Shown here piece after piece: positions 1 to 64,000 of a stretch of DNA of 64,000 nt. Every line of letters starts with the position of its first letter. Within the stretch, counting starts at the first letter, position 1. Below the pieces are notes generated by a model that made no database searches, was not told the DNA's origin, and saw only the letters and a program-made list of their open reading frames with translations. The position numbers and the translations under genes were made by a program. Source of the stretch: Pseudofrankia inefficax (GTDB lineage: Bacteria > Actinomycetota > Actinomycetes > Frankiales > Frankiaceae); the NCBI RefSeq assembly GCF_000166135.1, contig NC_014666.1, forward strand, positions 5,704,001-5,768,000. The letters run 5' to 3'.

Positions 1-256
1 TGCCAGTCTCGGCGGTCTTCGCGAGGTCGGCGAGGACGCCCGGATTGAGACCGACGGACGCCGGGTCGACGGTCTCCCAGTCGGCCCCCGGCTGGTGCGG
101 GGCCTGCCCTGGGGTGCCGGAGGCCGGGCTGCCAGAGGCTGGGGGTGGCGTGCTCGCGACCGCGCCGCCCTGGCAGGCGGCGGCGCCGAGCAGCGCTACC
201 AGGGCGACAGCTGCCGCGACCACACCGCGCGGCCGACGGGGTAACGGAGACCTCAA
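1..256 (-). CDS. Secreted serine-hydrolase-like lipoprotein, N-terminal part (truncated by window edge)
   Basis: Reading the minus strand from a TTG at 254-256 gives a basic start (RSPLPRRPRG), a hydrophobic stretch and a lipobox LGAAAC, then a Pro/Ser/Gly-rich linker and DWETVDPASVGLNPGVLADL. The last segment resembles the beginning of class C beta-lactamase-fold serine hydrolases, in which the domain opens just before the SxxK region. The catalytic motifs lie beyond the window, so the enzyme call is inference. A GAGAGG sits about 8 bases before the TTG; an in-frame GTG at 263-265 is an alternative start. Confidence 0.55.
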   Translation of the reverse strand, partial: MRSPLPRRPRGVVAAAVALVALLGAAACQGGAVASTPPPASGSPASGTPGQAPHQPGADWETVDPASVGLNPGVLADLAKTAETG

Positions 257-379
257 CGCACGCACCTCTCGACGGGTGCGCCGATCGTGGCACCCGAAGG
301 TCAGGCGCCGGTAGGAGAAATGTTCAGCGAATGCAAGGGCTCGGGGTGCGGACGGGGCGGCTGACGGGCCGTGCCGGTC

Positions 380-604
380 CTAGGACGCGTCGGGGCGGGC
401 GCGGCGGGCGTCCTCGGCGCTGGCCGCCGCCGACGTGCCGTCCGGTGCCGGCGGCGCGTCGCCGCCCGTGAGCCGGCTGTGCAGCCGCTCGCGGATCTCG
501 TCCGGGGTGTAGGACCGGCGGGCTCGTTCGGCGCGGGCGACCATCGCGCCCGTCGCCGCGACGCCGACGACTCCGGCCAGTCCGAGCACCTTCCACACGC
601 GCAT
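380..604 (-). CDS. Small single-pass membrane protein, unknown function
   Basis: A 74-residue protein whose first 24 residues (MRVWKVLGLAGVVGVAATGA and on) form one membrane segment or uncleaved signal anchor. A short charged helix follows (RAERARRSYTPDEIRERLHSR), then an Ala/Pro/Asp-rich tail. A GAGG lies immediately upstream of the ATG. Small proteins of this shape are frequent and uncharacterised in actinomycetes. It diverges from the gene beginning near 756. No function is proposed. Confidence 0.6.
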   Translation of the reverse strand: MRVWKVLGLAGVVGVAATGAMVARAERARRSYTPDEIRERLHSRLTGGDAPPAPDGTSAAASAEDARRARPDAS

Positions 605-755
605 ACCTCAGGCTAAGTCGAATCGGCCGGTCTTGCGGGGGCATGCCGGGACGAGTCCGGGTCCGCGGCCCAAAAGTCCGGCCAGGCGCCGTCGCCTGGC
701 CGGGCCTTCGCCGAGTCGCCCCAGGCATCGCCCAGGTCGGCCTAGTCTGGACGTT

Positions 756-1679
756 ATGTGCGCCATGCCCGTCAGCCTGGACGCGGCCGTGGAAGCGAGC
801 CGGACCGGCGACCTGTGGCTGTTCCGGGGCCGTACCGCGGCCGACCGGGCGATCCAGACGCTCACGAACAGTCCCGTCAACCATGTCGGCATGGCCCTCG
901 TCCTCGACGACATGCCACCGATGATCTGGCACGCCGAGCTCGGCCGGTCGCTGCCCGACCGGTGGACCGGCGGCCGCCACCGCGGGGTGCAGCTGCACGA
1001 CCTGCGGGCCGCCGTCGAGCAGTGGGGCCAGCGGTACGACCAGCGGGCCTGGCTGCGCCAGCTCGAACCGGAGGTGCCCCGGGAGGCGGAGGACGCCGCA
1101 CTGCGGATCGTCGCGCGGCTCGACGGCACCCCGTTCCCGTCGACCGCCCAGCTCGCCGGCCGGTGGCTGCTGGGCCGGGCGCCGATCCGGCGCCATCAGC
1201 CGGGCGCCGACGACGAGGACGCCGACCAGCTCCCGGACGAGGCCGCGGCCGAACCCTGGTTCGCCGCGTTCCCCTGGCAGCTCGGCACCGACGGCGCCAG
1301 AGCCGACGATCCCGCGCGGCCGGGCCCCGGGCCGGGTTGGCCGGACGACGCGGTTACCGCCGGGCCGGTGGGCCGGGCCGGTCGCTGGCCGCGGCGGCGC
1401 GGCCGGTCACGGCGGGTGCACGCCACCGCGCCGCCGGCCGCCGACCCGCCGGTGACCGGCCCGCCTGACACCGAGATCCTGGGCGCGGCGGGCGGCTCGT
1501 CCCTCGAGACCGCCTACTGCGCCGAGGTCGTCGCGATCACCTACCAGGCGATGGGGCTGCTGCCCGCCGGCCGCCGGCCGAACTGGTACGACCCGGGCCG
1601 GTTCTGGAGCGGCGACGACCTTCCGCTCACGCCCGGGTTCAGCCTCGGCGCCGAGATCGCCGTCGAGATCCCCGACTGA
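756..1679 (+). CDS. Permuted papain-like (NlpC/P60-related) hydrolase-like protein with a large low-complexity insert
   Basis: The 307-residue product has the two ends of a circularly permuted papain fold, as in YiiX-type and related amidases. Near the N-terminus is GDLWLFRG followed by NHVGMAL, with His43 as the expected catalytic base. Near the C-terminus is TAYCAEVVAITYQAMGL, with Cys255 as the expected nucleophile. Between them, roughly residues 150-235, lies an Arg/Pro/Gly/Asp-rich stretch without obvious fold. The substrate (peptidoglycan, lipid or other) cannot be told. No signal peptide is visible, so it is probably cytoplasmic. Another in-frame ATG at 765 is equally possible because no clear ribosome site decides the start. 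Confidence 0.55.
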   Translation: MCAMPVSLDAAVEASRTGDLWLFRGRTAADRAIQTLTNSPVNHVGMALVLDDMPPMIWHAELGRSLPDRWTGGRHRGVQLHDLRAAVEQWGQRYDQRAWLRQLEPEVPREAEDAALRIVARLDGTPFPSTAQLAGRWLLGRAPIRRHQPGADDEDADQLPDEAAAEPWFAAFPWQLGTDGARADDPARPGPGPGWPDDAVTAGPVGRAGRWPRRRGRSRRVHATAPPAADPPVTGPPDTEILGAAGGSSLETAYCAEVVAITYQAMGLLPAGRRPNWYDPGRFWSGDDLPLTPGFSLGAEIAVEIPD

Positions 1680-1732
1680 GTCGCGACGGGCCCGTCTGGC
1701 CGGCGGCCGCCGGCGCGTGCTTGGCTGAGGAC

Positions 1733-1978
1733 ATGGACGACAAAGCGATATTCACTCAGATCAACGCTCTCGTCGCCGAGGAGCATGACCTGCGCGCCAA
1801 GCGGGCGGCGGGCGCGATCGACCCGGACGAGGAGCTGGCCCGCCTCCGTCACGTCGAGGCGTCCCTGGACCAGTGCTGGGACCTGCTGCGCCGGCGGGAC
1901 GCCCTGCGCGCCGCCGGGCGGGACCCCGTCGAGGCGAAGCCGGCGTCCCTCACCCAGGTCGAGGGCTACGTCCAGTAG
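1733..1978 (+). CDS. DUF2630 family protein
   Basis: An 81-residue, strongly charged helical protein. The pattern IFTQINALVAEEHDL near the start, then a conserved central helix with HVEASLDQCWDLLRRRDALR, matches the small actinobacterial DUF2630 family, whose function is unknown. It is full length for that family. The ATG at 1733 is preceded by GAGG at a short distance; a TTG at 1721 would add four residues. It ends 10 bases before the stop of the convergent histidine kinase gene. Confidence 0.75.
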   Translation: MDDKAIFTQINALVAEEHDLRAKRAAGAIDPDEELARLRHVEASLDQCWDLLRRRDALRAAGRDPVEAKPASLTQVEGYVQ

Positions 1979-1987
1979 CCCCCGCCG

Positions 1988-3565
1988 TCAGGGAGGCGCG
2001 TCCCGGGACGGGCCGACGGCGAGCGCCCGGCGCGGCCCGGTGGCCCGCCGGTGCACCGGGCCTTCGTCGCCGCCGAGCGGGGCGAGCGGCAGCCGGACGC
2101 TGAACGCGGCCCCGCCCTCGGCGGCGGCGCCGGCCCGGGCCGAACCACCGAGCCGCGCCGCGAGCCGCCCGACGAGCGCGAGCCCCAGGCCGGTGGAGAC
2201 GGGGCGCAGGCCTCGGTAGCGCTCGTAGAGCGCCGAGCGGTCGAACGCGACGGCGCAGTCGTCCGCCGTCAGCCCCGGCCCGCCGTCCCGAACCTCCAGC
2301 ACCCCGACCTCCAGCACCCCGACCAGACCCAGCGGCGACGGCTCTGCCCTGGCGGCGAGCACGATCGGCGCTCCCGTCGGCACGACCCGCAGGGCGTTCT
2401 CGGCCAGCCCGTCGAGGATCTGGCGCAGCCGGGCGGCGTCACCGACGACGACGACCGGCCGGCCCGGTGGCGGCCCCTCGACGCGCAGCGGGATGCCCTC
2501 GGCCGCGCACCGGCGCCGCCAGACGTCGGCGGCGTCGGCGAGGACCCGGCCCAGGTCGACCGGCGCGAGGTCGACCCGGAAGTCGTCGGCGTCGAGGCGG
2601 GCCAGGTCGAGCAGGTCCTGGACCAGCCGGTCCAGCCGCAGCGCCTCGTCGAGGATCACCCGGCCGGCGTGTGGGGCCTCGGGACCTGGGGTGACGCCGT
2701 CGGCGAGCGCCTCGGCGAAGCCGCGGATCGCGGTCAGCGGGGTCCGCAGCTCGTGCGAGACCGAGAGCAGGAACTCCCGCTGCCGCGCCTCGCTCGTCGC
2801 GAGCGCCGTGGCCAGGCCGGCGAGCGCGTCGGCGACGTCGGCGATCTCCACCGGTCCGCCGGTGGGCAGGGCGAGGGTGACGTCGACGTCGCGCCGACCG
2901 CTGGCCAGCCCGTGCGCGGCGCCGGCGAGCGCCCGCAGCGGCCGGGCGAGCCGGCGGGCGAGGACCAGTCCGGCGACCGTCGCCACGGTGAGGGCGACCA
3001 CGAGCGCGATCAGCAGCCGGCGGCTCTCGGCCACCGTAAGCTCCCGGGCCGCGGAGACGTCCTGGATGAGCAGCAGCGTGTTCCCCCCGGACAGCTGCCG
3101 GGTGGAGACGAGGACCCGGCGGCCCGCGACGGTCCGTACCTCGGTGTTCTCGCTGGTGCCGGCCAGCCGGGCCCGGGTGCCCGCCGTCAGCACCGGCACC
3201 CGCCGGCCCTCGCCTGGGCCGACGGCGAGCGTCGCCAGGCCGTCGGGGTCGAGCATCAGCAGGCTGATCTGCTGGGCGCCCACCGCCCGGATGACGTCGG
3301 CGCGCAGCTCGGGGTCGCGGGCCTGACCGGTCAGCGCGCCCGGCCTGCGGGCCAGGTCGGCGACCAGGTCGGCCTGCCGCCCGAGCGCGCGGCGGGCCTG
3401 CGCCTCGCCGACCCGGCCGAGCTGCCCCAGGAAGATGGCCCCGGTGATGATCACGGCCAGCAGCGCCACCGCCGTCGTGACCAGCGCCGTGCGCGACCCG
3501 AGCCCACGCCCGCGCCGCGACGAGGCCTTTCGCGGCCGCCGCGAAAGGCGACCCAGGTCAGGCAT
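1988..3565 (-). CDS. Sensor histidine kinase (HAMP, HisKA, HATPase_c)
   Basis: A 525-residue membrane kinase. A transmembrane helix (about residues 27-50) is followed by an extracytoplasmic sensing region of about 130 residues, a second helix (LLIALVVALTVATVAGLVLA), a HAMP linker and the H-box SVSHELRTPLTAIRGFAEAL, whose His is the phosphorylation site. The ATP-binding domain shows the N-box GLAENALRVV and the G-box RDGGPGLTADD. Its ATG overlaps the stop of the response regulator gene by 8 bases (ATGCCTGA), so the two are translationally coupled and form one two-component system. The signal is unknown; the extracytoplasmic region matches no sensor domain I recognise. Confidence 0.93.
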   Translation of the reverse strand: MPDLGRLSRRPRKASSRRGRGLGSRTALVTTAVALLAVIITGAIFLGQLGRVGEAQARRALGRQADLVADLARRPGALTGQARDPELRADVIRAVGAQQISLLMLDPDGLATLAVGPGEGRRVPVLTAGTRARLAGTSENTEVRTVAGRRVLVSTRQLSGGNTLLLIQDVSAARELTVAESRRLLIALVVALTVATVAGLVLARRLARPLRALAGAAHGLASGRRDVDVTLALPTGGPVEIADVADALAGLATALATSEARQREFLLSVSHELRTPLTAIRGFAEALADGVTPGPEAPHAGRVILDEALRLDRLVQDLLDLARLDADDFRVDLAPVDLGRVLADAADVWRRRCAAEGIPLRVEGPPPGRPVVVVGDAARLRQILDGLAENALRVVPTGAPIVLAARAEPSPLGLVGVLEVGVLEVRDGGPGLTADDCAVAFDRSALYERYRGLRPVSTGLGLALVGRLAARLGGSARAGAAAEGGAAFSVRLPLAPLGGDEGPVHRRATGPRRALAVGPSRDAPP

Positions 3566-4373
3566 CGGCGGTGTACCCGACGCCGCGGACGGTCCGGATC
3601 GGGGAGACGTCGCCGAGCTTGGCGCGGACCTGGGCGACGTGCACGTCGACGGTGCGGGTCCCGGCCGCGGCGTGGTAGCCCCACACCTGGGAGAGCAGCC
3701 GCTCCCGGGTGTAGACCAGCCCCGGGCGGGCCAGCAGCGCGGCGAGCAGGTCGAACTCGGTGGCCGTCAGCGCGACCGGCACCCCGGCGGCGGCCACCTG
3801 GCGGCGGTCGAGGTCGAGCTCGACGGCGCCGGCCCGCAGGGTCCGCGTCGCCGGCTGAGCCGCCTGCGGACCGGCGCGGCGCAGTACGGCCCGCAGCCGG
3901 GCGACCAGCTCGCGCGGGGAGAACGGCTTGACCAGGTAGTCGTCGGCGCCGAGCTCCAGGCCGAGAATCCGGTCGACCTCGTCGTCGCGCGCGGTCACGA
4001 ACAGGACCGGCGTCCAGTTCTCCTCGGCGCGCAGCGCGCGCAGCACGTCGCGCCCGTCGAGGCCGGGCAGCCGGACGTCGAGGACGAGCGCGACCGGCGC
4101 GAGCTCGCGGGCCGCCGTGAGCCCGGCGGCGCCGTCCTGGCGGACCTCGACGCCGAAGCCCTCCCTGGTCAGGTACAGCCGGATCAGGTCGCTGATGTGC
4201 GGCTCGTCCTCGACCACCAGCACAAGCCCGGTCTGCTGGCGCGGCGCCGACCCCGCGACGGGCCCGGCCGGCGCGGTCTGGGCGGACGAGGTGGTCGTCG
4301 CCGCCGGTGCCGGCGGTAAGGCGGCCGTCGGCGTGGACGGCGGCTGGCCGGGAGCGGAGGGGTGGGCTGCCAC
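3558..4373 (-). CDS. OmpR/PhoB-family response regulator
   Basis: The receiver domain begins LVLVVEDEPHISDLIRLYL, with the phospho-acceptor Asp in LVLDVRLPGLDG and the conserved Lys in DYLVKPFSPREL. The C-terminal winged helix (LTATEFDLLAALLARPG, then RTVDVHVAQVRAKLG and RTVRGVGYTADA) is of OmpR type. It is encoded just upstream of its cognate histidine kinase with an 8-base overlap. The start is uncertain: GTG at 4373 gives 272 residues with a Pro/Thr/Ala-rich leader of about 50 residues, whereas GTG near 4223 would give the usual length. It diverges from the DUF1800 gene, which may share its promoter region. Confidence 0.9.
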   Translation of the reverse strand: MAAHPSAPGQPPSTPTAALPPAPAATTTSSAQTAPAGPVAGSAPRQQTGLVLVVEDEPHISDLIRLYLTREGFGVEVRQDGAAGLTAARELAPVALVLDVRLPGLDGRDVLRALRAEENWTPVLFVTARDDEVDRILGLELGADDYLVKPFSPRELVARLRAVLRRAGPQAAQPATRTLRAGAVELDLDRRQVAAAGVPVALTATEFDLLAALLARPGLVYTRERLLSQVWGYHAAAGTRTVDVHVAQVRAKLGDVSPIRTVRGVGYTADA

Positions 4374-4483
4374 GCGTCCAGTGTGCGGCCGGACCGGCCA
4401 CCCGCGGAGCCCCGGTCGGTCTCGCGGGCAATCCCTTACCGTCCTCGAACATCGCGGCCACGGGCCGCTGACGGTTCGCTGGA

Positions 4484-5839
4484 ATGGTCTGCACCGTGGC
4501 TTCTCGCTCGGACCTCGCGTTCCTCTACCGCCGTGCCGCCTTCGGCGCACGCCCGGCGGAGCTCGACGCCGCGGTCGGCCGTGGCTATGCCGCGACCGTC
4601 GACGCCCTGATCGGCGCGACGGCGACGGCGTCGCTCGAGCCGCCGCCGGCGTTCGCCCCGCTGACCCTCCCGAAAAGCGCCGACCCCGCGGCGCGGGCAA
4701 CCTACGCGAAAATGGTGCGCGACCAGGCGACCACGCTCGCCGGCTGGTGGATGCGGCGCATGGTCGCGACCGACGTGCCCTTCGTCGAGAAGCTGACGTT
4801 CTTCTGGCACGGCCATTTCGCCACGTCGATCGTCAAGGTGCGCTCGGCGGCGATGATGCTGGCCCAGAACCAGATCTTCCGCGAGCAGGGCACCGGCCGG
4901 TTCGACGCGCTGGCGCTTTCCGCCGCGCACGACCCCGCGATGCTGGTCTGGCTGGACGCGGGCCAGAACCGCAAGGAGCACCCGAACGAGAACTTCGCCC
5001 GCGAGCTGATGGAGCTGTTCACCCTCGGGATCGGCAACTACACCGAGACCGACGTCCGCGAGGCCGCGCGGGCGTTCACCGGGTGGCGGGTCGACAAAGC
5101 TCGTACCGGTTTCCAGCTCGCCGCCGCGCAGCACGACGACGGGACGAAAACCGTCCTCGGGAAATCGGGCAACCTCAGCGGTGAGGATGTCATCGCCCTG
5201 GTGACGCACTCCCCCGCGTCGGCCCGGTGGGTGTGCGGCCGGCTGTTCACCCGGTTCGCCGCCCCGACGGCGCCGACGGCCAACCCGGCGGCCGCCGCCA
5301 TGCTCGCCGCCTACGGGCCAACGCTCGACGTGGGCGCCGCCGCGCGGGCGATGCTGCTGTCGCCCGCGTTCCTGGCCACCCGCGGCCAGCTCGTCCCGCA
5401 GCCGGTCGAGTACGTCGTCGGGGTGCTGCGCGCCCTCGGCCTGCGGGTCGCCCCGGCCGCGGCCGACGGCTCGGGCCGCGCGACGGAGGCCGGCGCCGGC
5501 CCGGGGGCGCTGAAGCAGAAGGCGGTCCTCGCGGTCCTCTCCGGGCTCGGCCAGATCCCGTTCGACCCGCCCAGCGTCGGCGGCTGGCCGTCGAACGCGG
5601 CCTGGCTGACGACGGCGTCCACCCAGGTCCGCGCCAAGTTCGCGGCCGCGGCAGCGGCGGCGGCGGACCTGTCGGCGATCGCCGACGAGCCGGCCGCCTC
5701 CCGCGCCGACGCCGTCGCCCACCTGCTGTCCGTCGACGGCTGGACCGTCCGCACCCGCACGGCCCTCGCGGCGACGGGCGGCAACCCGGCCCGCCTCGTC
5801 GCGCTCGCCCTGCTGTCCCCCGAGTACCTGACGGTCTAG
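4484..5839 (+). CDS. DUF1800 family protein
   Basis: A 451-residue protein with the DUF1800 hallmarks: an N-terminal LYRRAAFGARPAELDAAV, the WWMRRMVATDVPFVEKLTFF and FWHGHFATS segments, NENFARELMELFTLG, the ARAFTGWRV box and a C-terminal GGWPSNAAWL. The biochemical role of DUF1800 is unknown; it almost always lies beside a DUF1501 gene, as it does here with a 19-base gap. No signal peptide is evident, so it may be carried out with its Tat-dependent partner; that is inference. ATG 4484 or GTG 4496 could be the start. Confidence 0.93.
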   Translation: MVCTVASRSDLAFLYRRAAFGARPAELDAAVGRGYAATVDALIGATATASLEPPPAFAPLTLPKSADPAARATYAKMVRDQATTLAGWWMRRMVATDVPFVEKLTFFWHGHFATSIVKVRSAAMMLAQNQIFREQGTGRFDALALSAAHDPAMLVWLDAGQNRKEHPNENFARELMELFTLGIGNYTETDVREAARAFTGWRVDKARTGFQLAAAQHDDGTKTVLGKSGNLSGEDVIALVTHSPASARWVCGRLFTRFAAPTAPTANPAAAAMLAAYGPTLDVGAAARAMLLSPAFLATRGQLVPQPVEYVVGVLRALGLRVAPAAADGSGRATEAGAGPGALKQKAVLAVLSGLGQIPFDPPSVGGWPSNAAWLTTASTQVRAKFAAAAAAAADLSAIADEPAASRADAVAHLLSVDGWTVRTRTALAATGGNPARLVALALLSPEYLTV

Positions 5840-5858
5840 GAAAGGTAGGACAAGACCG

Positions 5859-7193
5859 ATGCCGTTCGACCGACGCCGGTTCCTGATCGCCTCGGGCGTG
5901 ACCGGCGGGCTCGCCGCCGCCGCGGGCGGCGGGGTCCTCACCTACCGGGACCTGCATCACGCGTCCACCGAGCAGCCACTCGCGGGTGGTGGCGTCCTCG
6001 TCGTCGTCACTCTCTACGGCGGCAACGACGGGCTGAACATGGTGATCCCGGCCGACGACCCGGCCTACCGGGCAGCCAGGCCCGAGCTCGCCTACTCGGC
6101 CGGCGAGGCGCTGCCACTGTCCGACGGCCTGGCGCTGCACCCGGCGCTGACCGGGCTACACGGCCTGTGGAACTCCCACCGGCTCGCGATCGTGCGCGGC
6201 GTCGGCTACCCGAAACCCGACCACAGCCACTTCCGGTCGATGGCGATCTGGCAGACCGCCTCCCCCGACACCGTCGCGACGACCGGCTGGCTCGGCCGCT
6301 GGCTCGACGCCCAGGCCAAGGCCGACCCGAAGGCCGCCAGCAGCGTCACCGCGCTGCGGGCGATCTCCATCGGGCCGACGCTCGCGCCGCTGGTCGTCGG
6401 CGCCTCGACCGCGGCGGCGGCCGTGCCGACCGGGTCGTTCAAGGCACCGGCGGGCGCGCTCGGCCAGGAGCTGAACCTGCTCTACCGCCCGGACCGGGCG
6501 GACGGTCCGCTCGCCGCCCGGGTGGCCTCCTCGGGCGCCGACCTGTTCACCGTCGCCGGCGCGCTGGCCCCGGTCCTGGGCACGAAGTCCGACCAGACGC
6601 AGGCGCCGACGGGCCAGCTGGACGCCGGCGCGGACCCTGCGGCCGGGCCGACCGCCGCCGCCGGTGCGACCGGTGCGGCCGGGAAGGGTGGCACGGCGGC
6701 GAAGGGTGATGCCGGCGAGCTCGGGGCACAGCTCGACGTCGTCGCGGCCTGCATCCGGGCCGGTGTGCCGACCAGGGTCTACTCGGTGAACCTCGGCGGC
6801 TTCGACACCCACACCGAGGAGAAGGCCACCCAGGCCAGGCTGCTCGGCCAGCTCGACGCGGCCCTCACCCGCTTCCAGAGCGCCATCGGCACCGACCCGC
6901 ACGGTGCCGGAGTGACGACCCTCGTCTACTCGGAGTTCGGCCGCCGGGTCGCCGCCAACGCCAACAACGGCACCGACCACGGCACCGCCGCTCCGGTCCT
7001 CGTCCTCGGCTCACGCGTCAGGGGCGGCTTCTACGGCGACCAGCCGAGCCTCACCAACCTCGACGACGGCGACCTGAAGGCCTCCACCGACTTCCGCTCC
7101 GTCTACGCCACCGTCCTCGAACGCGTCCTGGCCAGCGAGGCCGGTCCCGTGCTCGGCTCCGGCGAGCACTTCCCCCGCCTGACCTTCGTCTGA
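5859..7193 (+). CDS. DUF1501 family Tat-exported protein
   Basis: A 444-residue protein with a twin-arginine-type leader (FDRRRFLIASGVTGGLAAAA). The mature part has the DUF1501 motifs VVVTLYGGNDGLNMVIP, LHPALTGLHGLW, a metal-ligand-like PDHSHFRSMAIWQTA, GGFDTHTEEKATQARLL and EFGRRVAANANNGTDHGTA, which recall the alkaline phosphatase/sulfatase fold. An Ala/Gly-rich insert sits near residues 245-290. A clear AGGAAAGG precedes the ATG. With the upstream DUF1800 gene it forms the conserved two-gene unit; its substrate is not established for the family. Confidence 0.93.
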   Translation: MPFDRRRFLIASGVTGGLAAAAGGGVLTYRDLHHASTEQPLAGGGVLVVVTLYGGNDGLNMVIPADDPAYRAARPELAYSAGEALPLSDGLALHPALTGLHGLWNSHRLAIVRGVGYPKPDHSHFRSMAIWQTASPDTVATTGWLGRWLDAQAKADPKAASSVTALRAISIGPTLAPLVVGASTAAAAVPTGSFKAPAGALGQELNLLYRPDRADGPLAARVASSGADLFTVAGALAPVLGTKSDQTQAPTGQLDAGADPAAGPTAAAGATGAAGKGGTAAKGDAGELGAQLDVVAACIRAGVPTRVYSVNLGGFDTHTEEKATQARLLGQLDAALTRFQSAIGTDPHGAGVTTLVYSEFGRRVAANANNGTDHGTAAPVLVLGSRVRGGFYGDQPSLTNLDDGDLKASTDFRSVYATVLERVLASEAGPVLGSGEHFPRLTFV

Positions 7194-7218
7194 CGACCGA
7201 ACCGCGCGGACTCTCCCT

Positions 7219-9135
7219 CTACTCGGCCCATCCGGTGAGGTCGAGGGCGCGGTTGTGCTCCAGGCGGAAGCCGAACTCGATCTTCTTCGTGCCCCCGGCG
7301 GCGAGCTCCACGGGCCAGGTCAGCTGGCCGAGCTCCGTGGTCTCGCCGGGGGCCGGGGTCGCGTGGAAGTCCTTGACCGCGACGCCCTCGTGCCGCGACA
7401 CCGGGATCTGGTCGCGGACCGTCACCCTGGCCGGCCGACCGGTGTGGTTGGTCAGGGTGACCGCGTAGCCGACGTCCGTCCGGCGCAGGCTGCCGACGAC
7501 CTTGCGGCTGGTCGCCCGGCTGACCAGCTCCCGCTCGACCACGAGCCGGTCATCGACGCCGAGCTGCAGCTCCACCTCGGCGCCCGGCGGGACCGGCTGG
7601 TCCAACGCGCTGGTCCCGACGTAGTCGGCACCGTGGAAGATCGCGATCGGGCCGGCGAGCAGGGTGTGCGCCGAGGCGTTCGTGACGCGTGCCCGCAGGT
7701 AGGCCTCGGGCGCGAGTTTGGGGACCGTCAGATGGTCCAGCTCGGCGGCGAGTTCCAGGATCGCGAGCGTGCTGCGGTGTGACTGGCCGTCGGCGGGCAC
7801 CGGCACCGGGCGGGCCGGCCGATAGGTGGCCGCGGTTCCCGAGGTGTCCACGGACGCGACGGCATGCTCCACGGGCGCGGCGCCGGCCGGAGCGGCCGCG
7901 AGGCTCGCCGTCCTGACCGAGCCGCCCGCCAGCGTGCCCATCCCGTCCGGGGCGCTCCTGGCCGCGACCATCGGCGGCGGCAGCGGCCTCGGCCTGGCGA
8001 CGTCGACGTACCAGGGGGTCAGCTCGGGTAGCCCGCTGCTGCGCGCCGGCCGCGCGGTCGACAGCGCCAGGTCGCACACCGGCCAGTCCTCACCGCTGGA
8101 CTGGGTGACCATCCCGAACCAGGTCAACGTCACGGTCCCGTCGACCAGACGGGCGTCGTACCGCGCCGACCAGGAGGCGTTGAGCGAAAGGTAGGAAACC
8201 TCAAGCTCCACGTCGACGCCGGCCGGCCCGGGCCCGGCCGGCCCGCCGGTGGGCAGCTCGTCCCGGACCGGTTGGGACCCGGCTGGCTCGCGACTGGCCG
8301 GCTCGGACCCGGCCGGGCCGGGCAGGGCGGAGGTCGGTTCCAGCACCACCGTGACCTGGTAGGTCTGCTCGGGGCGGGCGCGGCCTTGACGTTTTGCCAC
8401 AGCGGCCTCGGCGGCGCCGATCTCGCGCTGCAGGTCCGCCTGCTCGTCGGCGATCGTCCGCCGGCGCCCGGCGAGCTCAGCGAGCTGACCGCCCAGCGCG
8501 GCGCCGATCTCGGCGAGCCGGAGCGCCTCGGCACTCGGGGCGTCCGCGGCCGCAGCGGGCAGGCCCGCGGTCCCGCCCGGCTCGGCGGAGCCGCCCTGGG
8601 AGTTCGTTCCCCGAACCTCCGCCGGCCCGCCATGCCAGGATGGCGCTCCCCAGCTCCGAGCGATCGCCGCGGCCCCGTTGCGACCGGCCACGTCCAGGAA
8701 CTTGCGGAGCGCCTGCTCGGTCTCGGCGGCATCGTCCAGCTCGCGGCCCCTGCGCCGCAGCACGCGCAGCCGCTGCTGCAGCTCGGCGAGCGTCGCGTCC
8801 GCCGTAGCCGCCCGGGTCACGAGATCGACCTCGACCCCCAGCACCCGGACCGCCCCGCGCCCGGACACCCGCACAGAGTTGGGGTCGATCTGCTGCGGCA
8901 GCCCACCGAGCGTCACCGTGAACTCGGCCGGAGCGACAGACCCCGACGACGCAGACTCGGGCCCGGACTCAGAGGGCGCGGACTCGGGCGGCGCCGACCC
9001 GGCTGCTGGCCGCGGGCCAGCCGGGGAGGGCAGCGTCACCACCCCACGCCGGGTCACGCGGGCCTGCCTCGGATAGACGACGACCGCCGTGATCGGAGCG
9101 TCCAGGGTAAGCGCCGTCGCTGCTGGATCAGCCAT
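7219..9135 (-). CDS. DUF4139 (mucoidy inhibitor MuiA-like) protein
   Basis: A 638-residue protein. The N-terminal domain carries DAPITAVVVYPRQARVTRRG, the typical opening of the MuiA-like N-terminal domain. A long charged helical region follows (LQQRLRVLRRRGRELDDAAE and RRRTIADEQADLQREIGAAE), likely coiled coil. The C-terminal DUF4139 beta-rich domain runs from about residue 290 (VDVELEVSYLSLNASWSARY) to GTKKIEFGFRLEHN. The family is widespread; one member affects capsule or mucoid phenotype, but the molecular role is unknown. ATG at 9133-9135 is preferred over a GTG 15 codons upstream because homology begins there. Confidence 0.9.
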   Translation of the reverse strand: MADPAATALTLDAPITAVVVYPRQARVTRRGVVTLPSPAGPRPAAGSAPPESAPSESGPESASSGSVAPAEFTVTLGGLPQQIDPNSVRVSGRGAVRVLGVEVDLVTRAATADATLAELQQRLRVLRRRGRELDDAAETEQALRKFLDVAGRNGAAAIARSWGAPSWHGGPAEVRGTNSQGGSAEPGGTAGLPAAAADAPSAEALRLAEIGAALGGQLAELAGRRRTIADEQADLQREIGAAEAAVAKRQGRARPEQTYQVTVVLEPTSALPGPAGSEPASREPAGSQPVRDELPTGGPAGPGPAGVDVELEVSYLSLNASWSARYDARLVDGTVTLTWFGMVTQSSGEDWPVCDLALSTARPARSSGLPELTPWYVDVARPRPLPPPMVAARSAPDGMGTLAGGSVRTASLAAAPAGAAPVEHAVASVDTSGTAATYRPARPVPVPADGQSHRSTLAILELAAELDHLTVPKLAPEAYLRARVTNASAHTLLAGPIAIFHGADYVGTSALDQPVPPGAEVELQLGVDDRLVVERELVSRATSRKVVGSLRRTDVGYAVTLTNHTGRPARVTVRDQIPVSRHEGVAVKDFHATPAPGETTELGQLTWPVELAAGGTKKIEFGFRLEHNRALDLTGWAE

Positions 9136-9244
9136 GGCGGTCAGCGTAACGAGGCTGTCCGACAATTCGGCACGACCCACGCGTGACCGTCACGGCCCTG
9201 TCCGGCCGCCTCCGACAACGTCCGCAAGCTCCGAACCCTCAACA

Positions 9245-9319
9245 TGATCACCGTTTTGGCCTTCAGCTGGTTGTGACGAGACCCGATTCACGACCACCTC
9301 AGGGCGAAATCGGCGATCA
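9245..9319. repeat. 75-bp palindromic intergenic repeat, copy 1 of 3
   Basis: Two 32-base arms (9245-9276 and 9288-9319) face each other around an 11-base loop. Each arm starts TGATC(A/G)CCG and ends GGT(T/C)GTGA. The same design recurs at 16929-17002 and 25025-25099. It lies in the gap between the esterase gene (ends 9480) and the start of the DUF4139 gene. Confidence 0.85.
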
Positions 9320-9393
9320 CTCCGGGCTGACCCTCGCGGCAGGCCAACGCCTCCCCACGGTCCCGGGGCTGTGATCTCCGCGTTCCGCGCAAC

Positions 9394-9420
9394 GGCCGGC
9401 CCGCGTTCCGCGGGCCGGCC
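9394..9420. terminator. Perfect 12-bp hairpin, likely terminator of the esterase gene
   Basis: GGCCGGCCCGCG (9394-9405) pairs perfectly with 9409-9420 around a 3-base loop. It lies 60 bases past the stop of the leftward esterase gene. There is no U-tract, as is usual for high-GC actinobacterial terminators. Confidence 0.6.
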
Positions 9421-9479
9421 CGATCGTTTCGCGGAGCAGTCCGATCTCCGGGTGGCGCGTCCACCTAGGCGTTGGAGCG

Positions 9480-10607
9480 CTACGCCGTCCAGGACGGGCG
9501 CCGGGTCGCGGCCGGAAGGCCCGCCAGGCTGGCCGGCCGCGCCGCGTTGCCGACCGCCGACGTGGCGACCGCCGGGGTCGCCGCCGACGTTGCCGGTGTC
9601 GACGTGGCGGATACGGAGCTGGGCAGTTCGTGGGCCGAGAAGAAACTCCAGATCTCGGCGGTGGCGTTGATGGCGTCGCTGGGCTCGCCGGCCTTGGGGC
9701 GGATCTTCTGACCGCCGGGCCAGGCGTGGACGCCGCCCACGATCGTGTCCAGGACCACGTCGGTGCCAGCGGCGCAGTGACCGTAGGTCGCGCGGATCAG
9801 GCTGCCGGAATGCTGTTCGGCCGCAGGGGTCTGGCAACCGTCGTTCTTCACCCAGAATCCCACGGAGTCGGCCACCGACCGGTCGATCCGGTCTTTCTGC
9901 GACGGGAACCGTCGGCCCTCGTCGGTGCCCTTGCCCCCGGCATAGGGGACGTTCTCGTCCGCCGTGCCGTGGATGGCGAGCAGTGGCAGCGGACGGGCGG
10001 GGGCGCAGCCGTCGAAGTCCAGGGCGCCCGACACGGGGGCGATCGCGGCGATCCGGTCGGCGAGCGCGCAGCCGAGCCGGTAGGTCATCATCGCGCCGTT
10101 GGAGAAGCCGGTGAGGTAGATCCGGCGCGGGTCAACGGGATAGTGCGCTTCGAGGTCGTCGAGCATCGCGCCGATGAACGCGACGTCATCAACCTGGTTG
10201 TTCAGCGCCGACCCACAGCACCAGCCGGCGTTCCAGGTCAGCAGCCGGCCCGCCTTCTCGCCGGTGCCGTCCGGGCTCGCTACCAGGAAGTGGTCCTGGT
10301 CGGCGAGGTCGTAGAAGCCGGTCTGCTTCTCGATGTTGACGTTGTTACCCCCGCCGCCGTGCAGCTGGACGACGAGTGGAAGAGGTGCGGTGCCTGTTCC
10401 GGCCGGGACGTGGATCGCGTAGTCACGGGACCGGCCGTCGACCGTCAGCGTGTGGCTGGCCGTTCCCGGCTTCGGTGCGGTCCCGGACGACGGTGGCGCG
10501 GCCACGGGCGGCCGCCGCTCCATCGGCCCGCAGGCCGCGGCAGCCACAGCCACCACGGCCACCAGCGCCGTCACGGCCATCAGCCGTGGCATTCCGCCCC
10601 GTCGCAT
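9480..10607 (-). CDS. Secreted PHB-depolymerase/feruloyl-esterase-like lipoprotein (LpqC type)
   Basis: A 375-residue alpha/beta hydrolase with a lipoprotein signal peptide (hydrophobic VTALVAVVAVAAAACG with lipobox AAAC). The domain runs from DYAIHVPAGTG and LPLVVQLHGGGGN (oxyanion hole) to GFSNGAMMTYRLGC, which holds the nucleophile Ser, then GALDFDGC, a catalytic-Asp region LLAIHGTADENVPY and the His region GGVHAWPGG. The spacing matches the poly(3-hydroxybutyrate) depolymerase/feruloyl esterase family; the true ester substrate is not predictable. A Ser/Ala/Pro-rich tail of about 45 residues follows the last helix, unusual for the family. It is transcribed alone, with a strong hairpin just downstream. 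Confidence 0.88.
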   Translation of the reverse strand: MRRGGMPRLMAVTALVAVVAVAAAACGPMERRPPVAAPPSSGTAPKPGTASHTLTVDGRSRDYAIHVPAGTGTAPLPLVVQLHGGGGNNVNIEKQTGFYDLADQDHFLVASPDGTGEKAGRLLTWNAGWCCGSALNNQVDDVAFIGAMLDDLEAHYPVDPRRIYLTGFSNGAMMTYRLGCALADRIAAIAPVSGALDFDGCAPARPLPLLAIHGTADENVPYAGGKGTDEGRRFPSQKDRIDRSVADSVGFWVKNDGCQTPAAEQHSGSLIRATYGHCAAGTDVVLDTIVGGVHAWPGGQKIRPKAGEPSDAINATAEIWSFFSAHELPSSVSATSTPATSAATPAVATSAVGNAARPASLAGLPAATRRPSWTA

Positions 10608-10907
10608 CAGCCCGTCCCCTCACCCGATCGCCACCGACCCGAGGGCCGTCCAACCCGAGGGCCGGACGGCCGAGGGGGCCGATCGACCCCCGCGGACAGC
10701 ACGCTCGCAGAGATCACCCAACGACCCGCAAGGGTCTTGTAAGAACAAGGTCAAGGCCGGGCCCACGAACGAAAGGCCGGGCAGGAGAGCAAGCGGGGCG
10801 CATCGTCTAGCCGACACCGAGGCCGGGAACGTGTTGTATCGGCAACTAGTTCTGCCGCACGACGGCGCCGGCCCACCGGCGGGCCGGGACGGACCGAGGA
10901 GCAAGTC
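10608..10907. other. Divergent intergenic region, no gene seen
   Basis: A 300-base gap between the divergent esterase and VOC-protein genes. It should hold promoters for both. The only structured element I see is the inverted repeat at 10840-10857. No plausible small ORF with a ribosome site was found. Confidence 0.6.
10840..10857. promoter_or_regulatory. Inverted repeat CGGCA-N8-TGCCG upstream of VOC gene
   Basis: CGGCA (10840-10844) and TGCCG (10853-10857) flank the self-complementary core AACTAGTT. It lies about 50 bases upstream of the VOC gene start, next to an AT-rich TTGTAT that could be part of a -10 region. A role as an operator is inference; no regulator gene is adjacent. Confidence 0.4.
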
Positions 10908-11423
10908 ATGAGCAGTGAGACGACGACCGTGGGCCGCGACCTGCCGGCCCTCGAGGCGGCCCGGGCCGCCCTGCGCGCGACCTACCTGACCCCGGCCGGC
11001 GAGCGGGCCCCGTCCTCGGCCCGCGGGCTACACCACGCCGCCCTGATCAGCCAGGACGTCGAGCGGACGATCCGCTTCTACCAGGGAGTGCTGGAGTTCC
11101 CGCTCACCGAGCTGATCGAGAACCGCGACTACGCCGGCTCGTCGCACTTCTTCTTCGACATCGGCAACGGGAACCTGATCGCCTTCTTCGACTTCCCGGG
11201 CCTCGACCTCGGCCCCTACGCCGAGGTGCTCGGCGGGCTGCACCACGTCGCGATCTCGGTCGCCCCGGACCACTGGCGGCGCCTGGTCGGCAAGCTCGAG
11301 GCGGCCGGTGTCGACCACGTGGTCCACTCCGAGGTCTCCGTCTACTTCCGCGACCCCGACGGCGCCCGGCTGGAGCTGATCGCCGACCCGCTCGGCGAGA
11401 TGTACGGCACGAAGGTGCTCTGA
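10908..11423 (+). CDS. VOC (glyoxalase/dioxygenase fold) family protein
   Basis: A 171-residue protein with a vicinal-oxygen-chelate fold. The first half-motif GLHHAALISQDVERTIRFYQ and the second GGLHHVAISVAPDHWRRLV each offer a His ligand, and RLELIADPLG near the end offers a Glu, together a plausible 2-His-1-Glu metal site. FFFDIGNGNLIAFFDFPG sits between. Members include glyoxalases, extradiol dioxygenases and resistance proteins, so the reaction cannot be assigned. GAGGAG upstream of the ATG supports the start. The first 35 residues are an extra helical leader. Confidence 0.85.
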   Translation: MSSETTTVGRDLPALEAARAALRATYLTPAGERAPSSARGLHHAALISQDVERTIRFYQGVLEFPLTELIENRDYAGSSHFFFDIGNGNLIAFFDFPGLDLGPYAEVLGGLHHVAISVAPDHWRRLVGKLEAAGVDHVVHSEVSVYFRDPDGARLELIADPLGEMYGTKVL

Positions 11424-11624
11424 CGGCCGGTCCGCGCCCTTGACGCGGCCTCGTCCGGCGGGGCGGGGAGGCCGAGCGGCGCGGGGAGTGCAGCGGATCC
11501 GGTCCCCCCGGCGCGGCGCGCGGCACGGCTCGCCGAGGGCCGGCATCGTCAGGGGCTGGCCGGCACGACGGCGTCGGTCCGCCGGTCCCGTGGCCGCCCC
11601 GCGGGCTGATCGGGGAGGGGTAGC

Positions 11625-12167
11625 GTGGCGATCGTGGAGCCGGTGCGAGGCGAGGTCATCACGTTCCTGGAGATGACCAGTCCTGACCAGCTCAAGCCCG
11701 GCCGGGTCGCTCCGGAGCTGGTCCTGGTCCCCACCTCGCCGGCCGACGAGGCGCTGACCCGGGCGACGATCGTGCGGGTCGGCGCGCCCTACCAGTGGCC
11801 GTCCGTGGTCTGGGGGGACGCCGCCTGGGCGGACTGGTTCGCCGACCCGCGCCGCCAGAGCTTCCTGCTGCGGACCGGTGGCGCCGACGGCGAGGTGGCC
11901 GGGGTCGTGGAGACCGAGGCGCACCCGCCGCACGACGTCGAGATCACCTCGTTCGGCCTGGTGCCCGAGTATGTCGGCACCGGGATCGGCGGCCACGCGC
12001 TGACGCTCGCGGCCAGGCTCGCCTGGACGCTCGACCACCCGGGCCTCGACGGCGTCCACCGCGTCTGGCTGCACACCTCGACGCTCGACCACCGGCGCGC
12101 GCTGGCGAACTACCGCGCCCGCGGCTTCCGCCCGTACCGCACGAAGACCCGCGGCCGCGTCGCCTAG
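11625..12167 (+). CDS. GNAT family N-acetyltransferase
   Basis: A 180-residue protein. The acetyl-CoA-binding signature is in TSFGLVPEYVGTGIGGHALT, and the last strand-helix unit RRALANYRARGFRPYRTKTR is typical of GNAT enzymes. The N-terminal half has ATIVRVGAPYQWPSVVWGDA. Substrate unknown. The GTG start is chosen for the GGGGAGGGG directly before it. Its stop overlaps by four bases the stop of the convergent thioredoxin gene. Confidence 0.85.
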   Translation: MAIVEPVRGEVITFLEMTSPDQLKPGRVAPELVLVPTSPADEALTRATIVRVGAPYQWPSVVWGDAAWADWFADPRRQSFLLRTGGADGEVAGVVETEAHPPHDVEITSFGLVPEYVGTGIGGHALTLAARLAWTLDHPGLDGVHRVWLHTSTLDHRRALANYRARGFRPYRTKTRGRVA

Positions 12168-12529
12168 AGGTGCTCGTCGAGGAGCTTGCGCATGGCGGCC
12201 CCGGAGCGGGCGCCGACCACGGAGGCGACCGGCTCGCCGCCGCGGAAGATCTTGAACGTCGGCATCGCCAGGACGCCGTAGGTCCGGGCGGTCTGGGGCT
12301 GCTCGTCGCAGTTGAGTGACGCGACGACGAGGCGACCGGCGTAGTCCGCCGCGATGCGGTCCAGGACCGGCGCCATCATCCGGCACGGCGGGCACCACTC
12401 GGCCCAGAAGTCGACGAGCACGGGGACCTGGCTGTCCAGCACGAGGTCGGCGAAGGACCGGTCGGTGACGGTGACGACCTGCCCGGCGGGGGCGGTGACG
12501 ACGCCTGCGGGGGAAGGGGTGGACGACAT
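12164..12529 (-). CDS. trxA: Thioredoxin
   Basis: A 121-residue thioredoxin: VPVLVDFWAEWCPPCRMMAP with redox cysteines 46 and 49, the cis-Pro loop VLAMPTFKIFRGG and a complete fold ending KLLDEHL. The active site is CPPC instead of the classic CGPC, a change that normally raises reactivity toward particular partners. It reduces disulfides in the cytoplasm, normally with thioredoxin reductase, which is not in this window. The gene follows the MerR gene on the same strand with a 44-base gap, suggesting co-transcription or control by that regulator. Confidence 0.93.
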   Translation of the reverse strand: MSSTPSPAGVVTAPAGQVVTVTDRSFADLVLDSQVPVLVDFWAEWCPPCRMMAPVLDRIAADYAGRLVVASLNCDEQPQTARTYGVLAMPTFKIFRGGEPVASVVGARSGAAMRKLLDEHL

Positions 12530-12573
12530 GGCGAAACCTCGTCTCGCGGTAGGGGTCTCGGCGGGAAGCTGGT

Positions 12574-13053
12574 CTACGCCGAAGACTGGTTCTTTCCGAG
12601 GGACAGCGCGCAGGCCGGCGCGGCGTCGGGCACGGGCACCGCGCGGACGTCCTCGGGCGCGAGCCGCGGCTGCGGCCGTGCCCGGCGACCGGCGGGCGAG
12701 CGGGCGGCCAGCTCCTCGGCGAGCTGACCGACCAGCCCGGCCCGGATCTCGCCGAGCCGGGCCGTGCACGCGTCGATCTCGGCGATCTTGCGGCGGTAGA
12801 CGGCGGCGGCGTCCGGGCAGGTGACCCCGCGGTCGTTGCCGGCGCGCAGGCACTCGACGAACGGCCGGGTCTCGGCCAGGGTGAACCCGATCGCCAGCAG
12901 CGACCTGATCTCGGCGACCAGCCGCAGGTCGTACTCGTCGAACTCCCGGTACCCGTTGGCCCGGCGCCGGGCGGCGAGCAGGCCCTCCTGCTCGTAGTGC
13001 CGCAGTGCCCGCGGGCTGGTCCCGGCCCGCCGCGCCAGCTCCCCGATCCGCAT
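12574..13053 (-). CDS. MerR family transcriptional regulator
   Basis: A 159-residue regulator with the N-terminal winged helix MRIGELARRAGTSPRALRHYEQ, then a dimerisation helix and an effector region with CLRAGNDRGVTCPDAAAVYR and IDACTARL. The three cysteines in the effector part resemble the MerR subgroup often found beside a thioredoxin gene in Actinobacteria, hinting at a thiol or electrophile signal; this is inference. The C-terminal 35 residues are a disordered Arg/Pro/Ala tail. It sits directly upstream of the thioredoxin gene and diverges from the mycofactocin-type SDR gene. Confidence 0.88.
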   Translation of the reverse strand: MRIGELARRAGTSPRALRHYEQEGLLAARRRANGYREFDEYDLRLVAEIRSLLAIGFTLAETRPFVECLRAGNDRGVTCPDAAAVYRRKIAEIDACTARLGEIRAGLVGQLAEELAARSPAGRRARPQPRLAPEDVRAVPVPDAAPACALSLGKNQSSA

Positions 13054-13176
13054 GAGACCGACGCTAAACCCTGCCGTCGACGTCAACGCCAGCCCGAGCC
13101 GGGACGGCCTATCGCTCGCGCTTCCCACCAGATCGTGCGACAACATCACGACGGACGGCGAGCGACGGAGGTCGAC

Positions 13177-14016
13177 GTGGCGGGTCGGGTCGAGGGCAAG
13201 GTCGCGTTCATCACCGGGGTGGCCCGTGGCCAGGGCCGAGCCCACGCCATACGGCTCGCCGAGGAGGGCGCCGACATCATCGGCGTCGATCTCCTCGGCG
13301 AGGTCGACACCGTCGACTACCCGATGGCCACGCCCGACGACCTGGCCGAGACGACGGCCGCCGTGGCGAGGCTGGGCCGGCGGATCGTCACCGCCGTCGC
13401 CGACGTCCGCGACGAGGACGCGCTGCGGGCCGCCGTCGACACCGGGGTCGCCGAGCTGGGCCGGCTCGACATCGTCGTCGCGAACGCCGGCATCTCGGGC
13501 ACGGCGGCCGCCACCGACCAGCTGAGCCTGCGCGCCTGGCAGACGGTGCTCGACATCGACCTGACCGGCTGCTTCCTGACCGCGAAGGTCGCCCTCCCGC
13601 ACCTGGTCGCCGGCGGCCGCGGCGGCTCGGTCATCCTGACCAGCTCGATGCTGGGGCTGAAGGGCCAGGGCTGGATGGCCGGCTACGTCTCCGCCAAGCA
13701 CGGCCTCGTCGGCCTGATGCGGTCCCTGGCGAACGAGTTCGCCCACGCGCTGATCCGAGTGAACAGCGTGCACCCCGGCAACGTGCGCACCCCGATGATC
13801 GACAACGCGTCACTGCGCGGAATGCTGCGCCCCGACCTCGAGAGCCCGACGATCGACGACGCCGCCGCCGTCCTCGGCGCGCTGCACCTCATGCCGGTCC
13901 CACTGATCGAGGCCGTCGACGTCGCCAACGCCGTGCTGTTCCTCGCCTCCGACGAGGCCCGCTACATCACCGGCGTAGCCCTCCCCATCGACGCCGGCGC
14001 CACCGCCAAGGGCTGA
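13177..14016 (+). CDS. SDR family mycofactocin-dependent oxidoreductase
   Basis: A 279-residue short-chain dehydrogenase. The nucleotide motif is FITGVARGQGRAHAIRLAEE, followed by an insert at about residues 41-60 (GEVDTVDYPMATPDDLAET). That insert and the ARGQGRxHA signature are the hallmarks of the carveol-dehydrogenase-like, mycofactocin-associated SDR family, whose NAD(H) is bound tightly and is re-oxidised through mycofactocin. The catalytic residues are present: Ser156/157, Tyr170 and Lys174 (YVSAK). The alcohol substrate is unknown. GGAGG five bases ahead fixes the GTG start. It lies 7 kb from the MftR-like regulator and flavoprotein block, in the same window but not the same operon. 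Confidence 0.88.
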   Translation: MAGRVEGKVAFITGVARGQGRAHAIRLAEEGADIIGVDLLGEVDTVDYPMATPDDLAETTAAVARLGRRIVTAVADVRDEDALRAAVDTGVAELGRLDIVVANAGISGTAAATDQLSLRAWQTVLDIDLTGCFLTAKVALPHLVAGGRGGSVILTSSMLGLKGQGWMAGYVSAKHGLVGLMRSLANEFAHALIRVNSVHPGNVRTPMIDNASLRGMLRPDLESPTIDDAAAVLGALHLMPVPLIEAVDVANAVLFLASDEARYITGVALPIDAGATAKG

Positions 14017-14025
14017 GCCTGACCG

Positions 14026-14517
14026 ATGTTCCTGATGTCCGCGGACGGGTCCTACATCGACCTACGCATCGACGGCTACCAGTTCCCGGAACACAAAGCG
14101 GCCGGCAGGCAGGACTGGGAAGCGAACTGGCTCTTCATCGGGGGCACCGTGGGTGGCGGAGACGGCGAGACGTGGTCCTTCCGCGATCCCTGCCTGACGA
14201 CCTGGGAGGTTCGCGACCTCGTCCAGTGGCTAAGGGAGGCAGCCGCCGGGCGAGTCGAGCCGAGCGACGGTCTCGTTGAGGACGGTCCGGCCCTCGCGTT
14301 CCTGGAACCGTGCCTCGGACTCAGTGTGGCCGAATCCGACGGCGAATCTCGCACCATCCGGGTGCACCTGCAGTGCGAATCGGCGCCGCCCTCACACGGG
14401 CTTGATCCGACGGCCCCCAGCTACGGATACAGCATCACCCTCACACTCACGCCAGCCGATCTGCGCACGGCCGCCGTGGCCTGGGAGGTGATGCTTTCGC
14501 GCTACCCCGAACGTTGA
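14026..14517 (+). CDS. Hypothetical protein resembling WapI-type immunity proteins
   Basis: A 163-residue soluble protein with DGSYIDLRIDGYQFPEHK, QDWEANWLFIGGTVGGGDGE, WSFRDPCLTTWEVRDLVQWL and ITLTLTPADLRTAAVAWEVM. The order DW-x-x-NWL, then W-x-F-x-DP-C-L-x-x-E-x-x-x-L-x-x-WL, resembles the family annotated as WapI-type immunity proteins, which protect against contact-dependent or Rhs toxins. No toxin gene is adjacent, so it would be an orphan. The base composition is less GC-skewed than that of its neighbours. It starts nine bases after the SDR stop without a strong ribosome site. Confidence 0.5.
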   Translation: MFLMSADGSYIDLRIDGYQFPEHKAAGRQDWEANWLFIGGTVGGGDGETWSFRDPCLTTWEVRDLVQWLREAAAGRVEPSDGLVEDGPALAFLEPCLGLSVAESDGESRTIRVHLQCESAPPSHGLDPTAPSYGYSITLTLTPADLRTAAVAWEVMLSRYPER

Positions 14518-14609
14518 GCACCTGTGCGGTGGCCATGATCACGGGCCCGCCTCTGATGAGTCCTACCGCAGGTCGTCCGCACCCATCTTCTGGCGACCAT
14601 GCGGTATGA

Positions 14610-14627
14610 CCAGGCCTTTTGGCCTGG
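14610..14627. terminator. Perfect 7-bp hairpin with TTTT loop between convergent genes
   Basis: CCAGGCC-TTTT-GGCCTGG is fully self-complementary. It lies between the stop codons of the convergent genes ending at 14517 and 14714, so a bidirectional terminator role is plausible. Confidence 0.5.
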
Positions 14628-14713
14628 CCACGTCCGCCTTGTCGGGAGTCGCCTTAGCCGTTTCAAGTGATGGGTACGACGGCCAGTAGCCGAGCCTCAG
14701 CGGCCGGCCCGGC

Positions 14714-15598
14714 TCAGCGCAGGTCTTCGATGACCCCGGTGAAGGCCGTCAGGGTGTCGGGCTTGGCGAAGTCCGTGAACCAGGCGTAGACGCGTTCCAC
14801 GCCGCGGGCGGCCAGCGCGCCGAAGTGCTCGGTCAGCTCGGCGGGCGTGCCGGTGGCCAGGCCGCCCTTGGCGAGCAGGCCGCTGAACCGGCGGTTCGCC
14901 GTCGCGGTGATCTTCTCCCGCTCGGCGGCCGTCGCGTTCGGCGGGATGACGGTGACCATCTGCTGGACCGAGACCCGAGCCGTGCCGACCCGGTCGCGCA
15001 GCTCGTCGAGCTGGCCGATCTTGTCGACCTGGACGTTCCACCAGTCCGCGTACTCGGCGACCAGCTTCAGGGTGCGCGGGCCGGTGCCGCCGATGGTGAT
15101 CGGGATCGGCCTGGTCGGCACCGGCAGCGCGGCGGCCTCCGTCAGCGCGAAGTGCTCACCCCGATAGCTGACGGACTCCCCGCTCCACAGCGCCCGCAGG
15201 ACGGCCAGGGTCTCGGCCAGCCGGTCGACGCGGACCCGGGCCGTCGTGTCGCCGATGCCGTAGCGCGCGAACTCGGCCGGCACCGAGCCCCAGCCGATGC
15301 CGAGTTCGAACCGGCCTTCGCTGGCATGGTCGAGCGTCACCGCCTCCTTCGCGAGCATGACCGGATGGCGGAACGTGTCGCAGAGAACCAGGTGGCCGAC
15401 CGTGAGCCGTTCGGTCTTCGCGGCGATCCAGGCCGCCGTCGTCATCGCCTCGAACATCGGGGTGTCGACCGCCCCGGGCGGTGCGAGGTGATCCATCATC
15501 GCGATGCCCGCGAACCCGGCGCCCTCGGCGTTGCGGGCCCGCTCGACGATGTCCGGCATCGCCATTCTCATCTGGGGCAGGTAGAGGTGGAACTCCAT
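14714..15598 (-). CDS. LLM-class (luciferase-like, probably F420-dependent) oxidoreductase
   Basis: A 294-residue TIM-barrel oxidoreductase of the luciferase-like monooxygenase superfamily. Typical blocks are MEFHLYLPQMRMAMPDIVER, AEGAGFAGIAMMDH, AWIAAKTERLTVGHLVLCDT, HPVMLAKEAVTLDHASEGRF with ELGIGWG, and RPIPITIGGTGPRTLKLVAE. Actinobacterial members of this group usually use reduced F420 rather than FMN, so F420 use is likely but not shown. GGAGG precedes the ATG. It diverges from the epoxide hydrolase gene with 155 bases between them, a common pairing with catabolic enzymes. Confidence 0.88.
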   Translation of the reverse strand: MEFHLYLPQMRMAMPDIVERARNAEGAGFAGIAMMDHLAPPGAVDTPMFEAMTTAAWIAAKTERLTVGHLVLCDTFRHPVMLAKEAVTLDHASEGRFELGIGWGSVPAEFARYGIGDTTARVRVDRLAETLAVLRALWSGESVSYRGEHFALTEAAALPVPTRPIPITIGGTGPRTLKLVAEYADWWNVQVDKIGQLDELRDRVGTARVSVQQMVTVIPPNATAAEREKITATANRRFSGLLAKGGLATGTPAELTEHFGALAARGVERVYAWFTDFAKPDTLTAFTGVIEDLR

Positions 15599-15753
15599 TT
15601 CGCCTCCGTGGCGCGGCTCGGCCGGGTCGGTGGACCCGAACGGGCGGTGACGGGCCTGGACCGGTCCAAGACGAACAAACCACTGCCCACCCCCCGGCGC
15701 CACCGACGAAATCGCAGATCGCGTCCACGGCCGCGATGTGGTGGAGTGTCCGC

Positions 15754-16923
15754 ATGACCGAGCCCGCAGGCGCGGAGATCACGCCGTTCAAGGTGTCTGT
15801 CCCCGACGCGGACGTCCTCGACCTGAAACGCCGTTTGACCGCCACCCGGTGGCCCGAGAAGGAGCCGGTCGGCGACTGGACCCAGGGCGTCCCGCTGGCC
15901 TGGTTGCGCGACCTCTGCGCCTACTGGGCCGACGGCTACGACTGGCGCCGCTGCGAGGCGCGCCTCAACGCCCACGACCAGTTCGTCACGACGATCGACG
16001 GCCTGGACATCCACTTCCTGCACGTGCGCTCGCCCAACCCGGACGCGCTGCCGCTGCTGCTCACGCATGGCTGGCCTGGCTCGGTGGTCGAGTTCCTGGA
16101 CGTGATCGAGACGCTCACCGACCCGGAGGCGCACGGCGGCGACCAGGCGGACGCCTTCCACCTCGTCATCCCGTCGCTGCCCGGCTACGGCTTCTCGGCC
16201 CGTCCGACCGCGCCCGGCTGGGGAGTCGACCGCACTGCCGCCGCGTGGGCGACGTTGATGGCACGGCTCGGCTACGACCGGTACGCCGCCCAGGGTGGCG
16301 ACTGGGGCTCCGCGGTGACGAGCGCGCTGGCTGCCCACGACAAGGAGCACCTTGTGGGCATCCACCTCAACTTCGTCGTGATCGGCCCGCCGTCCGGCGA
16401 GAAGGACTTCACCGAGGAGGAGCTCGCGTCGTTGACGGCCGGCGCCGAGCACCTGCAATGGGGCACCGGCTACTCCACGCAGCAGTCCACGAGGCCGCAG
16501 ACCCTCGCCTATGGGCTGGTGGACTCACCGGTGGCCCAGTGCGCCTGGATCGCGGAGAAGTTCTGGGCGTGGTGCGACCACGACGGCGATCCCTACACGG
16601 CCCTCAGCCGCGACCAGATGCTGGACGACATCTCGCTGTACTGGTTCACCGCCACCGGCGGGTCGTCGGCGCGGATGTACTGGGAGGCGGGCCTGTCCCG
16701 GCAGGGCGGCGGCTCCGAGACGTTCCGCCGCGAGGTGGCCGTGCCGTCGGCGCTCTCGCTGTTCCCCGGCGAGATCTTCAAGCCGTCGCGGCGCTGGGTG
16801 GAACGCGCCTTCTCGGACCTGCGCTTCTACGAGCGCCCCGACCACGGCGGCCACTTCGCCGCCTTCGAACAACCCGCCATCTTCACCGACCAGCTCCGCC
16901 GAGCCTTCCGCACGATGCGTTGA
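15754..16923 (+). CDS. Epoxide hydrolase (EHN-type alpha/beta hydrolase)
   Basis: A 389-residue enzyme with the N-terminal EHN domain (ITPFKVSVPDADVLDLKRRL with TRWPEKEPVGDWTQG). The alpha/beta hydrolase core has oxyanion motif HGWPGS (105-110), nucleophile Asp184 in QGGDWGSAVTSAL and the catalytic-His segment ERPDHGGHFAAFEQP at the end. It is full length for the microsomal/juvenile-hormone-type family, which opens epoxides by an Asp-ester intermediate. Substrate unknown. The ATG is preceded by GTGGAG. The 74-bp palindromic repeat begins five bases past its stop. Confidence 0.92.
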   Translation: MTEPAGAEITPFKVSVPDADVLDLKRRLTATRWPEKEPVGDWTQGVPLAWLRDLCAYWADGYDWRRCEARLNAHDQFVTTIDGLDIHFLHVRSPNPDALPLLLTHGWPGSVVEFLDVIETLTDPEAHGGDQADAFHLVIPSLPGYGFSARPTAPGWGVDRTAAAWATLMARLGYDRYAAQGGDWGSAVTSALAAHDKEHLVGIHLNFVVIGPPSGEKDFTEEELASLTAGAEHLQWGTGYSTQQSTRPQTLAYGLVDSPVAQCAWIAEKFWAWCDHDGDPYTALSRDQMLDDISLYWFTATGGSSARMYWEAGLSRQGGGSETFRREVAVPSALSLFPGEIFKPSRRWVERAFSDLRFYERPDHGGHFAAFEQPAIFTDQLRRAFRTMR

Positions 16924-16928
16924 GCCCT

Positions 16929-17002
16929 TGATCGCCGATTTCGCCCTGGGTGGTCGTGACTGGGACGTTTTCACAACCATCCCAGGGCCCAAACGGCGAT
17001 CA
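16929..17002. repeat. 74-bp palindromic intergenic repeat, copy 2 of 3
   Basis: Arms 16929-16959 and 16971-17002 begin TGATCGCCG and end GGT(C/T)GTGA, with an 11-base loop. It occupies nearly the whole gap between two convergent genes (stops at 16923 and 17033), where it could serve both as a bidirectional terminator. Confidence 0.88.
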
Positions 17003-17032
17003 TGGCGCGGCCGGGCTGGCCGGCCGGCTCGG

Positions 17033-17944
17033 CTACTGGCCGTCCGGCTCGGACTGCTCGGCGAGGAAGCGCTCCAGCTCCTCGCCCAGCTCGTCCGCCG
17101 TGGGAAGGTCCTCGGGCTGGACGGTCGGGAGGCCGCCGGACTCCTTGCCGCGCTTGTAGGCGTCGTACTGCTCCTCCAGCGCGTGCACCAGCGACGCCAT
17201 CTCGCCGCCCTTGGCGAGCTCCAGGTCGACCTCGCCGCGCACCGTCGCCGCCGCCGACTGCAGGCCGTCCAGCGGGAGCATCAGGCCGGTGGTCTTGGAG
17301 ACCGAGGTCAGCAGGACCTCGGTGGCCGCCGGGAAGTCGGTCTGGTTGAGGTAGTGCGGGACGAGCGCCGCGAGCCCCATCGCGTCCCGGCCCTCCTTGC
17401 CGAACTCGAACTCCAGCAGGTGGCCGGCGCTGCCCGGCACCTGGACCTGGCGGACCCACGGCTCGTAGCCGGCGACGAGCTCCTTGCGGGTGCCGTGGAC
17501 GATCAGCCCGGTCGGCCGGGTGTGCGGCACGGCCATCGGGATCGCGTTCAGGCCGACCGCGAGCCGCAGGTTCAGCCGGCGGGTCAGCTCCCGGATCGCG
17601 GTGGAGAACCGCTTCCACATCAGGTCGGGCTCGGGCCCGGCGAGCAGCAGGAACGGCGTGTCGGCCCGGTCGCGCAGGGCGTAGAGGGCGAGCACCGGGT
17701 CCTCGTAGTGCTCCCAGTGGTCCTCGACGAAGGTCATCGCCGGGCGCCGGGACCGGTAGTCGAGCAGCAGGTCGATGTCGAACGTCGCGACGACCTCGTG
17801 CTCCAGGCTCGTCAGCAGGTGCTCGCTGGCCAGCCGGACCGCGTTCCCGGAGTCCACCACCCCGGTCATCGCCTCGAGCATCACCGGCCGGCCCAGGTCG
17901 GGCAGGTCGCCGTGGACCTCGTAGAGCTCACTCGGGTCGAGCAT
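17033..17944 (-). CDS. PAC2 family protein (proteasome-assembly-chaperone-like)
   Basis: A 303-residue protein with the PAC2 fold pattern: RPVMLEAMTGVVDSGNAVRL at the N-terminus, VATFDIDLLLDYRSRRPAMT, LLLAGPEPDLMWKRFSTAIR, a glycine-rich LAVGLNAIPMAVPHTRPTG and the helical AATEVLLTSVSKTTGLMLPL. The family is named after the eukaryotic proteasome assembly chaperone; the actinobacterial members are conserved but their role is not proven. The charged C-terminal helices (EDLPTADELGEELERFLAEQ) are characteristic. No proteasome genes lie in the window. Confidence 0.87.
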   Translation of the reverse strand: MLDPSELYEVHGDLPDLGRPVMLEAMTGVVDSGNAVRLASEHLLTSLEHEVVATFDIDLLLDYRSRRPAMTFVEDHWEHYEDPVLALYALRDRADTPFLLLAGPEPDLMWKRFSTAIRELTRRLNLRLAVGLNAIPMAVPHTRPTGLIVHGTRKELVAGYEPWVRQVQVPGSAGHLLEFEFGKEGRDAMGLAALVPHYLNQTDFPAATEVLLTSVSKTTGLMLPLDGLQSAAATVRGEVDLELAKGGEMASLVHALEEQYDAYKRGKESGGLPTVQPEDLPTADELGEELERFLAEQSEPDGQ

Positions 17945-18338
17945 GGCCGAGACCTCCCCTGTGCACCTTCACGGGCCCTGTCCATTTCGGGCCATCGACG
18001 GCGCGGCCGCGCCTACTTCGGCCAGGTTCCGGGACGGTGCTGGGTCACCGTCCCTCCATTGTCACGTCGTGGGCCGGTCGCCGTGGCTATCCTGCCGGCT
18101 AGATCCTGCCTTGCCGGCAACCTCCCGGCCGACGGTGCCCCACTCACTTGGACCAAGCGGTGGTGGCGTGGATCCATTCCTGGTTTCCTCCCTCCAGCTT
18201 CCTCTCCGGTCGCTCGGGTGTACCCGGATCGGCCCAACCCCCACGGCTGATCCGCGGAGCGGCCGCTGGCCGGCTGTCAACGTTGTTGTCTACAGTGACA
18301 GTGATCGGGTTGGCGGACGGCGGCGCGGAAGGTGCGGA
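17945..18338. other. 394-bp divergent intergenic region with a hairpin and a candidate operator
   Basis: No convincing gene is seen here. A 9-bp perfect hairpin (GGGACGGTG at 18031-18039 with its complement at 18046-18054) lies nearer the PAC2 gene, in what would be its leader or promoter region. An inverted repeat close to the TetR gene is listed separately. Confidence 0.6.
18274..18301. promoter_or_regulatory. Candidate TetR operator
   Basis: CTGTCA (18274-18279) and TGACAG (18296-18301) are perfect inverted half-sites. Inside them TTGTC-N6-GACAG adds a second overlapping dyad. The site ends 37 bases before the start of the TetR-family gene, the usual place for autoregulation. Assignment to that regulator is inference. 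Confidence 0.45.
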
Positions 18339-19034
18339 ATGTCGGACGAGCAGGACGGCCTGGACCTCGACGAATCGGGGCCCGGGCGGGTCACCGTCAG
18401 CGCGGCGGCCGGCCGGCGGACCCCGCGCGGCACGCTGTCGCGCCAGGTGCTGCTGGACAGCGCCCGCGAGATCGTCGACATCGGCGGGGTGACCGCGCTG
18501 TCGATGCGCGCGCTGGGCGCCCGGCTCGGCGTCGACCCGACCGCGATCTACCGCCACTTCCAGAACAAAAACGAGCTGCTCGACGCGCTCGCCGACCTGA
18601 TGATCCGCGGCGAGGGCGGGCTGCCGGCCACCGGCGACCCGGTCGCCGACCTGCGGGAGAGCCTGCGCCAGCTGCGCCGCCAGCTGCTGCGCTACCCGAC
18701 GCTGGCCCCGTCGGTGCTGCGCCAGCCGCCGGGCACCGGCTCGTGGTGGGACCGGATGGAGCAGGCCGTCGGCGCGCTGCGGGCGGGCGGCCGGTCCGAG
18801 GCCGAGGCGGCGGCGGTCTGGCAGACGCTGCTGTTCTTCGTGGTCGGCCACGCCCTGGTCGAGGCCCGCCACCTCGCGGAGAACCTCGCGACGGACCGGG
18901 TCGGCGCGCCGATGCCGACCGTGAACCCGCCGCGCTCCCGGTACCCGGAGCTCGCGGCCGCGGCGCCGTTCCTGCACGCCGACCTCGACGACCAGTTCGA
19001 GACGGGCCTCGACAGCATCCTGGGCAGCCGCTGA
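18339..19034 (+). CDS. TetR family regulator with TetR-type C-terminal domain
   Basis: A 231-residue repressor. After a 35-residue acidic and glycine-rich leader, the helix-turn-helix runs LSRQVLLDSAREIVDIGGVT, ALSMRALGARLGVDPTAIYR, HFQNKNELLDALADLMI. The C-terminal half (LRESLRQLRRQLLRYPTLAP and WQTLLFFVVGHALVEARH) resembles the ligand domain of tetracycline-repressor-like members. The target is unknown; the PAC2 gene diverges from it, and a candidate operator lies just upstream. GCGGAA precedes the ATG. Confidence 0.88.
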   Translation: MSDEQDGLDLDESGPGRVTVSAAAGRRTPRGTLSRQVLLDSAREIVDIGGVTALSMRALGARLGVDPTAIYRHFQNKNELLDALADLMIRGEGGLPATGDPVADLRESLRQLRRQLLRYPTLAPSVLRQPPGTGSWWDRMEQAVGALRAGGRSEAEAAAVWQTLLFFVVGHALVEARHLAENLATDRVGAPMPTVNPPRSRYPELAAAAPFLHADLDDQFETGLDSILGSR

Positions 19035-19219
19035 ACGGACCCGACCCGCGTCCATAGCGGGCGAACCGGGCCGATGGGGCGTCGGCGGACATCCACGGCC
19101 GGTCGCGCACCCGGACGGGCGGGTCGCGTCGTGTTGGCCGGGAACGGGCCGCGTCGCGCCGAATACTCCCTGGTCAGCGGCCCCGCCCCCGGGCAGCCGC
19201 GATGCCCAGGAGGTCGCGG

Positions 19220-20035
19220 ATGTCTCCGTTCGCCGCGCACGCCGGCCGGGCCGCCGACGGCGGCCACGCTCCGGCGGTCCCCCCAGCCGTGTTCCGCCGC
19301 GCCACCACCGCCGCCTGCGCCGCCGCGGCGCTGGTGGTGGGTGGGCTGGCCGGCTGCTCGCAACCGGCCCAGGACACGGGCTTCAACATCCAGGGCTCCC
19401 CGCCGGCCGCCGCGTCCGGACCGGCGACCACCCGGCCACCCGGTCAGCCGTCGGCGGGCGGCTCGCCCACGGCCCACAGCTCGCCGAGCGCCGACGACCT
19501 GGAGATCATGGGCACCCGGTGCACGGGCGCGAAGGTCACCGTGGAGCTGGGAACGCCGGTGGTGATGTCGCCCGCCGACCCCGAGAGCCTCCAGTTCGGC
19601 CTCGCCGTGACGTTCACCAACCACTTCTCGCTGACGTGTTCGATCTTCGGCTTCCCGGGCGTGGCGCTGGTGTCGGCCGCCGGCGACACCTACGACCTGC
19701 CCCGGCGCACGGACCAGACGGCCGACACCATGTACCTCCCGCCCGGTGGGACGGCCTCGGCCCTGCTGACCTACCTGCAGGTCCCCGCCGCCGCCACGAC
19801 CGATCCGGCGCCGCTCGCCGACCTCGCGGACGACCCGGAGGCCACCGCCACACCGGCCACCATCACACCGGCCACCATCGCCACGCCGGCCGGCGACGCG
19901 TTCACCCCGCGGTACGTCCTGGTCACCCCGCCGGACGACCGCGAGGCGGTTCGGCTGGACTGGCCCGGCGGCCCGATCGTCGACCAGCGGGCCGACCCCG
20001 GGTCCGGCACCTCCATCGGCCCCGTCATCCGCTGA
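19220..20035 (+). CDS. DUF4232-domain lipoprotein
   Basis: A 271-residue secreted lipoprotein. The signal peptide ends with lipobox LAGC at about residues 45-48. A Pro/Ser/Thr-rich linker follows, then the DUF4232 domain: GTRCTGAKVTVELG, LQFGLAVTFTNHFSLTCSIF, GFPGVALVSAAGDTYDLPRR and GTASALLTYLQ. Two cysteines (in GTRCTG and LTCSIF) probably form the conserved disulfide. The domain contains an extra Asp/Ala/Thr repeat segment (ATPATITPATIATPAG). Function unknown. AGGAGG before ATG 19220 decides the start over an in-frame ATG at 19202. Confidence 0.85.
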   Translation: MSPFAAHAGRAADGGHAPAVPPAVFRRATTAACAAAALVVGGLAGCSQPAQDTGFNIQGSPPAAASGPATTRPPGQPSAGGSPTAHSSPSADDLEIMGTRCTGAKVTVELGTPVVMSPADPESLQFGLAVTFTNHFSLTCSIFGFPGVALVSAAGDTYDLPRRTDQTADTMYLPPGGTASALLTYLQVPAAATTDPAPLADLADDPEATATPATITPATIATPAGDAFTPRYVLVTPPDDREAVRLDWPGGPIVDQRADPGSGTSIGPVIR

Positions 20036-20050
20036 CCGCCCGGCCCCGGT

Positions 20051-20677
20051 CTACAGGGTCTCGGCCAGGCCCTCGGTGAGCAGGCGCAGCGCCTGGTCGA
20101 GGATCGGCCCGAGGTCGGCGCCGGGGCGGGCGAGCCATTCCTCGTAGCCGGCGACCGCGACCCCGAGAAACGCCCAGGCGACCGCGCGCGGCTCCAGGGC
20201 GTCGGTCTGCCGGCCGGTCCGCGCGGCGACGAACTCGGCGACGACGGCGCGCCAGGCGGCGTAGCGCAGCGTCGAGTGCGCCTGGAGCGCCGGCGTGCGC
20301 AGGATCAGCGCCATCCGGCGCCGGTGCCAGTCGGCCTCGGCGACCGGGTAGGTGTTGAAGTCCAGGATCGCCCGGCGCAGCGCGGCCAGCACCGGAACCT
20401 CGGCCGGGGTCGCGGCCAGCGCGGCGCGCATGGTCTCCAGGTGGGCGTCGAACTCGCCCCAGGCGACGTCGTTCTTGGACGCGTAGTAGCGGAAGAAGGT
20501 GCGCCGGCCGATGCCGGCGACGGCCGCGATGTCGTCGACCGTCGTCGCGTCGAACCCGCGCTCCTCGAAGATCAGGAGCGCGTGCCGCTCCAGCTCGGCC
20601 GCCGTCGTCACCGGCCGCCGGCCGGCCCGGCCCGTCGAGGACCTGGGCTCCTGCGGGGGCGCGCCGTTGTGCACCAC
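20051..20677 (-). CDS. mftR: MftR-like TetR family regulator of the mycofactocin system
   Basis: A regulator of about 208 residues. The HTH part (TAAELERHALLIFEERGFDA, TTVDDIAAVAGIGRRTFFRY, YASKNDVAWGEFDAHLETMR) and the ligand part (AALRRAILDFNTYPVAEADW, ALILRTPALQAHSTLRYAAW, VAWAFLGVAVAGYEEWLARP) follow the mycobacterial MftR pattern closely, including RRTxFRYYxSKN, DFDAHL-like and LILxTPALQAxS blocks. In mycobacteria MftR represses mycofactocin genes and responds to long-chain acyl-CoAs. It diverges from the flavoprotein operon; two matching palindromes lie between. GTG at 20677 or 20674 is the start. Confidence 0.82.
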   Translation of the reverse strand: MVHNGAPPQEPRSSTGRAGRRPVTTAAELERHALLIFEERGFDATTVDDIAAVAGIGRRTFFRYYASKNDVAWGEFDAHLETMRAALAATPAEVPVLAALRRAILDFNTYPVAEADWHRRRMALILRTPALQAHSTLRYAAWRAVVAEFVAARTGRQTDALEPRAVAWAFLGVAVAGYEEWLARPGADLGPILDQALRLLTEGLAETL

Positions 20678-20740
20678 GTCACCGTACTCCCGAAGATCGT
20701 TCCTACGGAGCCTGGCGCTCGTGGCGGTATCCCTTTCCTC

Positions 20741-20755
20741 TGGCACCCGGTGCCA
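20741..20755. promoter_or_regulatory. Candidate MftR operator 1
   Basis: TGGCACCCGGTGCCA has perfect 6-base arms (TGGCAC/GTGCCA) around CCG. It lies in the gap between the divergent mftR-like and flavoprotein genes. A second site with identical arms begins 42 bases further on. Assignment to the adjacent TetR-family repressor is inference from position and symmetry. Confidence 0.7.
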
Positions 20756-20782
20756 ATATGCTTCGCCTCGCTCCTCCTTCTT

Positions 20783-20797
20783 TGGCACCGAGTGCCA
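20783..20797. promoter_or_regulatory. Candidate MftR operator 2
   Basis: TGGCACCGAGTGCCA repeats the arms of operator 1 exactly, with a different 3-base centre (CGA). The 42-base offset is four helical turns, which puts both sites on one face of the DNA and would suit cooperative binding of two TetR dimers. Confidence 0.7.
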
Positions 20798-20882
20798 TAG
20801 AACGCCGGAGCACGGTCGCTCCGCCCGCCGGCGGGCGACCAACCCCATTGCGAGGCGGACGGACACACGGTATGGCCAACGT

Positions 20883-22934
20883 ATGACCGCGATCGACGGT
20901 GAGTCCGCCGTGTCGGCGGGCTCCCCCGAGCCCGCTGGCCCGGCGCTCGCCACGCCGCTGCCGCTGCGCGGCCACATCGCGCCGTCACGGGTCCTGTTCG
21001 GTCCGCACGAGACGAACCTGGCCCGCCGCCGCGACATCTCCGACCGGCACGTCGCGTACTACGCGCGCCGGGCCGCCGGCGGCGCCGGGGTGATCGTCAC
21101 CGAGACGGCGTCGGTCACCGCCGATGACTGGCCCTACGAGCGGGCGCCGCTGGCGGCCGACTGCGGGCCCGGCTGGGCAGCGCTGGCCGAGGCTGTGCGG
21201 CCGTATGGCACCGTCGTGCTGGCCGGGCTCGGCCACGCGGGCGGCCAGGGGTCGAGCGCGTACTCGCAGGCGGTGCTGTGGGCGCCGTCACCCGTCGCGG
21301 ACGCGGCCAGCCGGGAGCTTCCCGCCGAGCTGGAGCAGGACGGGATCGACGCCATCGTGGCCGGCTTCGCCGCCGGCGCGTCGCTCGCGGTCGAGGCGGG
21401 CCTGGCCGGGGTGGAGATCGACGCCGGCCCGCTCGCGCTGCTGCGCCAGTTCCACTCCGGGCTGACCAACCACCGCGGCGACGGCTACGCCGACCGGCTG
21501 CGGCTCACCCGCGAGGTGCTGACGGCGGTCCGGGCCGCGATCGGCCAGGAGAAGGTGCTGGCGCTGCGGCTGAGCTGCGACGAGCTGGCGCCCTGGGCCG
21601 GGGTGACGCCCGAACACGCGGCCGAGCAGGTCGACGCGCTGGCCGGCCTCGGCCTGCTCGACCTGCTGGTCGTGGTCCGCGGCGGGCCCTACTCGACGGC
21701 CGCCTACCGGCCGACGGCGCACACCGCGCCGACGTTCAACCGCGACCTGTGCGCGGCGATCCGGGCCGCGGCGGCCGGCCGGGTCGCGGTCGCGCTGCAG
21801 GGCAGCGTCGTCGACGCCGACGACGCCGAGGCGGCACTGGCGGACGGCGTCGCCGACCTGGTGGAGATGACCCGGGCGCAGATCGCCGACCCGGAGCTGG
21901 TCACGAAGGTCCGGGCCGGCGCGGCCGAGCGGGTCCGGCCCTGCCTGCTGTGCAACCAGGCCTGCCGGGTCCGCGACAACCGCAACCCGATCGTGTCCTG
22001 CGTCGGCGAGCCGCGCAGCGGCCACGAGACCGAGGACGCGCCGGTCGACGGCACCGACCCTCGGCCGCGCGCGGTGCTGGTCGTCGGTGGCGGCCCCGCA
22101 GGGCTGGAGGCGGCCCGGGTGCTCGCCAGCCGAGGCCACACCGTCACGCTGGCCGAGGCGGGCGAGCAACTGGGTGGGACGCTGCGTACCTCGGCTGTCG
22201 GGCCGGGCCGGGAGCGGCTGGCGCGCCTCGTCGACTGGCTGGAGGCCGAGTGCGCGCGCCTGGGGGTGACTGTCGAGCTGGGCCGGACGGTGACCGCGGC
22301 CGAGCTGGACACCGCCGAGGCCGCCGGCCAGGCCGTCATCCTCGCCACCGGCTCGGTGGCCGCGGACCGGGACTACCCGGCGACGGCGGATGCCTTCGCG
22401 CCCCAGGTCGTCGACGCGCTGAGCCTGCTCGCCGCCGGTCCCGACCTGCTGGTCGCCGGGCCGGTCGTCGTGCACGACCCGGTCGGCGGGCCGGTGGCGG
22501 TCGGGATCGCCGAGTGGCTGGCCGCGGCCGGCCGGGAGGTCGCCCTCGTGGCGCCCGACCAGGTCGCCGGCACGTTGCTGTCGCTGACCGGCGACCTCGC
22601 CCCGGCGAACACCCGGCTCGCGCAGGCCGGCGTGCGCCGCGAGCTGCGCGCGCTCGTCCGCGAGATCGGCGACGGCCACGTCGTGCTGGAGGACGTCTGG
22701 ACCGGCGCCCGCCGCGAGATCCCGTGCGCGGCCCTCGTCGACTGCGGCCACCGGCTGCCCGACGAGGCGCTCTACCTGGCCCGCCCCGGCACCCCGCGGG
22801 CCGGCGACTGCGTCGCCCCGCGCACCGCGCTGGAGGCGGTGCTGGAGGGCCGGCGCCGAGCGCTCGAACTCGCGCGCCGCGCCCCGGCCCGCGTGAGCCC
22901 GCTGGCCGGCGCCGGCACGGGAGGGGCCCGATGA
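20883..22934 (+). CDS. FadH/OYE-type (TMADH-like) flavoprotein oxidoreductase, mycofactocin-associated type 1
   Basis: A 683-residue enzyme with an FMN TIM-barrel (residues 25-360), a 4Fe-4S site and a C-terminal FAD/NAD(P)-type domain (ADP motif VLVVGGGPAGLEAARVLASR), the architecture of 2,4-dienoyl-CoA reductase and trimethylamine dehydrogenase. The cluster cysteines are in CLLCNQACRVRDNRNPIVSC (C-x2-C-x3-C-x11-C). In the active-site loop the usual His and Tyr are replaced (DAGPLALLRQF, about 180-190), so classical dienoyl reduction is unlikely. It is the first gene of the block controlled by the MftR-like regulator, and its stop overlaps the next start (ATGA). Confidence 0.85.
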   Translation: MTAIDGESAVSAGSPEPAGPALATPLPLRGHIAPSRVLFGPHETNLARRRDISDRHVAYYARRAAGGAGVIVTETASVTADDWPYERAPLAADCGPGWAALAEAVRPYGTVVLAGLGHAGGQGSSAYSQAVLWAPSPVADAASRELPAELEQDGIDAIVAGFAAGASLAVEAGLAGVEIDAGPLALLRQFHSGLTNHRGDGYADRLRLTREVLTAVRAAIGQEKVLALRLSCDELAPWAGVTPEHAAEQVDALAGLGLLDLLVVVRGGPYSTAAYRPTAHTAPTFNRDLCAAIRAAAAGRVAVALQGSVVDADDAEAALADGVADLVEMTRAQIADPELVTKVRAGAAERVRPCLLCNQACRVRDNRNPIVSCVGEPRSGHETEDAPVDGTDPRPRAVLVVGGGPAGLEAARVLASRGHTVTLAEAGEQLGGTLRTSAVGPGRERLARLVDWLEAECARLGVTVELGRTVTAAELDTAEAAGQAVILATGSVAADRDYPATADAFAPQVVDALSLLAAGPDLLVAGPVVVHDPVGGPVAVGIAEWLAAAGREVALVAPDQVAGTLLSLTGDLAPANTRLAQAGVRRELRALVREIGDGHVVLEDVWTGARREIPCAALVDCGHRLPDEALYLARPGTPRAGDCVAPRTALEAVLEGRRRALELARRAPARVSPLAGAGTGGAR

Positions 22935-24922
22935 GCGCGACCTCGCGGTACCAGTACCTGTTCAGCCCGCTGCGGATCGGGCCCCTGACGGTCCGCAACC
23001 GGGTGGTCTTCTCGGCCCACCTGACGAACTACGCCGCCGACGGGCTGCCGACCGAGCAGCACGCCGCCTACTACGCGGCCCGCGCGGCCGGTGGCGCCGG
23101 GCTGATCATCACCGAGGAGCACTCGACCCACCCGACCGACTGGCCGTACGAGAAGCTCATCCACGGCTTCAACCCGGCCGTCATCCCCGGCTACCGGCGG
23201 ATCACCGACGCGGTCCACGCCCACGGCACGCCGATCCTCGCCCAGATCAACCACAACGGCGGCCAGGCGTCGTCGATGTTCTCCCGCCAGCCCGTGTGGG
23301 CGCCGAGCCCGGTGCCCGACCCGCTGTTCCGCGAGGTCCCCAAGGCGCTGGAGCCGCACGAGATCCGCGAGGTCGTCGCGGGCTACGGGCAGGTCGCCGA
23401 GCACTGCGCGGCCGGCGGGTTCGACGGGATCGAGCTGCAGTGCTCGCACTCGTCGATCGTGCGCGGGTTCCTCTCCCCCGCGACCAACCGGCGGACCGAC
23501 GAGTACGGCGGCTCGCTGGCCAACCGGGCCAGGCTGCTGCTGGAGATCGTCGACGCGGTGCGCGCCGCGATCGGGCCCGAGCTGGCCCTCGGGGTCCGGA
23601 TCTGCGGCGACGAGCTGATCGAGGGCGGTACCACCATCGAGGACGCGGTGGCGATCGCGACGATGGTCGAGGCGTCCGGCAAGGTCGACTACATCAACAC
23701 CTCGATCGGCGTCGCCACCGCGACGCTGTACATGATCGAGGCGAGCATGCAGGTGCCGCCGGGCTACGCGATGTTCATCCCGAGCGCGATCCGGGCCGCG
23801 GTGAACCTGCCGGTGGTCGGCGTCGGCCGGTTCAAGGACCCGCTGCAGGCCGACCGGGCGCTCGCCGCCGGCCAGGCCGACCTGATCGGCATCGTGCGCG
23901 GCCAGATCGCCGACGCCGACTTCGTCGCGAAGGCCCGCGCCGGGCACGCCACCGAGATCCGCACCTGCCTGTCGTGCAACCAGGAGTGCGTCGGGCGGAT
24001 GGGCCTGAACCGCTGGCTCGGCTGCATCGAGAACCCGCGCACCGGCCGGGAGGCCGTCCCGCTGCCGGCGCCGCGCCGGCGCGGGCAGCGGGTGTTCGTC
24101 GTCGGCGGCGGCCCCGGCGGCCTGCAGGCCGCGGTCAGCGCGGCCCAGCGGGGCCATCACGTCACCCTGTTCGAGCGCTCCGACCGGCTCGGCGGCCAGG
24201 TCCAGCTCGCCGCCAGCGTGCCGAGCCGGGCCGAGTTCCTCGACATCGTCCGCAACCTGATCGCCCACGCGCAGCGGGTCGGCGTCGACGTCAAGCTGTC
24301 GACCGATGTCGACGCGGACCTGCTGCTCGCCGAGAAGCCGGACGCGGTGATCCTCGCGACCGGGGCGGCGCCGAACCCGCCCTGGTGGGCCGGCGCGGCC
24401 GGGTCGGGCCCGGACCACCGGGTCGTCGACGTCCGCGACGTCCTGGAAGGCCGGGCGGCGCCGAGCGGGAAGGTCGTCGTCATCGACGAGCTGGGCTTCC
24501 ACCAGGCCACCTCGGTCGCCGAGCTGCTCGCCGACCGGGGCTGCCAGGTCGAGGTCATCACCAACGGCATGGTCGTCGGCCAGGACCTGGGCGTCACCCT
24601 CGACATGGAGCAGTGGAACGTCAAGGCGGCCGCCCGCGGCGTCACCCAGGCCACCGACCTGGTGCCGATGGGCGCGGCGCCGGCCGAGAACGGCGCGGGC
24701 GTCGTGCTGAACCTGCAGCACCACCCGACCGGCACCGACCAGACGCGGGAGGTGGACTGGGTGGTCTGCGCGGTGCACCAGCGCGCCGAGGACGGCCTGT
24801 ACAGGGCGCTGCGCGCGGCCGGGGCCCTGCCCTTCACCCTCCAGCGGGTCGGCGACTGCCTCTCGCCCCGGCGTGCCCACGCCGCCGTCGTCGAGGGCCA
24901 GCGCGCGGCGGTCGCACTGTGA
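22931..24922 (+). CDS. FadH/OYE-type (TMADH-like) flavoprotein oxidoreductase, mycofactocin-associated type 2
   Basis: A 663-residue paralogue of the preceding gene product with the same three parts. The FMN barrel starts YQYLFSPLRIGPLTVRNRVV; HNGGQASSMFSRQPVWAPSP and FLSPATNRRTDEYGGSLANR are family blocks. The Fe-S motif is CLSCNQECVGRMGLNRWLGC. The FAD domain opens VFVVGGGPGGLQAAVSAAQR. The active-site loop keeps His173 but has Ser175 where 2,4-dienoyl-CoA reductase has its proton-donating Tyr. Relatives such as trimethylamine dehydrogenase pass electrons to ETF, and ETF genes follow here after 226 bases. Confidence 0.87.
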   Translation: MSATSRYQYLFSPLRIGPLTVRNRVVFSAHLTNYAADGLPTEQHAAYYAARAAGGAGLIITEEHSTHPTDWPYEKLIHGFNPAVIPGYRRITDAVHAHGTPILAQINHNGGQASSMFSRQPVWAPSPVPDPLFREVPKALEPHEIREVVAGYGQVAEHCAAGGFDGIELQCSHSSIVRGFLSPATNRRTDEYGGSLANRARLLLEIVDAVRAAIGPELALGVRICGDELIEGGTTIEDAVAIATMVEASGKVDYINTSIGVATATLYMIEASMQVPPGYAMFIPSAIRAAVNLPVVGVGRFKDPLQADRALAAGQADLIGIVRGQIADADFVAKARAGHATEIRTCLSCNQECVGRMGLNRWLGCIENPRTGREAVPLPAPRRRGQRVFVVGGGPGGLQAAVSAAQRGHHVTLFERSDRLGGQVQLAASVPSRAEFLDIVRNLIAHAQRVGVDVKLSTDVDADLLLAEKPDAVILATGAAPNPPWWAGAAGSGPDHRVVDVRDVLEGRAAPSGKVVVIDELGFHQATSVAELLADRGCQVEVITNGMVVGQDLGVTLDMEQWNVKAAARGVTQATDLVPMGAAPAENGAGVVLNLQHHPTGTDQTREVDWVVCAVHQRAEDGLYRALRAAGALPFTLQRVGDCLSPRRAHAAVVEGQRAAVAL

Positions 24923-25024
24923 GCGTAGGAGTGAGCGAGTGGAGTGGTCGTCCGAGGTACGAGGACGGCCGCGGAGCGAGTGAGGCGACGGAGCGAACTC
25001 GGGGCACTGTGAACCACATGATCA

Positions 25025-25099
25025 TGATCGCCGTTTCCGCCCTCCCGTGGTTTTCTACGGGGCCGGATGACAACCACCAGAGGGCGCAAATGGCGATCA
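25025..25099. repeat. 75-bp palindromic intergenic repeat, copy 3 of 3
   Basis: The left arm starts TGATCGCCGTTT at 25025; the right arm ends AATGGCGATCA at 25099. It sits inside the 226-base gap between the second flavoprotein gene and the ETF alpha gene, so it interrupts an otherwise tightly packed operon. The 100 bases before it hold GAGCGAGTG-type low-complexity sequence but no gene. Confidence 0.85.
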
Positions 25100-25148
25100 A
25101 GCCGTCCTCGGCGGCCGTTTGGCCACCGGATCAGCGCAGGCAGGTGCG

Positions 25149-26330
25149 ATGACCGAGACGATCTCCGCGGCCACCCGGGAGCCGACCGTCCCGCCGACGA
25201 CGGAACTCGACCCGGCCGCGACGGCGATCACCGGAATCACCGCGCTGGTGGTGGCACGCGGCGGGGCGGTGCCGCCGGGTGGGGCCGAGGCCGCGGCGGA
25301 GGCCGGCGGCCGGGTGCTCGTCGTCGGCTCCGGGGCCGCCGAGGCAGCCGAGGCGCTGCACCGGGCGACCGGCGGTGGGCCCGCGACCGAGGTCTGGTGG
25401 GCCGACACCGGCCCGGGACTGCGGGCTGGCACTCTGGCGGCCTCGCTCGCCCGGGCGCTCGCGGGTGCCGATCTCGTCGTGCTGCCCGCCTCCGCGGACG
25501 GGCGCGACCTCGCGCCGCGGCTGGCCGCAGCCCTCGACGTCCCCCTGCTGGCCGGCGCCGTCGCGGTGCGATCCGGCGCCGACGGCGAGCTGCGGGCCGA
25601 CCTGTCCCGGATCGACGGGCGGTTGCTGGTCACGGCGACCTGCGTGGCCCCGGCGGTCGCCACGCTGCTCCCCGGCGCGCGGTCCCTGTACGACGGGCCC
25701 GTCGCGCCGCCAGCCGGCGCCGCGATCCCGGCCCAGCCGAGTGGCGGGCCCGTCGCCGTCACCCTGGCGGCCCCGCCCGCCGGCCTGGTCGACGTCGAGG
25801 TGCTGGAGGTGCTGGAGCCCGACCCGGCGACGATGGACCTCGGCGAGGCGCGCCGGGTGCTCGGCGGCGGCGCCGGGCTGGTCGCCCGGACCGGCGCGCT
25901 CGCGGCGGTCGCGCCGGCGGCGGCGTTCGAGCTGCTCGCGGGCGTCGCGGCGGCGCTCGGGGCGTCGGCCGGAGCGACCCGGGTGGTCACCGACGCCGGC
26001 TGGATGAGCTACGACCGGCAGATCGGCACCACCGGCGTCACCCTCGACCCGGAGCTGTACCTCGCGTTCGGGGTCTCCGGCGCGAGCCAGCACACCGGCG
26101 GCCTGGGCGCGCCCGGCCATGTCGTGTCGATCAACACCGACCCGAGCTGCCCGATGACGTCGATGGCCGACCTCGGCCTCGTCAGCGACGCGGGCGGCCT
26201 GCTGGTCGAGCTGGCCCGCCGGCTCGGCGTCCCCCTCCCAGCCGGCCTCGACCCTCCAGCCGGCGCAGACCTCCCAGCCGACGGAGACGCCGCCGTGCCC
26301 GAACCGCGTGGGGAGGCCACGAGTGTCTGA
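25149..26330 (+). CDS. Electron transfer flavoprotein alpha subunit (FixB-like, mycofactocin-associated)
   Basis: A 393-residue ETF alpha homologue. The N-terminal ETF domain includes RVLVVGSGAAEAAEALHRAT and SLARALAGADLVVLPASADG. The C-terminal FAD-binding domain contains VVTDAGWMSYDRQIGTTGVT, LYLAFGVSGASQHTGG and the FAD-phosphate segment VSINTDPSCPMTSMADLGLV. It is about 70 residues longer than common ETF alpha, through Ala/Pro-rich ends. It should pair with the beta subunit encoded three genes downstream and pass electrons to the FixC-like enzyme. Its stop overlaps the fixC-like GTG start by 8 bases. Confidence 0.87.
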   Translation: MTETISAATREPTVPPTTELDPAATAITGITALVVARGGAVPPGGAEAAAEAGGRVLVVGSGAAEAAEALHRATGGGPATEVWWADTGPGLRAGTLAASLARALAGADLVVLPASADGRDLAPRLAAALDVPLLAGAVAVRSGADGELRADLSRIDGRLLVTATCVAPAVATLLPGARSLYDGPVAPPAGAAIPAQPSGGPVAVTLAAPPAGLVDVEVLEVLEPDPATMDLGEARRVLGGGAGLVARTGALAAVAPAAAFELLAGVAAALGASAGATRVVTDAGWMSYDRQIGTTGVTLDPELYLAFGVSGASQHTGGLGAPGHVVSINTDPSCPMTSMADLGLVSDAGGLLVELARRLGVPLPAGLDPPAGADLPADGDAAVPEPRGEATSV

Positions 26331-27654
26331 CGAGCGAGTGTCTGACGACAGGGCGCCCGACGTCGATGTGATCGTCGTCGGCGCCGGGCCGGCCGGCGCG
26401 GCGGCGGCACTGACGGCGGCCCGCGCGGGCGCGTCGGTGGTGCTGCTGGAGCGCGGCCCGTTCCCCGGCTCGAAGAACGTCTACGGCGGGGTCATCTACG
26501 GCCGGATCCTCGACGAGGTGCTGCCGAACTGGTGGGAGGAGGTGCCGGTCGAGCGCTGGGTGGTCCGCCGCTCGACGATGATCCTCACCGAGACCCAGGC
26601 GCTCACCGTCGACTTCCGCACCCAGGCCTGGGCCGGGCCGCCCTACAACGGCATGACCGCCTACCGGGCCGACTTCGACAGCTGGCTGGCCGGCAAGGCG
26701 ACCGCCGCCGGGGCCCGGCTGGTCACCTCGACGGTCGCGACCGGGCTGCTGCGTGACGCCACCGGCCGGGTCGTCGGCGTGCGCACCGACCGCGCCGACG
26801 GCGAGCTGCGGGCCAAGGTCGTCATCGCGGCGGACGGTGTGAACTCCTTCCTGGCCAAGGAGCTCGGCCTGCTGCCGAAGGCCGAGCCGACGCATCTCAC
26901 GCTGGGCGTCAAGGAGGTCCTGTCGCTGGGGCGCGAGGTGATCGACGAGCGGTTCGGCCTGCGCGGCTCCGAGGGCCTCGACATCGAGATGCTCGGCAAC
27001 ACCCGGGGCATCCCGGGCGGCGGCTTCCTCTACACGAACAGCGACACGGTCGCCATCGGCGCGGTGCTCGCCCTGCCGGGGCTCGCCGCCGCGAAGGTGC
27101 GGCCCGAGGAGATCATCGCCGACCTGAAGGGGCACCCGGCGATCGCGCCCTACCTGCGCGGCGCGACGGTGAAGGAGTACGCGGCGCACCTGATCCCCGA
27201 GGGCGGCTACGACCACATGCCGGCGCTCGCCGCCGACGGGCTGCTCATCGCCGGCGACGCGGCCGGGATGACGCTGGCCGCCGGGATCTGGCTGGAGGGC
27301 GTGAACTTCGCCCTCGGCTCCGGGCTGGTCGCGGGCCGGGTCGCCGCCGAGGCGGCCGCGGCGGGCGACGCGTCGAAGAAGCGGCTCGGCGCCTACCGCG
27401 CCGCGCTGGAGAAGCAGTTCGTCCTGGCCGACCACAAGCGGCTGCGCGGGGCGCCGGAGATCATCCTCTCGGAACGGATCCAGCGCCGCTACCCGGGCCT
27501 GATGGCCGACCTGGTCGAGAGCCTGTTCACGGTCACGAACCCGCAGCCGAAGCCCGGCGCGCTCGCCCTGCTGCGGCGCGCGGCCAAGCGCAACGGCGTC
27601 AGCCTGCGCGAGCTCGCCAGCGACGGCGTGAAGATCGGAAAGGTGTTCCGGTGA
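26323..27654 (+). CDS. FixC-like ETF:quinone oxidoreductase
   Basis: A 443-residue FAD protein of the geranylgeranyl-reductase/ETF-QO family. The dinucleotide fold VIVVGAGPAGAAAALTAARA is followed by the FixC blocks NVYGGVIYGRILDEVLPNWW, PYNGMTAYRADFDSWLAGKA, LTLGVKEVLSLGREVIDERF and GLLIAGDAAGMTLAAGIWLE. FixC-type proteins lack their own 4Fe-4S domain and use FixX, whose gene follows here with a GTGA overlap. It would oxidise the ETF and reduce quinone at the membrane face. GGGAGG six bases ahead of GTG 26323 supports the start; the GTGTCTGACGA start sequence is duplicated 15 bases on. Confidence 0.92.
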   Translation: MSDERVSDDRAPDVDVIVVGAGPAGAAAALTAARAGASVVLLERGPFPGSKNVYGGVIYGRILDEVLPNWWEEVPVERWVVRRSTMILTETQALTVDFRTQAWAGPPYNGMTAYRADFDSWLAGKATAAGARLVTSTVATGLLRDATGRVVGVRTDRADGELRAKVVIAADGVNSFLAKELGLLPKAEPTHLTLGVKEVLSLGREVIDERFGLRGSEGLDIEMLGNTRGIPGGGFLYTNSDTVAIGAVLALPGLAAAKVRPEEIIADLKGHPAIAPYLRGATVKEYAAHLIPEGGYDHMPALAADGLLIAGDAAGMTLAAGIWLEGVNFALGSGLVAGRVAAEAAAAGDASKKRLGAYRAALEKQFVLADHKRLRGAPEIILSERIQRRYPGLMADLVESLFTVTNPQPKPGALALLRRAAKRNGVSLRELASDGVKIGKVFR

Positions 27655-28085
27655 GCCGCTTCGGCTTCCGCAAGGCCTCGGCGGCCGGCCTGGCGGCCCC
27701 GGACACGACACCCGCGGTCCCGGCACCGGCACCCCTGGCCCCGACGGCCGCGATGCCACCCGCGCCGGCGGCGTCGACCTCGACGGCGGCGGGCGAGCGG
27801 TACGGCGAGCTGGCGTTCGACGACCGGATGGCGACGGTCGACTTCCGGGTCGGCGAGCGGGCGCACATCGTCGTCGACTCCGACGTCTGCCGGTCGTGCA
27901 CCACCCGGGCCTGCGTCACGGCCTGCCCGGCGGACCTGTTCGCGCCGACCTCCGACGGCGGCATCCTGTTCAACTACGAGCAGTGCTTCGAGTGCGGCAC
28001 CTGCTACCAGGTCTGCAACGGCGAGGGCGCGATCACCTGGACCTATCCCGACGGCGGCCACGGCGTCGTCTTCCGCCAGGGCTGA
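27651..28085 (+). CDS. FixX-like ferredoxin
   Basis: A 144-residue iron-sulfur protein. After about 45 Ala/Pro/Ser/Thr-rich residues, the core reads MATVDFRVGERAHIVVDSDV, CRSCTTRACVTACPADLF and YEQCFECGTCYQVCNGEGAI. The last block with CxECGTC is the FixX signature. The eight cysteines exceed the four needed for one 4Fe-4S cluster; whether a second forms is open. The partner is FixC encoded just upstream; together they correspond to the two parts of ETF:quinone oxidoreductase. The N-terminal extension is unusual and probably flexible. Confidence 0.9.
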   Translation: MSRFGFRKASAAGLAAPDTTPAVPAPAPLAPTAAMPPAPAASTSTAAGERYGELAFDDRMATVDFRVGERAHIVVDSDVCRSCTTRACVTACPADLFAPTSDGGILFNYEQCFECGTCYQVCNGEGAITWTYPDGGHGVVFRQG

Positions 28086-28089
28086 GGGC

Positions 28090-29151
28090 ATGAGCGTGCA
28101 CACGAACGGACCGTCCCCCGTCACCCCGGCCTCCAGCAGCCCGGCCCCGCGGGCCGCGCAGCCGGCCCCCGACGACACGCCGCTCGTCGCGGTCTGCCTG
28201 CGGGTGGCCGACCTGCGGCCGCGGGTCGACCCGCTGACCGGCGCGCTGACCCAGTCCGCGCACGGGGTGGGGCTCTCGGCGGCCGACGAGGCGGCGCTCG
28301 AACGGGCGCTGACCATCGCCGAGGCCTGGTCGGGCCGGGTGCTCGCGCTCGCCGCCGGGCCGCCGATCGTCGACGGGCCGCTGCGCGCCGCCTCGGCGCT
28401 CGGCGCGCAGCCGCTACGGGTCGCCTGGCCGCCCGCCGATCCCGCGGCCCACGGCGGCCCGGGGCACGGCCACGACATTCCCGACCAGCGCGACCCCGAG
28501 CCGTTCGGCCCGGCGTCCCAGTACCTCGCGGACGTCGCCGGCGACACCCGCGCGCTGGCGGTGGCCCTGGTGGACGCGATCCGCACGGTCGGCGAGCCGG
28601 CCCTGGTGCTGTGCGGCGACCACTCCCCCGACCGCGGCACCGGCGCGCTGCCCGCACAGCTCGCCGACGCTCTCGGTGCCGCGCAGGCGCTCGGCCTCGT
28701 CGACCTGCGCGTCGAGCCCCAGCAGGTCGGCGAACCCCGGCAGGCCGGTGAGCGCAGGCTGCTTGGTGAGCGCAGGCTCGACGGGGGACGCCGGGAGCGG
28801 CTGCGGATCCCGACGCCGGCGGTGTGCTCGGCCGAGGCGGCCGGAGTCCGGCTGCGCCGCGCGTCGCTGCCGGCGCTGCTCGCCACCGGCGACGCCCCGA
28901 TCCCGGCCGTCGAACCCGCCGGCGACGCGGACCTGGCCGGCGCGGTCCGGGTCGAGTCGGTCCGCGCCTACCGCCCGCGCACCCGGGTGGTCCCGCCGCC
29001 GGCCGGCGCGACGCCCCGGGACCGGCTGCTGGCGCTGACCGGCGCGCTCGTCGCCCATGAGCCTCCCATGATCGTCGGCCCGGCCAGCGCGGCCGAGGCC
29101 GCCGACGCCCTGCTGGCCTACCTCACCCGCGCCGGCTACCTGACCTCCTGA
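28090..29151 (+). CDS. Electron transfer flavoprotein beta subunit (FixA-like, mycofactocin-associated)
   Basis: A 353-residue ETF beta homologue. It begins with a Pro/Ala/Ser-rich leader of about 30 residues, then TPLVAVCLRVADLRPRVDPL, LSAADEAALERALTIAEAWS, GRVLALAAGPPIVDGPLRAA and LALTGALVAHEPPMIVGPAS. A central insert (EPQQVGEPRQAGERRLLGER and following) is built of repeated DNA (GGTGAGCGCAGGCT twice). Common ETF beta is about 260 residues, so this is a divergent, extended form. It closes the operon order alpha, quinone oxidoreductase, ferredoxin, beta. A 15-bp tandem repeat begins at its stop codon. Confidence 0.82.
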   Translation: MSVHTNGPSPVTPASSSPAPRAAQPAPDDTPLVAVCLRVADLRPRVDPLTGALTQSAHGVGLSAADEAALERALTIAEAWSGRVLALAAGPPIVDGPLRAASALGAQPLRVAWPPADPAAHGGPGHGHDIPDQRDPEPFGPASQYLADVAGDTRALAVALVDAIRTVGEPALVLCGDHSPDRGTGALPAQLADALGAAQALGLVDLRVEPQQVGEPRQAGERRLLGERRLDGGRRERLRIPTPAVCSAEAAGVRLRRASLPALLATGDAPIPAVEPAGDADLAGAVRVESVRAYRPRTRVVPPPAGATPRDRLLALTGALVAHEPPMIVGPASAAEAADALLAYLTRAGYLTS

Positions 29152-29220
29152 CCGACCGGCCCCTGACCGACCGGCCCCTGACCGACCGGCCCCTGACCGA
29201 CCGGCCTCTGACCGACCGGC
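29148..29220. repeat. 15-bp tandem repeat, five copies
   Basis: The unit CTGACCGACCGGCCC occurs at 29148, 29163, 29178, 29193 and 29208, the last copy shortened and one copy with a single change. The first copy includes the TGA stop of the ETF beta gene. It may be slipped-strand expansion, or it may form structure that ends transcription of the operon. Confidence 0.9.
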
Positions 29221-29330
29221 ACTGCCGTGGCCTGGGGTTTTGTCCCAGGCCCGACGGGGATGGCCCGGAGTTGTCGGCTCCGGGCCTGGAGACGCGGGGC
29301 CAGGTTCTCGACCTGAGAGGCGGCCCCAGC

Positions 29331-29726
29331 ATGAAGCAGGACGAGCTTGTGTCCGCGATCCGCGCGACCGGCGGCTTCACGTCGGCAGGGCAGGCCGAGA
29401 CGGCGGCCCGAGCCACCCTCACGGTCCTCGGGGAACGGCTCTCTGGCGGCGAGACCCGGGACCTCGCCGCCCAGCTGCCCGCCGCCTTCGCCGAGGCGCT
29501 CCCGCCGGTCGGCGCCGGGGAGCGGTTCGACGTGAACGAGTTCTACCGGCGGGTCGCCTCGATCGAGGGTGACTCGTGCACGGCGCCCAGGGCGCGCCGT
29601 CACGCCCGCGCGGTCGTGGCCGCTCTGAAGGCCGGCGTCTCCCCGGCGGAGTTCGAGGACGTCGCGGCCCAGCTACCGGCCGACTACGCCGACCTGCTCA
29701 GCCGCGAGCCCGTGATCCACTACTGA
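29331..29726 (+). CDS. DUF2267 family protein
   Basis: A 131-residue helical protein with the DUF2267 pattern: ELVSAIRATGGFTSAGQAET, ARATLTVLGERLSGGETRDL, AAQLPAAFAEAL, FYRRVASIEG and VVAALKAGVSPAEFEDVAAQ followed by LPADYADLL. The repeated AAQLPA(A/D)(F/Y)A(E/D)(A/L)L segments are typical. The family is conserved in Actinobacteria, and its function is not known. GAGAGG lies ten bases before the ATG. Confidence 0.87.
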   Translation: MKQDELVSAIRATGGFTSAGQAETAARATLTVLGERLSGGETRDLAAQLPAAFAEALPPVGAGERFDVNEFYRRVASIEGDSCTAPRARRHARAVVAALKAGVSPAEFEDVAAQLPADYADLLSREPVIHY

Positions 29727-30002
29727 GCGCGGCCGAACGGTCGTCGTCGGGCCGCCGTAACGGTCCCGTCGTCACGGGTTAAATTTCCGCCTATAGCATT
29801 TCTTCGGGGCCGCCAGCCACGCACCGGACGAACAGGCCGGGGGCAAAACGGTCGTTCTCCTTTGAAAATCGGTTTCGATGTCGTGGCACGGTGACCCCAG
29901 TCACAGTGTCATCGACGCGGTCGGCTACGCTCCCCGCCTGCGGGGCGACGGATCGTAGAAGACTGGTCGCCGACCGTGCGGGACCGATGGCGGAGGCTTC
30001 GG
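29727..30002. other. 276-bp intergenic region upstream of the Cas6-like gene
   Basis: This stretch is visibly less GC-rich than its surroundings (GGGTTAAATTTCCGCCTATA near 29780) and should hold a promoter. No gene is seen. A short hairpin CCCCG-CCTG-CGGGG is at 29932-29945. There is no repeated spacer-repeat pattern, so it is not a CRISPR array. Confidence 0.6.
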
Positions 30003-30830
30003 ATGCCGTCGATGCTTGTGCTCCGGTTGGCGGGCGCCATTCCGGACGTCGCCCCACGCTGGCTGCTCGGCGCGGCCAGCGCGATCTGCGAGCCGGGCGT
30101 CGGCGACGCGCCCACCCAGGCCCGGCCCTTCAGCGTGGGCGCCGTCGTGCCCGTCGTCGAGGATGCCCGGGTGCCCGTGGCGTCCTGGCGGCTGGGCTGG
30201 CTGGAGGACGACGCCCCGCCGCCGGGCTGGCCGCCGGCCGAGGTCCGGTTCGGCTCCCAGGCCCGGACCGTGCTCGCCGCCGAGCTGCACCGCCGGTCCT
30301 ACGCCGCGCTCGCGCAGGGCACCCCGGCCCGTCACGTCCGGCTGACGATGACCACCCCGACCTTCTTCGCCCTGGACGGCCGCGACCTGCCGCTGCCCGA
30401 CCCGGCACTGATGATCCGCGGCCTGCTGGCCCGGTGGAACGGCTACGCGCCCGGCCCGCTGCGGATCGGCGCCGACGACGCCCGGGCGCTCGTCGACGCG
30501 GTCTACCTCGACGGGATGTGGGGCGCGAGCGCCGACGTCGAGCTGGGCCACGGGCTGCGCCAGACCGGTTTCGTCGGCCAGGCCGACCTGCGGCTGCTGG
30601 CGGCCACCTCGGACTACATCGCCACGATGTTCACCGCGCTCACCCGGTTCGCGACCTACGCGGGGGTCGGCGCCCGGACCGCCTACGGGTTCGGCGCCGT
30701 CGACGTCGACATCGTCGACGTGCCCGTACCGCGGCGCCCGGCGGCCGCGGCCGCCTCCGGCGGTCCGCGACGCGCGGGAACTCTCACCTCGACGCGCCCG
30801 CCCCGGCTGGCCACCTCTCCGCTGACCTGA
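30003..30830 (+). CDS. Stand-alone Cas6-like protein (CRISPR_Cas6 domain)
   Basis: A 275-residue protein. The C-terminal RAMP-like half has RLTMTTPTFFALDGRDLPLP (114-133), then PALMIRGLLARWNGYAP, TGFVGQADLRLLA and the glycine-rich loop GVGARTAYGFG (221-231). That order is characteristic of Cas6 C-terminal domains, which cut CRISPR precursor RNA. There is no cas1, cas2, effector gene or array in the 30 kb either side inside the window, so it is an orphan; its role could be trans-acting crRNA processing or something unrelated. GGAGG six bases before ATG 30003 fixes the start. It converges on the LuxR gene with a 12-base gap. Confidence 0.75.
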   Translation: MPSMLVLRLAGAIPDVAPRWLLGAASAICEPGVGDAPTQARPFSVGAVVPVVEDARVPVASWRLGWLEDDAPPPGWPPAEVRFGSQARTVLAAELHRRSYAALAQGTPARHVRLTMTTPTFFALDGRDLPLPDPALMIRGLLARWNGYAPGPLRIGADDARALVDAVYLDGMWGASADVELGHGLRQTGFVGQADLRLLAATSDYIATMFTALTRFATYAGVGARTAYGFGAVDVDIVDVPVPRRPAAAAASGGPRRAGTLTSTRPPRLATSPLT

Positions 30831-30842
30831 CCCGTCCAGGCG

Positions 30843-33800
30843 TCACCGCGCGTTGCTGGCGGCCCGGTCGAACAGGTGCAGGCGGTGGGCGACCGCGGCC
30901 GCCTCGCCGCGGGTCGCGACGCCGAGCTTGCCGAGGATGTTGGAGACGTGCGTGCTCGCCGTCTTGCGGCTGATGAACAGTGCCGAGGCGATCTGCGGGT
31001 TCGAGCCGCCCGCGGCGACGAGCCGCAGCACCTCCAGCTCCCGGGCGGTCAGGCCGAGCGGCGGCCCGTCCTCGGCGCACGGCTCGGCGTCGCCGCCGGC
31101 CGGCCCGTCGACCGGCTCGCCCGGACCCGACAGCACGACCCGGGCGGCGACGGCGAGCTCGCCGAGTTCCCGGCGCAACAGGTGGGCGCCCAGCTCGTCG
31201 GCGATCGCCGCGGCGCCGCGCAGCTCGGCCGCGGCGGCGGCCCGGTCACCGACGGCCAGCAGCGACTCGGCCAGGCCACGCAGCGCGCAGGCGCGCTGAT
31301 AGGTGACGCCGAGCGCGCCCCAGGCCTTCGCCGCGCTCGCCCAGGCGCCCGGATCCGCGCCGCCCTGCGCCCTGGCCAGCTCGCCGGCGACCATCGCCCG
31401 GAAGGCCTCACCGCTGGGGTACCGCTCGAACGGCAGCTCGGCGGCCACCGCCGCGAGCCGCCCGGCGCCGTCGAGGGCCCGGCGCAGGCCCTCGGTGTCC
31501 CGCCGGACCCGGGCCACGACCGCGGCCTCGGCGGCCGCCGCCATCCCGGCGGCCAGCAGCGGCGCCACGTAACGGACCACGTCCGGCAGGTCGAAGTGCG
31601 CCAGCGTCTCGAGCACCCGGTCGGCCACCGCGCCCGGATCGCCGCGGCGCAGCTCCAGCTCCGCCCACAGCCGGGCCGACGGCAACACGTACTGGCTGTC
31701 GACGAACCTCTTCGCCCGCAGGCTGTCGGCCGCGGCCAGCGCCGTCGCGGCCTCGTCGAGCCGGTCCCGGACCAGCGCGACCTCGCCGCGCAGCTCGCTG
31801 AGGAACATCGCGTTGATGCCGACCGGCACCAGCTCCGCGAGCTGGGCCAGCATCCGCTCGGCCTCGGTCCAGCGGCCGGAGCCGATCATGGCCTCCACCA
31901 CGTTGCCAGCGATGATCATGCTGGCCCGTTCCTGACCGAGCCGCCGGGCCAGCCGCAGGCCCTCCTGACCGACGAGGATCGCCTCGTCGAACCGCCAGGC
32001 GCCCAGCCAGGTGTCGGACTCGTGGGTGTAGCTCGCGAGGATCAGGTCGTCGGCGCCCAGCTCGACGGCGATCTCCCGGCCGCGCCGTACGTCGATCGGT
32101 TCGCCCCAGACCGGGGCCAGGCAGTCGGAACTCAGCAGCGCGGACGCCTCGGCCCGGCGGGCCCCGGTCGCCCGGGCGACCGCGAGCGCCTCGTCCATCG
32201 CGGCCTGGCCGGCGGCCCGCCGCGGCACCGACGAGAACGCCTTGCCCAGGGCGACGAGCACCGCGGCGCGTGCCGGCGTCGGCGGGTCCGCCGGCACCAG
32301 CCGGACGGCCTCCTGCGCCTCGGACACTCCGTCGGAGCGGCCGAGCTTGCGCTGCAGCCTGCTCTGCTCGGTCAGCACCAGCGCGAGCCGCACCGGGTCA
32401 CCGAGCCGGCTCGCCTCCACCCGCGCCCTGGCCAGCAGCTCGTCCTCGCGGCGCAGCTCGCCGGCCGTCCTGGCGGCCAGGATCGCGGCCTCCAGAATGG
32501 CCAGGCGGTCCTTGCCGGTCAGGGCACCCGGGTCCGCCACCTCGTCCCAGCTCGCGAGCGCCCGCTCGTAGTGGCGCAGCGCCTCCGCGTAGGCGTAGGA
32601 GCATTCGGCCGCCTCGGCGGCGTGCAGCAGCGCGGGCAGGGCCCGGACGTGGTCGTGGGCCGAATACCAGTGGAAGGCGACCGTCGCCGCCGCCTGCGCC
32701 GGGCCGCCGACCAGGCACGGGTCCGCCTCGACCGCCTGCGCGTAGCGGCGGTGCAGGTGCTTTCCCTCGCCCGGCAGCCCGTCGTCGTGCAGGGCGTCGC
32801 GGGTCAGCGCGTGCCGGAACGCGTAGCCGCCGGCGTCCTGGTCGACCAGCAGCACCCCGGCCGCGACGGCGGCCCGCAGCGCCTCCCACACCTGCTCGTC
32901 CGACAGGCCGGCGACGGCGGCGAGCAGCCGGTGCGCGACCCGCTGGCCGCCGGCCGCCGCGACCCGCAGCAGGTCGCGGGTCGCGGCCGGCAGCGCGTCG
33001 ACCCGGGCGAGCAGCGCCTCCCGCAGGGTCGGGGTGATCACGACCCCCAGGCTGCCGTCCTGGGAGGCGGCCACGACCTCCTCGACGAAGAAGGCGTTGC
33101 CGTCCGAGCAGGCCAGGACCTCGTCGACCAGGCCGTCCGGCACGGTGGCGCCCAGGATCGCGCCGACCAGCTCCGCGACCTCGCCGCGGCCGAACCGGTG
33201 CAGCTCGACCCGTTCGACCCAGCGCGTCCGCTCCCGCCCCGAGGGGGCGGCCCAGCGCAGCCGCTCGGCCTCGGCCAGGAAGTTCCGCAGCGGGTGCCCG
33301 GGCCCGACCCCGTCGGCCCGGTAGGTGAGCACCAGCGTCACCCGGGAGCCGCGCACGTTGCGCAGCAGGAACGCGGCGAGCGCCCGGGTCGACTGGTCGG
33401 CCCAGTGCAGATCCTCGATCACGAACAGCACCGGCCGGGTCGCGGCGAGCGCCTCCAGCAGACCGAGCACCAGGTCGAACAGGCGCCCGGAGCTGTGCGC
33501 GTCCTCGCCGGCCGCGGGCGGCGCGCCGCGGCCGAGCTCCGGCAGCAGCCGGGCCAGCTCGCCGCGCCGGTCGCCGACGAGCCCGACCAGGCCGTCGGGC
33601 CCGAGCTGGCGGGCCAGGCCACGCAGCGCCTCGACCACCGGCGCCAGCGGCAGCCCATCGCCCTCCAGCTCGACGCAGCCGCCGGTCAGCACCGTGTGGC
33701 CGGCGCCGTCCGCCCGGGCGATCAGCTCCTCGACCAGCCGGGTCTTGCCGACGCCCGCCTCGCCGCCGACGATGACGGCGGCCCCCTCGCCAGCCTCGGC

Positions 33801-33875
33801 CCGGCGCAGCGCGTCGTCGAGCCGGCCGAGCTCGGCGGCGCGGCCCACGAACACGGGGCTCGCCAGTGGGGTCAT
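30843..33875 (-). CDS. Large ATP-binding LuxR (LAL/MalT-type) transcriptional regulator
   Basis: A 1010-residue STAND-class regulator. The N-terminal AAA domain has Walker A GGEAGVGKT (37-45) and a Walker B-like PVLFVIEDLHWADQ. A long helical repeat region (TPR-like: AAEAAECSYAYAEALRHYER and others) follows. The C-terminal LuxR helix-turn-helix starts at residue 942 (LTARELEVLRLVAAGGSNPQ, then IASALFISRKTASTHVSNIL). LAL regulators activate nearby or distant pathway genes after binding a ligand and ATP; the target here is not evident. ATG 33875 is chosen for its GGAGG; GTG 33911 is an alternative. Confidence 0.93.
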   Translation of the reverse strand: MTPLASPVFVGRAAELGRLDDALRRAEAGEGAAVIVGGEAGVGKTRLVEELIARADGAGHTVLTGGCVELEGDGLPLAPVVEALRGLARQLGPDGLVGLVGDRRGELARLLPELGRGAPPAAGEDAHSSGRLFDLVLGLLEALAATRPVLFVIEDLHWADQSTRALAAFLLRNVRGSRVTLVLTYRADGVGPGHPLRNFLAEAERLRWAAPSGRERTRWVERVELHRFGRGEVAELVGAILGATVPDGLVDEVLACSDGNAFFVEEVVAASQDGSLGVVITPTLREALLARVDALPAATRDLLRVAAAGGQRVAHRLLAAVAGLSDEQVWEALRAAVAAGVLLVDQDAGGYAFRHALTRDALHDDGLPGEGKHLHRRYAQAVEADPCLVGGPAQAAATVAFHWYSAHDHVRALPALLHAAEAAECSYAYAEALRHYERALASWDEVADPGALTGKDRLAILEAAILAARTAGELRREDELLARARVEASRLGDPVRLALVLTEQSRLQRKLGRSDGVSEAQEAVRLVPADPPTPARAAVLVALGKAFSSVPRRAAGQAAMDEALAVARATGARRAEASALLSSDCLAPVWGEPIDVRRGREIAVELGADDLILASYTHESDTWLGAWRFDEAILVGQEGLRLARRLGQERASMIIAGNVVEAMIGSGRWTEAERMLAQLAELVPVGINAMFLSELRGEVALVRDRLDEAATALAAADSLRAKRFVDSQYVLPSARLWAELELRRGDPGAVADRVLETLAHFDLPDVVRYVAPLLAAGMAAAAEAAVVARVRRDTEGLRRALDGAGRLAAVAAELPFERYPSGEAFRAMVAGELARAQGGADPGAWASAAKAWGALGVTYQRACALRGLAESLLAVGDRAAAAAELRGAAAIADELGAHLLRRELGELAVAARVVLSGPGEPVDGPAGGDAEPCAEDGPPLGLTARELEVLRLVAAGGSNPQIASALFISRKTASTHVSNILGKLGVATRGEAAAVAHRLHLFDRAASNAR

Positions 33876-33948
33876 GCCCTCCAGTCTGGCCGTCAGGTGT
33901 GACAACTCCACTCGTTTTTCCGATCGGCGAAGCCGCGGCAGGCGGAGC

Positions 33949-34164
33949 TCAGCCCCGGCGCCGGCTCGCCGACCGGCCCCGCCCGGCCCGGTCGGGCGCC
34001 GGTTCGTCGGGGTACACGTCGTCGGGATCGAGCGCGAGCGGCCGGCGGGGCGGCGCGTCGTCGGCCGCGCGAGCCTCCCGGGCGGCGCGGGCCGCGGTGG
34101 AGGCCCGCCGCAGGTCCTCGGTGTGCTCCCGCCCGGCCGCTTCCATGATCTGCCAGGACCACAT
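33949..34164 (-). CDS. Small conserved actinobacterial protein, unknown function
   Basis: A 71-residue basic protein that opens MWSWQIMEAAGREHTEDLRR. Short proteins starting MWSWQ with a helix of this kind recur in actinomycete genomes. The C-terminal half is Arg/Pro/Asp-rich and probably disordered. GAGAGG lies 11 bases ahead of ATG 34164; an in-frame upstream ATG at 34218 would add 18 residues. No function is proposed. Confidence 0.55.
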   Translation of the reverse strand: MWSWQIMEAAGREHTEDLRRASTAARAAREARAADDAPPRRPLALDPDDVYPDEPAPDRAGRGRSASRRRG

Positions 34165-34696
34165 GCTGGTCACGTCCTCTCGCGCCACCTGGCGCGTCTC
34201 TCGGTGCTGTCGTCGCATAACCCACGATCACCGTCGGATGGGGAGCCCGACATCGGGCAGCTGACCGATTCGCGCCGTCCCGCCTGTCCGATTGGCGACC
34301 GGTGCCATCCGAGCCGAAGGCTCGGACGGTCCGAGGTCGGCGGGCTGTCGAGTTCCCGACAGGGGGCGCCCGGCCGGTCCCGGGGCCGCGTGGCGGCCGT
34401 CACGGCCCGGCGCCACCCACCGGGGCGCTGACCTGTGGTGACGGCGCGATGACCCGGGCCGCACCGTGACCGGGGGCGCGGCCGGTCTGACCGGTGCCGA
34501 CGCGGCGTCATCGGATGGCCATGTCATCGTCGGCATGTCGCAACCCGGCGCCGCCGGGGCCGCGGCGATGTGGTCCTAAGGTGGACGGGACGGACAACCG
34601 TTCGAACCGCTGGGCCGCTCGAAGTACTGGGCCGTTCGAAGTACTGGGCCGTTCGAACCATGATGCGTTGAGGGGACGGAAGACCGAGGTGGCCGG
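34165..34696. other. 532-bp intergenic region upstream of ABC exporter
   Basis: No gene with coding character and a ribosome site is visible. The last 100 bases hold the 17-bp TTCGAA tandem repeat listed separately; the promoter of the exporter genes should lie here. Confidence 0.6.
34601..34657. repeat. 17-bp tandem repeat with TTCGAA cores upstream of ABC exporter
   Basis: Units at 34601, 34618, 34635 and a partial unit at 34652 share (T/C)TCGAA, then GTACTGGGCCG or a variant. TTCGAA is self-complementary, so the array offers four palindromic cores at exact 17-base steps, about 40 bases before the ABC ATPase start. A regulator-binding array is plausible. Confidence 0.85.
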
Positions 34697-35650
34697 ATGA
34701 TCGAGGCGCGTGGCCTGACCAAGCGGTACGGCAGCAAGACGGCGGTGGACGACCTCACGATCACCGTCCAGCCCGGCGTCGTCACCGGATTCCTCGGCCC
34801 GAACGGTGCGGGCAAGTCCACGACGATGCGGATGGCGATCGGCCTCGACCGGCCGACGAAGGGCACGATCACCGTCAACGGCAAGGCCTACCGCGACTTC
34901 GCCGCGCCGCTGTGCGAGGTCGGCGTGCTGCTGGAGGCCAAGGCGGTGCACACCGGCCGGTCGGCCTACAAGCACCTGCTCGCGGTCGCGCAGACGCACG
35001 GCATCCCGCGCCGGCGCGTCGACGAGGTGCTCGGCCTCGTCGGGCTCACCGAGGTCGCCGGCAAGCGGGTCGGCGGCTTCTCGCTCGGCATGGGGCAGCG
35101 CCTGGGCATCGCGTCGGCGATGCTCGGCGACCCGGGCGTGCTGATCCTCGACGAGCCGGTCAACGGCCTGGACCCCGAGGGCATCCGCTGGATCCGCACC
35201 CTGCTGCAGACGCTCGCCGCCGAGGGACGGACGATCTTCGTCTCGTCCCACCTGATGAGTGAGATGGCACTGACCGCCACCCACCTGATCGTTGTCGGGC
35301 GCGGCAAGCTGATCGCGAACACCACCGTCGAGGACTTCATCCGGCAGGCCTCCGGCGACCTGGTGCACGTCCGGTCGCCCGAGGCGGCGCGGCTCGGCGA
35401 GGTGCTCGCCCGTGACGGCGTCACCGTCACCAGCAGCGGCCTCGACACCCTGGACGTCAACGGCCTGACGGCCCAGCAGATCGGCGAGGCCGCGTTCGCC
35501 GCGAGCGTCCCGGTCTTCGAGCTCACCCCGCGTCAGGTCTCGCTCGAGGACGCGTTCATGGACATCACCAAGGACGCCGTCGAGTACACCCACGGCCAGC
35601 CGCCGGGGCAGCGCGTCTCGGCCGCCACTTCGACGGGAGCCCACGCGTGA
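34697..35650 (+). CDS. ABC transporter ATP-binding protein (exporter, ABC-2 type)
   Basis: A 317-residue ATPase. Walker A is GFLGPNGAGKSTTMRM, the signature FSLGMGQRLGIASAML (a variant of LSGGQ), Walker B GVLILDEPVNGLDPEG and the switch His in IFVSSHLMSEM. About 90 C-terminal residues after the core are typical of DrrA/BcrA-like export ATPases. It drives the two membrane proteins encoded immediately downstream; its stop overlaps the first permease GTG. The substrate (drug, lipid or peptide) is unknown. A 17-bp tandem repeat precedes it. Confidence 0.93.
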   Translation: MIEARGLTKRYGSKTAVDDLTITVQPGVVTGFLGPNGAGKSTTMRMAIGLDRPTKGTITVNGKAYRDFAAPLCEVGVLLEAKAVHTGRSAYKHLLAVAQTHGIPRRRVDEVLGLVGLTEVAGKRVGGFSLGMGQRLGIASAMLGDPGVLILDEPVNGLDPEGIRWIRTLLQTLAAEGRTIFVSSHLMSEMALTATHLIVVGRGKLIANTTVEDFIRQASGDLVHVRSPEAARLGEVLARDGVTVTSSGLDTLDVNGLTAQQIGEAAFAASVPVFELTPRQVSLEDAFMDITKDAVEYTHGQPPGQRVSAATSTGAHA

Positions 35651-36486
35651 CCGCCAGCACCGCCGACGCCGGCCCGGCCACCGCCCGGGGCGCCGGTTTC
35701 CACGGGACGGCCAAGGTCACCCTCCCCCGGATCCTGCGGTCCGAGTGGACGAAGCTGACCTCGCTGCGCTCGACCGTGTGGACGCTGCTGGCCGCCATCG
35801 TGGTCACGATCGGGTTCGGCCTGCTCATCAGCGCGATCACCGTCGCGGACTTCCACCACTCCGCGAACCCCGACGACCTCAAAGACCCGGTGATGACCAG
35901 CCTGGTCGGCGGGTACTTCTCGCAGATCGCCGTCGGCGTGCTGGGCGTGCTGCTGATCACCGGCGAGTACTCGACCGGGATGATCCGCACCTCGCTGGGC
36001 GCCATCCCGCACCGGGCGCCGATGCTGGCGGCCAAGGCGATCGTGTTCGGGGTGACGACCTTCGTCGTCTCGCTGGCCGCGATCCTCGTCGCGTTCTTCG
36101 GTGGTCAGGCGATCCTGAACCAGATCCACGCCGGCGTCTCGATCGGGGACCCGAGCGTCGTGCGGGTGCTGCTCGGCGGGGCGTTCTTCGTCATGACGAT
36201 CGGCCTGCTCGGGATCGCGCTCGGCACGTTGATCCGCAGCACCGGCGGCTCGATCGCCGCCCTGCTCGGCCTGATCTTCGTGGTGCCGATCGTGACCAGC
36301 TTCCTGCCCGGCCGCTGGGGCGACATCCAGAAGTTCATCCCCAACAACGCGGGCGGCGCGCTCGTGACCATCGGCGATCGCGGCAGCGACCTGCTGTCCC
36401 CGCTGGGCGGCTTCATCGTCCTGCTGGTCTGGCTCGCCGTCGGCCTCGGCTCGGCCACCTTCGTGCTGCTGCGGCGCGACGCCTGA
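35647..36486 (+). CDS. ABC-2 type permease, copy 1
   Basis: A 279-residue membrane protein with six predicted membrane segments. It opens with the conserved cytoplasmic LPRILRSEWTKLTSLRSTVW before the first helix (LLAAIVVTIGFGLLISA) and contains GVLLITGEYSTGMIRTSLGA and IGLLGIALGTLIRSTGGSIA. It forms the membrane part of the exporter with the ATPase and the paralogous permease that follows. The GTG start overlaps the ATPase stop (GTGA), implying coupled translation. Confidence 0.9.
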   Translation: MTASTADAGPATARGAGFHGTAKVTLPRILRSEWTKLTSLRSTVWTLLAAIVVTIGFGLLISAITVADFHHSANPDDLKDPVMTSLVGGYFSQIAVGVLGVLLITGEYSTGMIRTSLGAIPHRAPMLAAKAIVFGVTTFVVSLAAILVAFFGGQAILNQIHAGVSIGDPSVVRVLLGGAFFVMTIGLLGIALGTLIRSTGGSIAALLGLIFVVPIVTSFLPGRWGDIQKFIPNNAGGALVTIGDRGSDLLSPLGGFIVLLVWLAVGLGSATFVLLRRDA

Positions 36487-36540
36487 CGGCTGGCCCGGCC
36501 CGCATCCGCACGCGTTCGTCATCCCGCTGGAAGGACAGGC

Positions 36541-37401
36541 ATGACCGCCACGCCTGAGGCGTCCCCCGTCGCGGCGCCGGTCGCGGCCGACCGCGCCCCG
36601 GTTGATTTCCACCAGACGGCGCGGGTGACCATCCCGCGGGTGCTGCGGTCCGAGTGGACCAAGCTGACGTCGCTGCGCTCGACGGTCTGGACGCTGCTCG
36701 CCGCGTTCGTCGTCACCGTGGGCCTCGGCGACCTGATCTGCTGGGCCGTCGTCGCGCACTGGGACAAGGCCAGCGTGCAGGACAAGCTCACGTTCCAGCC
36801 GGTGCTGCAGAGCCTGACCGGGGCCTACTTCTCGCAGATCGCGATCGGTGTGCTCGGCGTGCTGCTGATCACCGGCGAGTATTCGACCGGGATGATCCGC
36901 ACCTCGCTCGGCTCGGTCCCGCGCCGGCTGCGGGTGCTGTTCGCCAAGGCCGCGGTGTTCGCGGTGACGAGCTTCGTGGTCGCGTTCATCGCCGTGCTCG
37001 TCGCGTTCTTCACCGGGCAGGCGATCTTCGCCCACAAGCACATCGGCGTCGGCCTCGACTACCCGGGCGCGGTGCGGGTGCTGTTCGGCGCCGCGTTCTT
37101 CGTGACGGCGATCGGCCTGCTCGGCCTCGCGCTGGGGACGCTGCTACGCAGCACCGGCGGCTCGATCGCGAGCCTGCTCGGCCTGATCTTCGTGGTGCCG
37201 ATCATCACGAACTTCCTGCCTGGCCACTGGTCCCGCATCCACGAGTACATCCCCGACGGCGCCGGCCAGGCCCTGGTGACCATCACCAGGGCGCCCGGCG
37301 ACGACGTGCTCCCGCCGCTCGCCGGCCTGATCGTGCTGCTGATCTGGCTCGCCGTCGGCCTCGGCGCCGCGGCCTACACGCTGGTCCGCCGCGACGCCTG
37401 A
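36541..37401 (+). CDS. ABC-2 type permease, copy 2
   Basis: A 286-residue paralogue of the preceding permease: IPRVLRSEWTKLTSLRSTVW, VLGVLLITGEYSTGMIRTSL and GLALGTLLRSTGGSIASLLG are nearly identical between the two, with divergence in the loops. This is a tandem gene duplication that could give a heterodimeric channel. GGAAGGA six bases ahead supports the ATG. Its 3' end is overlapped on the other strand by the tail of the DMT-type gene. Confidence 0.9.
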   Translation: MTATPEASPVAAPVAADRAPVDFHQTARVTIPRVLRSEWTKLTSLRSTVWTLLAAFVVTVGLGDLICWAVVAHWDKASVQDKLTFQPVLQSLTGAYFSQIAIGVLGVLLITGEYSTGMIRTSLGSVPRRLRVLFAKAAVFAVTSFVVAFIAVLVAFFTGQAIFAHKHIGVGLDYPGAVRVLFGAAFFVTAIGLLGLALGTLLRSTGGSIASLLGLIFVVPIITNFLPGHWSRIHEYIPDGAGQALVTITRAPGDDVLPPLAGLIVLLIWLAVGLGAAAYTLVRRDA

Positions 37402-38301
37402 CCCGGCGAACAGCTCCTCCCCCAGGTGGTGGCTCGGGGGGATGCCGCGGGCGAGGCCCGCGACGCCGAGGGCCACCAGCGTGCCGGCGAGCGCCACGCC
37501 GGCCAGCCGGGGAACGCCCGTCGGCGCGGGCACGCCGTAGACGAGGACGGCCAGCACGTAGGACACCACCGGGTTGGTGATGTTCATGCCCGTGATCGCG
37601 GCGGCGAACGGCCCGGTCGCGAACGCCGTCTGGCCGGTGACCATGCCGCACAGCATCGAGGTGATCAGCGCGTAGAGGTACCAGCCGCGCAGCAGCGCGG
37701 CCGGGCCCGCGTCGACGAGCAGGCCGGCCGAGCGCTTCAGCAGCACCGCGGTCAGGGCGAAGAAGAACCCGGAGGCGACCCCGAGCAGCCCGGCCCGCGC
37801 GGCCAGCCGTCGGCCCAGTGAGGCCGAGGTGGCGACGAGCGTGGCCGCCGCCGCGACGAGCACCACGATCATGGCGAGCAGCCGCCGGTCGTCGAGCCGC
37901 TCGTCCACCGGCGGCCGGCCGTGCACGACCAGCAGGACGGCGAGCCCCGCGCACACCGCGCCCGCCGCGCACCAGGCGCCGGCCGGCATCGCCCGGCCCG
38001 ACCGGCGGGTGCCGAGGGACAGGGCGAACAGCAGCTGGGTGACGACCAGCGGCTGCACGATCGACACCGAGCCCAGGTACAGCGCCGAGGCCTCGACGAC
38101 GAACCCGCAGACGTTGGTTCCCCAGCCGGCCAGCCACCAGGGGTCCCGCACCAGGGCGAGCAGCAGGCCGACGCCCGGGACCGCGCGGGCGAGCGCGGAC
38201 GAGCCTGGCCCGTCCTGCCGCGTCGCGGCGTGCTGCTGCAGGACGGCGGAGCAGGCGAACAGGAAGGCGGCGACGAGGCTGAGCGCGACGACGATCAACA
38301 C
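37144..38301 (-). CDS. DMT-superfamily-like integral membrane protein with a long antisense tail
   Basis: A 385-residue reading frame. The first about 295 residues have nine or ten membrane segments (LIVVALSLVAAFLFACSAVL, VSIVQPLVVTQLLFALSLG, LLAMIVVLVAAAATLVATSA, ITNPVVSYVLAVLVYGVPAP), in the manner of EamA/NIPA-like transporters. The substrate is unknown. From about residue 300 the sequence becomes Gln/Glu/Asp/Arg-rich and lies antisense to the last 258 bases of the permease gene ending at 37401, because no earlier in-frame stop exists. The tail is probably non-functional read-on. The start is GTG. Confidence 0.75.
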   Translation of the reverse strand: MLIVVALSLVAAFLFACSAVLQQHAATRQDGPGSSALARAVPGVGLLLALVRDPWWLAGWGTNVCGFVVEASALYLGSVSIVQPLVVTQLLFALSLGTRRSGRAMPAGAWCAAGAVCAGLAVLLVVHGRPPVDERLDDRRLLAMIVVLVAAAATLVATSASLGRRLAARAGLLGVASGFFFALTAVLLKRSAGLLVDAGPAALLRGWYLYALITSMLCGMVTGQTAFATGPFAAAITGMNITNPVVSYVLAVLVYGVPAPTGVPRLAGVALAGTLVALGVAGLARGIPPSHHLGEELFAGSGVAADQRVGRGAEADGEPDQQHDQAGERREHVVAGRPGDGHQGLAGAVGDVLVDAGPVARQEVRDDRHHEDQAEQARDRAAGAA

Positions 38302-38546
38302 AGCTGGGGACTCGCACCGGCGGCGGATGCCGCGCCGTCAGCGCCTCGCATGGCGGTCACGATAGGCGGGAAACGTCGCCCCCGGTCATCATTCGGGCGA
38401 CCCGGACGTGAAGGTCAGCGGGCAGGCTGCCGAACGCGGCCGGGCGCGAGGTTGCTCACCCTTGGCCTCTGGACGTGGACCGCGCCGCATGCTAGAGGCC
38501 ATGATCGAGGCCGGTGGCTGTCCCGGCCGCCCGATCGGAGCGTTCG

Positions 38547-39614
38547 ATGACCGTCCAGACGCGGCAGGAGGCCACCGCCGGGCCCGACCGTCCGCTGTGG
38601 CCGGGCACCGAGGGCCCGACGTCGCGCAGCCCCGCCCGGGTGCCGGGCTCGGTGCGCCGTACGACGAGCATCGACATGCTGCGCCCCGATGGCCCGGACG
38701 GCGCGCTGCACCTGGTCGGGCGAGGCCATGACCTGCTCACCGGCCCGGACGGCGGCGCGCGGGTCCTCGACGCCGCCGGCCTGTTCGTCGCCCTCGACTA
38801 CACGGGTGCCCGCCTGATCCACGAGCTGCGGACCGACCCGGCGCCGCCCGGGCTGGCGGATCTGGTCGGGCGCTCGGCCCTGTCGAAGTTCCGGCCGGCG
38901 GCCCGCGCCGCGCTCGGCGACGGGCACCTCGGCTCGGTCCTCGCCCAGCTGCTCGACGATGTTCCGGTGGCGACGATCGTGTCGGCCGCGGCGCTGGCCC
39001 GCCTCGGCGTCCACCGGGATGCCAGCTCCGGGGTCCAGCGGACCGCGCGCACCGACATCTGCGCCGGCTGGCAGGCCGACGGCGCGCTGGCCCGCCGCCG
39101 CGCGGCCGGCGCCGAGAAGGGCCCGATGCGCGACCGCGGCCCGCTCGCCGGCGACCTGGTCTCGGCCGACGGGCTGGGCTGGCACCCGATGCCGCCGCTG
39201 GAGCCGGCCGCGATGCGCCGGGTCCGCCGCCTGGACCTCGTCCCGGTCGCCGCGGCCAGCCCAGCCGCGCGGGCGGCGGTGCCCGCGGGTGCCGCGTTCC
39301 TGGCCGACGGGCTGGTCCGGGACAGCTTCCACGACCCGCGAGACGCCGAGGTGGTCGTGCACGAGTTCACGGTGCGCGCGGCCGTCGCCGCCGACGGCAC
39401 CGTGCTGGACGCGTCCGCCGGGATCGGCGTCGTGCCCGGCCCGCAGTGCCCGCAGGCCCGCCCGAGCGCGGCCCGGATCGTCGGCCGCCGGGCCGGCGAG
39501 CTACGCGACGGCGTCGCCCGCGAGTTCGTCGGCATCACCACCTGCACCCACCTCAACGACACGCTGCGCACCCTGGGAGACCTGCCCCGCCTCGTCGCCG
39601 CGCTGACCGCCTGA
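38547..39614 (+). CDS. DUF2889 family protein
   Basis: A 355-residue soluble protein. The N-terminal part has PARVPGSVRRTTSIDMLRP, typical of the family; the C-terminal part has VVVHEFTVRAAVAADGTVLD, GPQCPQARPSAARIVG and the diagnostic TTCTHLNDTLRTLGDLPRL. The conserved Cys and His in CTHLND suggest metal or substrate binding, but the function is unknown. GGAG six bases ahead of ATG 38547 fixes the start. It diverges from the DMT-type gene across 245 bases in which no further gene is seen. Confidence 0.83.
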   Translation: MTVQTRQEATAGPDRPLWPGTEGPTSRSPARVPGSVRRTTSIDMLRPDGPDGALHLVGRGHDLLTGPDGGARVLDAAGLFVALDYTGARLIHELRTDPAPPGLADLVGRSALSKFRPAARAALGDGHLGSVLAQLLDDVPVATIVSAAALARLGVHRDASSGVQRTARTDICAGWQADGALARRRAAGAEKGPMRDRGPLAGDLVSADGLGWHPMPPLEPAAMRRVRRLDLVPVAAASPAARAAVPAGAAFLADGLVRDSFHDPRDAEVVVHEFTVRAAVAADGTVLDASAGIGVVPGPQCPQARPSAARIVGRRAGELRDGVAREFVGITTCTHLNDTLRTLGDLPRLVAALTA

Positions 39615-39649
39615 CCCAGGGGGCCCGGACCGCCGCGTGCCGTCACCGC

Positions 39650-40621
39650 TCACCCCGCGGCGCGCCGTGAGGCCAACGCGGCCAGGTCACGGCAGACGAC
39701 CGCGAGGTCCAGGCCGGCGGCCTTCAGGGCCATCGGCCAGGTGCTGGTGGCGGTCAGGCCCGGGGCGACGTTGACCTCCAGGAACTGGGCGACGCCATCC
39801 GCGTCGATGATCAGATCGGTGCGGGACAGATCACGCAGGTCCAGGACACGGTGGGCCGCGACGGCGGCCGCCGCGGCCGCGCGCAGCACGTCCTCGTCCA
39901 GACGTGCCGGGATGTGGAAGGTGGTCGCGCCCGGGGTGTAGCGGGCCGCGTAGTCATAGACACCGGTGACCGGCTGGATCTCGACGGCCGGCAGGGTCAC
40001 CGGTCCGTCGCCGGTGTCGACAACGCCGACGGCGATCTCGACACCGGCGACAGCACGTTCGATCAGCGCGCAGTCGTGGTAGCCGAAACAGGCCATCAGC
40101 GCCTCGGCGAGCTGGCCCGCGTCCTCGACGCGGCCGACACCGAACGCCGATCCGCCCGCGCGGGGCTTCACCACCAGCGGCAGGCCGAGCCGGGTCACGA
40201 CCCGGTCGATCAGGGCCGCGGCGCCGAGGTCGTGAAAGGCCTCCCGAGGCAGGGTCACGGCCGGCGGCGTCGCGATGCCGGCCGCGCTGAGGGCCGCCTT
40301 CGCGGTCGCCTTGTCGAACGCGCCTCGGCAGGCGGCCGGCGTAGCGCCCACGTACGGCAGTCCGTACAGGTCGAGCACCTCGCGGATCGTGCCGTCCTCA
40401 CCCGAGGTGCCGTGCAGGACGGGGATCACGACAGCGGGCGGGTCCGCGTCGAGCGCGGGCAGCGTCGAGCCGTCGACGTCACGCAGCTCGACGTCGACGC
40501 CGATGCGGTCCAGCTCGTCACACAGCCTGCGCCCGGAGCGCAAGGAGACCTCCCGCTCGGGCGAGAGGCCCCCGGCGAGGACAAGCACACGGCCCAGGTC
40601 GGTCACGATCACGTCCTTCAC
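39650..40621 (-). CDS. D-alanine--D-alanine ligase-like ATP-grasp enzyme
   Basis: A 323-residue ATP-grasp ligase. The Ddl blocks are present: RVLVLAGGLSPEREVSLRSG, VLHGTSGEDGTIREVLDLYG with LPYVG, LPLVVKPRAGGSAFGVGRVE, EIQPVTGVYDYAARYTPGAT and EVNVAPGLTATSTWP. The usual EVNTxPGMT reads EVNVAPGLT. It joins two amino acids, normally two D-Ala for peptidoglycan. Its GTG overlaps the aminotransferase stop (GTGA), so the two are coupled. That context, away from cell-wall genes, could mean a dedicated dipeptide or antibiotic-like product; this is inference. GTG 40606 is an alternative start. Confidence 0.87.
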   Translation of the reverse strand: MKDVIVTDLGRVLVLAGGLSPEREVSLRSGRRLCDELDRIGVDVELRDVDGSTLPALDADPPAVVIPVLHGTSGEDGTIREVLDLYGLPYVGATPAACRGAFDKATAKAALSAAGIATPPAVTLPREAFHDLGAAALIDRVVTRLGLPLVVKPRAGGSAFGVGRVEDAGQLAEALMACFGYHDCALIERAVAGVEIAVGVVDTGDGPVTLPAVEIQPVTGVYDYAARYTPGATTFHIPARLDEDVLRAAAAAAVAAHRVLDLRDLSRTDLIIDADGVAQFLEVNVAPGLTATSTWPMALKAAGLDLAVVCRDLAALASRRAAG

Positions 40622-41907
40622 TGGCTGGAAGGGTCGGTGGCGGGATCGCCGGCGAACGCGCGCCGCAGGCCGATCTCGGCCCGGAGCACCTCGGCGAGCC
40701 GCTTCACGCCGTCCTGGATGCGTTCGGGGGGCGGGTAGCAGTAGGAAAGCCGCATCGCGTCGCGGCCCGACCCGTCGGCGTAGAAGCCGGTGCCGGGCAC
40801 ATAGGCGACCCTGGCCGCGATCGCCCTCGGGAGCATCGCCTTCGCGTCCACGCCGTCCGGTAGCGTCAGCCAGACGAAGAACCCGCCCTCGGGCCTGGTC
40901 CAGGTCGTGCCAGCCGGCATCGTGTCGGCCAGGGTCTCGAGCATCGCGTCGCGGCGGTCCCGGTACATCTCCCGGAACGTCTTGATCTGCTCCGGCCACG
41001 GCTGAGTCGCCAGGTACCGCTCGACCGCGAGCTGGGTGAACATCGAATGCGAGAGGATCGCCGACTCCGCCGCGAGCACAAGCCTCGCGGCCACCGGCTG
41101 GGGCGCGAGGGCCCAGCCGACCCGCAGGCCCGGCGCCAGCGTCTTGGAGAACGAACCCAGATAGACGACGTCATCCGGAGCATCCGCCCGCATCGCCCGG
41201 ACCGGCGCACCCGTGAACGACAGCAGGCCGTATGGGTTGTCCTCCACCACCAGCACCCCGGCGCGCCGGCAGGTCTCCAGGACCTCGGCACGCCGCGGCG
41301 CCGTAAGGGTGATTCCCGCCGGGTTCTGGAAGGTGGGAACGGTGTACAGCATCTTCACCCGCGCGCCAGCGGACGCCAGCCTGGTCAGCGTCTCACGCAG
41401 CGCGTCAGGCACCAACCCGTCACCATCCATCGGGACGTGCACGACCCGGGCCTGGTAGGCGGCGAACGTGTTGATCGCCGTGACATAGGTCGGCCCCTCG
41501 GTCAACACCACGTCGCCTGGATCGATGAACACCCTGGTCAGCAGATCGAGTGCCTGCTGCGAACCAACGGTCACCACCACGTCGTCTGGACGCGCGTCGG
41601 TGATGCCCTCCATCCCCATCACGTCACAGATCCGGGCCCGCAGCTCCGGATCACCCTGTGCCGAGCCGTACTGCAACGCGACCGGACCCCGGCTGCGGAC
41701 CAGATCGGCCACCGTCGACGCGACCGCCTCCAACGGCAGCGCGTCCACCGCGGGCATCCCGCCCGCCAACGACACGATCTCCGGACGGCTCGCGACCGCG
41801 AACAACGCGCGTACCTCGGAGGCGACCATCCCGGACGCGCGGGCCGCGTACGAGTCCCACCAGCGGTCCGTCGACCCCGGACCTCCCGCCCGCTGATCCC
41901 GGTCCAC
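40618..41907 (-). CDS. PLP-dependent class I/II aminotransferase (2-aminoadipate/MocR-type catalytic fold)
   Basis: A 429-residue fold-type I aminotransferase. Blocks include VSLAGGMPAVDALPLEAVAS, LQYGSAQGDPELRARICDVM, TVGSQQALDLLTRVFIDPGD, YTVPTFQNPAGITLTAPRRA, VVEDNPYGLLSF and the PLP Lys in YLGSFSKTLAPGLRVGW, then RPEGGFFVWLTLPDGVDAKA. It resembles 2-aminoadipate and aromatic or branched-chain transaminases. Its operon partner is the Ddl-like ligase gene, so it may supply or remove an unusual amino acid for that enzyme. A GTG start is used. Confidence 0.92.
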   Translation of the reverse strand: MDRDQRAGGPGSTDRWWDSYAARASGMVASEVRALFAVASRPEIVSLAGGMPAVDALPLEAVASTVADLVRSRGPVALQYGSAQGDPELRARICDVMGMEGITDARPDDVVVTVGSQQALDLLTRVFIDPGDVVLTEGPTYVTAINTFAAYQARVVHVPMDGDGLVPDALRETLTRLASAGARVKMLYTVPTFQNPAGITLTAPRRAEVLETCRRAGVLVVEDNPYGLLSFTGAPVRAMRADAPDDVVYLGSFSKTLAPGLRVGWALAPQPVAARLVLAAESAILSHSMFTQLAVERYLATQPWPEQIKTFREMYRDRRDAMLETLADTMPAGTTWTRPEGGFFVWLTLPDGVDAKAMLPRAIAARVAYVPGTGFYADGSGRDAMRLSYCYPPPERIQDGVKRLAEVLRAEIGLRRAFAGDPATDPSSQ

Positions 41908-42039
41908 CCAGCCACCCCACCATCGATGCCAGCAGAAGCCGTCGCCACGCGGTCATTTCGACACCACGCACCGTGCGACAGCCAACCAGCCCGCCGTGAC
42001 CACGGCCAGCCGATTTCAGCTACCGACGGGGTGAGGTCC

Positions 42040-42804
42040 CTACCCCGTCACCCGGCCGCCGGCGACGTCGATCGTCACGCCGGTCAGCCACGCCGCCGCG
42101 TCGGAGGCGAGGAAGAGGGCCGTCTGGGCGACGTCATCGGTGCTGCCCAGGCGGCGCAGCGGGTGGGCGGCGGCCACCTGTTCCTTGACCTCGGCTGGCA
42201 TGCGCGCCTCCACCTTCTCGGTGCGGATCGAGGACGGGGCGATGCAGTTGACGCGGATGCCGTGGGGGCCGAGCTCGGTGGCCAGCTGGCGGGTCAGCAT
42301 CACGAGGCCGGCGTTGGCGACGCCGTACGCGAGGTTGGCCTGGCTGGGCTGGCGGCCGGCGGCGGAGGACATGGTCAGGATGGAGCCCCGGCCGCGTTCG
42401 AGCATCCCAGGCAGGAACGCCTGGATGGTCAGGAAGGCCGAGGTCAGGTCCGAGTCGAGGATCTGGCGCCACCGCTCCTCGGAGAGCGCGGCGGAGGGGA
42501 CCGGGAAGCCCTGGCCGCCCGCGAAGGCGGCCAGCACGTCGACCGGGCCGAGCCGCGCTTCGACCTCGTCGCGCACACCGGCCAGGGCGGCGGAGTCGGT
42601 GACGTCGGCGACCTCGCTGATCGCGGTGCCACCCGCGGAGGTGAGGTCGGCGACGACCGAGGCCAGGGCGTCCCGGTCGCGGCCGACGACGCAGACCTTG
42701 GCGCCCTGGCGGGCGAACGACCGCGCGGTCCGCGCGCCGATTCCGCGCGAGCCACCGGTGATGACGACGACCTGGCCGGCCAGGTCGGGGTAGCTGCCGG
42801 GCAT
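42040..42804 (-). CDS. SDR family protein with altered active site
   Basis: A 254-residue protein with a complete Rossmann SDR fold: VVVITGGSRGIGARTARSFA, a catalytic-Ser region ILTMSSAAGR, VNCIAPSSIRTEKVE and the C-terminal LASDAAAWLTGVTIDVAGG. Two key sites deviate. The YxxxK motif reads Tyr160-Gly-Val-Ala-Asn164, so the catalytic Lys is Asn, and the NNAG motif reads AFAGG. It may be inactive, regulatory or use altered chemistry. It ends the block on the minus strand, nine bases after the stop of the membrane-protein gene upstream. Confidence 0.85.
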   Translation of the reverse strand: MPGSYPDLAGQVVVITGGSRGIGARTARSFARQGAKVCVVGRDRDALASVVADLTSAGGTAISEVADVTDSAALAGVRDEVEARLGPVDVLAAFAGGQGFPVPSAALSEERWRQILDSDLTSAFLTIQAFLPGMLERGRGSILTMSSAAGRQPSQANLAYGVANAGLVMLTRQLATELGPHGIRVNCIAPSSIRTEKVEARMPAEVKEQVAAAHPLRRLGSTDDVAQTALFLASDAAAWLTGVTIDVAGGRVTG

Positions 42805-42813
42805 CCGGATCTC

Positions 42814-43506
42814 CTACGGGTGACGGGACGGGCGGGTGCGCGGGAGCAGAGCGGCGGCCACCACCAGCCAGATCAGGCCGCCGAAGCGGACGACCGGCAA
42901 CAGGTAGCCGAAGCCGGAGCCCAGCAACGTGAGGCTGGAGACCATGCCGACGGCCGCGAGGAGCAGCCCGGTCCAGGTCGCCGCCCGGGGCAGCAGCCCG
43001 GCGAGCAGGCCCGTCACCGAGACTCCGGCGATCAGCAGCGCGAACATCACCGCGTAGCCGGGGCCGCCGGCGAGGAATCCGAGATCGGCCAGCGCCCGGG
43101 CGAGCGCCGGGTCGGCGGTGGCCGGGAGCCGTCCGCCGGCCCAGCCGAACAGCGCGCTGAGCGCCAGCGCGCCGGCGGCCAGCACTCCGCCGACCAGAGT
43201 GATCGCCGAGCCCGGCGCGGTGATGCCGAGCGCCCGAAGCCGCCGGTAGAGCACCGCGGCCGTGACCGCGAGCGGCACTCCGGAGGCGAACAGCAGGAAG
43301 GCGCCGACTTTGATCGTGGTGCCGTGCAGCCCCGCGTAGTGCAGCACTTCCAGGCCGGAGGCGTCGGGGTGCGGGGTAGATCGGTTGGCGACGACGTACG
43401 CGATGGTCAGCCCGGTGAAGGCCAGCACGGGAGCCAGCAGCGGCGGACCGGACTGCGGCCGGCGGTTGGCGGTCCCAGTGACGGGTGGGGCGGCAGTGGC
43501 AGTCAT
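42814..43506 (-). CDS. Integral membrane protein (DUF4386-like), unknown function
   Basis: A 230-residue protein with six or seven hydrophobic helices (LLAPVLAFTGLTIAYVVANR, VGAFLLFASGVPLAVTAAVL, AITLVGGVLAAGALALSALF, GYAVMFALLIAGVSVTGLLA). The plan resembles DUF4386-type membrane proteins. It diverges from a MarR regulator gene 77 bases away, so regulation by that protein is likely. It is followed closely by the SDR gene on the same strand. The substrate or role is not known. Confidence 0.65.
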   Translation of the reverse strand: MTATAAPPVTGTANRRPQSGPPLLAPVLAFTGLTIAYVVANRSTPHPDASGLEVLHYAGLHGTTIKVGAFLLFASGVPLAVTAAVLYRRLRALGITAPGSAITLVGGVLAAGALALSALFGWAGGRLPATADPALARALADLGFLAGGPGYAVMFALLIAGVSVTGLLAGLLPRAATWTGLLLAAVGMVSSLTLLGSGFGYLLPVVRFGGLIWLVVAAALLPRTRPSRHP

Positions 43507-43551
43507 GACGGCTCCTCGGTCAATCGATATACATCAGATAATGATTCCAAC

Positions 43552-43566
43552 TTGTAACGATGTCAA
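43552..43566. promoter_or_regulatory. Candidate MarR operator
   Basis: TTGTAACGATGTCAA is an imperfect dyad (TTG..A...T..CAA) in the AT-rich 77-base gap between the divergent membrane-protein and MarR genes. The location fits autoregulation. A CATAAT that could be a -10 element lies at 43572-43577, close enough to the ATG for a leaderless MarR transcript. Confidence 0.45.
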
Positions 43567-43583
43567 GGGTGCATAATACCGCC

Positions 43584-44099
43584 ATGGCGACGACTGACGA
43601 GGGTTCGCGCCCAGGACCGCAGGGGCCCGGCGCCGCGTTTCTGCTGGCCCAGCTCGGAGCGCACGCGACCGGGTTGTTCGCGCGGCGGGTCGCCGCCCTG
43701 GACCTGACTCCCCCGCAGGCGGGGCTACTGCGCCTGCTGGCCGTGAGCCCCGGACGCAGTCAGCGCGAGCTCGCCGACGACCTGGGGATGCCGCCGAGCC
43801 GCTTCGTCCCGTTCGCCGACGAGCTGGAGGAGCGCGGGCTGATCGAGCGCCGCAGGAACCCGACCGACCGGCGCCTCTACGCGCTGCACCTCACCGGTCG
43901 GGGCACCGAGCTGCTGGCCGAGCTGCGCACGGCGAGCGCGGCCCACGAGCAGCAGCTGGTTCAGGGGCTCGCCGCCGACGAACACCGGCAGCTGACCGCG
44001 CTGCTGAACCGGATCGCCGAGCAGCAGGGCCTCACGCCAGGTGTCCACCCCGGCTACCGCTCGCTCCCGAGCGGGAAAGCCAAGAAGCCCCACGCCTGA
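43584..44099 (+). CDS. MarR family transcriptional regulator
   Basis: A 171-residue winged-helix regulator: FLLAQLGAHATGLFARRVAA, LDLTPPQAGLLRLLAVSPGR, SQRELADDLGMPPSRFVPFA, DELEERGLIERRRNPTDRRL and YALHLTGRGTELLAELR. The wing motif RRRNPTDRRLYALHLT is diagnostic. It is likely to control itself and the divergent membrane-protein/SDR genes. ATG 43584 is preferred over a start eight codons upstream because the dyad operator would otherwise be inside the gene. Confidence 0.9.
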   Translation: MATTDEGSRPGPQGPGAAFLLAQLGAHATGLFARRVAALDLTPPQAGLLRLLAVSPGRSQRELADDLGMPPSRFVPFADELEERGLIERRRNPTDRRLYALHLTGRGTELLAELRTASAAHEQQLVQGLAADEHRQLTALLNRIAEQQGLTPGVHPGYRSLPSGKAKKPHA

Positions 44100-44123
44100 C
44101 GGCGTCGGCCACCGCCGCGCCGC

Positions 44124-45053
44124 TCAGGCCTGGCTGCGCAGGGCGCGCAGGAAGAGGGCGAGGTTGGCGGGGCGCTCGGCCATCCGGCGCAGCAGGTACG
44201 GGTACCAGTCGGGCCCGTACGGCAGGTAGACCCGGACCTGGGCGCCGATGCTGGCCAGGCGCAGCTGCTCGTGCGGGCGGATCCCGTGCAGCAGCTGGTA
44301 TTCGAAGCTGCTGGCCGCGCGGCCGTGCTCCTCGGCCAGCCGCTCCGCGAGCGCCAGCAGGCTCGGGTCGTGGGTCGCCACCATCGGGTAGCCGTCGCCG
44401 GCCATCAGGATCCGCAGGCAGCGGGCGTACGCCGCGTCGGCCTCGGGCCGGTGCGTCCAGGCGACGTCGCGCGGCGCGCGGTACGCGCCCTTGCACAGCC
44501 GCACCCGGGCACCGGCAACGGCGAACCGCCGGCAGTCGTCCTCGGTCCGGCGCAGGTAGGCCTGCAGCACGGCGCCGGTCGCCGGGTGGTCGCGGCGCAG
44601 GTCGGTGAGCAGCCGCAGGGCCGGCTCGATGGTCGTGTGCTCCTCGGCGTCGAGGGTGACGGTCGCGCCGACGACGGCGGCGCGCGCGCAGATCTCCGCC
44701 GCGTTGTCGTAGCAGATCTTCCAGCCGCCGCACGGGATGAGCCGGCCGAGCGCCGAGAGCTTGACCGAGACGTCGAGCCCGGCGGCCAGCCCCGCGTCCT
44801 CGGCGAGGTCGAGCAGGCCGAGGTAGGCGGTCGTCGCCTCCCGCGCGTCGGTGAGGTCGGCACCCCGTTCGCCGAGCCGGTCGACGGTCGCGAGAATCCC
44901 CTCGCCGGCCAGGCCCCGAACGACCTCCAACGCGTCGAGCGGCCGTTCACCGGCGACGAACCGGTCGACGACCCGGCGCGTCACCGGGGTGGCGACCACG
45001 AACTCGCGGGCTCGCGCGCTGCGCGAGGCCGCGAGCAGCACCCGACGGATCAT
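44124..45053 (-). CDS. Proline dehydrogenase (monofunctional)
   Basis: A 309-residue FAD-dependent TIM-barrel enzyme that oxidises proline to pyrroline-5-carboxylate and passes electrons to quinone. Family blocks: VTRRVVDRFVAGERPLDALE, LDVSVKLSALGRL, VTLDAEEHTTIEPALRLLTD, VRLCKGAYRAPRDVAW, YPMVATHDPSLLALAERLAE, SSFEYQLLHGIRPHEQL and the C-terminal VRVYLPYGPDWYPYLLRRMA with ERPANL. The pyrroline-5-carboxylate dehydrogenase gene is not adjacent. AGGAGG six bases ahead fixes the ATG. Confidence 0.94.
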   Translation of the reverse strand: MIRRVLLAASRSARAREFVVATPVTRRVVDRFVAGERPLDALEVVRGLAGEGILATVDRLGERGADLTDAREATTAYLGLLDLAEDAGLAAGLDVSVKLSALGRLIPCGGWKICYDNAAEICARAAVVGATVTLDAEEHTTIEPALRLLTDLRRDHPATGAVLQAYLRRTEDDCRRFAVAGARVRLCKGAYRAPRDVAWTHRPEADAAYARCLRILMAGDGYPMVATHDPSLLALAERLAEEHGRAASSFEYQLLHGIRPHEQLRLASIGAQVRVYLPYGPDWYPYLLRRMAERPANLALFLRALRSQA

Positions 45054-45215
45054 CCGACGCCTCCTCTGGCGATACACAGCCAGCTTCGAGCACGTCACCC
45101 GCCGCGTCCATTCGACGAAATGATTTCTGTCTGGTTACGTCAAGACCACGTTTCGATGACGACATGCCCATTCGCCGCACCACGACATCCCATAGCGATA
45201 ACTATATTACGCTCC

Positions 45216-45728
45216 GTGAATAAGGGGAGAACCACACCGTCCGCCACGCGCCGTCGCCGCCGGACGAGCCGCCGGGTCGCCGAGATCGCGGTGGCCACCG
45301 CCGTCGCCGCGTCCTGCGGAGCCACCGTCGGCCCGGCCACTCCGGCCCTCGCCGGCGGATCGCCCGGCCCTTACTGCGCCGGCAGCGCCCGCACCGACAT
45401 CCCGGCGGACGGCCCGGCCGCGGCCAGCAGGGCCGTCCGGGTCGAGGGCGGCTTCTACGCGCAGACCGGCCTCTACTGGCCGCCGACGACGGCGATCCTG
45501 TGCCAGGAGCCCCCGAACACCCACCACCCGCTGTTCCGCGCGGGCCGGGGCGGCTGCGCCAGCGGCACCCTGCCATTCCTGATCCCGAACGACCTAGGCC
45601 CCGTCGTCGCGGGATCGCCGCCGCCGTGGGGCACGTTCCTGCCGCCCGGCTGGTACTACCTCGGCAACGACGCCCCGCCCGGCTGGTCCGACCTCTGCTG
45701 GGCCGTGACCAAGCCGGCGACCAGCTAG
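45216..45728 (+). CDS. Small secreted cysteine-containing protein, unknown function
   Basis: A 170-residue product with an Arg-rich N-region (SATRRRRRTSRRVAE), a hydrophobic core (IAVATAVAASCGATV) and an ALA cleavage site before GGSPGPYC. The mature part of about 125 residues has four Cys (YCAG, ILCQE, GGCAS, DLCWA), enough for two disulfides, and many Pro, Gly and aromatic residues (PPGWYYLGNDAPPGWSDLCW). I do not recognise the family. There is no ribosome site: a TATATT at 45203-45208 suggests leaderless transcription from GTG 45216. Its stop overlaps that of the convergent metX gene. Confidence 0.6.
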   Translation: MNKGRTTPSATRRRRRTSRRVAEIAVATAVAASCGATVGPATPALAGGSPGPYCAGSARTDIPADGPAAASRAVRVEGGFYAQTGLYWPPTTAILCQEPPNTHHPLFRAGRGGCASGTLPFLIPNDLGPVVAGSPPPWGTFLPPGWYYLGNDAPPGWSDLCWAVTKPATS

Positions 45729-46834
45729 GCCCTCCAGCCGGCCGGCGGGGCCTGACCGTCGAGCGCCGCCGCCACCACGGCCCCGATCTGGTCGTTCTCC
45801 AGCAGGAATCCGTCGTGCCCGTACGGCGAGCGGATCACCGTCGGCCCCGCGGCGCCGGCCCAGGCGGCGAGCTGGCGTTGCAGGTAGAGCGGGTAAAGAC
45901 GGTCCGAGTCGACGCCGGCGATCGTGAGCGCGACCGGGCAGCCGGCCAGCGCGGCGGCGGCCCCGCCCCGCCCCCGGCCGACGTCCTGGGTCATCATCGC
46001 CCGGGTCAGCGTCAGGTAGCTGCCCGCGTCGAAGCGGCGGGCGAGCTTGACCGCGTGGTGGTCGAGGTAGGAGGCGACGGCGAACCGGCCGTCGGGCTGG
46101 ACCCGGTTGGCGAACCGGGCCGCGAGCTCCGCCTCGCTGCGGTAGCTGAGCTGTCCCAGCCGGCGGGCCAGCCCGAGCCCGGCATGGGGACCGTCGCCCG
46201 GCGCCGCCCGGTGGTAGTCGCCGCCTCGCCAGCCGGGGTCGAGCGTGATCGCGTCGAGCTGGGCGGCGTAGAGGCCGAGCTGGTCGGCGGTCGCCGTCGC
46301 CCCGCAGGCGATGACCACGGCCCGCTCGACCCGCTCCGGGAACGCCACGGCCCATTCCAGCGCCCGCATGCCACCCATCGAGCCGCCGATCACCGCCGCC
46401 CAGCGCGCGATCCCGAGATCAGCGCCGAACGCAGCCTCGACCCGAACCTGGTCGGCGATGGTGACCTCCGGCCACCGGCTCCCCCAGGGCGCGCCGTCGG
46501 GCGCCGCGGCGGCGGGGCCGGTGGTCCCCTGGCAGCCACCGAGCACGTTGGGGCACACGACGTGGAACCGGTCGGTGTCGATCGGCCGGCCGGGGCCGAT
46601 CAGCGCGTCCCACCAGCCGGCCGTCGGGTGCCCGGGCCCGGCCGGCCCGGCCGCGTGGCTGTCGCCGGACAGCGCGTGCGCCACCAGCACCGCGTTCGCG
46701 ATCCGGCCGGTGGCGTCCCGCCGGGCCCGGCCCCACGTCTCGTAGGCGACGGTGACCGCCGGCAGCGTCCCGCCCAGCTCCAGCTCGACGGGACGGTCGA
46801 GCACGACGAAGCGCCGGCCGCCGGCCGGGTCCAC
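45725..46834 (-). CDS. metX: Homoserine O-acetyltransferase
   Basis: A 369-residue alpha/beta hydrolase-fold acyltransferase that acetylates homoserine in methionine synthesis. Diagnostic segments: VTVAYETWGRARRD, VLVAHALSGDSHAAGP, VVCPNVLGGCQGTTGP, the nucleophile elbow GGSMGGMRALEWAV, the Asp in GVDSDRLYPLYLQ and the His in SPYGHDGFLLEN. It follows metY on the same strand; the acetyl-homoserine it makes is the MetY substrate. The only usable in-frame start after the metY stop is GTG 46834, with a poor ribosome site. Confidence 0.93.
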   Translation of the reverse strand: MDPAGGRRFVVLDRPVELELGGTLPAVTVAYETWGRARRDATGRIANAVLVAHALSGDSHAAGPAGPGHPTAGWWDALIGPGRPIDTDRFHVVCPNVLGGCQGTTGPAAAAPDGAPWGSRWPEVTIADQVRVEAAFGADLGIARWAAVIGGSMGGMRALEWAVAFPERVERAVVIACGATATADQLGLYAAQLDAITLDPGWRGGDYHRAAPGDGPHAGLGLARRLGQLSYRSEAELAARFANRVQPDGRFAVASYLDHHAVKLARRFDAGSYLTLTRAMMTQDVGRGRGGAAAALAGCPVALTIAGVDSDRLYPLYLQRQLAAWAGAAGPTVIRSPYGHDGFLLENDQIGAVVAAALDGQAPPAGWRA

Positions 46835-46909
46835 CCCGGGCCGCCAGGCGGCCGAGGCCGGGATCGCCTCGGCCGGCGCGACCCGCGCATCGTCGACGGT
46901 GACCGTGGC

Positions 46910-49313
<2,404 letters not shown>

Positions 49314-49424
49314 TCACGGTCAGTACCCGGGTTCGCCCGGCGGGAGGGTTGCCCCAGCCGTCCGCGCGGCTTCGTGGGGAGTATCCGCGCCGTTCATCTG
49401 GGTCCCCGATTCTGCCCATGTAAC

Positions 49425-49457
49425 GGAAATTCATGGATCGCCGATCTATGGAATTCC
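49425..49457. promoter_or_regulatory. 33-bp imperfect palindrome, candidate operator of the importer operon
   Basis: The arms GGAAATTCATGGATCG (49425-49440) and 49442-49457 match in 13 of 16 positions around a single central base. It lies between the RpiR gene and the ATPase gene, ending 34 bases before the GTG start. GAA/TTC-rich dyads are common RpiR-family targets, so binding by the adjacent regulator is a reasonable inference. Confidence 0.65.
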
Positions 49458-49491
49458 AGTACATGAGGCACGTCACACCGGGGAGACACCT

Positions 49492-50664
<1,173 letters not shown>

Positions 50665-50773
50665 CCGTCTCCCCCGCCTGACCGCCCGGTACCCGAGCAC
50701 GCCACCCCACGGCCGCCCACACCCGGGCGACGCCGTTCTGAGGCGTGCCCGCCCCATGGCGGGCACGCGGATC

Positions 50774-50840
50774 CCGCTCTCGCGGACACGCCGTCTCGCG
50801 AACACCTCGTCTCGCGAACACAACCTCGTCTCGCGAACAC
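50774..50840. repeat. Short direct repeats CGTCTCGCGAACAC upstream of the binding-protein gene
   Basis: Three exact copies at 50792-50805, 50808-50821 and 50827-50840, and a variant near 50775-50789, at steps of 16 to 19 bases. Each has the palindromic core TCGCGA. The last copy abuts the AAAGGAG ribosome site of the binding-protein gene. They may bind a regulator or shape the mRNA leader. Confidence 0.8.
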
Positions 50841-50854
50841 AAAGGAGCCCTGAC

Positions 50855-52240
50855 GTGGCACGTCCACGCCTCGCCCGCGCGGCCGCCGGCCTCGCGCTGC
50901 TGTCCTGTCTCGCGGCCGCCTGCGCCACCGGCGGCACGACCACGACCGGCACCGCCGCCGGCGCGACCTCCCGCGCCGGCGCCACCATTCCCGAGCTGAC
51001 GGCCGACCAGAAGGTCTCGATCACGTTCGAGAGCTACAACCTGGCGAACACCGGCACCTGGAAGCCGGTCATCGAGGGCCTCATCGCGGACTTCGAGAAG
51101 CAGTACCCGAACATCACCGTCAAGGCCCAGCCGCCGACGAGCGCGACCGCCGGTGACTTCGTCGGCAGCATCAAGACCGAGGCCCTGGCCGGCAACCCGC
51201 CGGACGTCGCCCAGATCACCTTCAACGCGCTCGACTTCGCCGCGACGGCGCTGGCCGCGAAGCCGCTGGACAGCCTCGTCGGCACCGACGCCGTCAAGGC
51301 CAACTTCGCCGGCACCCACCCGTTCGCCCCGGCGGCCACCACCCTGGGCGACCTGAACGGGCACACCTACACGATGCCGTACGTGTTCTCCACGCCGGTG
51401 CTGTGGATCAACGCCTCGCTGTTCAAGGCCGCCGGGCTCGACCCGACGAAGCCGCCGACCACCTGGGACGAGGTCAGGACCGACGCCCTGGCGATCAAGC
51501 AGAAGGCCGGCAAGGACGGCGTCTACCTGGACTGCACCACGAAGGGCGCCGGCGACTGGTGCTTCCAGAGCCTGGTGCGCTCCAACGGCGGCCAGGTCAT
51601 CTCCGCCGACCGCAAGTCGCTGACCTTCGACCAGCCCGCCGCCGTCGGTGCCGTCTCGATGGCCGCGGACCTGTACAAGTCCGGCGCGACCCCGAACTTC
51701 TCCCAGGCCCAGGCCATGGACGCCTTCACCAAGGGTGACCTCGGCATGATGCTGGAGACCTCGGCCCTGCAGGGCGCCTTCATCGCCGGCGCGCAGGCGG
51801 GCCACTGGGACCTGACCGCCGCCGCCGAGCCGGGCTTCGGCACCGCCCCCGCCGTCCCGACCAACTCCGGCTCCGGCCTGTCGATCTTCTCCAACGACCC
51901 GGCCAAACAGCGCGCCGGCTGGGACCTGATCAAGTTCCTGACCAGCGACCACGCGTACACCGAGATCTCCTCGAAGATCGGCTACCTGCCGCTGCGGACC
52001 AGCCTGGTCGACGACCCCGCCTACCTGAAGCCGTGGGCGGACCAGCACCCGCTGATCAAGCCGAACCTCGACCAGCTGACCCGGCTGAAGCCGTGGGTCT
52101 CGTTCCCCGGCAACGGCTACCAGCAGATCACCGACCTGATGATGTCCGCGGCCGAGAGCGCCATCTACCAGGGCAAGGACCCGAAGACGACGCTCGCCGA
52201 CGCCGCCAGGCAGGGCGACAAGCTGTTGCCCGCCTCCTGA
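50855..52240 (+). CDS. Extracellular solute-binding lipoprotein of ABC importer (UgpB/MalE type)
   Basis: A 461-residue family 1 binding protein. The signal peptide ends with lipobox LAAAC, which anchors it to the membrane. The mature domain shows KVSITFESYNLANTGTWKPV, LIADFEKQYPNITVKAQPP, NPPDVAQITFNALDF, YTMPYVFSTPVLWINASLFK, FTKGDLGMMLETSALQGAFI and the C-terminal EISSKIGYLPLRTSLVDDPA. The pattern is closest to glycerol-3-phosphate and oligosaccharide binders; the ligand is not determined. AAAGGAG seven bases ahead decides GTG 50855. Short direct repeats lie immediately upstream. Confidence 0.92.
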   Translation: MARPRLARAAAGLALLSCLAAACATGGTTTTGTAAGATSRAGATIPELTADQKVSITFESYNLANTGTWKPVIEGLIADFEKQYPNITVKAQPPTSATAGDFVGSIKTEALAGNPPDVAQITFNALDFAATALAAKPLDSLVGTDAVKANFAGTHPFAPAATTLGDLNGHTYTMPYVFSTPVLWINASLFKAAGLDPTKPPTTWDEVRTDALAIKQKAGKDGVYLDCTTKGAGDWCFQSLVRSNGGQVISADRKSLTFDQPAAVGAVSMAADLYKSGATPNFSQAQAMDAFTKGDLGMMLETSALQGAFIAGAQAGHWDLTAAAEPGFGTAPAVPTNSGSGLSIFSNDPAKQRAGWDLIKFLTSDHAYTEISSKIGYLPLRTSLVDDPAYLKPWADQHPLIKPNLDQLTRLKPWVSFPGNGYQQITDLMMSAAESAIYQGKDPKTTLADAARQGDKLLPAS

Positions 52241-52319
52241 CCCAGATCGTCCGACGTGCGGCGCGCGCTTGTCGACCGTGCGGCAGCGCGCGCCGCCAGG
52301 ACTTGAAACCCTGAGGACC

Positions 52320-53285
52320 ATGACACTCGACCTGGAAGACACTCCCGGCCTCGGCACGGCCGGCCTCGACAGTGCCGCCGACGCCGACCGCGTGCTGCGG
52401 CTGGCCGGCTCGCTCAACCTGCGGGACGTGGGCGACTACCGGGCCGCCGACGGCCGCCGGGTCCGGCGCCGCACCCTGCTGCGCTCGGCGGCGATGCACG
52501 GCCTCGGCGACCAGGCCCGCGCGGTGTTCGCGCAGCTCGGGGTGCGCACCGTCGTCGACCTGCGCGAGGCGCAGGAGGCCGCGCACGAGCCGGACGCGCT
52601 CGGCCGGCTGCCGATCACCACCAGGTGGATCCCGATCTTCTCCGACGGCACCGGCACGTCCAGCCTGCCGACCGTCGTCCCGGCGACCTCCGGCGACGCT
52701 CCCGCCGCCGGCGACAACGCTCCCGGGTCCGGCGCCGCGGCGGCCGAGGGCGCGCGCACGGCCCAGGCGGCCGGGGCCGGGATGACGCTGGCGTCGATCT
52801 ACGACTTCATCCTCGACGGCAAGGGCGACCGGCTGACCGCCGCGGTGCTCGCGCTCGCCGAGCCCGGCGCCCTGCCCGCGATCGTGCACTGCTCGGCCGG
52901 GAAGGACCGGACCGGGCTGACGATCATGCTGGTGCTTGACCTGCTCGGCGTCCCGGACGAGGTCATCGCCCGCGACTACGCGCTGACGGCCGAGCTGCTC
53001 GGCGACGAGGCGCAGGCCGCGATCCGCCGGCTCTCGGCGTCGGCTGCCGGCGGCGACCCGGACAACCTGCCCAGCGACCTGATGAGCTCCCCGCCGGAGC
53101 TGATCCTGACGGCGCTCGCGCGGGTCCGGGCCAGCCACGGCTCGGCCCGTGGCTACCTGCTCGCCCACGGCGCCACCGACGAGGCGCTCGACGCGCTGGC
53201 CGAGGCCCTGCTGGTGACCGACAGTCCGGCCACGACCGACGGCGACGCCGCGACCGACACCCCGCTCGACCACGACCCAGCCTGA
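52320..53285 (+). CDS. PtpB-like tyrosine/dual-specificity phosphatase
   Basis: A 321-residue phosphatase. It opens with LAGSLNLRDVGDYRAADGRR and has VRTVVDLREAQE, then the P-loop IVHCSAGKDRTGLTIMLVL, with nucleophile Cys191 and Arg197. The extra Lys and Asp in CSAGKDR are the PtpB-type signature, tied to activity on phosphotyrosine, phosphoserine and phosphoinositides. An Ala/Gly/Pro-rich insert lies at residues 110-155. The gene is placed inside the ABC importer operon, between the binding-protein and phosphodiesterase genes, so a metabolic role on an imported phosphate ester is possible. Confidence 0.9.
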   Translation: MTLDLEDTPGLGTAGLDSAADADRVLRLAGSLNLRDVGDYRAADGRRVRRRTLLRSAAMHGLGDQARAVFAQLGVRTVVDLREAQEAAHEPDALGRLPITTRWIPIFSDGTGTSSLPTVVPATSGDAPAAGDNAPGSGAAAAEGARTAQAAGAGMTLASIYDFILDGKGDRLTAAVLALAEPGALPAIVHCSAGKDRTGLTIMLVLDLLGVPDEVIARDYALTAELLGDEAQAAIRRLSASAAGGDPDNLPSDLMSSPPELILTALARVRASHGSARGYLLAHGATDEALDALAEALLVTDSPATTDGDAATDTPLDHDPA

Positions 53286-53317
53286 CGACCCCGACCGACC
53301 ACCACCGGGAGCTCTCC

Positions 53318-54223
53318 GTGCGCTTTCTGACCGACCCCCCGACCCCGACGCACACCGTCATCCAGCTCTCCGACACCCACATCGTGCCCGAGGGCGAGCT
53401 GTACCACGGCACGCTCGACACCCTCGCCAACGTCGCTGCCGCGTTCGACCAGATCGAGCAGTCCGGCATCGACGTGGCCGCGCTGGTGCTGTCCGGTGAC
53501 CTCGCCGACGCCGGCGACCTGGCCTCCTACCGGCGGCTGCGCGCCTACGTGGAGCAGCGGGCCGGCGCGCTCGGCCTGCCGGTGCTGTACATGATGGGCA
53601 ACCACGACAGCCGCGGCCCGTTCCGGGAGGGCCTGCTCGGCGCCGAGCCGACGACCGAGCCCTACGACTACGTGTTCTGGTCCGGCGACCTGCGGATCAT
53701 CGCGCTCGACTCGACCGAGCCCGGCGAGGTCCTCGGCGTGCTGTCCGACGAGCAGCTGGCCTGGCTGGCCGCCGAGCTCGCCACCCCCGCGCCGGCCGGC
53801 ACGATCCTCGCGCTGCACCACCCGCCGGTGCCCTCGCCGATCGGCATGCTCAACACCATGGTCCTGGAGGCGCCGGAGCGCCTCGGCCAGGTGATCGCCG
53901 GCACCGACGTGCGGATCGTGCTCGCCGGCCACGCGCACCACGGCTCGGTCGGGATCCTCGGCGGCGTGCCGGTCTGGGTCGCGGGGGCGACCGCCTACGC
54001 GGCCCGCGCGCTCGGCCCGGCCGGCGGCTACGCGGGCGTCACCGGGGGCGTGTTCACCCGGATCGACGTCTACGCCGGCCAGGCCGTCGCCACCGTCATC
54101 CCGACGACGGTCGGCGACTCCATCTACGAGCTGACCCCCGACATGCTGGCGAAGTACGCCGACGAGCTCGACCCCGACGCCGAGCTGACCCACGAGGACC
54201 TCGACAAGCTCACGAAGGCGTAG
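53318..54223 (+). CDS. Calcineurin-like metallophosphoesterase (Rv0805/CpdA-type)
   Basis: A 301-residue class III phosphodiesterase with all metal motifs: VIQLSDTHIV (D-x-H), VLSGDLADAGD (GD), YMMGNHDSR (GNHD), LALHHPPVPSP and VLAGHAHHGSVG (GHxH). Close relatives hydrolyse cyclic nucleotides or glycerophosphodiesters. Between the PtpB-like phosphatase gene and the permease genes, a role in processing an imported phosphodiester fits better than cAMP turnover, but both remain open. GGGAG precedes the GTG. Confidence 0.92.
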   Translation: MRFLTDPPTPTHTVIQLSDTHIVPEGELYHGTLDTLANVAAAFDQIEQSGIDVAALVLSGDLADAGDLASYRRLRAYVEQRAGALGLPVLYMMGNHDSRGPFREGLLGAEPTTEPYDYVFWSGDLRIIALDSTEPGEVLGVLSDEQLAWLAAELATPAPAGTILALHHPPVPSPIGMLNTMVLEAPERLGQVIAGTDVRIVLAGHAHHGSVGILGGVPVWVAGATAYAARALGPAGGYAGVTGGVFTRIDVYAGQAVATVIPTTVGDSIYELTPDMLAKYADELDPDAELTHEDLDKLTKA

Positions 54224-54230
54224 GCACCCG

Positions 54231-55208
54231 ATGTTCGTCGAGCTCGCCGCCCCGGCGGCGCTCACCGGCGCGGGCCGGACCGTCACCGCTGTCTCCCAGC
54301 CGGTGGCGGCCCGGCCCGCGCTCGCCCGGCGGCTGCTCGCAGCGGCCCCGCCCTATCTCTACCTGCTGCCGGCCGTCGCCTGCCTGGTGCTGTGGACGTA
54401 CAAGCCGCTGGTCGAGGCGGTGCAGCTGTCCTTCTACGACTGGAACCTGCTGCCGACGTCGCCGATGACGTACGTCGGGTTCCACAAGTACGCCGAGGTC
54501 TTCACCCAGCCGGGCCTGCGCCGGGCGACGCTGAACACCGTCTACTACATCCTCGGCCTGCTGCCGTTCTCGGTGGCGCTGCCGACGGTCATCGCGCTGG
54601 TCACCCGCCGGCTCGGCGGCCGCAGCCGCAACGTGTACCGGGCGATCGTCTTCCTGCCGATGCTGGTGGCGCCGGTCGCGGCCGCCGCCGTGTGGAACTG
54701 GCTGCTCGACCCGACCGGCCTGTCGAACCAGGCGCTCGGCTGGTTCGGCGTCGCCCCGCACAACTGGCTGCGCACCGAGGGGACGGCGCTGCCGGCGATC
54801 CTGGCGATCACCGCGTGGTCGATGTGCGGCTTCGCGACGCTCGTCGTCTCGGCCGGCCTGACCGGCATCAGCGCCGACTACGGCGAGGCCGCCGCGATCG
54901 ACGGTGCCACCGGCTGGCAGATCCTGCGCTGGGTGACGCTGCCGCTGCTGCGCTCGACCCTGCTGTTCCTGGTGCTGATGACGGTGTTGCTGTCCGGGCA
55001 GTGGACCTTCCCGCTGCTGGACTCGCTCACCCAGGGTGGTCCGGGCGACAGCTCGTCGAACGTCTACTACCTGCTCTGGGAGCTCGGCTTCCGCAACTTC
55101 GACGCCGGTCTCGCGTCCGCGGCCGGGATCGTCTTCTTCCTGGTGTTCGGGCTCATCGCGGCCGCGCTCGTCGCGCTCGCCGACCGGTTCAGCTTCCACG
55201 ACAACTAA
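54231..55208 (+). CDS. Sugar-type ABC importer permease 1 (UgpA/MalF-like)
   Basis: A 325-residue membrane protein with six helices. The first starts PYLYLLPAVACLVLWTYKPL, followed by VQLSFYDWN, LNTVYYILGLLPFSVALPTV, and the EAA loop GEAAAIDGATGWQILRWVTL, with PLLRSTLLFLVLMTVLLSGQ after it. The EAA loop contacts the ATPase. The gene starts eight bases after the phosphoesterase stop. It works with the second permease, the ATPase and the lipoprotein of this operon. Confidence 0.94.
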   Translation: MFVELAAPAALTGAGRTVTAVSQPVAARPALARRLLAAAPPYLYLLPAVACLVLWTYKPLVEAVQLSFYDWNLLPTSPMTYVGFHKYAEVFTQPGLRRATLNTVYYILGLLPFSVALPTVIALVTRRLGGRSRNVYRAIVFLPMLVAPVAAAAVWNWLLDPTGLSNQALGWFGVAPHNWLRTEGTALPAILAITAWSMCGFATLVVSAGLTGISADYGEAAAIDGATGWQILRWVTLPLLRSTLLFLVLMTVLLSGQWTFPLLDSLTQGGPGDSSSNVYYLLWELGFRNFDAGLASAAGIVFFLVFGLIAAALVALADRFSFHDN

Positions 55209-55218
55209 GGAGCACCAG

Positions 55219-56076
55219 ATGAGCGTCCAGACGGCCGGGGCCGCCCTCGCCGGGCCGCCGAAGGCGCGGCTGGCCTGGGCCGGCGCGGCCGGGCGGCACG
55301 CGGTGATGGTCGTGCTGAGCCTGCTCAGCATCGTCCCGATCTACTGGATGTACGCCGGGTCGCTGCGCCGGCCCGGCGACATCCTCAGCCAGAACCCGCT
55401 GCCGTGGCCGCTGTCGCTGCGCAACTACCACTACGTCCTGCACTCGCTGGACGTCCCGGTGCTGCTCGCCAACACCCTCGTGATCGCGGCGGCGTCGACG
55501 GTCGGGCAGCTGCTGGTCTGTCTGCTCGCCGCCTACGCGTTCGCGGCCTGGGACTTCCGCGGCAAGAACGTGCTGTTCCTGCTGTTCGTCGTCACCTGGC
55601 TCGTCCCGTTCCAGGTCACGATGATCTCCAACTACCTGGTGCTCAACAAGCTGGGCCTGCTCAACAGCCTGGCCGGCGTGGTCGTCCCGACGTTGTGCTC
55701 GGCGCTGGCCGTGCTCATGCTGCGCCAGCACATGCAGGCCTTCCCCCGGGAGCTGCTGGACGCGGCGAAGATCGACGGCCGGCGCTCCTGGTCGACGCTG
55801 TGGACGGTCGTCGTGCCGAACCTGCGCCCGGTGCTCGCGTCGCTGGCGATCCTGCTGTTCATCAGCGCCTGGAACGAGTACTTCTGGCCGGCGCTGGTGC
55901 TGCAGCGGGCGAACTCGGTGATCCAGCTCGGCATCCGCGGCTACCTCACCCAGGAGGGCAACGACTGGGGCGCCATCATGGCCGCCTCCGGGCTGGCCTG
56001 TCTGCCGATCTTCGCGCTGTACGTCGTGCTGCAGCGCCAGGTCATCGACGCCTTCGTCCGCTCCGGGCTGCGCTGA
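55219..56076 (+). CDS. Sugar-type ABC importer permease 2 (UgpE/MalG-like)
   Basis: A 285-residue membrane protein: AVMVVLSLLSIVPIYWMYAG, SLRRPGDILSQNPLPWPLSL, LANTLVIAAASTVGQLLVCL and EAA loop ELLDAAKIDGRRSWSTLWTV, then the C-terminal IFALYVVLQRQVIDAFVRSG with LR typical of the MalG group. AAGGAG eight bases ahead supports the ATG. It is the last gene of the importer operon. Confidence 0.94.
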   Translation: MSVQTAGAALAGPPKARLAWAGAAGRHAVMVVLSLLSIVPIYWMYAGSLRRPGDILSQNPLPWPLSLRNYHYVLHSLDVPVLLANTLVIAAASTVGQLLVCLLAAYAFAAWDFRGKNVLFLLFVVTWLVPFQVTMISNYLVLNKLGLLNSLAGVVVPTLCSALAVLMLRQHMQAFPRELLDAAKIDGRRSWSTLWTVVVPNLRPVLASLAILLFISAWNEYFWPALVLQRANSVIQLGIRGYLTQEGNDWGAIMAASGLACLPIFALYVVLQRQVIDAFVRSGLR

Positions 56077-56198
56077 GCCGAGCACGGCCCGGCGTCGCCC
56101 TTCGGCGCCTGTAGGCTCGCAGAAAGTCCTGGAAGGGCAGGATCTTCGGGACTCTACGCAGGCAGGAACCTCGCAGGCAGGGAGAGGATCAGGGCACG

Positions 56199-57557
56199 GT
56201 GGCTACGCTGGGCGAACCACTGATCGTCGATCATTCGACGCTGGCGGTCCGTAGCCTCGGGCCCAGTCGGGTGACCTCGCCCCTGCTGCCCCTGTTGGGC
56301 GAGCGGCCGACCACCGAGCACTACATCGACGAGGCCGACAAGGTCCTGCTCGACGACACGCTGGCGATGGTCTCGTCGCGCAACGTCCCGCTGGCCGAGC
56401 TGCCCAGCTTCGAGGCGGCCGGCCCGCGCCGGAAGATCTACTTCGACCCGGCGAAGACCAGGGTCGGCATCGTCACCTGCGGCGGCCTGTGCCCCGGGCT
56501 GAACAACGTCATCCGGGGCCTGGTGACCGAGCTCACCACGCACTACGGCGTGACCCGCATCTTCGGCTTCCGCAACGGCTATCAGGGATTCATCGCGCGC
56601 TACGGCCACGACGTCGTCGACCTGACGGCGGAGCGGGTCGCGACGATCGGCGAGGACGGCGGCACGATTCTCGGCACGTCCCGGGGCCAGCAGGACCCGG
56701 AGGAGATCGTCGACTGCCTGTCCCGCATGAACATCAGCATTCTTTTCGTCATCGGCGGCGACGGGACGCTGCGCGGCGCCGGCGAGATCGCCCGGGTCGC
56801 CACCGAGCGGGGCGAGAAGATCGCCGTCGTCGGGATACCGAAGACGATCGACAACGACATTCCGTTCATCGACCAGAGCTTCGGCTTCCAGACCGCGTTC
56901 GCGAAGGCGAGCGAGTCGATCGCCGCCGCGCACGCGGAGGCGACGTCCGCGCCCGGCGGGCTCGGGCTCGTCCGGCTGATGGGACGGCATTCCGGCTTCA
57001 TCGCCTGCTATGCCTCGCTGGCCAAGTCAGACGCCGACGTGGTGCTCATTCCCGAGGTGCCCTTCACGCTCGACGGCGAGAACGGGCTGCTGCGCTACCT
57101 GCGCCGCCGGATCGAGGAGACCGGCCACGCGGTGGTGGTCGCCGCCGAAGGCGCCGGCCAGGAGCTCTTCGACGCGCAGAGCAACGGCCTCGGGACCGGC
57201 ACCGACGCCTCAGGCAACCGGCGGCTGTCGGACGTGGGCCAGTTCCTCAGCGGCCGGATCGTCGACTACTTCACCAGCGCCGGCGTCGAGATCAACCTGA
57301 AGTACATCGACCCGAGCTACGTCATCCGCAGCGTGCCGGCCAACCCGTACGACAGCGTCTACTGCATCCGGCTGGCGCACGCCGCCGTGCACGCCGCGAT
57401 GGCCGGTCGCACCGAGATGGTCGTGGGCCGCTGGCGGCGCCGGTTCATCCACATCCCGATCCCGCTGGCGATCAGCCACCGCAACCAGGTCGACCCGTCG
57501 GGTGACCTGTGGATGTCGGTGCTGGAAGCCACCGGCCAGCCGCCCCGCTTTCAGTAG
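56199..57557 (+). CDS. 6-phosphofructokinase (ATP-dependent, long plant-like type)
   Basis: A 452-residue PFK of the long group found in plants and some actinobacteria. Motifs: VGIVTCGGLCPGLNNVIRGL, IGGDGTLRGAGEIARV, GIPKTIDNDIPFIDQSFGF, LVRLMGRHSGFIACYASLAK and VVVAAEGAGQELF. GGDGT (rather than GGDD) in the nucleotide loop favours ATP over pyrophosphate. It catalyses fructose-6-phosphate to fructose-1,6-bisphosphate. A leader of about 85 residues precedes the catalytic core. The start is GTG 56199, with AGGGAGAGG upstream. No glycolytic neighbours. Confidence 0.92.
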   Translation: MATLGEPLIVDHSTLAVRSLGPSRVTSPLLPLLGERPTTEHYIDEADKVLLDDTLAMVSSRNVPLAELPSFEAAGPRRKIYFDPAKTRVGIVTCGGLCPGLNNVIRGLVTELTTHYGVTRIFGFRNGYQGFIARYGHDVVDLTAERVATIGEDGGTILGTSRGQQDPEEIVDCLSRMNISILFVIGGDGTLRGAGEIARVATERGEKIAVVGIPKTIDNDIPFIDQSFGFQTAFAKASESIAAAHAEATSAPGGLGLVRLMGRHSGFIACYASLAKSDADVVLIPEVPFTLDGENGLLRYLRRRIEETGHAVVVAAEGAGQELFDAQSNGLGTGTDASGNRRLSDVGQFLSGRIVDYFTSAGVEINLKYIDPSYVIRSVPANPYDSVYCIRLAHAAVHAAMAGRTEMVVGRWRRRFIHIPIPLAISHRNQVDPSGDLWMSVLEATGQPPRFQ

Positions 57558-57602
57558 CGCCTTGCTTTCAGCGGCGCACCGCGCAGGAGGACCGAGGAAG
57601 CC

Positions 57603-58262
57603 ATGCTGCAGATCGACATCTGGTCGGACGTCGCCTGCCCGTTCTGCTATATCGGGAAGCGGTCCTTCGAGGGTGCCCTGGCGACCTTCGAGCATGCCGA
57701 CGAGGTCGAGGTCCGCTGGCACAGCTTCGAGCTCGACCCGCACGCGCCCAGCGTCCCGGCGAGCGGCATCTACGACCTGCTCGCGGCGAAGTACGGCGTC
57801 ACCAGGGAGCAGGCCGTCGCGATGAACGAGCGGGTCGCCACGATGGCCGCGGCCGTCGGCCTGACCCTGGACTTCGACGCGATCAAGCCGACCAGCACGT
57901 TCGCCGCGCACCGCGTCCTGCAGTGCGCGGCCACCGAGGACCTGCAGGCCGCGGCCGCCGAGGAGCTGTTCGCCGCCTACTTCACCAAGGGCGCGAACCT
58001 CGCCGACCCGGACGAGCTGGCCGACGCCGTGGCCGTCCTCGGCCTGGACCGCGAGCGGCTGCGCGCGGTCGCGGCGGGCGACGAGTTCGCCGGCCAGGTC
58101 CGCGCCGACGAGGCGCGCGCCGCCGAGCTGGGCATCACCGGCGTCCCGTACTTCCTGGTCCAGTCCCGGTACGCGGTGTCCGGCGCGCAGCCCCGCGAGA
58201 CCTTCGAGAAGGCCCTCTCGAAAGCCTGGGACCTGGCCACCGCGGACGCCACCGCCTCCTGA
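57603..58262 (+). CDS. DsbA family oxidoreductase (FrnE-like)
   Basis: A 219-residue thioredoxin-fold protein without a signal peptide, hence cytoplasmic. The active site is WSDVACPFCYIGKRSFEGAL (Cys12, Cys15), and the cis-Pro loop ITGVPYFLVQSRYAVSGAQP is typical of the FrnE subgroup of DsbA-like proteins, linked to polyketide chemistry and oxidative-stress tolerance in relatives. GGAGGACC lies upstream of the ATG. It starts 45 bases after the phosphofructokinase stop and may be co-transcribed with it. Confidence 0.92.
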   Translation: MLQIDIWSDVACPFCYIGKRSFEGALATFEHADEVEVRWHSFELDPHAPSVPASGIYDLLAAKYGVTREQAVAMNERVATMAAAVGLTLDFDAIKPTSTFAAHRVLQCAATEDLQAAAAEELFAAYFTKGANLADPDELADAVAVLGLDRERLRAVAAGDEFAGQVRADEARAAELGITGVPYFLVQSRYAVSGAQPRETFEKALSKAWDLATADATAS

Positions 58263-58573
58263 GGCGCCGTCCCGGCTCCCCCGCGGGCGTGAGGTTAGTC
58301 ACCCAGAGTGGTCGATTTCACGAACCCCCCGGGCCGGCCGCCTCCGGCCGGCGCCGCGACACCGGCTCGGCGGGGCCGTCTCCCTCGCGCACCGCAGCAA
58401 CCACTCCACCCGCCGCGATATGTATGGCGCATACAGAGTGATTCGTGGCCAACAGTGACACGGCGTTAGCAAAAAGTGGCCTCGCCGACCCCATCGAGGC
58501 ACCGCCAGCGACCAAACGAGCCGCAATCCCCCGTTCAGACCTGGGCAATCAGCGCGCGATAGCGTGAAACCCA
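58263..58573. other. 311-bp intergenic region with promoter of the binding-protein gene
   Basis: No gene is seen in this gap. The second half becomes AT-richer (GCGATATGTATGGCGCATAC, TTAGCAAAAAGTGG), as expected for a promoter. It contains the 15-bp palindrome listed separately. Confidence 0.6.
58421..58435. promoter_or_regulatory. Perfect 15-bp dyad TGTATG-GCG-CATACA
   Basis: Six-base arms are perfectly complementary around GCG. It lies 138 bases upstream of the LivK-type gene, in the AT-richer promoter region. Dyads of this size suit TetR or GntR proteins; no regulator is adjacent, so the protein that binds is unknown. Confidence 0.55.
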
Positions 58574-59890
58574 ATGATCACGAAAGAATCACGTTCTGTG
58601 CCGAACCCCGCTGGGCGAGGCCCCACCGCGCCCGCCGGCCGCCGACGCGGCCGGATCGCCGCGGCCGCGACGGCGGCGGCCGTGCTCGCCACGCTGCCGG
58701 CCGCGCTCGCCAGCTGCGGCTCGACCCAGGAACCGGCGACCGCCGCCAGCGGCAGCTGTCCGTCACCGGGCGTGTCCGGCGACACGATCAAGATCGGTCT
58801 GATCTACCCGGACACCGGAGGCCAGATCGCCGACAGCTTCCGGGACGTCCGCAGCGCGGTGCAGGCACGCGTCGACGCGCAGAACGCGGCCGGGGGCGTG
58901 CACGGCCGGACGGTCCAGATCGTCTGGCGCGACGACCAGTCCGACCCCGGGCTGTTCCGCACGGCGGCGCAGGATCTCGTCGACAACCAGAAGGTCTTCG
59001 GCCTCATCGTCGAGTCGATCGCGGCGGGCCCGACCGCGTCCTGGCTGGAGGCCAACGGCATCCCCGCGGCGGGGGTCGCGATCGGCGCCGGCCAGCACCG
59101 CAACCTCTTCTCGTTCGGGTCGCTGTTCACCGGCCAGAACGTCAACGTCGACACCTTCGGCCGGTACGTGCGGGCCGGCGGCGGAACCAAGGCCCTCGTC
59201 GTCGTCGACCCGTCGCAACCGGCGGCGGCCGGCCTCGTCGGCGTCTTCGGCCCCAGCCTGACCAGTCAGGGCGTGCAGGTCGCCGGCCAGGAGAACTACC
59301 CCGCCGGTGCCACCACCCCGGCCCACATCGTCGACGCGCTGCGCCACGCCGGCGCCGACACGCTGATCGGCGTGCTGAAGCCGGCCGACTTCGCCGACAT
59401 CTACACCGCGGCCAAGACGGCCGGGGTCAAGCTCAAGGTCGCGCTGAGCGCCGCCGGCTACGAGCAGGACCTGCTCGACCAGCGGGGCGCGGCCCTCGCC
59501 GGCATGTCGGTGATCGTCGGCTACGCCTCGTTCGAGCAGGCGTCGCCCGCGATGACGGCCTTCCACAGCGCGATGGCGACCTACTCCCCCGAGTTGCAGG
59601 ACCCGAACTCGGAGGCAGCGCTCTCGGCCTACGTCTCGACCGACGAGATGCTCAAGGGCCTCGACCTCGCCGGCGCCTGCCCGACCCGGGAGGGCTTCAT
59701 CACCGGCCTGCACAAGGTCACCGACTACTCGGCCGGTGGCCTGATCGCTCCCACCGACCTGAGCAACCCGACAGCCGCGACGACGTGCTTCAACTTCGTG
59801 AAGGCCAACGCGACGGGGACCAGGTTCGAGCCGGTGACGCCGCCCGCCGGCAGCTCGGACGGGTTCTGGTGTGGCAAGCCGCTGAGCTAG
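58574..59890 (+). CDS. Orphan ABC substrate-binding lipoprotein (LivK/branched-chain amino acid type)
   Basis: A 438-residue periplasmic-binding-protein fold type I. The leader has an Arg-rich N-region and a hydrophobic run ending in a lipobox-like ALASC. The mature part: TIKIGLIYPDTGGQIADSFR, AVQARVDAQNAAGGVHGRTV, QIVWRDDQSDPGLFRTAAQD, GIPAAGVAIGAGQHRN and LIGVLKPADFADIYTAAKTA. No liv permease or ATPase genes are nearby, so it must work with components encoded elsewhere or as a receptor. The ligand could be an amino acid, aromatic acid or amide. A 17-bp stem terminator follows. Confidence 0.9.
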   Translation: MITKESRSVPNPAGRGPTAPAGRRRGRIAAAATAAAVLATLPAALASCGSTQEPATAASGSCPSPGVSGDTIKIGLIYPDTGGQIADSFRDVRSAVQARVDAQNAAGGVHGRTVQIVWRDDQSDPGLFRTAAQDLVDNQKVFGLIVESIAAGPTASWLEANGIPAAGVAIGAGQHRNLFSFGSLFTGQNVNVDTFGRYVRAGGGTKALVVVDPSQPAAAGLVGVFGPSLTSQGVQVAGQENYPAGATTPAHIVDALRHAGADTLIGVLKPADFADIYTAAKTAGVKLKVALSAAGYEQDLLDQRGAALAGMSVIVGYASFEQASPAMTAFHSAMATYSPELQDPNSEAALSAYVSTDEMLKGLDLAGACPTREGFITGLHKVTDYSAGGLIAPTDLSNPTAATTCFNFVKANATGTRFEPVTPPAGSSDGFWCGKPLS

Positions 59891-59910
59891 CCACCGCCGG
59901 GGCCACCGGT

Positions 59911-59949
59911 TTCGGGGCTGGGAGAAACTCTTTTTCTCCCAGCCCCGAA
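59911..59949. terminator. Perfect 17-bp stem bidirectional terminator
   Basis: TTCGGGGCTGGGAGAAA (59911-59927) is exactly complementary to 59933-59949 around the loop CTCTT. The A/T-rich inner end and location between convergent stops (59890 and 59974) make it a strong terminator in both directions. Confidence 0.9.
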
Positions 59950-59973
59950 CACTTTCCCAGCCCGAACAGCGGG

Positions 59974-61026
59974 TCAGGCCGGGTCGAGCAGGCGGCCGTC
60001 CTCGTCGGCCAGCCCGCCGGCCTGCTTGACGTTGCGCAGCACCGGCGAGATCTCGCACGTCTGCACGCCGTCGAGCGCGCCGATCCGGCTGGTGGTGAAG
60101 GTGTACAGCTCGGCGAGGTCGTGGCACAGGACCGTGGCGACCAGGTTGTGCGGCCCGGAGGTGGCCGCCGCGAAACAGACCTCCGGAAGCGCCGCGAGCG
60201 TCTTGCCGGTCTCGTGCAGCACGGACGGGGTGACCCGCAGGTAGACGTGGGCGGCGGCGGTGTAGCCGAACCGGCGCAGGGCCAGGTCCATGTCGATGAA
60301 GACCGTGTTGGTGGCCAGCAGCGTGGCGAGCCGGCGGGTGATCCGCCCCTCGGTGATCCCGGCGGCGGCGGCGAGCTCGGCGTAGCTCGCCCGCCCGTCC
60401 CGGGCGAGCGCCGCGATGATCGCGCGGTCGGTCGGTTCGAGGCGGACCGGCGCGGACACGTCGCGGGCCGCCGGCAGCTCGGAGATGGCGGTGAGCGCGG
60501 CGGCCTCCTCGGCCGTCACGCAGCCGCTGAGGCCGTCCCAGTCGTCGGACCGGTCGCCGATGAAGATGTGCAGCACCACGGCGGCGTCGATGTCGAGGAC
60601 GTGCGCGGTGCGCGGCAGCCGGCGGGTCAGCAGCGTCTCGCGCTGCTCGGCCGACAGCGACCGCATCGAGAAGACCAGCTCGGACCCGGCGGCCGCCAGT
60701 GACAGCCAGCGGACGTCGTCCCGGCGGGCGAGCGCGGCGGCGAGCGCCTCGGCGCTGTCGGGCCGGCACCGCACCCGGACCATCCACGGGTGCTGCCCGG
60801 CCACCTTGGGGTTGACCGTGGCGAAGATCCGCAGGAAGCCGTCCCGGCGCAGCGCGCGGTAGCGGCGGGCGACGGTCCGCTCGGGGAGGCCGAGGACGGA
60901 CCCGAGCCGCGCGAAGCTGGCCCGCGGCGCCACCTGCAGGGCCCGTACGACCCGCTGGTCGTCGATGTCCATCACCACAGGGTCGAGGCGCGGCATGACG
61001 CTTTCCGGCGTCTGGGTCACCACCAT
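59974..61026 (-). CDS. Double-module Lrp/AsnC family transcriptional regulator
   Basis: A 350-residue protein containing two AsnC-type HTH units. The first starts about residue 18 (DDQRVVRALQVAPRASFARL, GSVLGLPERTVARRYRALRR); the second near residue 180 (PTDRAIIAALARDGRASYAE, LAAAAGITEGRITRRLATLL). A RAM-like ligand domain follows each. Ordinary Lrp proteins are about 150-160 residues, so this is a tandem fusion. It diverges from the DHA2 exporter gene across 124 bases and probably regulates it. ATG 61026 is used; ATG 60996 has a slightly better ribosome site. Confidence 0.9.
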   Translation of the reverse strand: MVVTQTPESVMPRLDPVVMDIDDQRVVRALQVAPRASFARLGSVLGLPERTVARRYRALRRDGFLRIFATVNPKVAGQHPWMVRVRCRPDSAEALAAALARRDDVRWLSLAAAGSELVFSMRSLSAEQRETLLTRRLPRTAHVLDIDAAVVLHIFIGDRSDDWDGLSGCVTAEEAAALTAISELPAARDVSAPVRLEPTDRAIIAALARDGRASYAELAAAAGITEGRITRRLATLLATNTVFIDMDLALRRFGYTAAAHVYLRVTPSVLHETGKTLAALPEVCFAAATSGPHNLVATVLCHDLAELYTFTTSRIGALDGVQTCEISPVLRNVKQAGGLADEDGRLLDPA

Positions 61027-61150
61027 GGACGGAAATCTACATCCTCGCGCCGAGGGCGGGGAATCGTCGGCGGCCGTCGGCAGACTGGTGCGCACCGCCG
61101 CGAGACCCGTCGCCGACGACGCCCGCGGCACTCGCCCAGGGGAGTGGTCG

Positions 61151-62731
61151 ATGGAACGCAAGTGGTGGACGCTGGTGGTGGTCTGCGCGGCGACGTTCAT
61201 GTTGCTGCTGGACATCACGATCGTCGTGGTGGCACTGCCGGACATCCAGCGAGCCCTGAAGACCAGCTTCAGCGACGTGCAGTGGGTCATCGACGCCTAC
61301 TCGCTGACCCTGGCCGCGCTGCTGCTGACGGCCGGGTCGCTGGCCGACCGGTTCGGCCGGCGCAGGCTGTTCCTGATCGGCCTTGTGGTCTTCACCGCCG
61401 GCTCGCTGCTGTGCGCCGTGGCGACGAGCCCGCTCATGCTGATCGCCTCGCGGGCCGCGCAGGGCGTGGGCGGCGCCATCCTGTTCTCGACGTCGCTGGC
61501 GCTGCTGGCGATGAACTTCCACGGCAGGGAGCGCGGCGTCGCGTTCGGCGTCTGGGGCGCGGTGACCGGGGTGTCGACCGCGCTCGGGCCCATCCTCGGC
61601 GGCCTCATCACCAGCGGCATCAGCTGGCGCGGCATCTTCTGGGTGAACCTGCCGATCGGCGTCGCGGCGGTCGCGGTCACGCTCGTGAAGGTCGACGAGT
61701 CGCGGGCCCCGCACGCGCACCGGCCGGACTGGCCCGGCTTCGGCACGCTCACCGCCGGGCTGGTCTCGCTCGTCTACGGGCTGATCAGGGCCAGCGAGAC
61801 GAGCTGGAGCGACACCGGGGTGATCATCTGCCTCGCGCTGGCCGTGGTGTTCCTCGCGGCGTTCGTCGTCGTCGAGGCGCGGGTGGCACATCCGATGTTC
61901 GACCTGTCGCTGCTGCGCATCCCCACCTTCCTCGGTGGATCGGTCGCGGCGTTCGCGATGAACGGCTCGCTGTACGCGATGTTGCTCTACCTGACGATCT
62001 ACCTGCAGGACGACCTGGGCTACTCGGCGCTGCAGACCGGCCTACGGATTCTGATCCTGTCCAGCGCGGCCACGGTCGTCTCCATCGCATCGGGGCGGGC
62101 CTCGGCTTTCCTGCCGGTGCGCTGGCTGATCGGCAGCGGCCTTCTCCTGGTCGGCGCCGGGCTGCTGCTGATGTCGGGGCTGTCCGCGGGGAGCGGCTGG
62201 ACGCACCTGATCGCGGGGTTCCTCGTCGCCGGGGCCGGCTCCGGCCTGGTGAACCCGCCGCTGGCCTCGACCGCGGTCGGAGTCGTGCACCCGTTCCGGT
62301 CGGGCATGGCCTCCGGGGTGAACACCACGTTCCGCCAGGTCGGGATCGCCGTCGGCGTCGCGGCCTACGGCTCGATCTTCACCGCCGTGCTGGCGCACGA
62401 CCTCAGCCGGCGTCTCGACGGCGTGCCGGGCCTCGCCGGGCAGGGCGACCGGATCTCCGACGCGGTCCACTCCGGGGCGGCGGGCCAGGTCATCGCCACC
62501 GCGCCCGCCGCGGTGCGCGGGGACCTGGTCGAGGCGATCCACGCCAGCTTCGCCGGCGCCCTCAACGACCTGTTCGTCACCGCCGGCATCCTCGCGCTCG
62601 CCGGTGGCGTGCTCGCCCTGGTGCTCATCCGGGCGAAGGACTTCGCGGCCGTCGCCCAGCAGGGAGGCCAGCCGGCGGGAGGCGGCGGCCAGCCGCCGGT
62701 CCGGCCCGAGGCGGCCGCGTCCGCCTCGTGA
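61151..62731 (+). CDS. DHA2-family MFS drug transporter (EmrB/QacA type, 14 helices)
   Basis: A 526-residue efflux protein. Motif C-like and family blocks: WWTLVVVCAATFMLLLDITI with VVVALPDI, VQWVIDAYSLTLAALLLTAG, SLADRFGRRRLFLIGLVVFT (motif A), RAAQGVGGAILFSTSLALLA and WGAVTGVSTALGPILGGLI (motif C). Fourteen helices and the length match proton-driven multidrug exporters. GGGGAG six bases ahead supports the ATG. The divergent double-module Lrp gene is its likely regulator. The C-terminus is a Gly/Pro/Ala tail. Confidence 0.94.
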   Translation: MERKWWTLVVVCAATFMLLLDITIVVVALPDIQRALKTSFSDVQWVIDAYSLTLAALLLTAGSLADRFGRRRLFLIGLVVFTAGSLLCAVATSPLMLIASRAAQGVGGAILFSTSLALLAMNFHGRERGVAFGVWGAVTGVSTALGPILGGLITSGISWRGIFWVNLPIGVAAVAVTLVKVDESRAPHAHRPDWPGFGTLTAGLVSLVYGLIRASETSWSDTGVIICLALAVVFLAAFVVVEARVAHPMFDLSLLRIPTFLGGSVAAFAMNGSLYAMLLYLTIYLQDDLGYSALQTGLRILILSSAATVVSIASGRASAFLPVRWLIGSGLLLVGAGLLLMSGLSAGSGWTHLIAGFLVAGAGSGLVNPPLASTAVGVVHPFRSGMASGVNTTFRQVGIAVGVAAYGSIFTAVLAHDLSRRLDGVPGLAGQGDRISDAVHSGAAGQVIATAPAAVRGDLVEAIHASFAGALNDLFVTAGILALAGGVLALVLIRAKDFAAVAQQGGQPAGGGGQPPVRPEAAASAS

Positions 62732-62739
62732 CCCCGGCT

Positions 62740-62779
62740 CGCTGACGCCGGGCCCGCCCGGGCGGGCCCGGCGTCAGCG
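62740..62779. terminator. Perfect 40-nt palindromic terminator spanning the GntR stop
   Basis: CGCTGACGCCGGGCCCGC and its exact complement form an uninterrupted stem of 18 pairs. It lies between convergent genes, and the stop codon of the GntR gene (62774-62776) is inside the right arm. Likely termination in both directions. Confidence 0.85.
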
Positions 62780-63538
62780 GGTGGTGGCGACGGTGGTGCC
62801 GGTGGAACGCACGAGGATGCGGATGCGGTCGGCGCGGAACAGGTCGTGGGAGTGCTCGAACGGCTGCCCGTCCTGGTCGCGGGTGGTCCGGTCGAGGGCG
62901 AGCAGCGGGGCGCCCACCGCCGAGCGCAGCAGGACGGCCTCCTCGTCACCCGCCAGCACCACCTCGATCTGTTCGAGCGCCTCGCCGGGGCGGATGTCGT
63001 ACTCCTCGGCGAACAGTTCGTAGAGCGATCCCCCCAGCGGCAGGTTGAACAACCCGGGGAAGCGGCGGGCCGGGAAGCAGGCGTTCTCCAGCGAGATCGG
63101 GCCGCCGTCGGCGAGCCGCAGCCGCACGATCCGGGCGACCGGGTCGCCGGGCTCCAGCTCCAGGGCCTTCGCGACGGTCTCGTCGGCCGGCTCCAGCGCC
63201 GCGCTGACGACCTGCGAGCCCGCGGTGAAGCCCTGGGTGCGCAGCAGCTCGGGGACGCCGACGATCCTGGTCAGGTCCCGCTCGACCTTGCGCGGCGCGA
63301 CGAACGTGCCGCCGCCGCGGCCGCGGACCCGCAGGACGACGCCCTCCCGCTCCAGCGACGTGAGCGCCTGGCGCAGGGTCTCCCTGCTCACGCCGAGTGA
63401 CGCGGCGAGGTCCCGCTCGCCGCCGAGGCGTTCACCGGGACGATGGGCGCCGTCCGTCACCAGGTGGCGCAGCCGTCGGCGCACGTCAGCGGCCGTCGGC
63501 CCCAGCGGGGCCCCGGACGGGTCGAAGTCGAGCGCCAT
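62774..63538 (-). CDS. GntR family transcriptional regulator (HutC/UTRA subfamily)
   Basis: A 254-residue regulator. The winged-helix domain reads DVRRRLRHLVTDGAHRPGER, LGGERDLAASLGVSRETLRQ, ALTSLEREGVVLRVRGRGGG and TFVAPRK. The UTRA ligand domain follows: TRIVGVPELLRTQGFTAGSQ, ALELEPGDPVARIVRLRLAD, GPISLENACFPARRFPGLF and PFEHSHDLFRADRIRILVRS. UTRA domains bind sugar phosphates, amino acids or related metabolites. The target is not evident; the next gene upstream on the same strand encodes an SDR (after a 134-base gap) and the MFS gene converges. Confidence 0.92.
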   Translation of the reverse strand: MALDFDPSGAPLGPTAADVRRRLRHLVTDGAHRPGERLGGERDLAASLGVSRETLRQALTSLEREGVVLRVRGRGGGTFVAPRKVERDLTRIVGVPELLRTQGFTAGSQVVSAALEPADETVAKALELEPGDPVARIVRLRLADGGPISLENACFPARRFPGLFNLPLGGSLYELFAEEYDIRPGEALEQIEVVLAGDEEAVLLRSAVGAPLLALDRTTRDQDGQPFEHSHDLFRADRIRILVRSTGTTVATTR

Positions 63539-63672
63539 CCGTCCAGTCTGACCGACGGTGACGGGCTGCCGGTCCACGTGGGCCGGCCCACCCGGAATAT
63601 CCGCGAGATCGGCGGCGAGATCGACACGGCCCGGCGGGACGACAGCCGGGGCCGGGGCCGCCGTCGGCGCCG

Positions 63673-64000
63673 TCAGATCTCGTCCAGCGCGGCCGGGGAC
63701 TCGGGCAGGATCTGCCCGCCGTCGACGACGATCGACTGGCCGGTGATGTAGGCGGCCTCGTCGGTGGCGAGGAACAGGGCCGCGTTGCCGATGTCCTCGA
63801 CGTCGCCGAGCCGGCGCATCGGGATGACCGCCTCCGTCGAGCGCAGGTAGTCCTCGCCCTGCTCGCTGAGCCCCTCGGTGAGGATGTTGCCGGGCAGCAC
63901 GGCGTTGACCGTGATCCGGTGCGGCGCCAGCTCGATCGCCGCGGTCCGCATGTAGCCGAGCATCGCGGCCTTGGACGCGCCGTAGTGGGCCCAGCCCGGG
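63673..64000 (-). CDS. SDR family oxidoreductase, C-terminal part (truncated by window edge)
   Basis: The visible 109 residues start in the active site: [20 protein letters not shown] with the YxxxK motif intact (Tyr, Lys), then [40 protein letters not shown] and [20 protein letters not shown]. This is the C-terminal half of a classical SDR of about 250-260 residues. The coenzyme-binding part lies beyond the window. It lies upstream of the GntR gene on the same strand. Confidence 0.9.

Follow-up and report, generated by a model that had tools for sequence, protein, structure and literature searches.

MftC and MftE act on the tail of the precursor MftA, and their product is AHDP, a free cyclic amine. 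Organisms of the MftD type then rely on MftD, an FMN enzyme, to deaminate AHDP, which gives premycofactocin (PMFT). Loss of mftD in M. smegmatis leads to a build-up of AHDP and abolishes mycofactocin production, as reported in PMC7491314, so that genomes lacking mftD need another enzyme if the cofactor is made. Seventeen Saccharopolyspora clusters described in PMC11162802 (2024) resemble the type of locus studied here in lacking mftD, carrying TIGR03997 and having an MftA end of IDGMCGVY, and work cited there has S. erythraea making methylated mycofactocin. The Saccharopolyspora section of that paper assigns TIGR03997 no function and names no ETF, FixC/FixX, cross-genome exclusion, archaea or anaerobes; the reading developed below proposes the role of MftD for it. 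Our literature search found no paper joining "mycofactocin" and "electron transfer flavoprotein".

The locus lies in a 64,000-nt stretch of the Pseudofrankia inefficax genome (the window; NC_014666.1, positions 5,704,001 to 5,768,000, forward strand). All coordinates are positions in the window, and gene starts and bounds are the likely ones given by a rough gene-caller. We use "block" for the OYE1, OYE2, ETF alpha, FixC-like, FixX-like and ETF beta genes together with the MftR regulator gene. The features are as follows.

13177..14016, + strand: mycofactocin-coupled SDR oxidoreductase, near the apparent operon but outside it (TIGR03971, 379.5 bits; cut-off 300)
20051..20677, - strand: MftR, TetR-type regulator of the mycofactocin system (NCBIfam TIGR03968, 273.8 bits; cut-off 224.9)
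20742..20754, no strand: palindrome GGCAC-N3-GTGCC, near match to the MftR operator (consensus from PMC8728441)
20781..20799, no strand: exact match to the MftR operator consensus T-N2-GGCA-N5-TGCC-N2-A (pattern scan)
20883..22934, + strand: OYE1, FadH/OYE family flavoprotein, proposed partner of OYE2 (TIGR03996, 923.2 bits; cut-off 627.9)
22931..24922, + strand: OYE2, FadH/OYE family flavoprotein, proposed catalytic AHDP dehydrogenase (TIGR03997, 987.3 bits; cut-off 793.15)
25149..26330, + strand: EtfA, mycofactocin-associated ETF alpha (NF038209, 408.8 bits; cut-off 240)
26323..27654, + strand: FixC-like ETF:quinone oxidoreductase (PRK10015, 315.7 bits, under the cut-off of 466)
27651..28085, + strand: FixX-like ferredoxin with two cysteine clusters (FixX model, 54.9 bits, under the cut-off of 166)
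28090..29151, + strand: EtfB, mycofactocin-associated ETF beta (TIGR04503, 410.2 bits; cut-off 200)

The seven genes of the block are present where a preliminary description had placed them, and they had been well named. MftR, OYE1, OYE2, ETF alpha and ETF beta (5/5) exceed the cut-offs of curated mycofactocin-associated NCBIfam models. The FixC-like protein also scores below the cut-off of the FixC model (312.5 bits against 610) and has chain C of 7koe as its top PDB match (252.9 bits); judged by sequence, the FixC-like and FixX-like proteins are clear relatives of FixC and FixX, though under curated cut-offs. Because genes overlap (OYE1/OYE2 by 4 bases, EtfA/FixC by 8, FixC/FixX by 4) or follow at short gaps (EtfB starts 4 bases after FixX; 226 bases separate OYE2 and EtfA), the block looks like an operon with a divergent MftR regulator gene. 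In having separate FixC and FixX beside ETF alpha and beta, with FixC closest to the 7koe FixC chain, it resembles FixABCX/EtfABCX. It differs from these systems in the scores of its FixC and FixX, in the mycofactocin-specific families of its ETF subunits and in its proposed donor, which is OYE2 rather than NADH.

The flavoproteins have the OYE-4Fe-4S-nucleotide-domain architecture of trimethylamine and histamine dehydrogenases, and the amine oxidation with electron transfer to ETF that we propose for the block is a further likeness. Trimethylamine dehydrogenase donates electrons to ETF. The four Fe-S cysteines after the OYE barrel are present in OYE1 and OYE2 of the window and are kept in 36 of 40 aligned OYE1 rows, a further row being cut by a contig end, and in 43 of 48 aligned OYE2 rows, 8 of 56 having been left out as outside length limits. 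At the second Fe-S position three Actinomycetospora OYE1 have Thr and five delta-type OYE2 have Asp. The second glycine-rich NAD(P)H motif, GxGxxG, was found in the last domain of none of these aligned rows (0/40 OYE1, 0/48 OYE2); FadH has GCGGIG at this site. The missing motif and the mostly retained cysteines make electron flow from the flavoproteins towards ETF, as put forward in the preliminary description, plausible. OYE2 shares ~24–28% identity with the two amine dehydrogenases in the fold search. The block differs from them in its dedicated FixC/FixX, and no Cys is seen in the AHLTNY stretch of the window OYE2, the presumed counterpart of the covalent-FMN site in trimethylamine dehydrogenase. 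Foldseek places histamine and trimethylamine dehydrogenases as well as an amine oxidase among the structural neighbours of OYE2, yet by sequence and by Foldseek 2-naphthoyl-CoA reductase and FadH are just as close to it as the amine dehydrogenases. The fold search was rejected as a means of splitting amine dehydrogenase from ene-reductase, both kinds ranking together with a model of moderate quality (pLDDT 79.8). The active-site His of the OYE fold is lost in OYE1.

The palindromes before OYE1 were compared with the published MftR operator consensus, as given in PMC8728441. The extended operator pattern occurs at three places in the whole genome, against none for a reversed-pattern control. 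Two of these matches were rejected as regulon members: one adjoins a phage tape measure-like gene, and the other is not upstream of any gene found by the rough caller. A GGCA-N5-TGCC palindrome stands at the same place before OYE1 in all five relatives scanned, but in just 3 of 13 other scanned stretches before mftA or mftB; the scan found none in the stretch before the organism's own mftA. The palindromes before OYE1 are predicted operators that would place the block under MftR, presumably as its repressor.

The preliminary description had the block standing without mycofactocin core genes, which holds for the block of the window; the genome, however, carries mftA, mftB, mftC, mftE and mftF, all over cut-offs (mftC 605 bits, mftE 254 bits), ~4.5 Mb from the block, and this excludes an organism devoid of mycofactocin genes. 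The genome-wide search for mftA-F, which it had recommended, thus recovered all but mftD, for which there was no TIGR03966 match at 1e-60. A GMC oxidoreductase at 1.60 Mb was rejected as MftG, being choline-dehydrogenase-like and scoring 240.4 bits against a cut-off of 387.45. It adjoins what look like sarcosine-oxidase-type genes.

We surveyed 393 Actinomycetes genomes, 112 mftC-positive and 281 mftC-negative. Block status was taken from ETF beta, which was over cut-off in 13 genomes; split or partial matches were also counted (G292, G017, G162 and G100), and G251, whose contig shows mftC-OYE1-OYE2-etfA-fixC and ends there, was added later. The block was present in 16/112 mftC-positive and 2/281 mftC-negative genomes (p 7e-8). 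Among mftC-positive genomes, MftD was over cut-off in 0/16 with the block and 94/96 without it (Fisher p 1.6e-17), the two exceptions being G300 and G140; the match in G140 reaches 470.3 bits against a cut-off of 470.85, in a sequence that ends at a contig end. Block and MftD are thus in near-complete mutual exclusion, nearly always either being present and rarely both. Twelve mftC plasmids, judged on the plasmid records alone, gave the block in eight, mftD in four and both in none; two haloarchaeal plasmids among these records, with OYE2 matches of 37–39% identity, were classed as block by gene row. Of the 20 plasmid records with OYE2-like matches (33–38% identity), 12 were without mftC. In several operons, within Streptomyces too, the block directly follows mftC, the place of mftD elsewhere, and in several lineages it shares one gene row with mftA, mftB and mftC plus mftE and/or mftF. 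Co-occurrence with mftC, shared gene rows and the operator-like palindromes uphold the earlier assignment of the block to the mycofactocin system. A block without mycofactocin biosynthesis genes, which the preliminary description had named as contrary evidence, may exist once among the 18 block genomes: in G206, mftC and mftE are not over cut-off, and the search for mftA, mftB and mftF covered 27.9 kb around its block.

A named set, which is not a random sample, was drawn up with an archaeal-led MftC query: of 583 relatives that were confirmed it holds the best 80, from 79 genomes. MftD was tested across the whole genome for 50 of the 80 loci (21 with neither system near mftC and 29 with the block) and five further block loci, and OYE2 for 50 (21 with neither, 25 with MftD and 4 with the block); the MftD label of the 25 MftD loci rests on the locus. 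In the haloarchaea and the Desulfuromonadales/Geobacter-type MAGs seen here, OYE and ETF/Fix genes adjoin mftC and MftD is absent, and the block is the sole form seen in two Alphaproteobacteria MAGs and one Chloroflexi MAG. A search of 297 genomes from the phylum to which a Geobacter MAG belongs gave no MftD. Among the matches listed, haloarchaeal and Geobacter-type operons have a single OYE, whereas most actinobacterial blocks have two different flavoproteins, OYE1 and OYE2. Neither system was found in 4 of the 79 genomes, all MAGs. Against a role as MftD we count the 4 of 34 genomes of this set in which OYE1/OYE2 adjoin mftC and MftD is also present: Saccharopolyspora aridisoli and two Actinomycetospora with mftD away from mftC, and one MAG. 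A third Actinomycetospora (G411), which showed neither system in its mftC stretch, is like the other two. Since ETF and Fix genes are missing from the neighbourhood of the Actinomycetospora pairs, OYE1/OYE2 may have a different role there. OYE relatives under the TIGR03997 cut-off occur in 9 of the 25 MftD-locus genomes of the set, the top one at 612 bits; the haloarchaeal block OYE scores 619 bits, so close that an OYE cut-off alone cannot separate block-type from MftD-type loci. A different precursor in block-type clusters was rejected, since the MftA C-terminus is alike in both types: a C-G-V/I-Y tail, which is the pattern the search itself asked for, was found in 76 of the 80 loci, with Ile in three Desulfobacterales, and four gave none. 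Pelotomaculum and Desulfotomaculum, Clostridia with mycofactocin according to PMC3023750, lie outside the survey.

The MftC tree was built from 107 of 111 chosen rows, L131, L049, L184 and L193 being left out for a stop in the matched stretch; its labels come from the same tests as the counts, so the two are not independent. On this tree the block/MftD labels need 18 changes, at least 7 of them forced by well supported branches. With five rows carrying neither system added, nine supported independent pairs differ in the block; MftD changed opposite to the block in 6.9 of these and in the same way in 0.1 (averages; sign test, median p 0.016, range 0.008–0.22).

The preliminary description inferred that the block re-oxidises mycofactocin, or a product of mycofactocin-dependent alcohol oxidation, and feeds respiration. 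On this reading the block would stand in for MftG, taking electrons from reduced mycofactocin (mycofactocinol) and sending them through ETF and FixCX to quinone. MftG (TIGR03970) is likewise a flavoprotein that links the mycofactocin system to respiration, differing in its GMC family and in acting on mycofactocinol. A full route to quinone is encoded in the block, the replacement for MftG in ~25% of mftC genomes is left open in PMC11778925, and MftG over cut-off is rarer with the block (2/16) than in mftC-positive genomes without it (43/96; p 0.015), a difference that counts against the MftD role; these are lower bounds, as scoring covered three candidates in each genome and the MftG models for Gordonia and Dietzia lay outside the search. 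By the same lower-bound counts, however, 53 of the 96 non-block genomes also lack MftG over cut-off, so that its absence does not call for the block, and G086 and G232 carry both; the block as a simple MftG replacement was rejected on these figures. Flow towards ETF stands as plausible, but re-oxidation is less supported, because MftG absence fails to predict the block and it is MftD that is nearly always excluded instead. Re-oxidation would also leave this exclusion, and AHDP deamination in mftD-less genomes, unexplained, and we consider it quite unlikely.

A combined function, with OYE2 doing the MftD step and OYE1 or the same chain also oxidising mycofactocinol, would have the block replace MftD and help where MftG is missing. 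The two different flavoproteins of most actinobacterial blocks fit this, as does the relative rarity of MftG, and a single ETF/FixCX route could serve two dehydrogenases; nevertheless it is unlikely, given the single OYE of haloarchaeal and Geobacter-type operons, the lost active-site His of OYE1 and the genomes that hold block and MftG together. Far less probable is some other mycofactocin-tied redox step, such as another tailoring reaction or oxidation of the substrate of mycofactocin-linked dehydrogenases, with a different enzyme deaminating AHDP in mftD-less genomes. Actinomycetospora, with OYE1/OYE2 beside mftC, mftE and mftF plus mftD, the closeness of OYE2 to ene-reductases and the retention of the block without mftC in G206 would agree with such a step, but the extra enzyme would have to accompany the block through archaea, a number of bacterial phyla and repeated exchanges, and the shared place after mftC would go unexplained.

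Since pathway genomes nearly always carry one of the two systems and rarely both, the block is probably a second kind of premycofactocin synthase system, one that replaces MftD. Block and MftD (TIGR03966) are alike in operon place after mftC, in genomic partners and in the proposed reaction, AHDP to PMFT. They differ in that MftD is one gene of an unrelated family, the FMN-dependent lactate dehydrogenase type, whereas the block comprises six structural genes with their own route to quinone. We infer that OYE2, with OYE1 as partner in most actinobacterial cases, would oxidise the amine carbon of AHDP and that its iron-sulphur centre would hand electrons to the dedicated ETF, from which they would reach the quinone pool through FixC/FixX with no need of oxygen; the MftD-like step of the block is possibly oxygen-independent.

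A wider reading of the block as an oxygen-independent, respiration-coupled premycofactocin synthase that is also the older form, MftD being a later and repeated stand-in, is tentative, and we lean slightly against it. It draws on the block being the sole form seen, among the best 80 of 583 relatives, in haloarchaea and in Desulfobacterota-type, Alphaproteobacteria and Chloroflexi MAGs; MftD would have taken over from it repeatedly, in Actinobacteria as well as the Thermomicrobium group. If so, mycofactocin would be a cofactor of anaerobes and archaea besides aerobic actinobacteria. The step by which mycofactocin becomes redox-active is ascribed to MftD, yet the enzyme is missing from haloarchaea, anaerobe-type MAGs and many actinobacteria that have the pathway, and the antiSMASH 6.1.1 rule, as described in PMC11162802, requires mftD. 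Naming the MftD replacement would assign a function to four families of NCBIfam, hint at how the cofactor is made in anaerobes and allow rules that overlook clusters of this type to be corrected.

The block is an operon of six genes with a divergent mftR, and the window also carries a mycofactocin-coupled SDR.

20051-29151, mftR (divergent) and the operon OYE1, OYE2, ETF alpha, FixC-like, FixX-like, ETF beta
13177-14016, mycofactocin-coupled SDR

MftR, OYE1, OYE2, ETF alpha and ETF beta score above the cut-offs that NCBIfam sets for mycofactocin-associated families. FixC and FixX, although clearly related proteins, score under the cut-offs of their closest models. Adjacent block genes overlap by 4, 8 and 4 bases or are separated by gaps, one of 4 and one of 226 bases. 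A TetR-type regulator at 18339-19034 matches MftR2 weakly (42 bits, cut-off 285). The preliminary description placed the block apart from the mycofactocin core genes, which is true of the window but not of the genome, a single contig of 8,815,781 bases in which mftA, mftB, mftC and mftF cluster near 1.26 Mb and mftE lies ~11 kb off, all five over their cut-offs. No MftD match in this genome reached 1e-60 and no MftG match exceeded the model cut-off. Given mftA, B, C, E and F and no MftD match, the genome is complete in the tested pathway genes except that for the AHDP-deaminating enzyme. On L243 (463-2223 and 5662-6411), its mftE is ~3.4 kb from apparently ordinary ETF beta and alpha genes.

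The 205-base gap between mftR and OYE1 contains the window's only two GGCAC-N3-GTGCC palindromes, one of which fully matches the published MftR operator, T-N2-GGCA-N5-TGCC-N2-A (PMC8728441). A GGCA-N5-TGCC palindrome was found at the same place in 5/5 relatives scanned, but upstream of mftA or mftB in only 3/13 other stretches scanned; none precedes mftA in the P. inefficax genome. Across that genome the extended pattern has three exact matches and its reversed control none; the other two matches look like chance and were rejected as MftR sites.

The Actinomycetes survey drew a sample of 393 genomes, and mftC exceeded its cut-off in 112 of them. Eighteen were counted as block genomes. ETF beta exceeded its cut-off in 13 of these and was split or partial in 4; the last is G251, with an mftC contig that breaks off within the block. 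The block was present in 16/112 mftC-positive and 2/281 mftC-negative genomes (p 7e-8). mftC is present in 16/18 block genomes. The electron chain of the preliminary description is real and coherent, and it is linked to mycofactocin. The two block genomes without mftC are G142 (mftE present; assembly 93% complete, 850 contigs) and G206, and only G206, with neither mftC nor mftE, may be the refuting case named in the preliminary description, a block without mycofactocin biosynthesis genes. This genome is 100% complete; at locus L083 it has an OYE1-OYE2-ETF-FixCX block whose OYE2 shows a changed Fe-S loop, possibly a repurposed block.

Presence of the block coincides with absence of MftD. Among mftC-positive genomes, MftD exceeded its cut-off (470.85) in 0/16 with the block, where the top score was 420 bits (G316), versus 94/96 without it (61/62 plus 33/34, with G251 moved; Fisher p 1.6e-17, kinship ignored). 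The two block-negative genomes without MftD over the cut-off are G300 (92% complete, 1200 contigs) and G140, whose MftD runs off the end of a contig and scores 470.3 bits. The MftD-like protein of block genome G316 (C277:4263-5378) falls between full-length MftD (>600 bits) and the other matches in block genomes (<310). Haft 2011 (PMC3023750) places the MftD family in most, not all, mycofactocin species.

Similar patterns were read beside mftC in the best 80 of 583 confirmed relatives of an archaeal-led MftC query (80 loci in 79 genomes). Among these 80 listed loci, 34 had OYE1 and/or OYE2, 25 had MftD and 21 had neither, with MftD and the block together in none; L137 has MftD plus a generic OYE at 33% identity. 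ETF and Fix genes accompany OYE in most far-reaching stretches of the 34, though not in Actinomycetospora. For the listed loci, whole-genome searches found MftD over its cut-off in 4/34 OYE-type genomes (G427, G430, G431, G438) and OYE2 over its cut-off in 0/25 MftD-type genomes. Nine of these 25 had weaker matches to OYE, reaching 612 bits versus 619 for the haloarchaeal block OYE, so the OYE2 cut-off divides the types uncleanly; they are told apart by whether the OYE genes sit with mftC and ETF/Fix genes. Twenty further genomes, from the listed loci with neither, had MftD over its cut-off (11), a partial MftD of 463 bits (1), OYE2 over its cut-off without MftD (4) or neither (4). In G427, which is a MAG, MftD lies at the end of a contig. 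Saccharopolyspora aridisoli is block-type and also has an mftD with no mftC near; there (L202) mftD adjoins a pair of iron-ADH-like genes at a place that mftB-C-D occupies in relatives, which looks like a decayed MftD-type cluster within a block-type genome. Three Actinomycetospora genomes, including G411 from the group with neither, have mftD away from mftC; their OYE1/OYE2 pair (L155, L156, L211) lies near mftE and mftF with ETF/Fix genes absent nearby, and OYE1 has Thr for the second Fe-S cysteine. In G445, which has MftD, an OYE-OYE-EtfA-EtfB row (L206) under the mycofactocin cut-offs may be a sister system that acts on a different substrate.

On Streptomyces plasmids the two systems occupy the same operon site. 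Twelve of 72,556 plasmids searched carry mftC: six from Streptomyces have OYE2 at 70-76% identity, two haloarchaeal ones have an OYE at 37-39%, and within this set MftD is confined to the remaining four. Beyond the set, two Sphingopyxis plasmids have MftD lookalikes at 50%. Gene rows read directly gave mftA-B-C-OYE1-OYE2-etfA-fixC-fixX-etfB, then mftE, SDR or mftF, in Streptomyces NBC_00564, NBC_00334, NBC_00557, SAT1 (OYE2 missing from its gene table and placed by sequence match) and yangpuensis; the unannotated S. lavendulae plasmid was typed from matches only. Streptomyces NBC_00080 has mftA-B-C-D-E-F instead, and mftG as well. In Haloterrigena turkmenica and Halolamina, mftA-B2-C is accompanied by a convergent row made up of ETF, ferredoxin, FAD oxidoreductase, ETF alpha and a single OYE-like gene; their plasmid gene rows contain no mftD. 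Those of Thermomicrobium roseum, Tsukamurella and Mycolicibacterium chubuense carry mftD but lack the block.

On an MftC tree with no assigned root, built by a quick method from 107 proteins (51 block, 51 MftD, 5 both), 18 changes are needed per label, at least 7 of them forced by supported branches. With 5 rows lacking both systems added, supported independent pairs differing in the block had MftD opposite in 6.9/9, changed the same way in 0.1 and unchanged in 1.9 (averages). The block is the form carried by haloarchaea, Desulfobacterota-type MAGs, the two Alphaproteobacteria MAGs and the single Chloroflexi MAG. MftD, which uses oxygen, occurs in Actinobacteria, in the Thermomicrobium group and in one MAG that bears an Acidobacteriota label. 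In the phylum of a Geobacter MAG, MftD was found in 0/297 genomes counted irrespective of mftC, a search that gave no match at all with a model that did match in the Actinomycetes and named-genome sets. Three Desulfobacterales loci (L135, L146, L175) have an MftA tail of CGIY, not CGVY; this tail predicts an Ile-Tyr core, and the cofactor could be one carbon different. Their genomes have two tandem OYE2-like genes elsewhere. L165 and L180, titled Bifidobacterium breve, have MftC near that of Acidimicrobiales MAGs on the tree and are probably mislabelled bins.

OYE2 groups with 2-naphthoyl-CoA reductase, FadH, histamine dehydrogenase, an amine oxidase and trimethylamine dehydrogenase. Unlike FadH, which has GCGGIG at the site, 0/48 OYE2 and 0/40 OYE1 rows have GxGxxG there. 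All four Fe-S cysteines are retained in 43/48 OYE2 and 36/40 OYE1 rows; five delta-type OYE2 proteins (L116, L117, L118, L120, L130) have Asp for the second (C-x2-D-N-Q), which could shift the cluster potential. Because a His (LQCSHSS) is retained by the window OYE2 and most OYE2 rows but is absent from OYE1 rows, and because an OYE2-like protein stands alone in haloarchaeal and Geobacter-type rows, we take OYE2 as the putative catalytic partner.

In M. smegmatis without mftD, AHDP accumulates and mycofactocin is not made (PMC7491314), so an mftD-less genome needs a substitute if the cofactor is made. PMC11162802 describes Saccharopolyspora clusters without mftD and with TIGR03997, and cites production of a methylated mycofactocin by S. 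erythraea; in the same genus, S. aridisoli does have an mftD. An OYE gene in mftD-less clusters is thus already in print there for one genus. No paper in the literature searched joins 'mycofactocin' and 'electron transfer flavoprotein'; as far as that literature shows, the new points are the six-gene unit, the way it excludes MftD across domains, the swap of the two systems at a single operon site, and the distribution in archaea and anaerobes. The preliminary description had the block re-oxidise mycofactocin or a product of mycofactocin-dependent alcohol oxidation; in the former case the block would stand in for MftG. MftG exceeded its cut-off in 2/16 block versus 43/96 non-block mftC-positive genomes (p 0.015), but many genomes that lack the block (53/96) have no MftG over the cut-off either. 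Re-oxidation of mycofactocin is less well supported than a biosynthetic role for the block, as a replacement for MftD.
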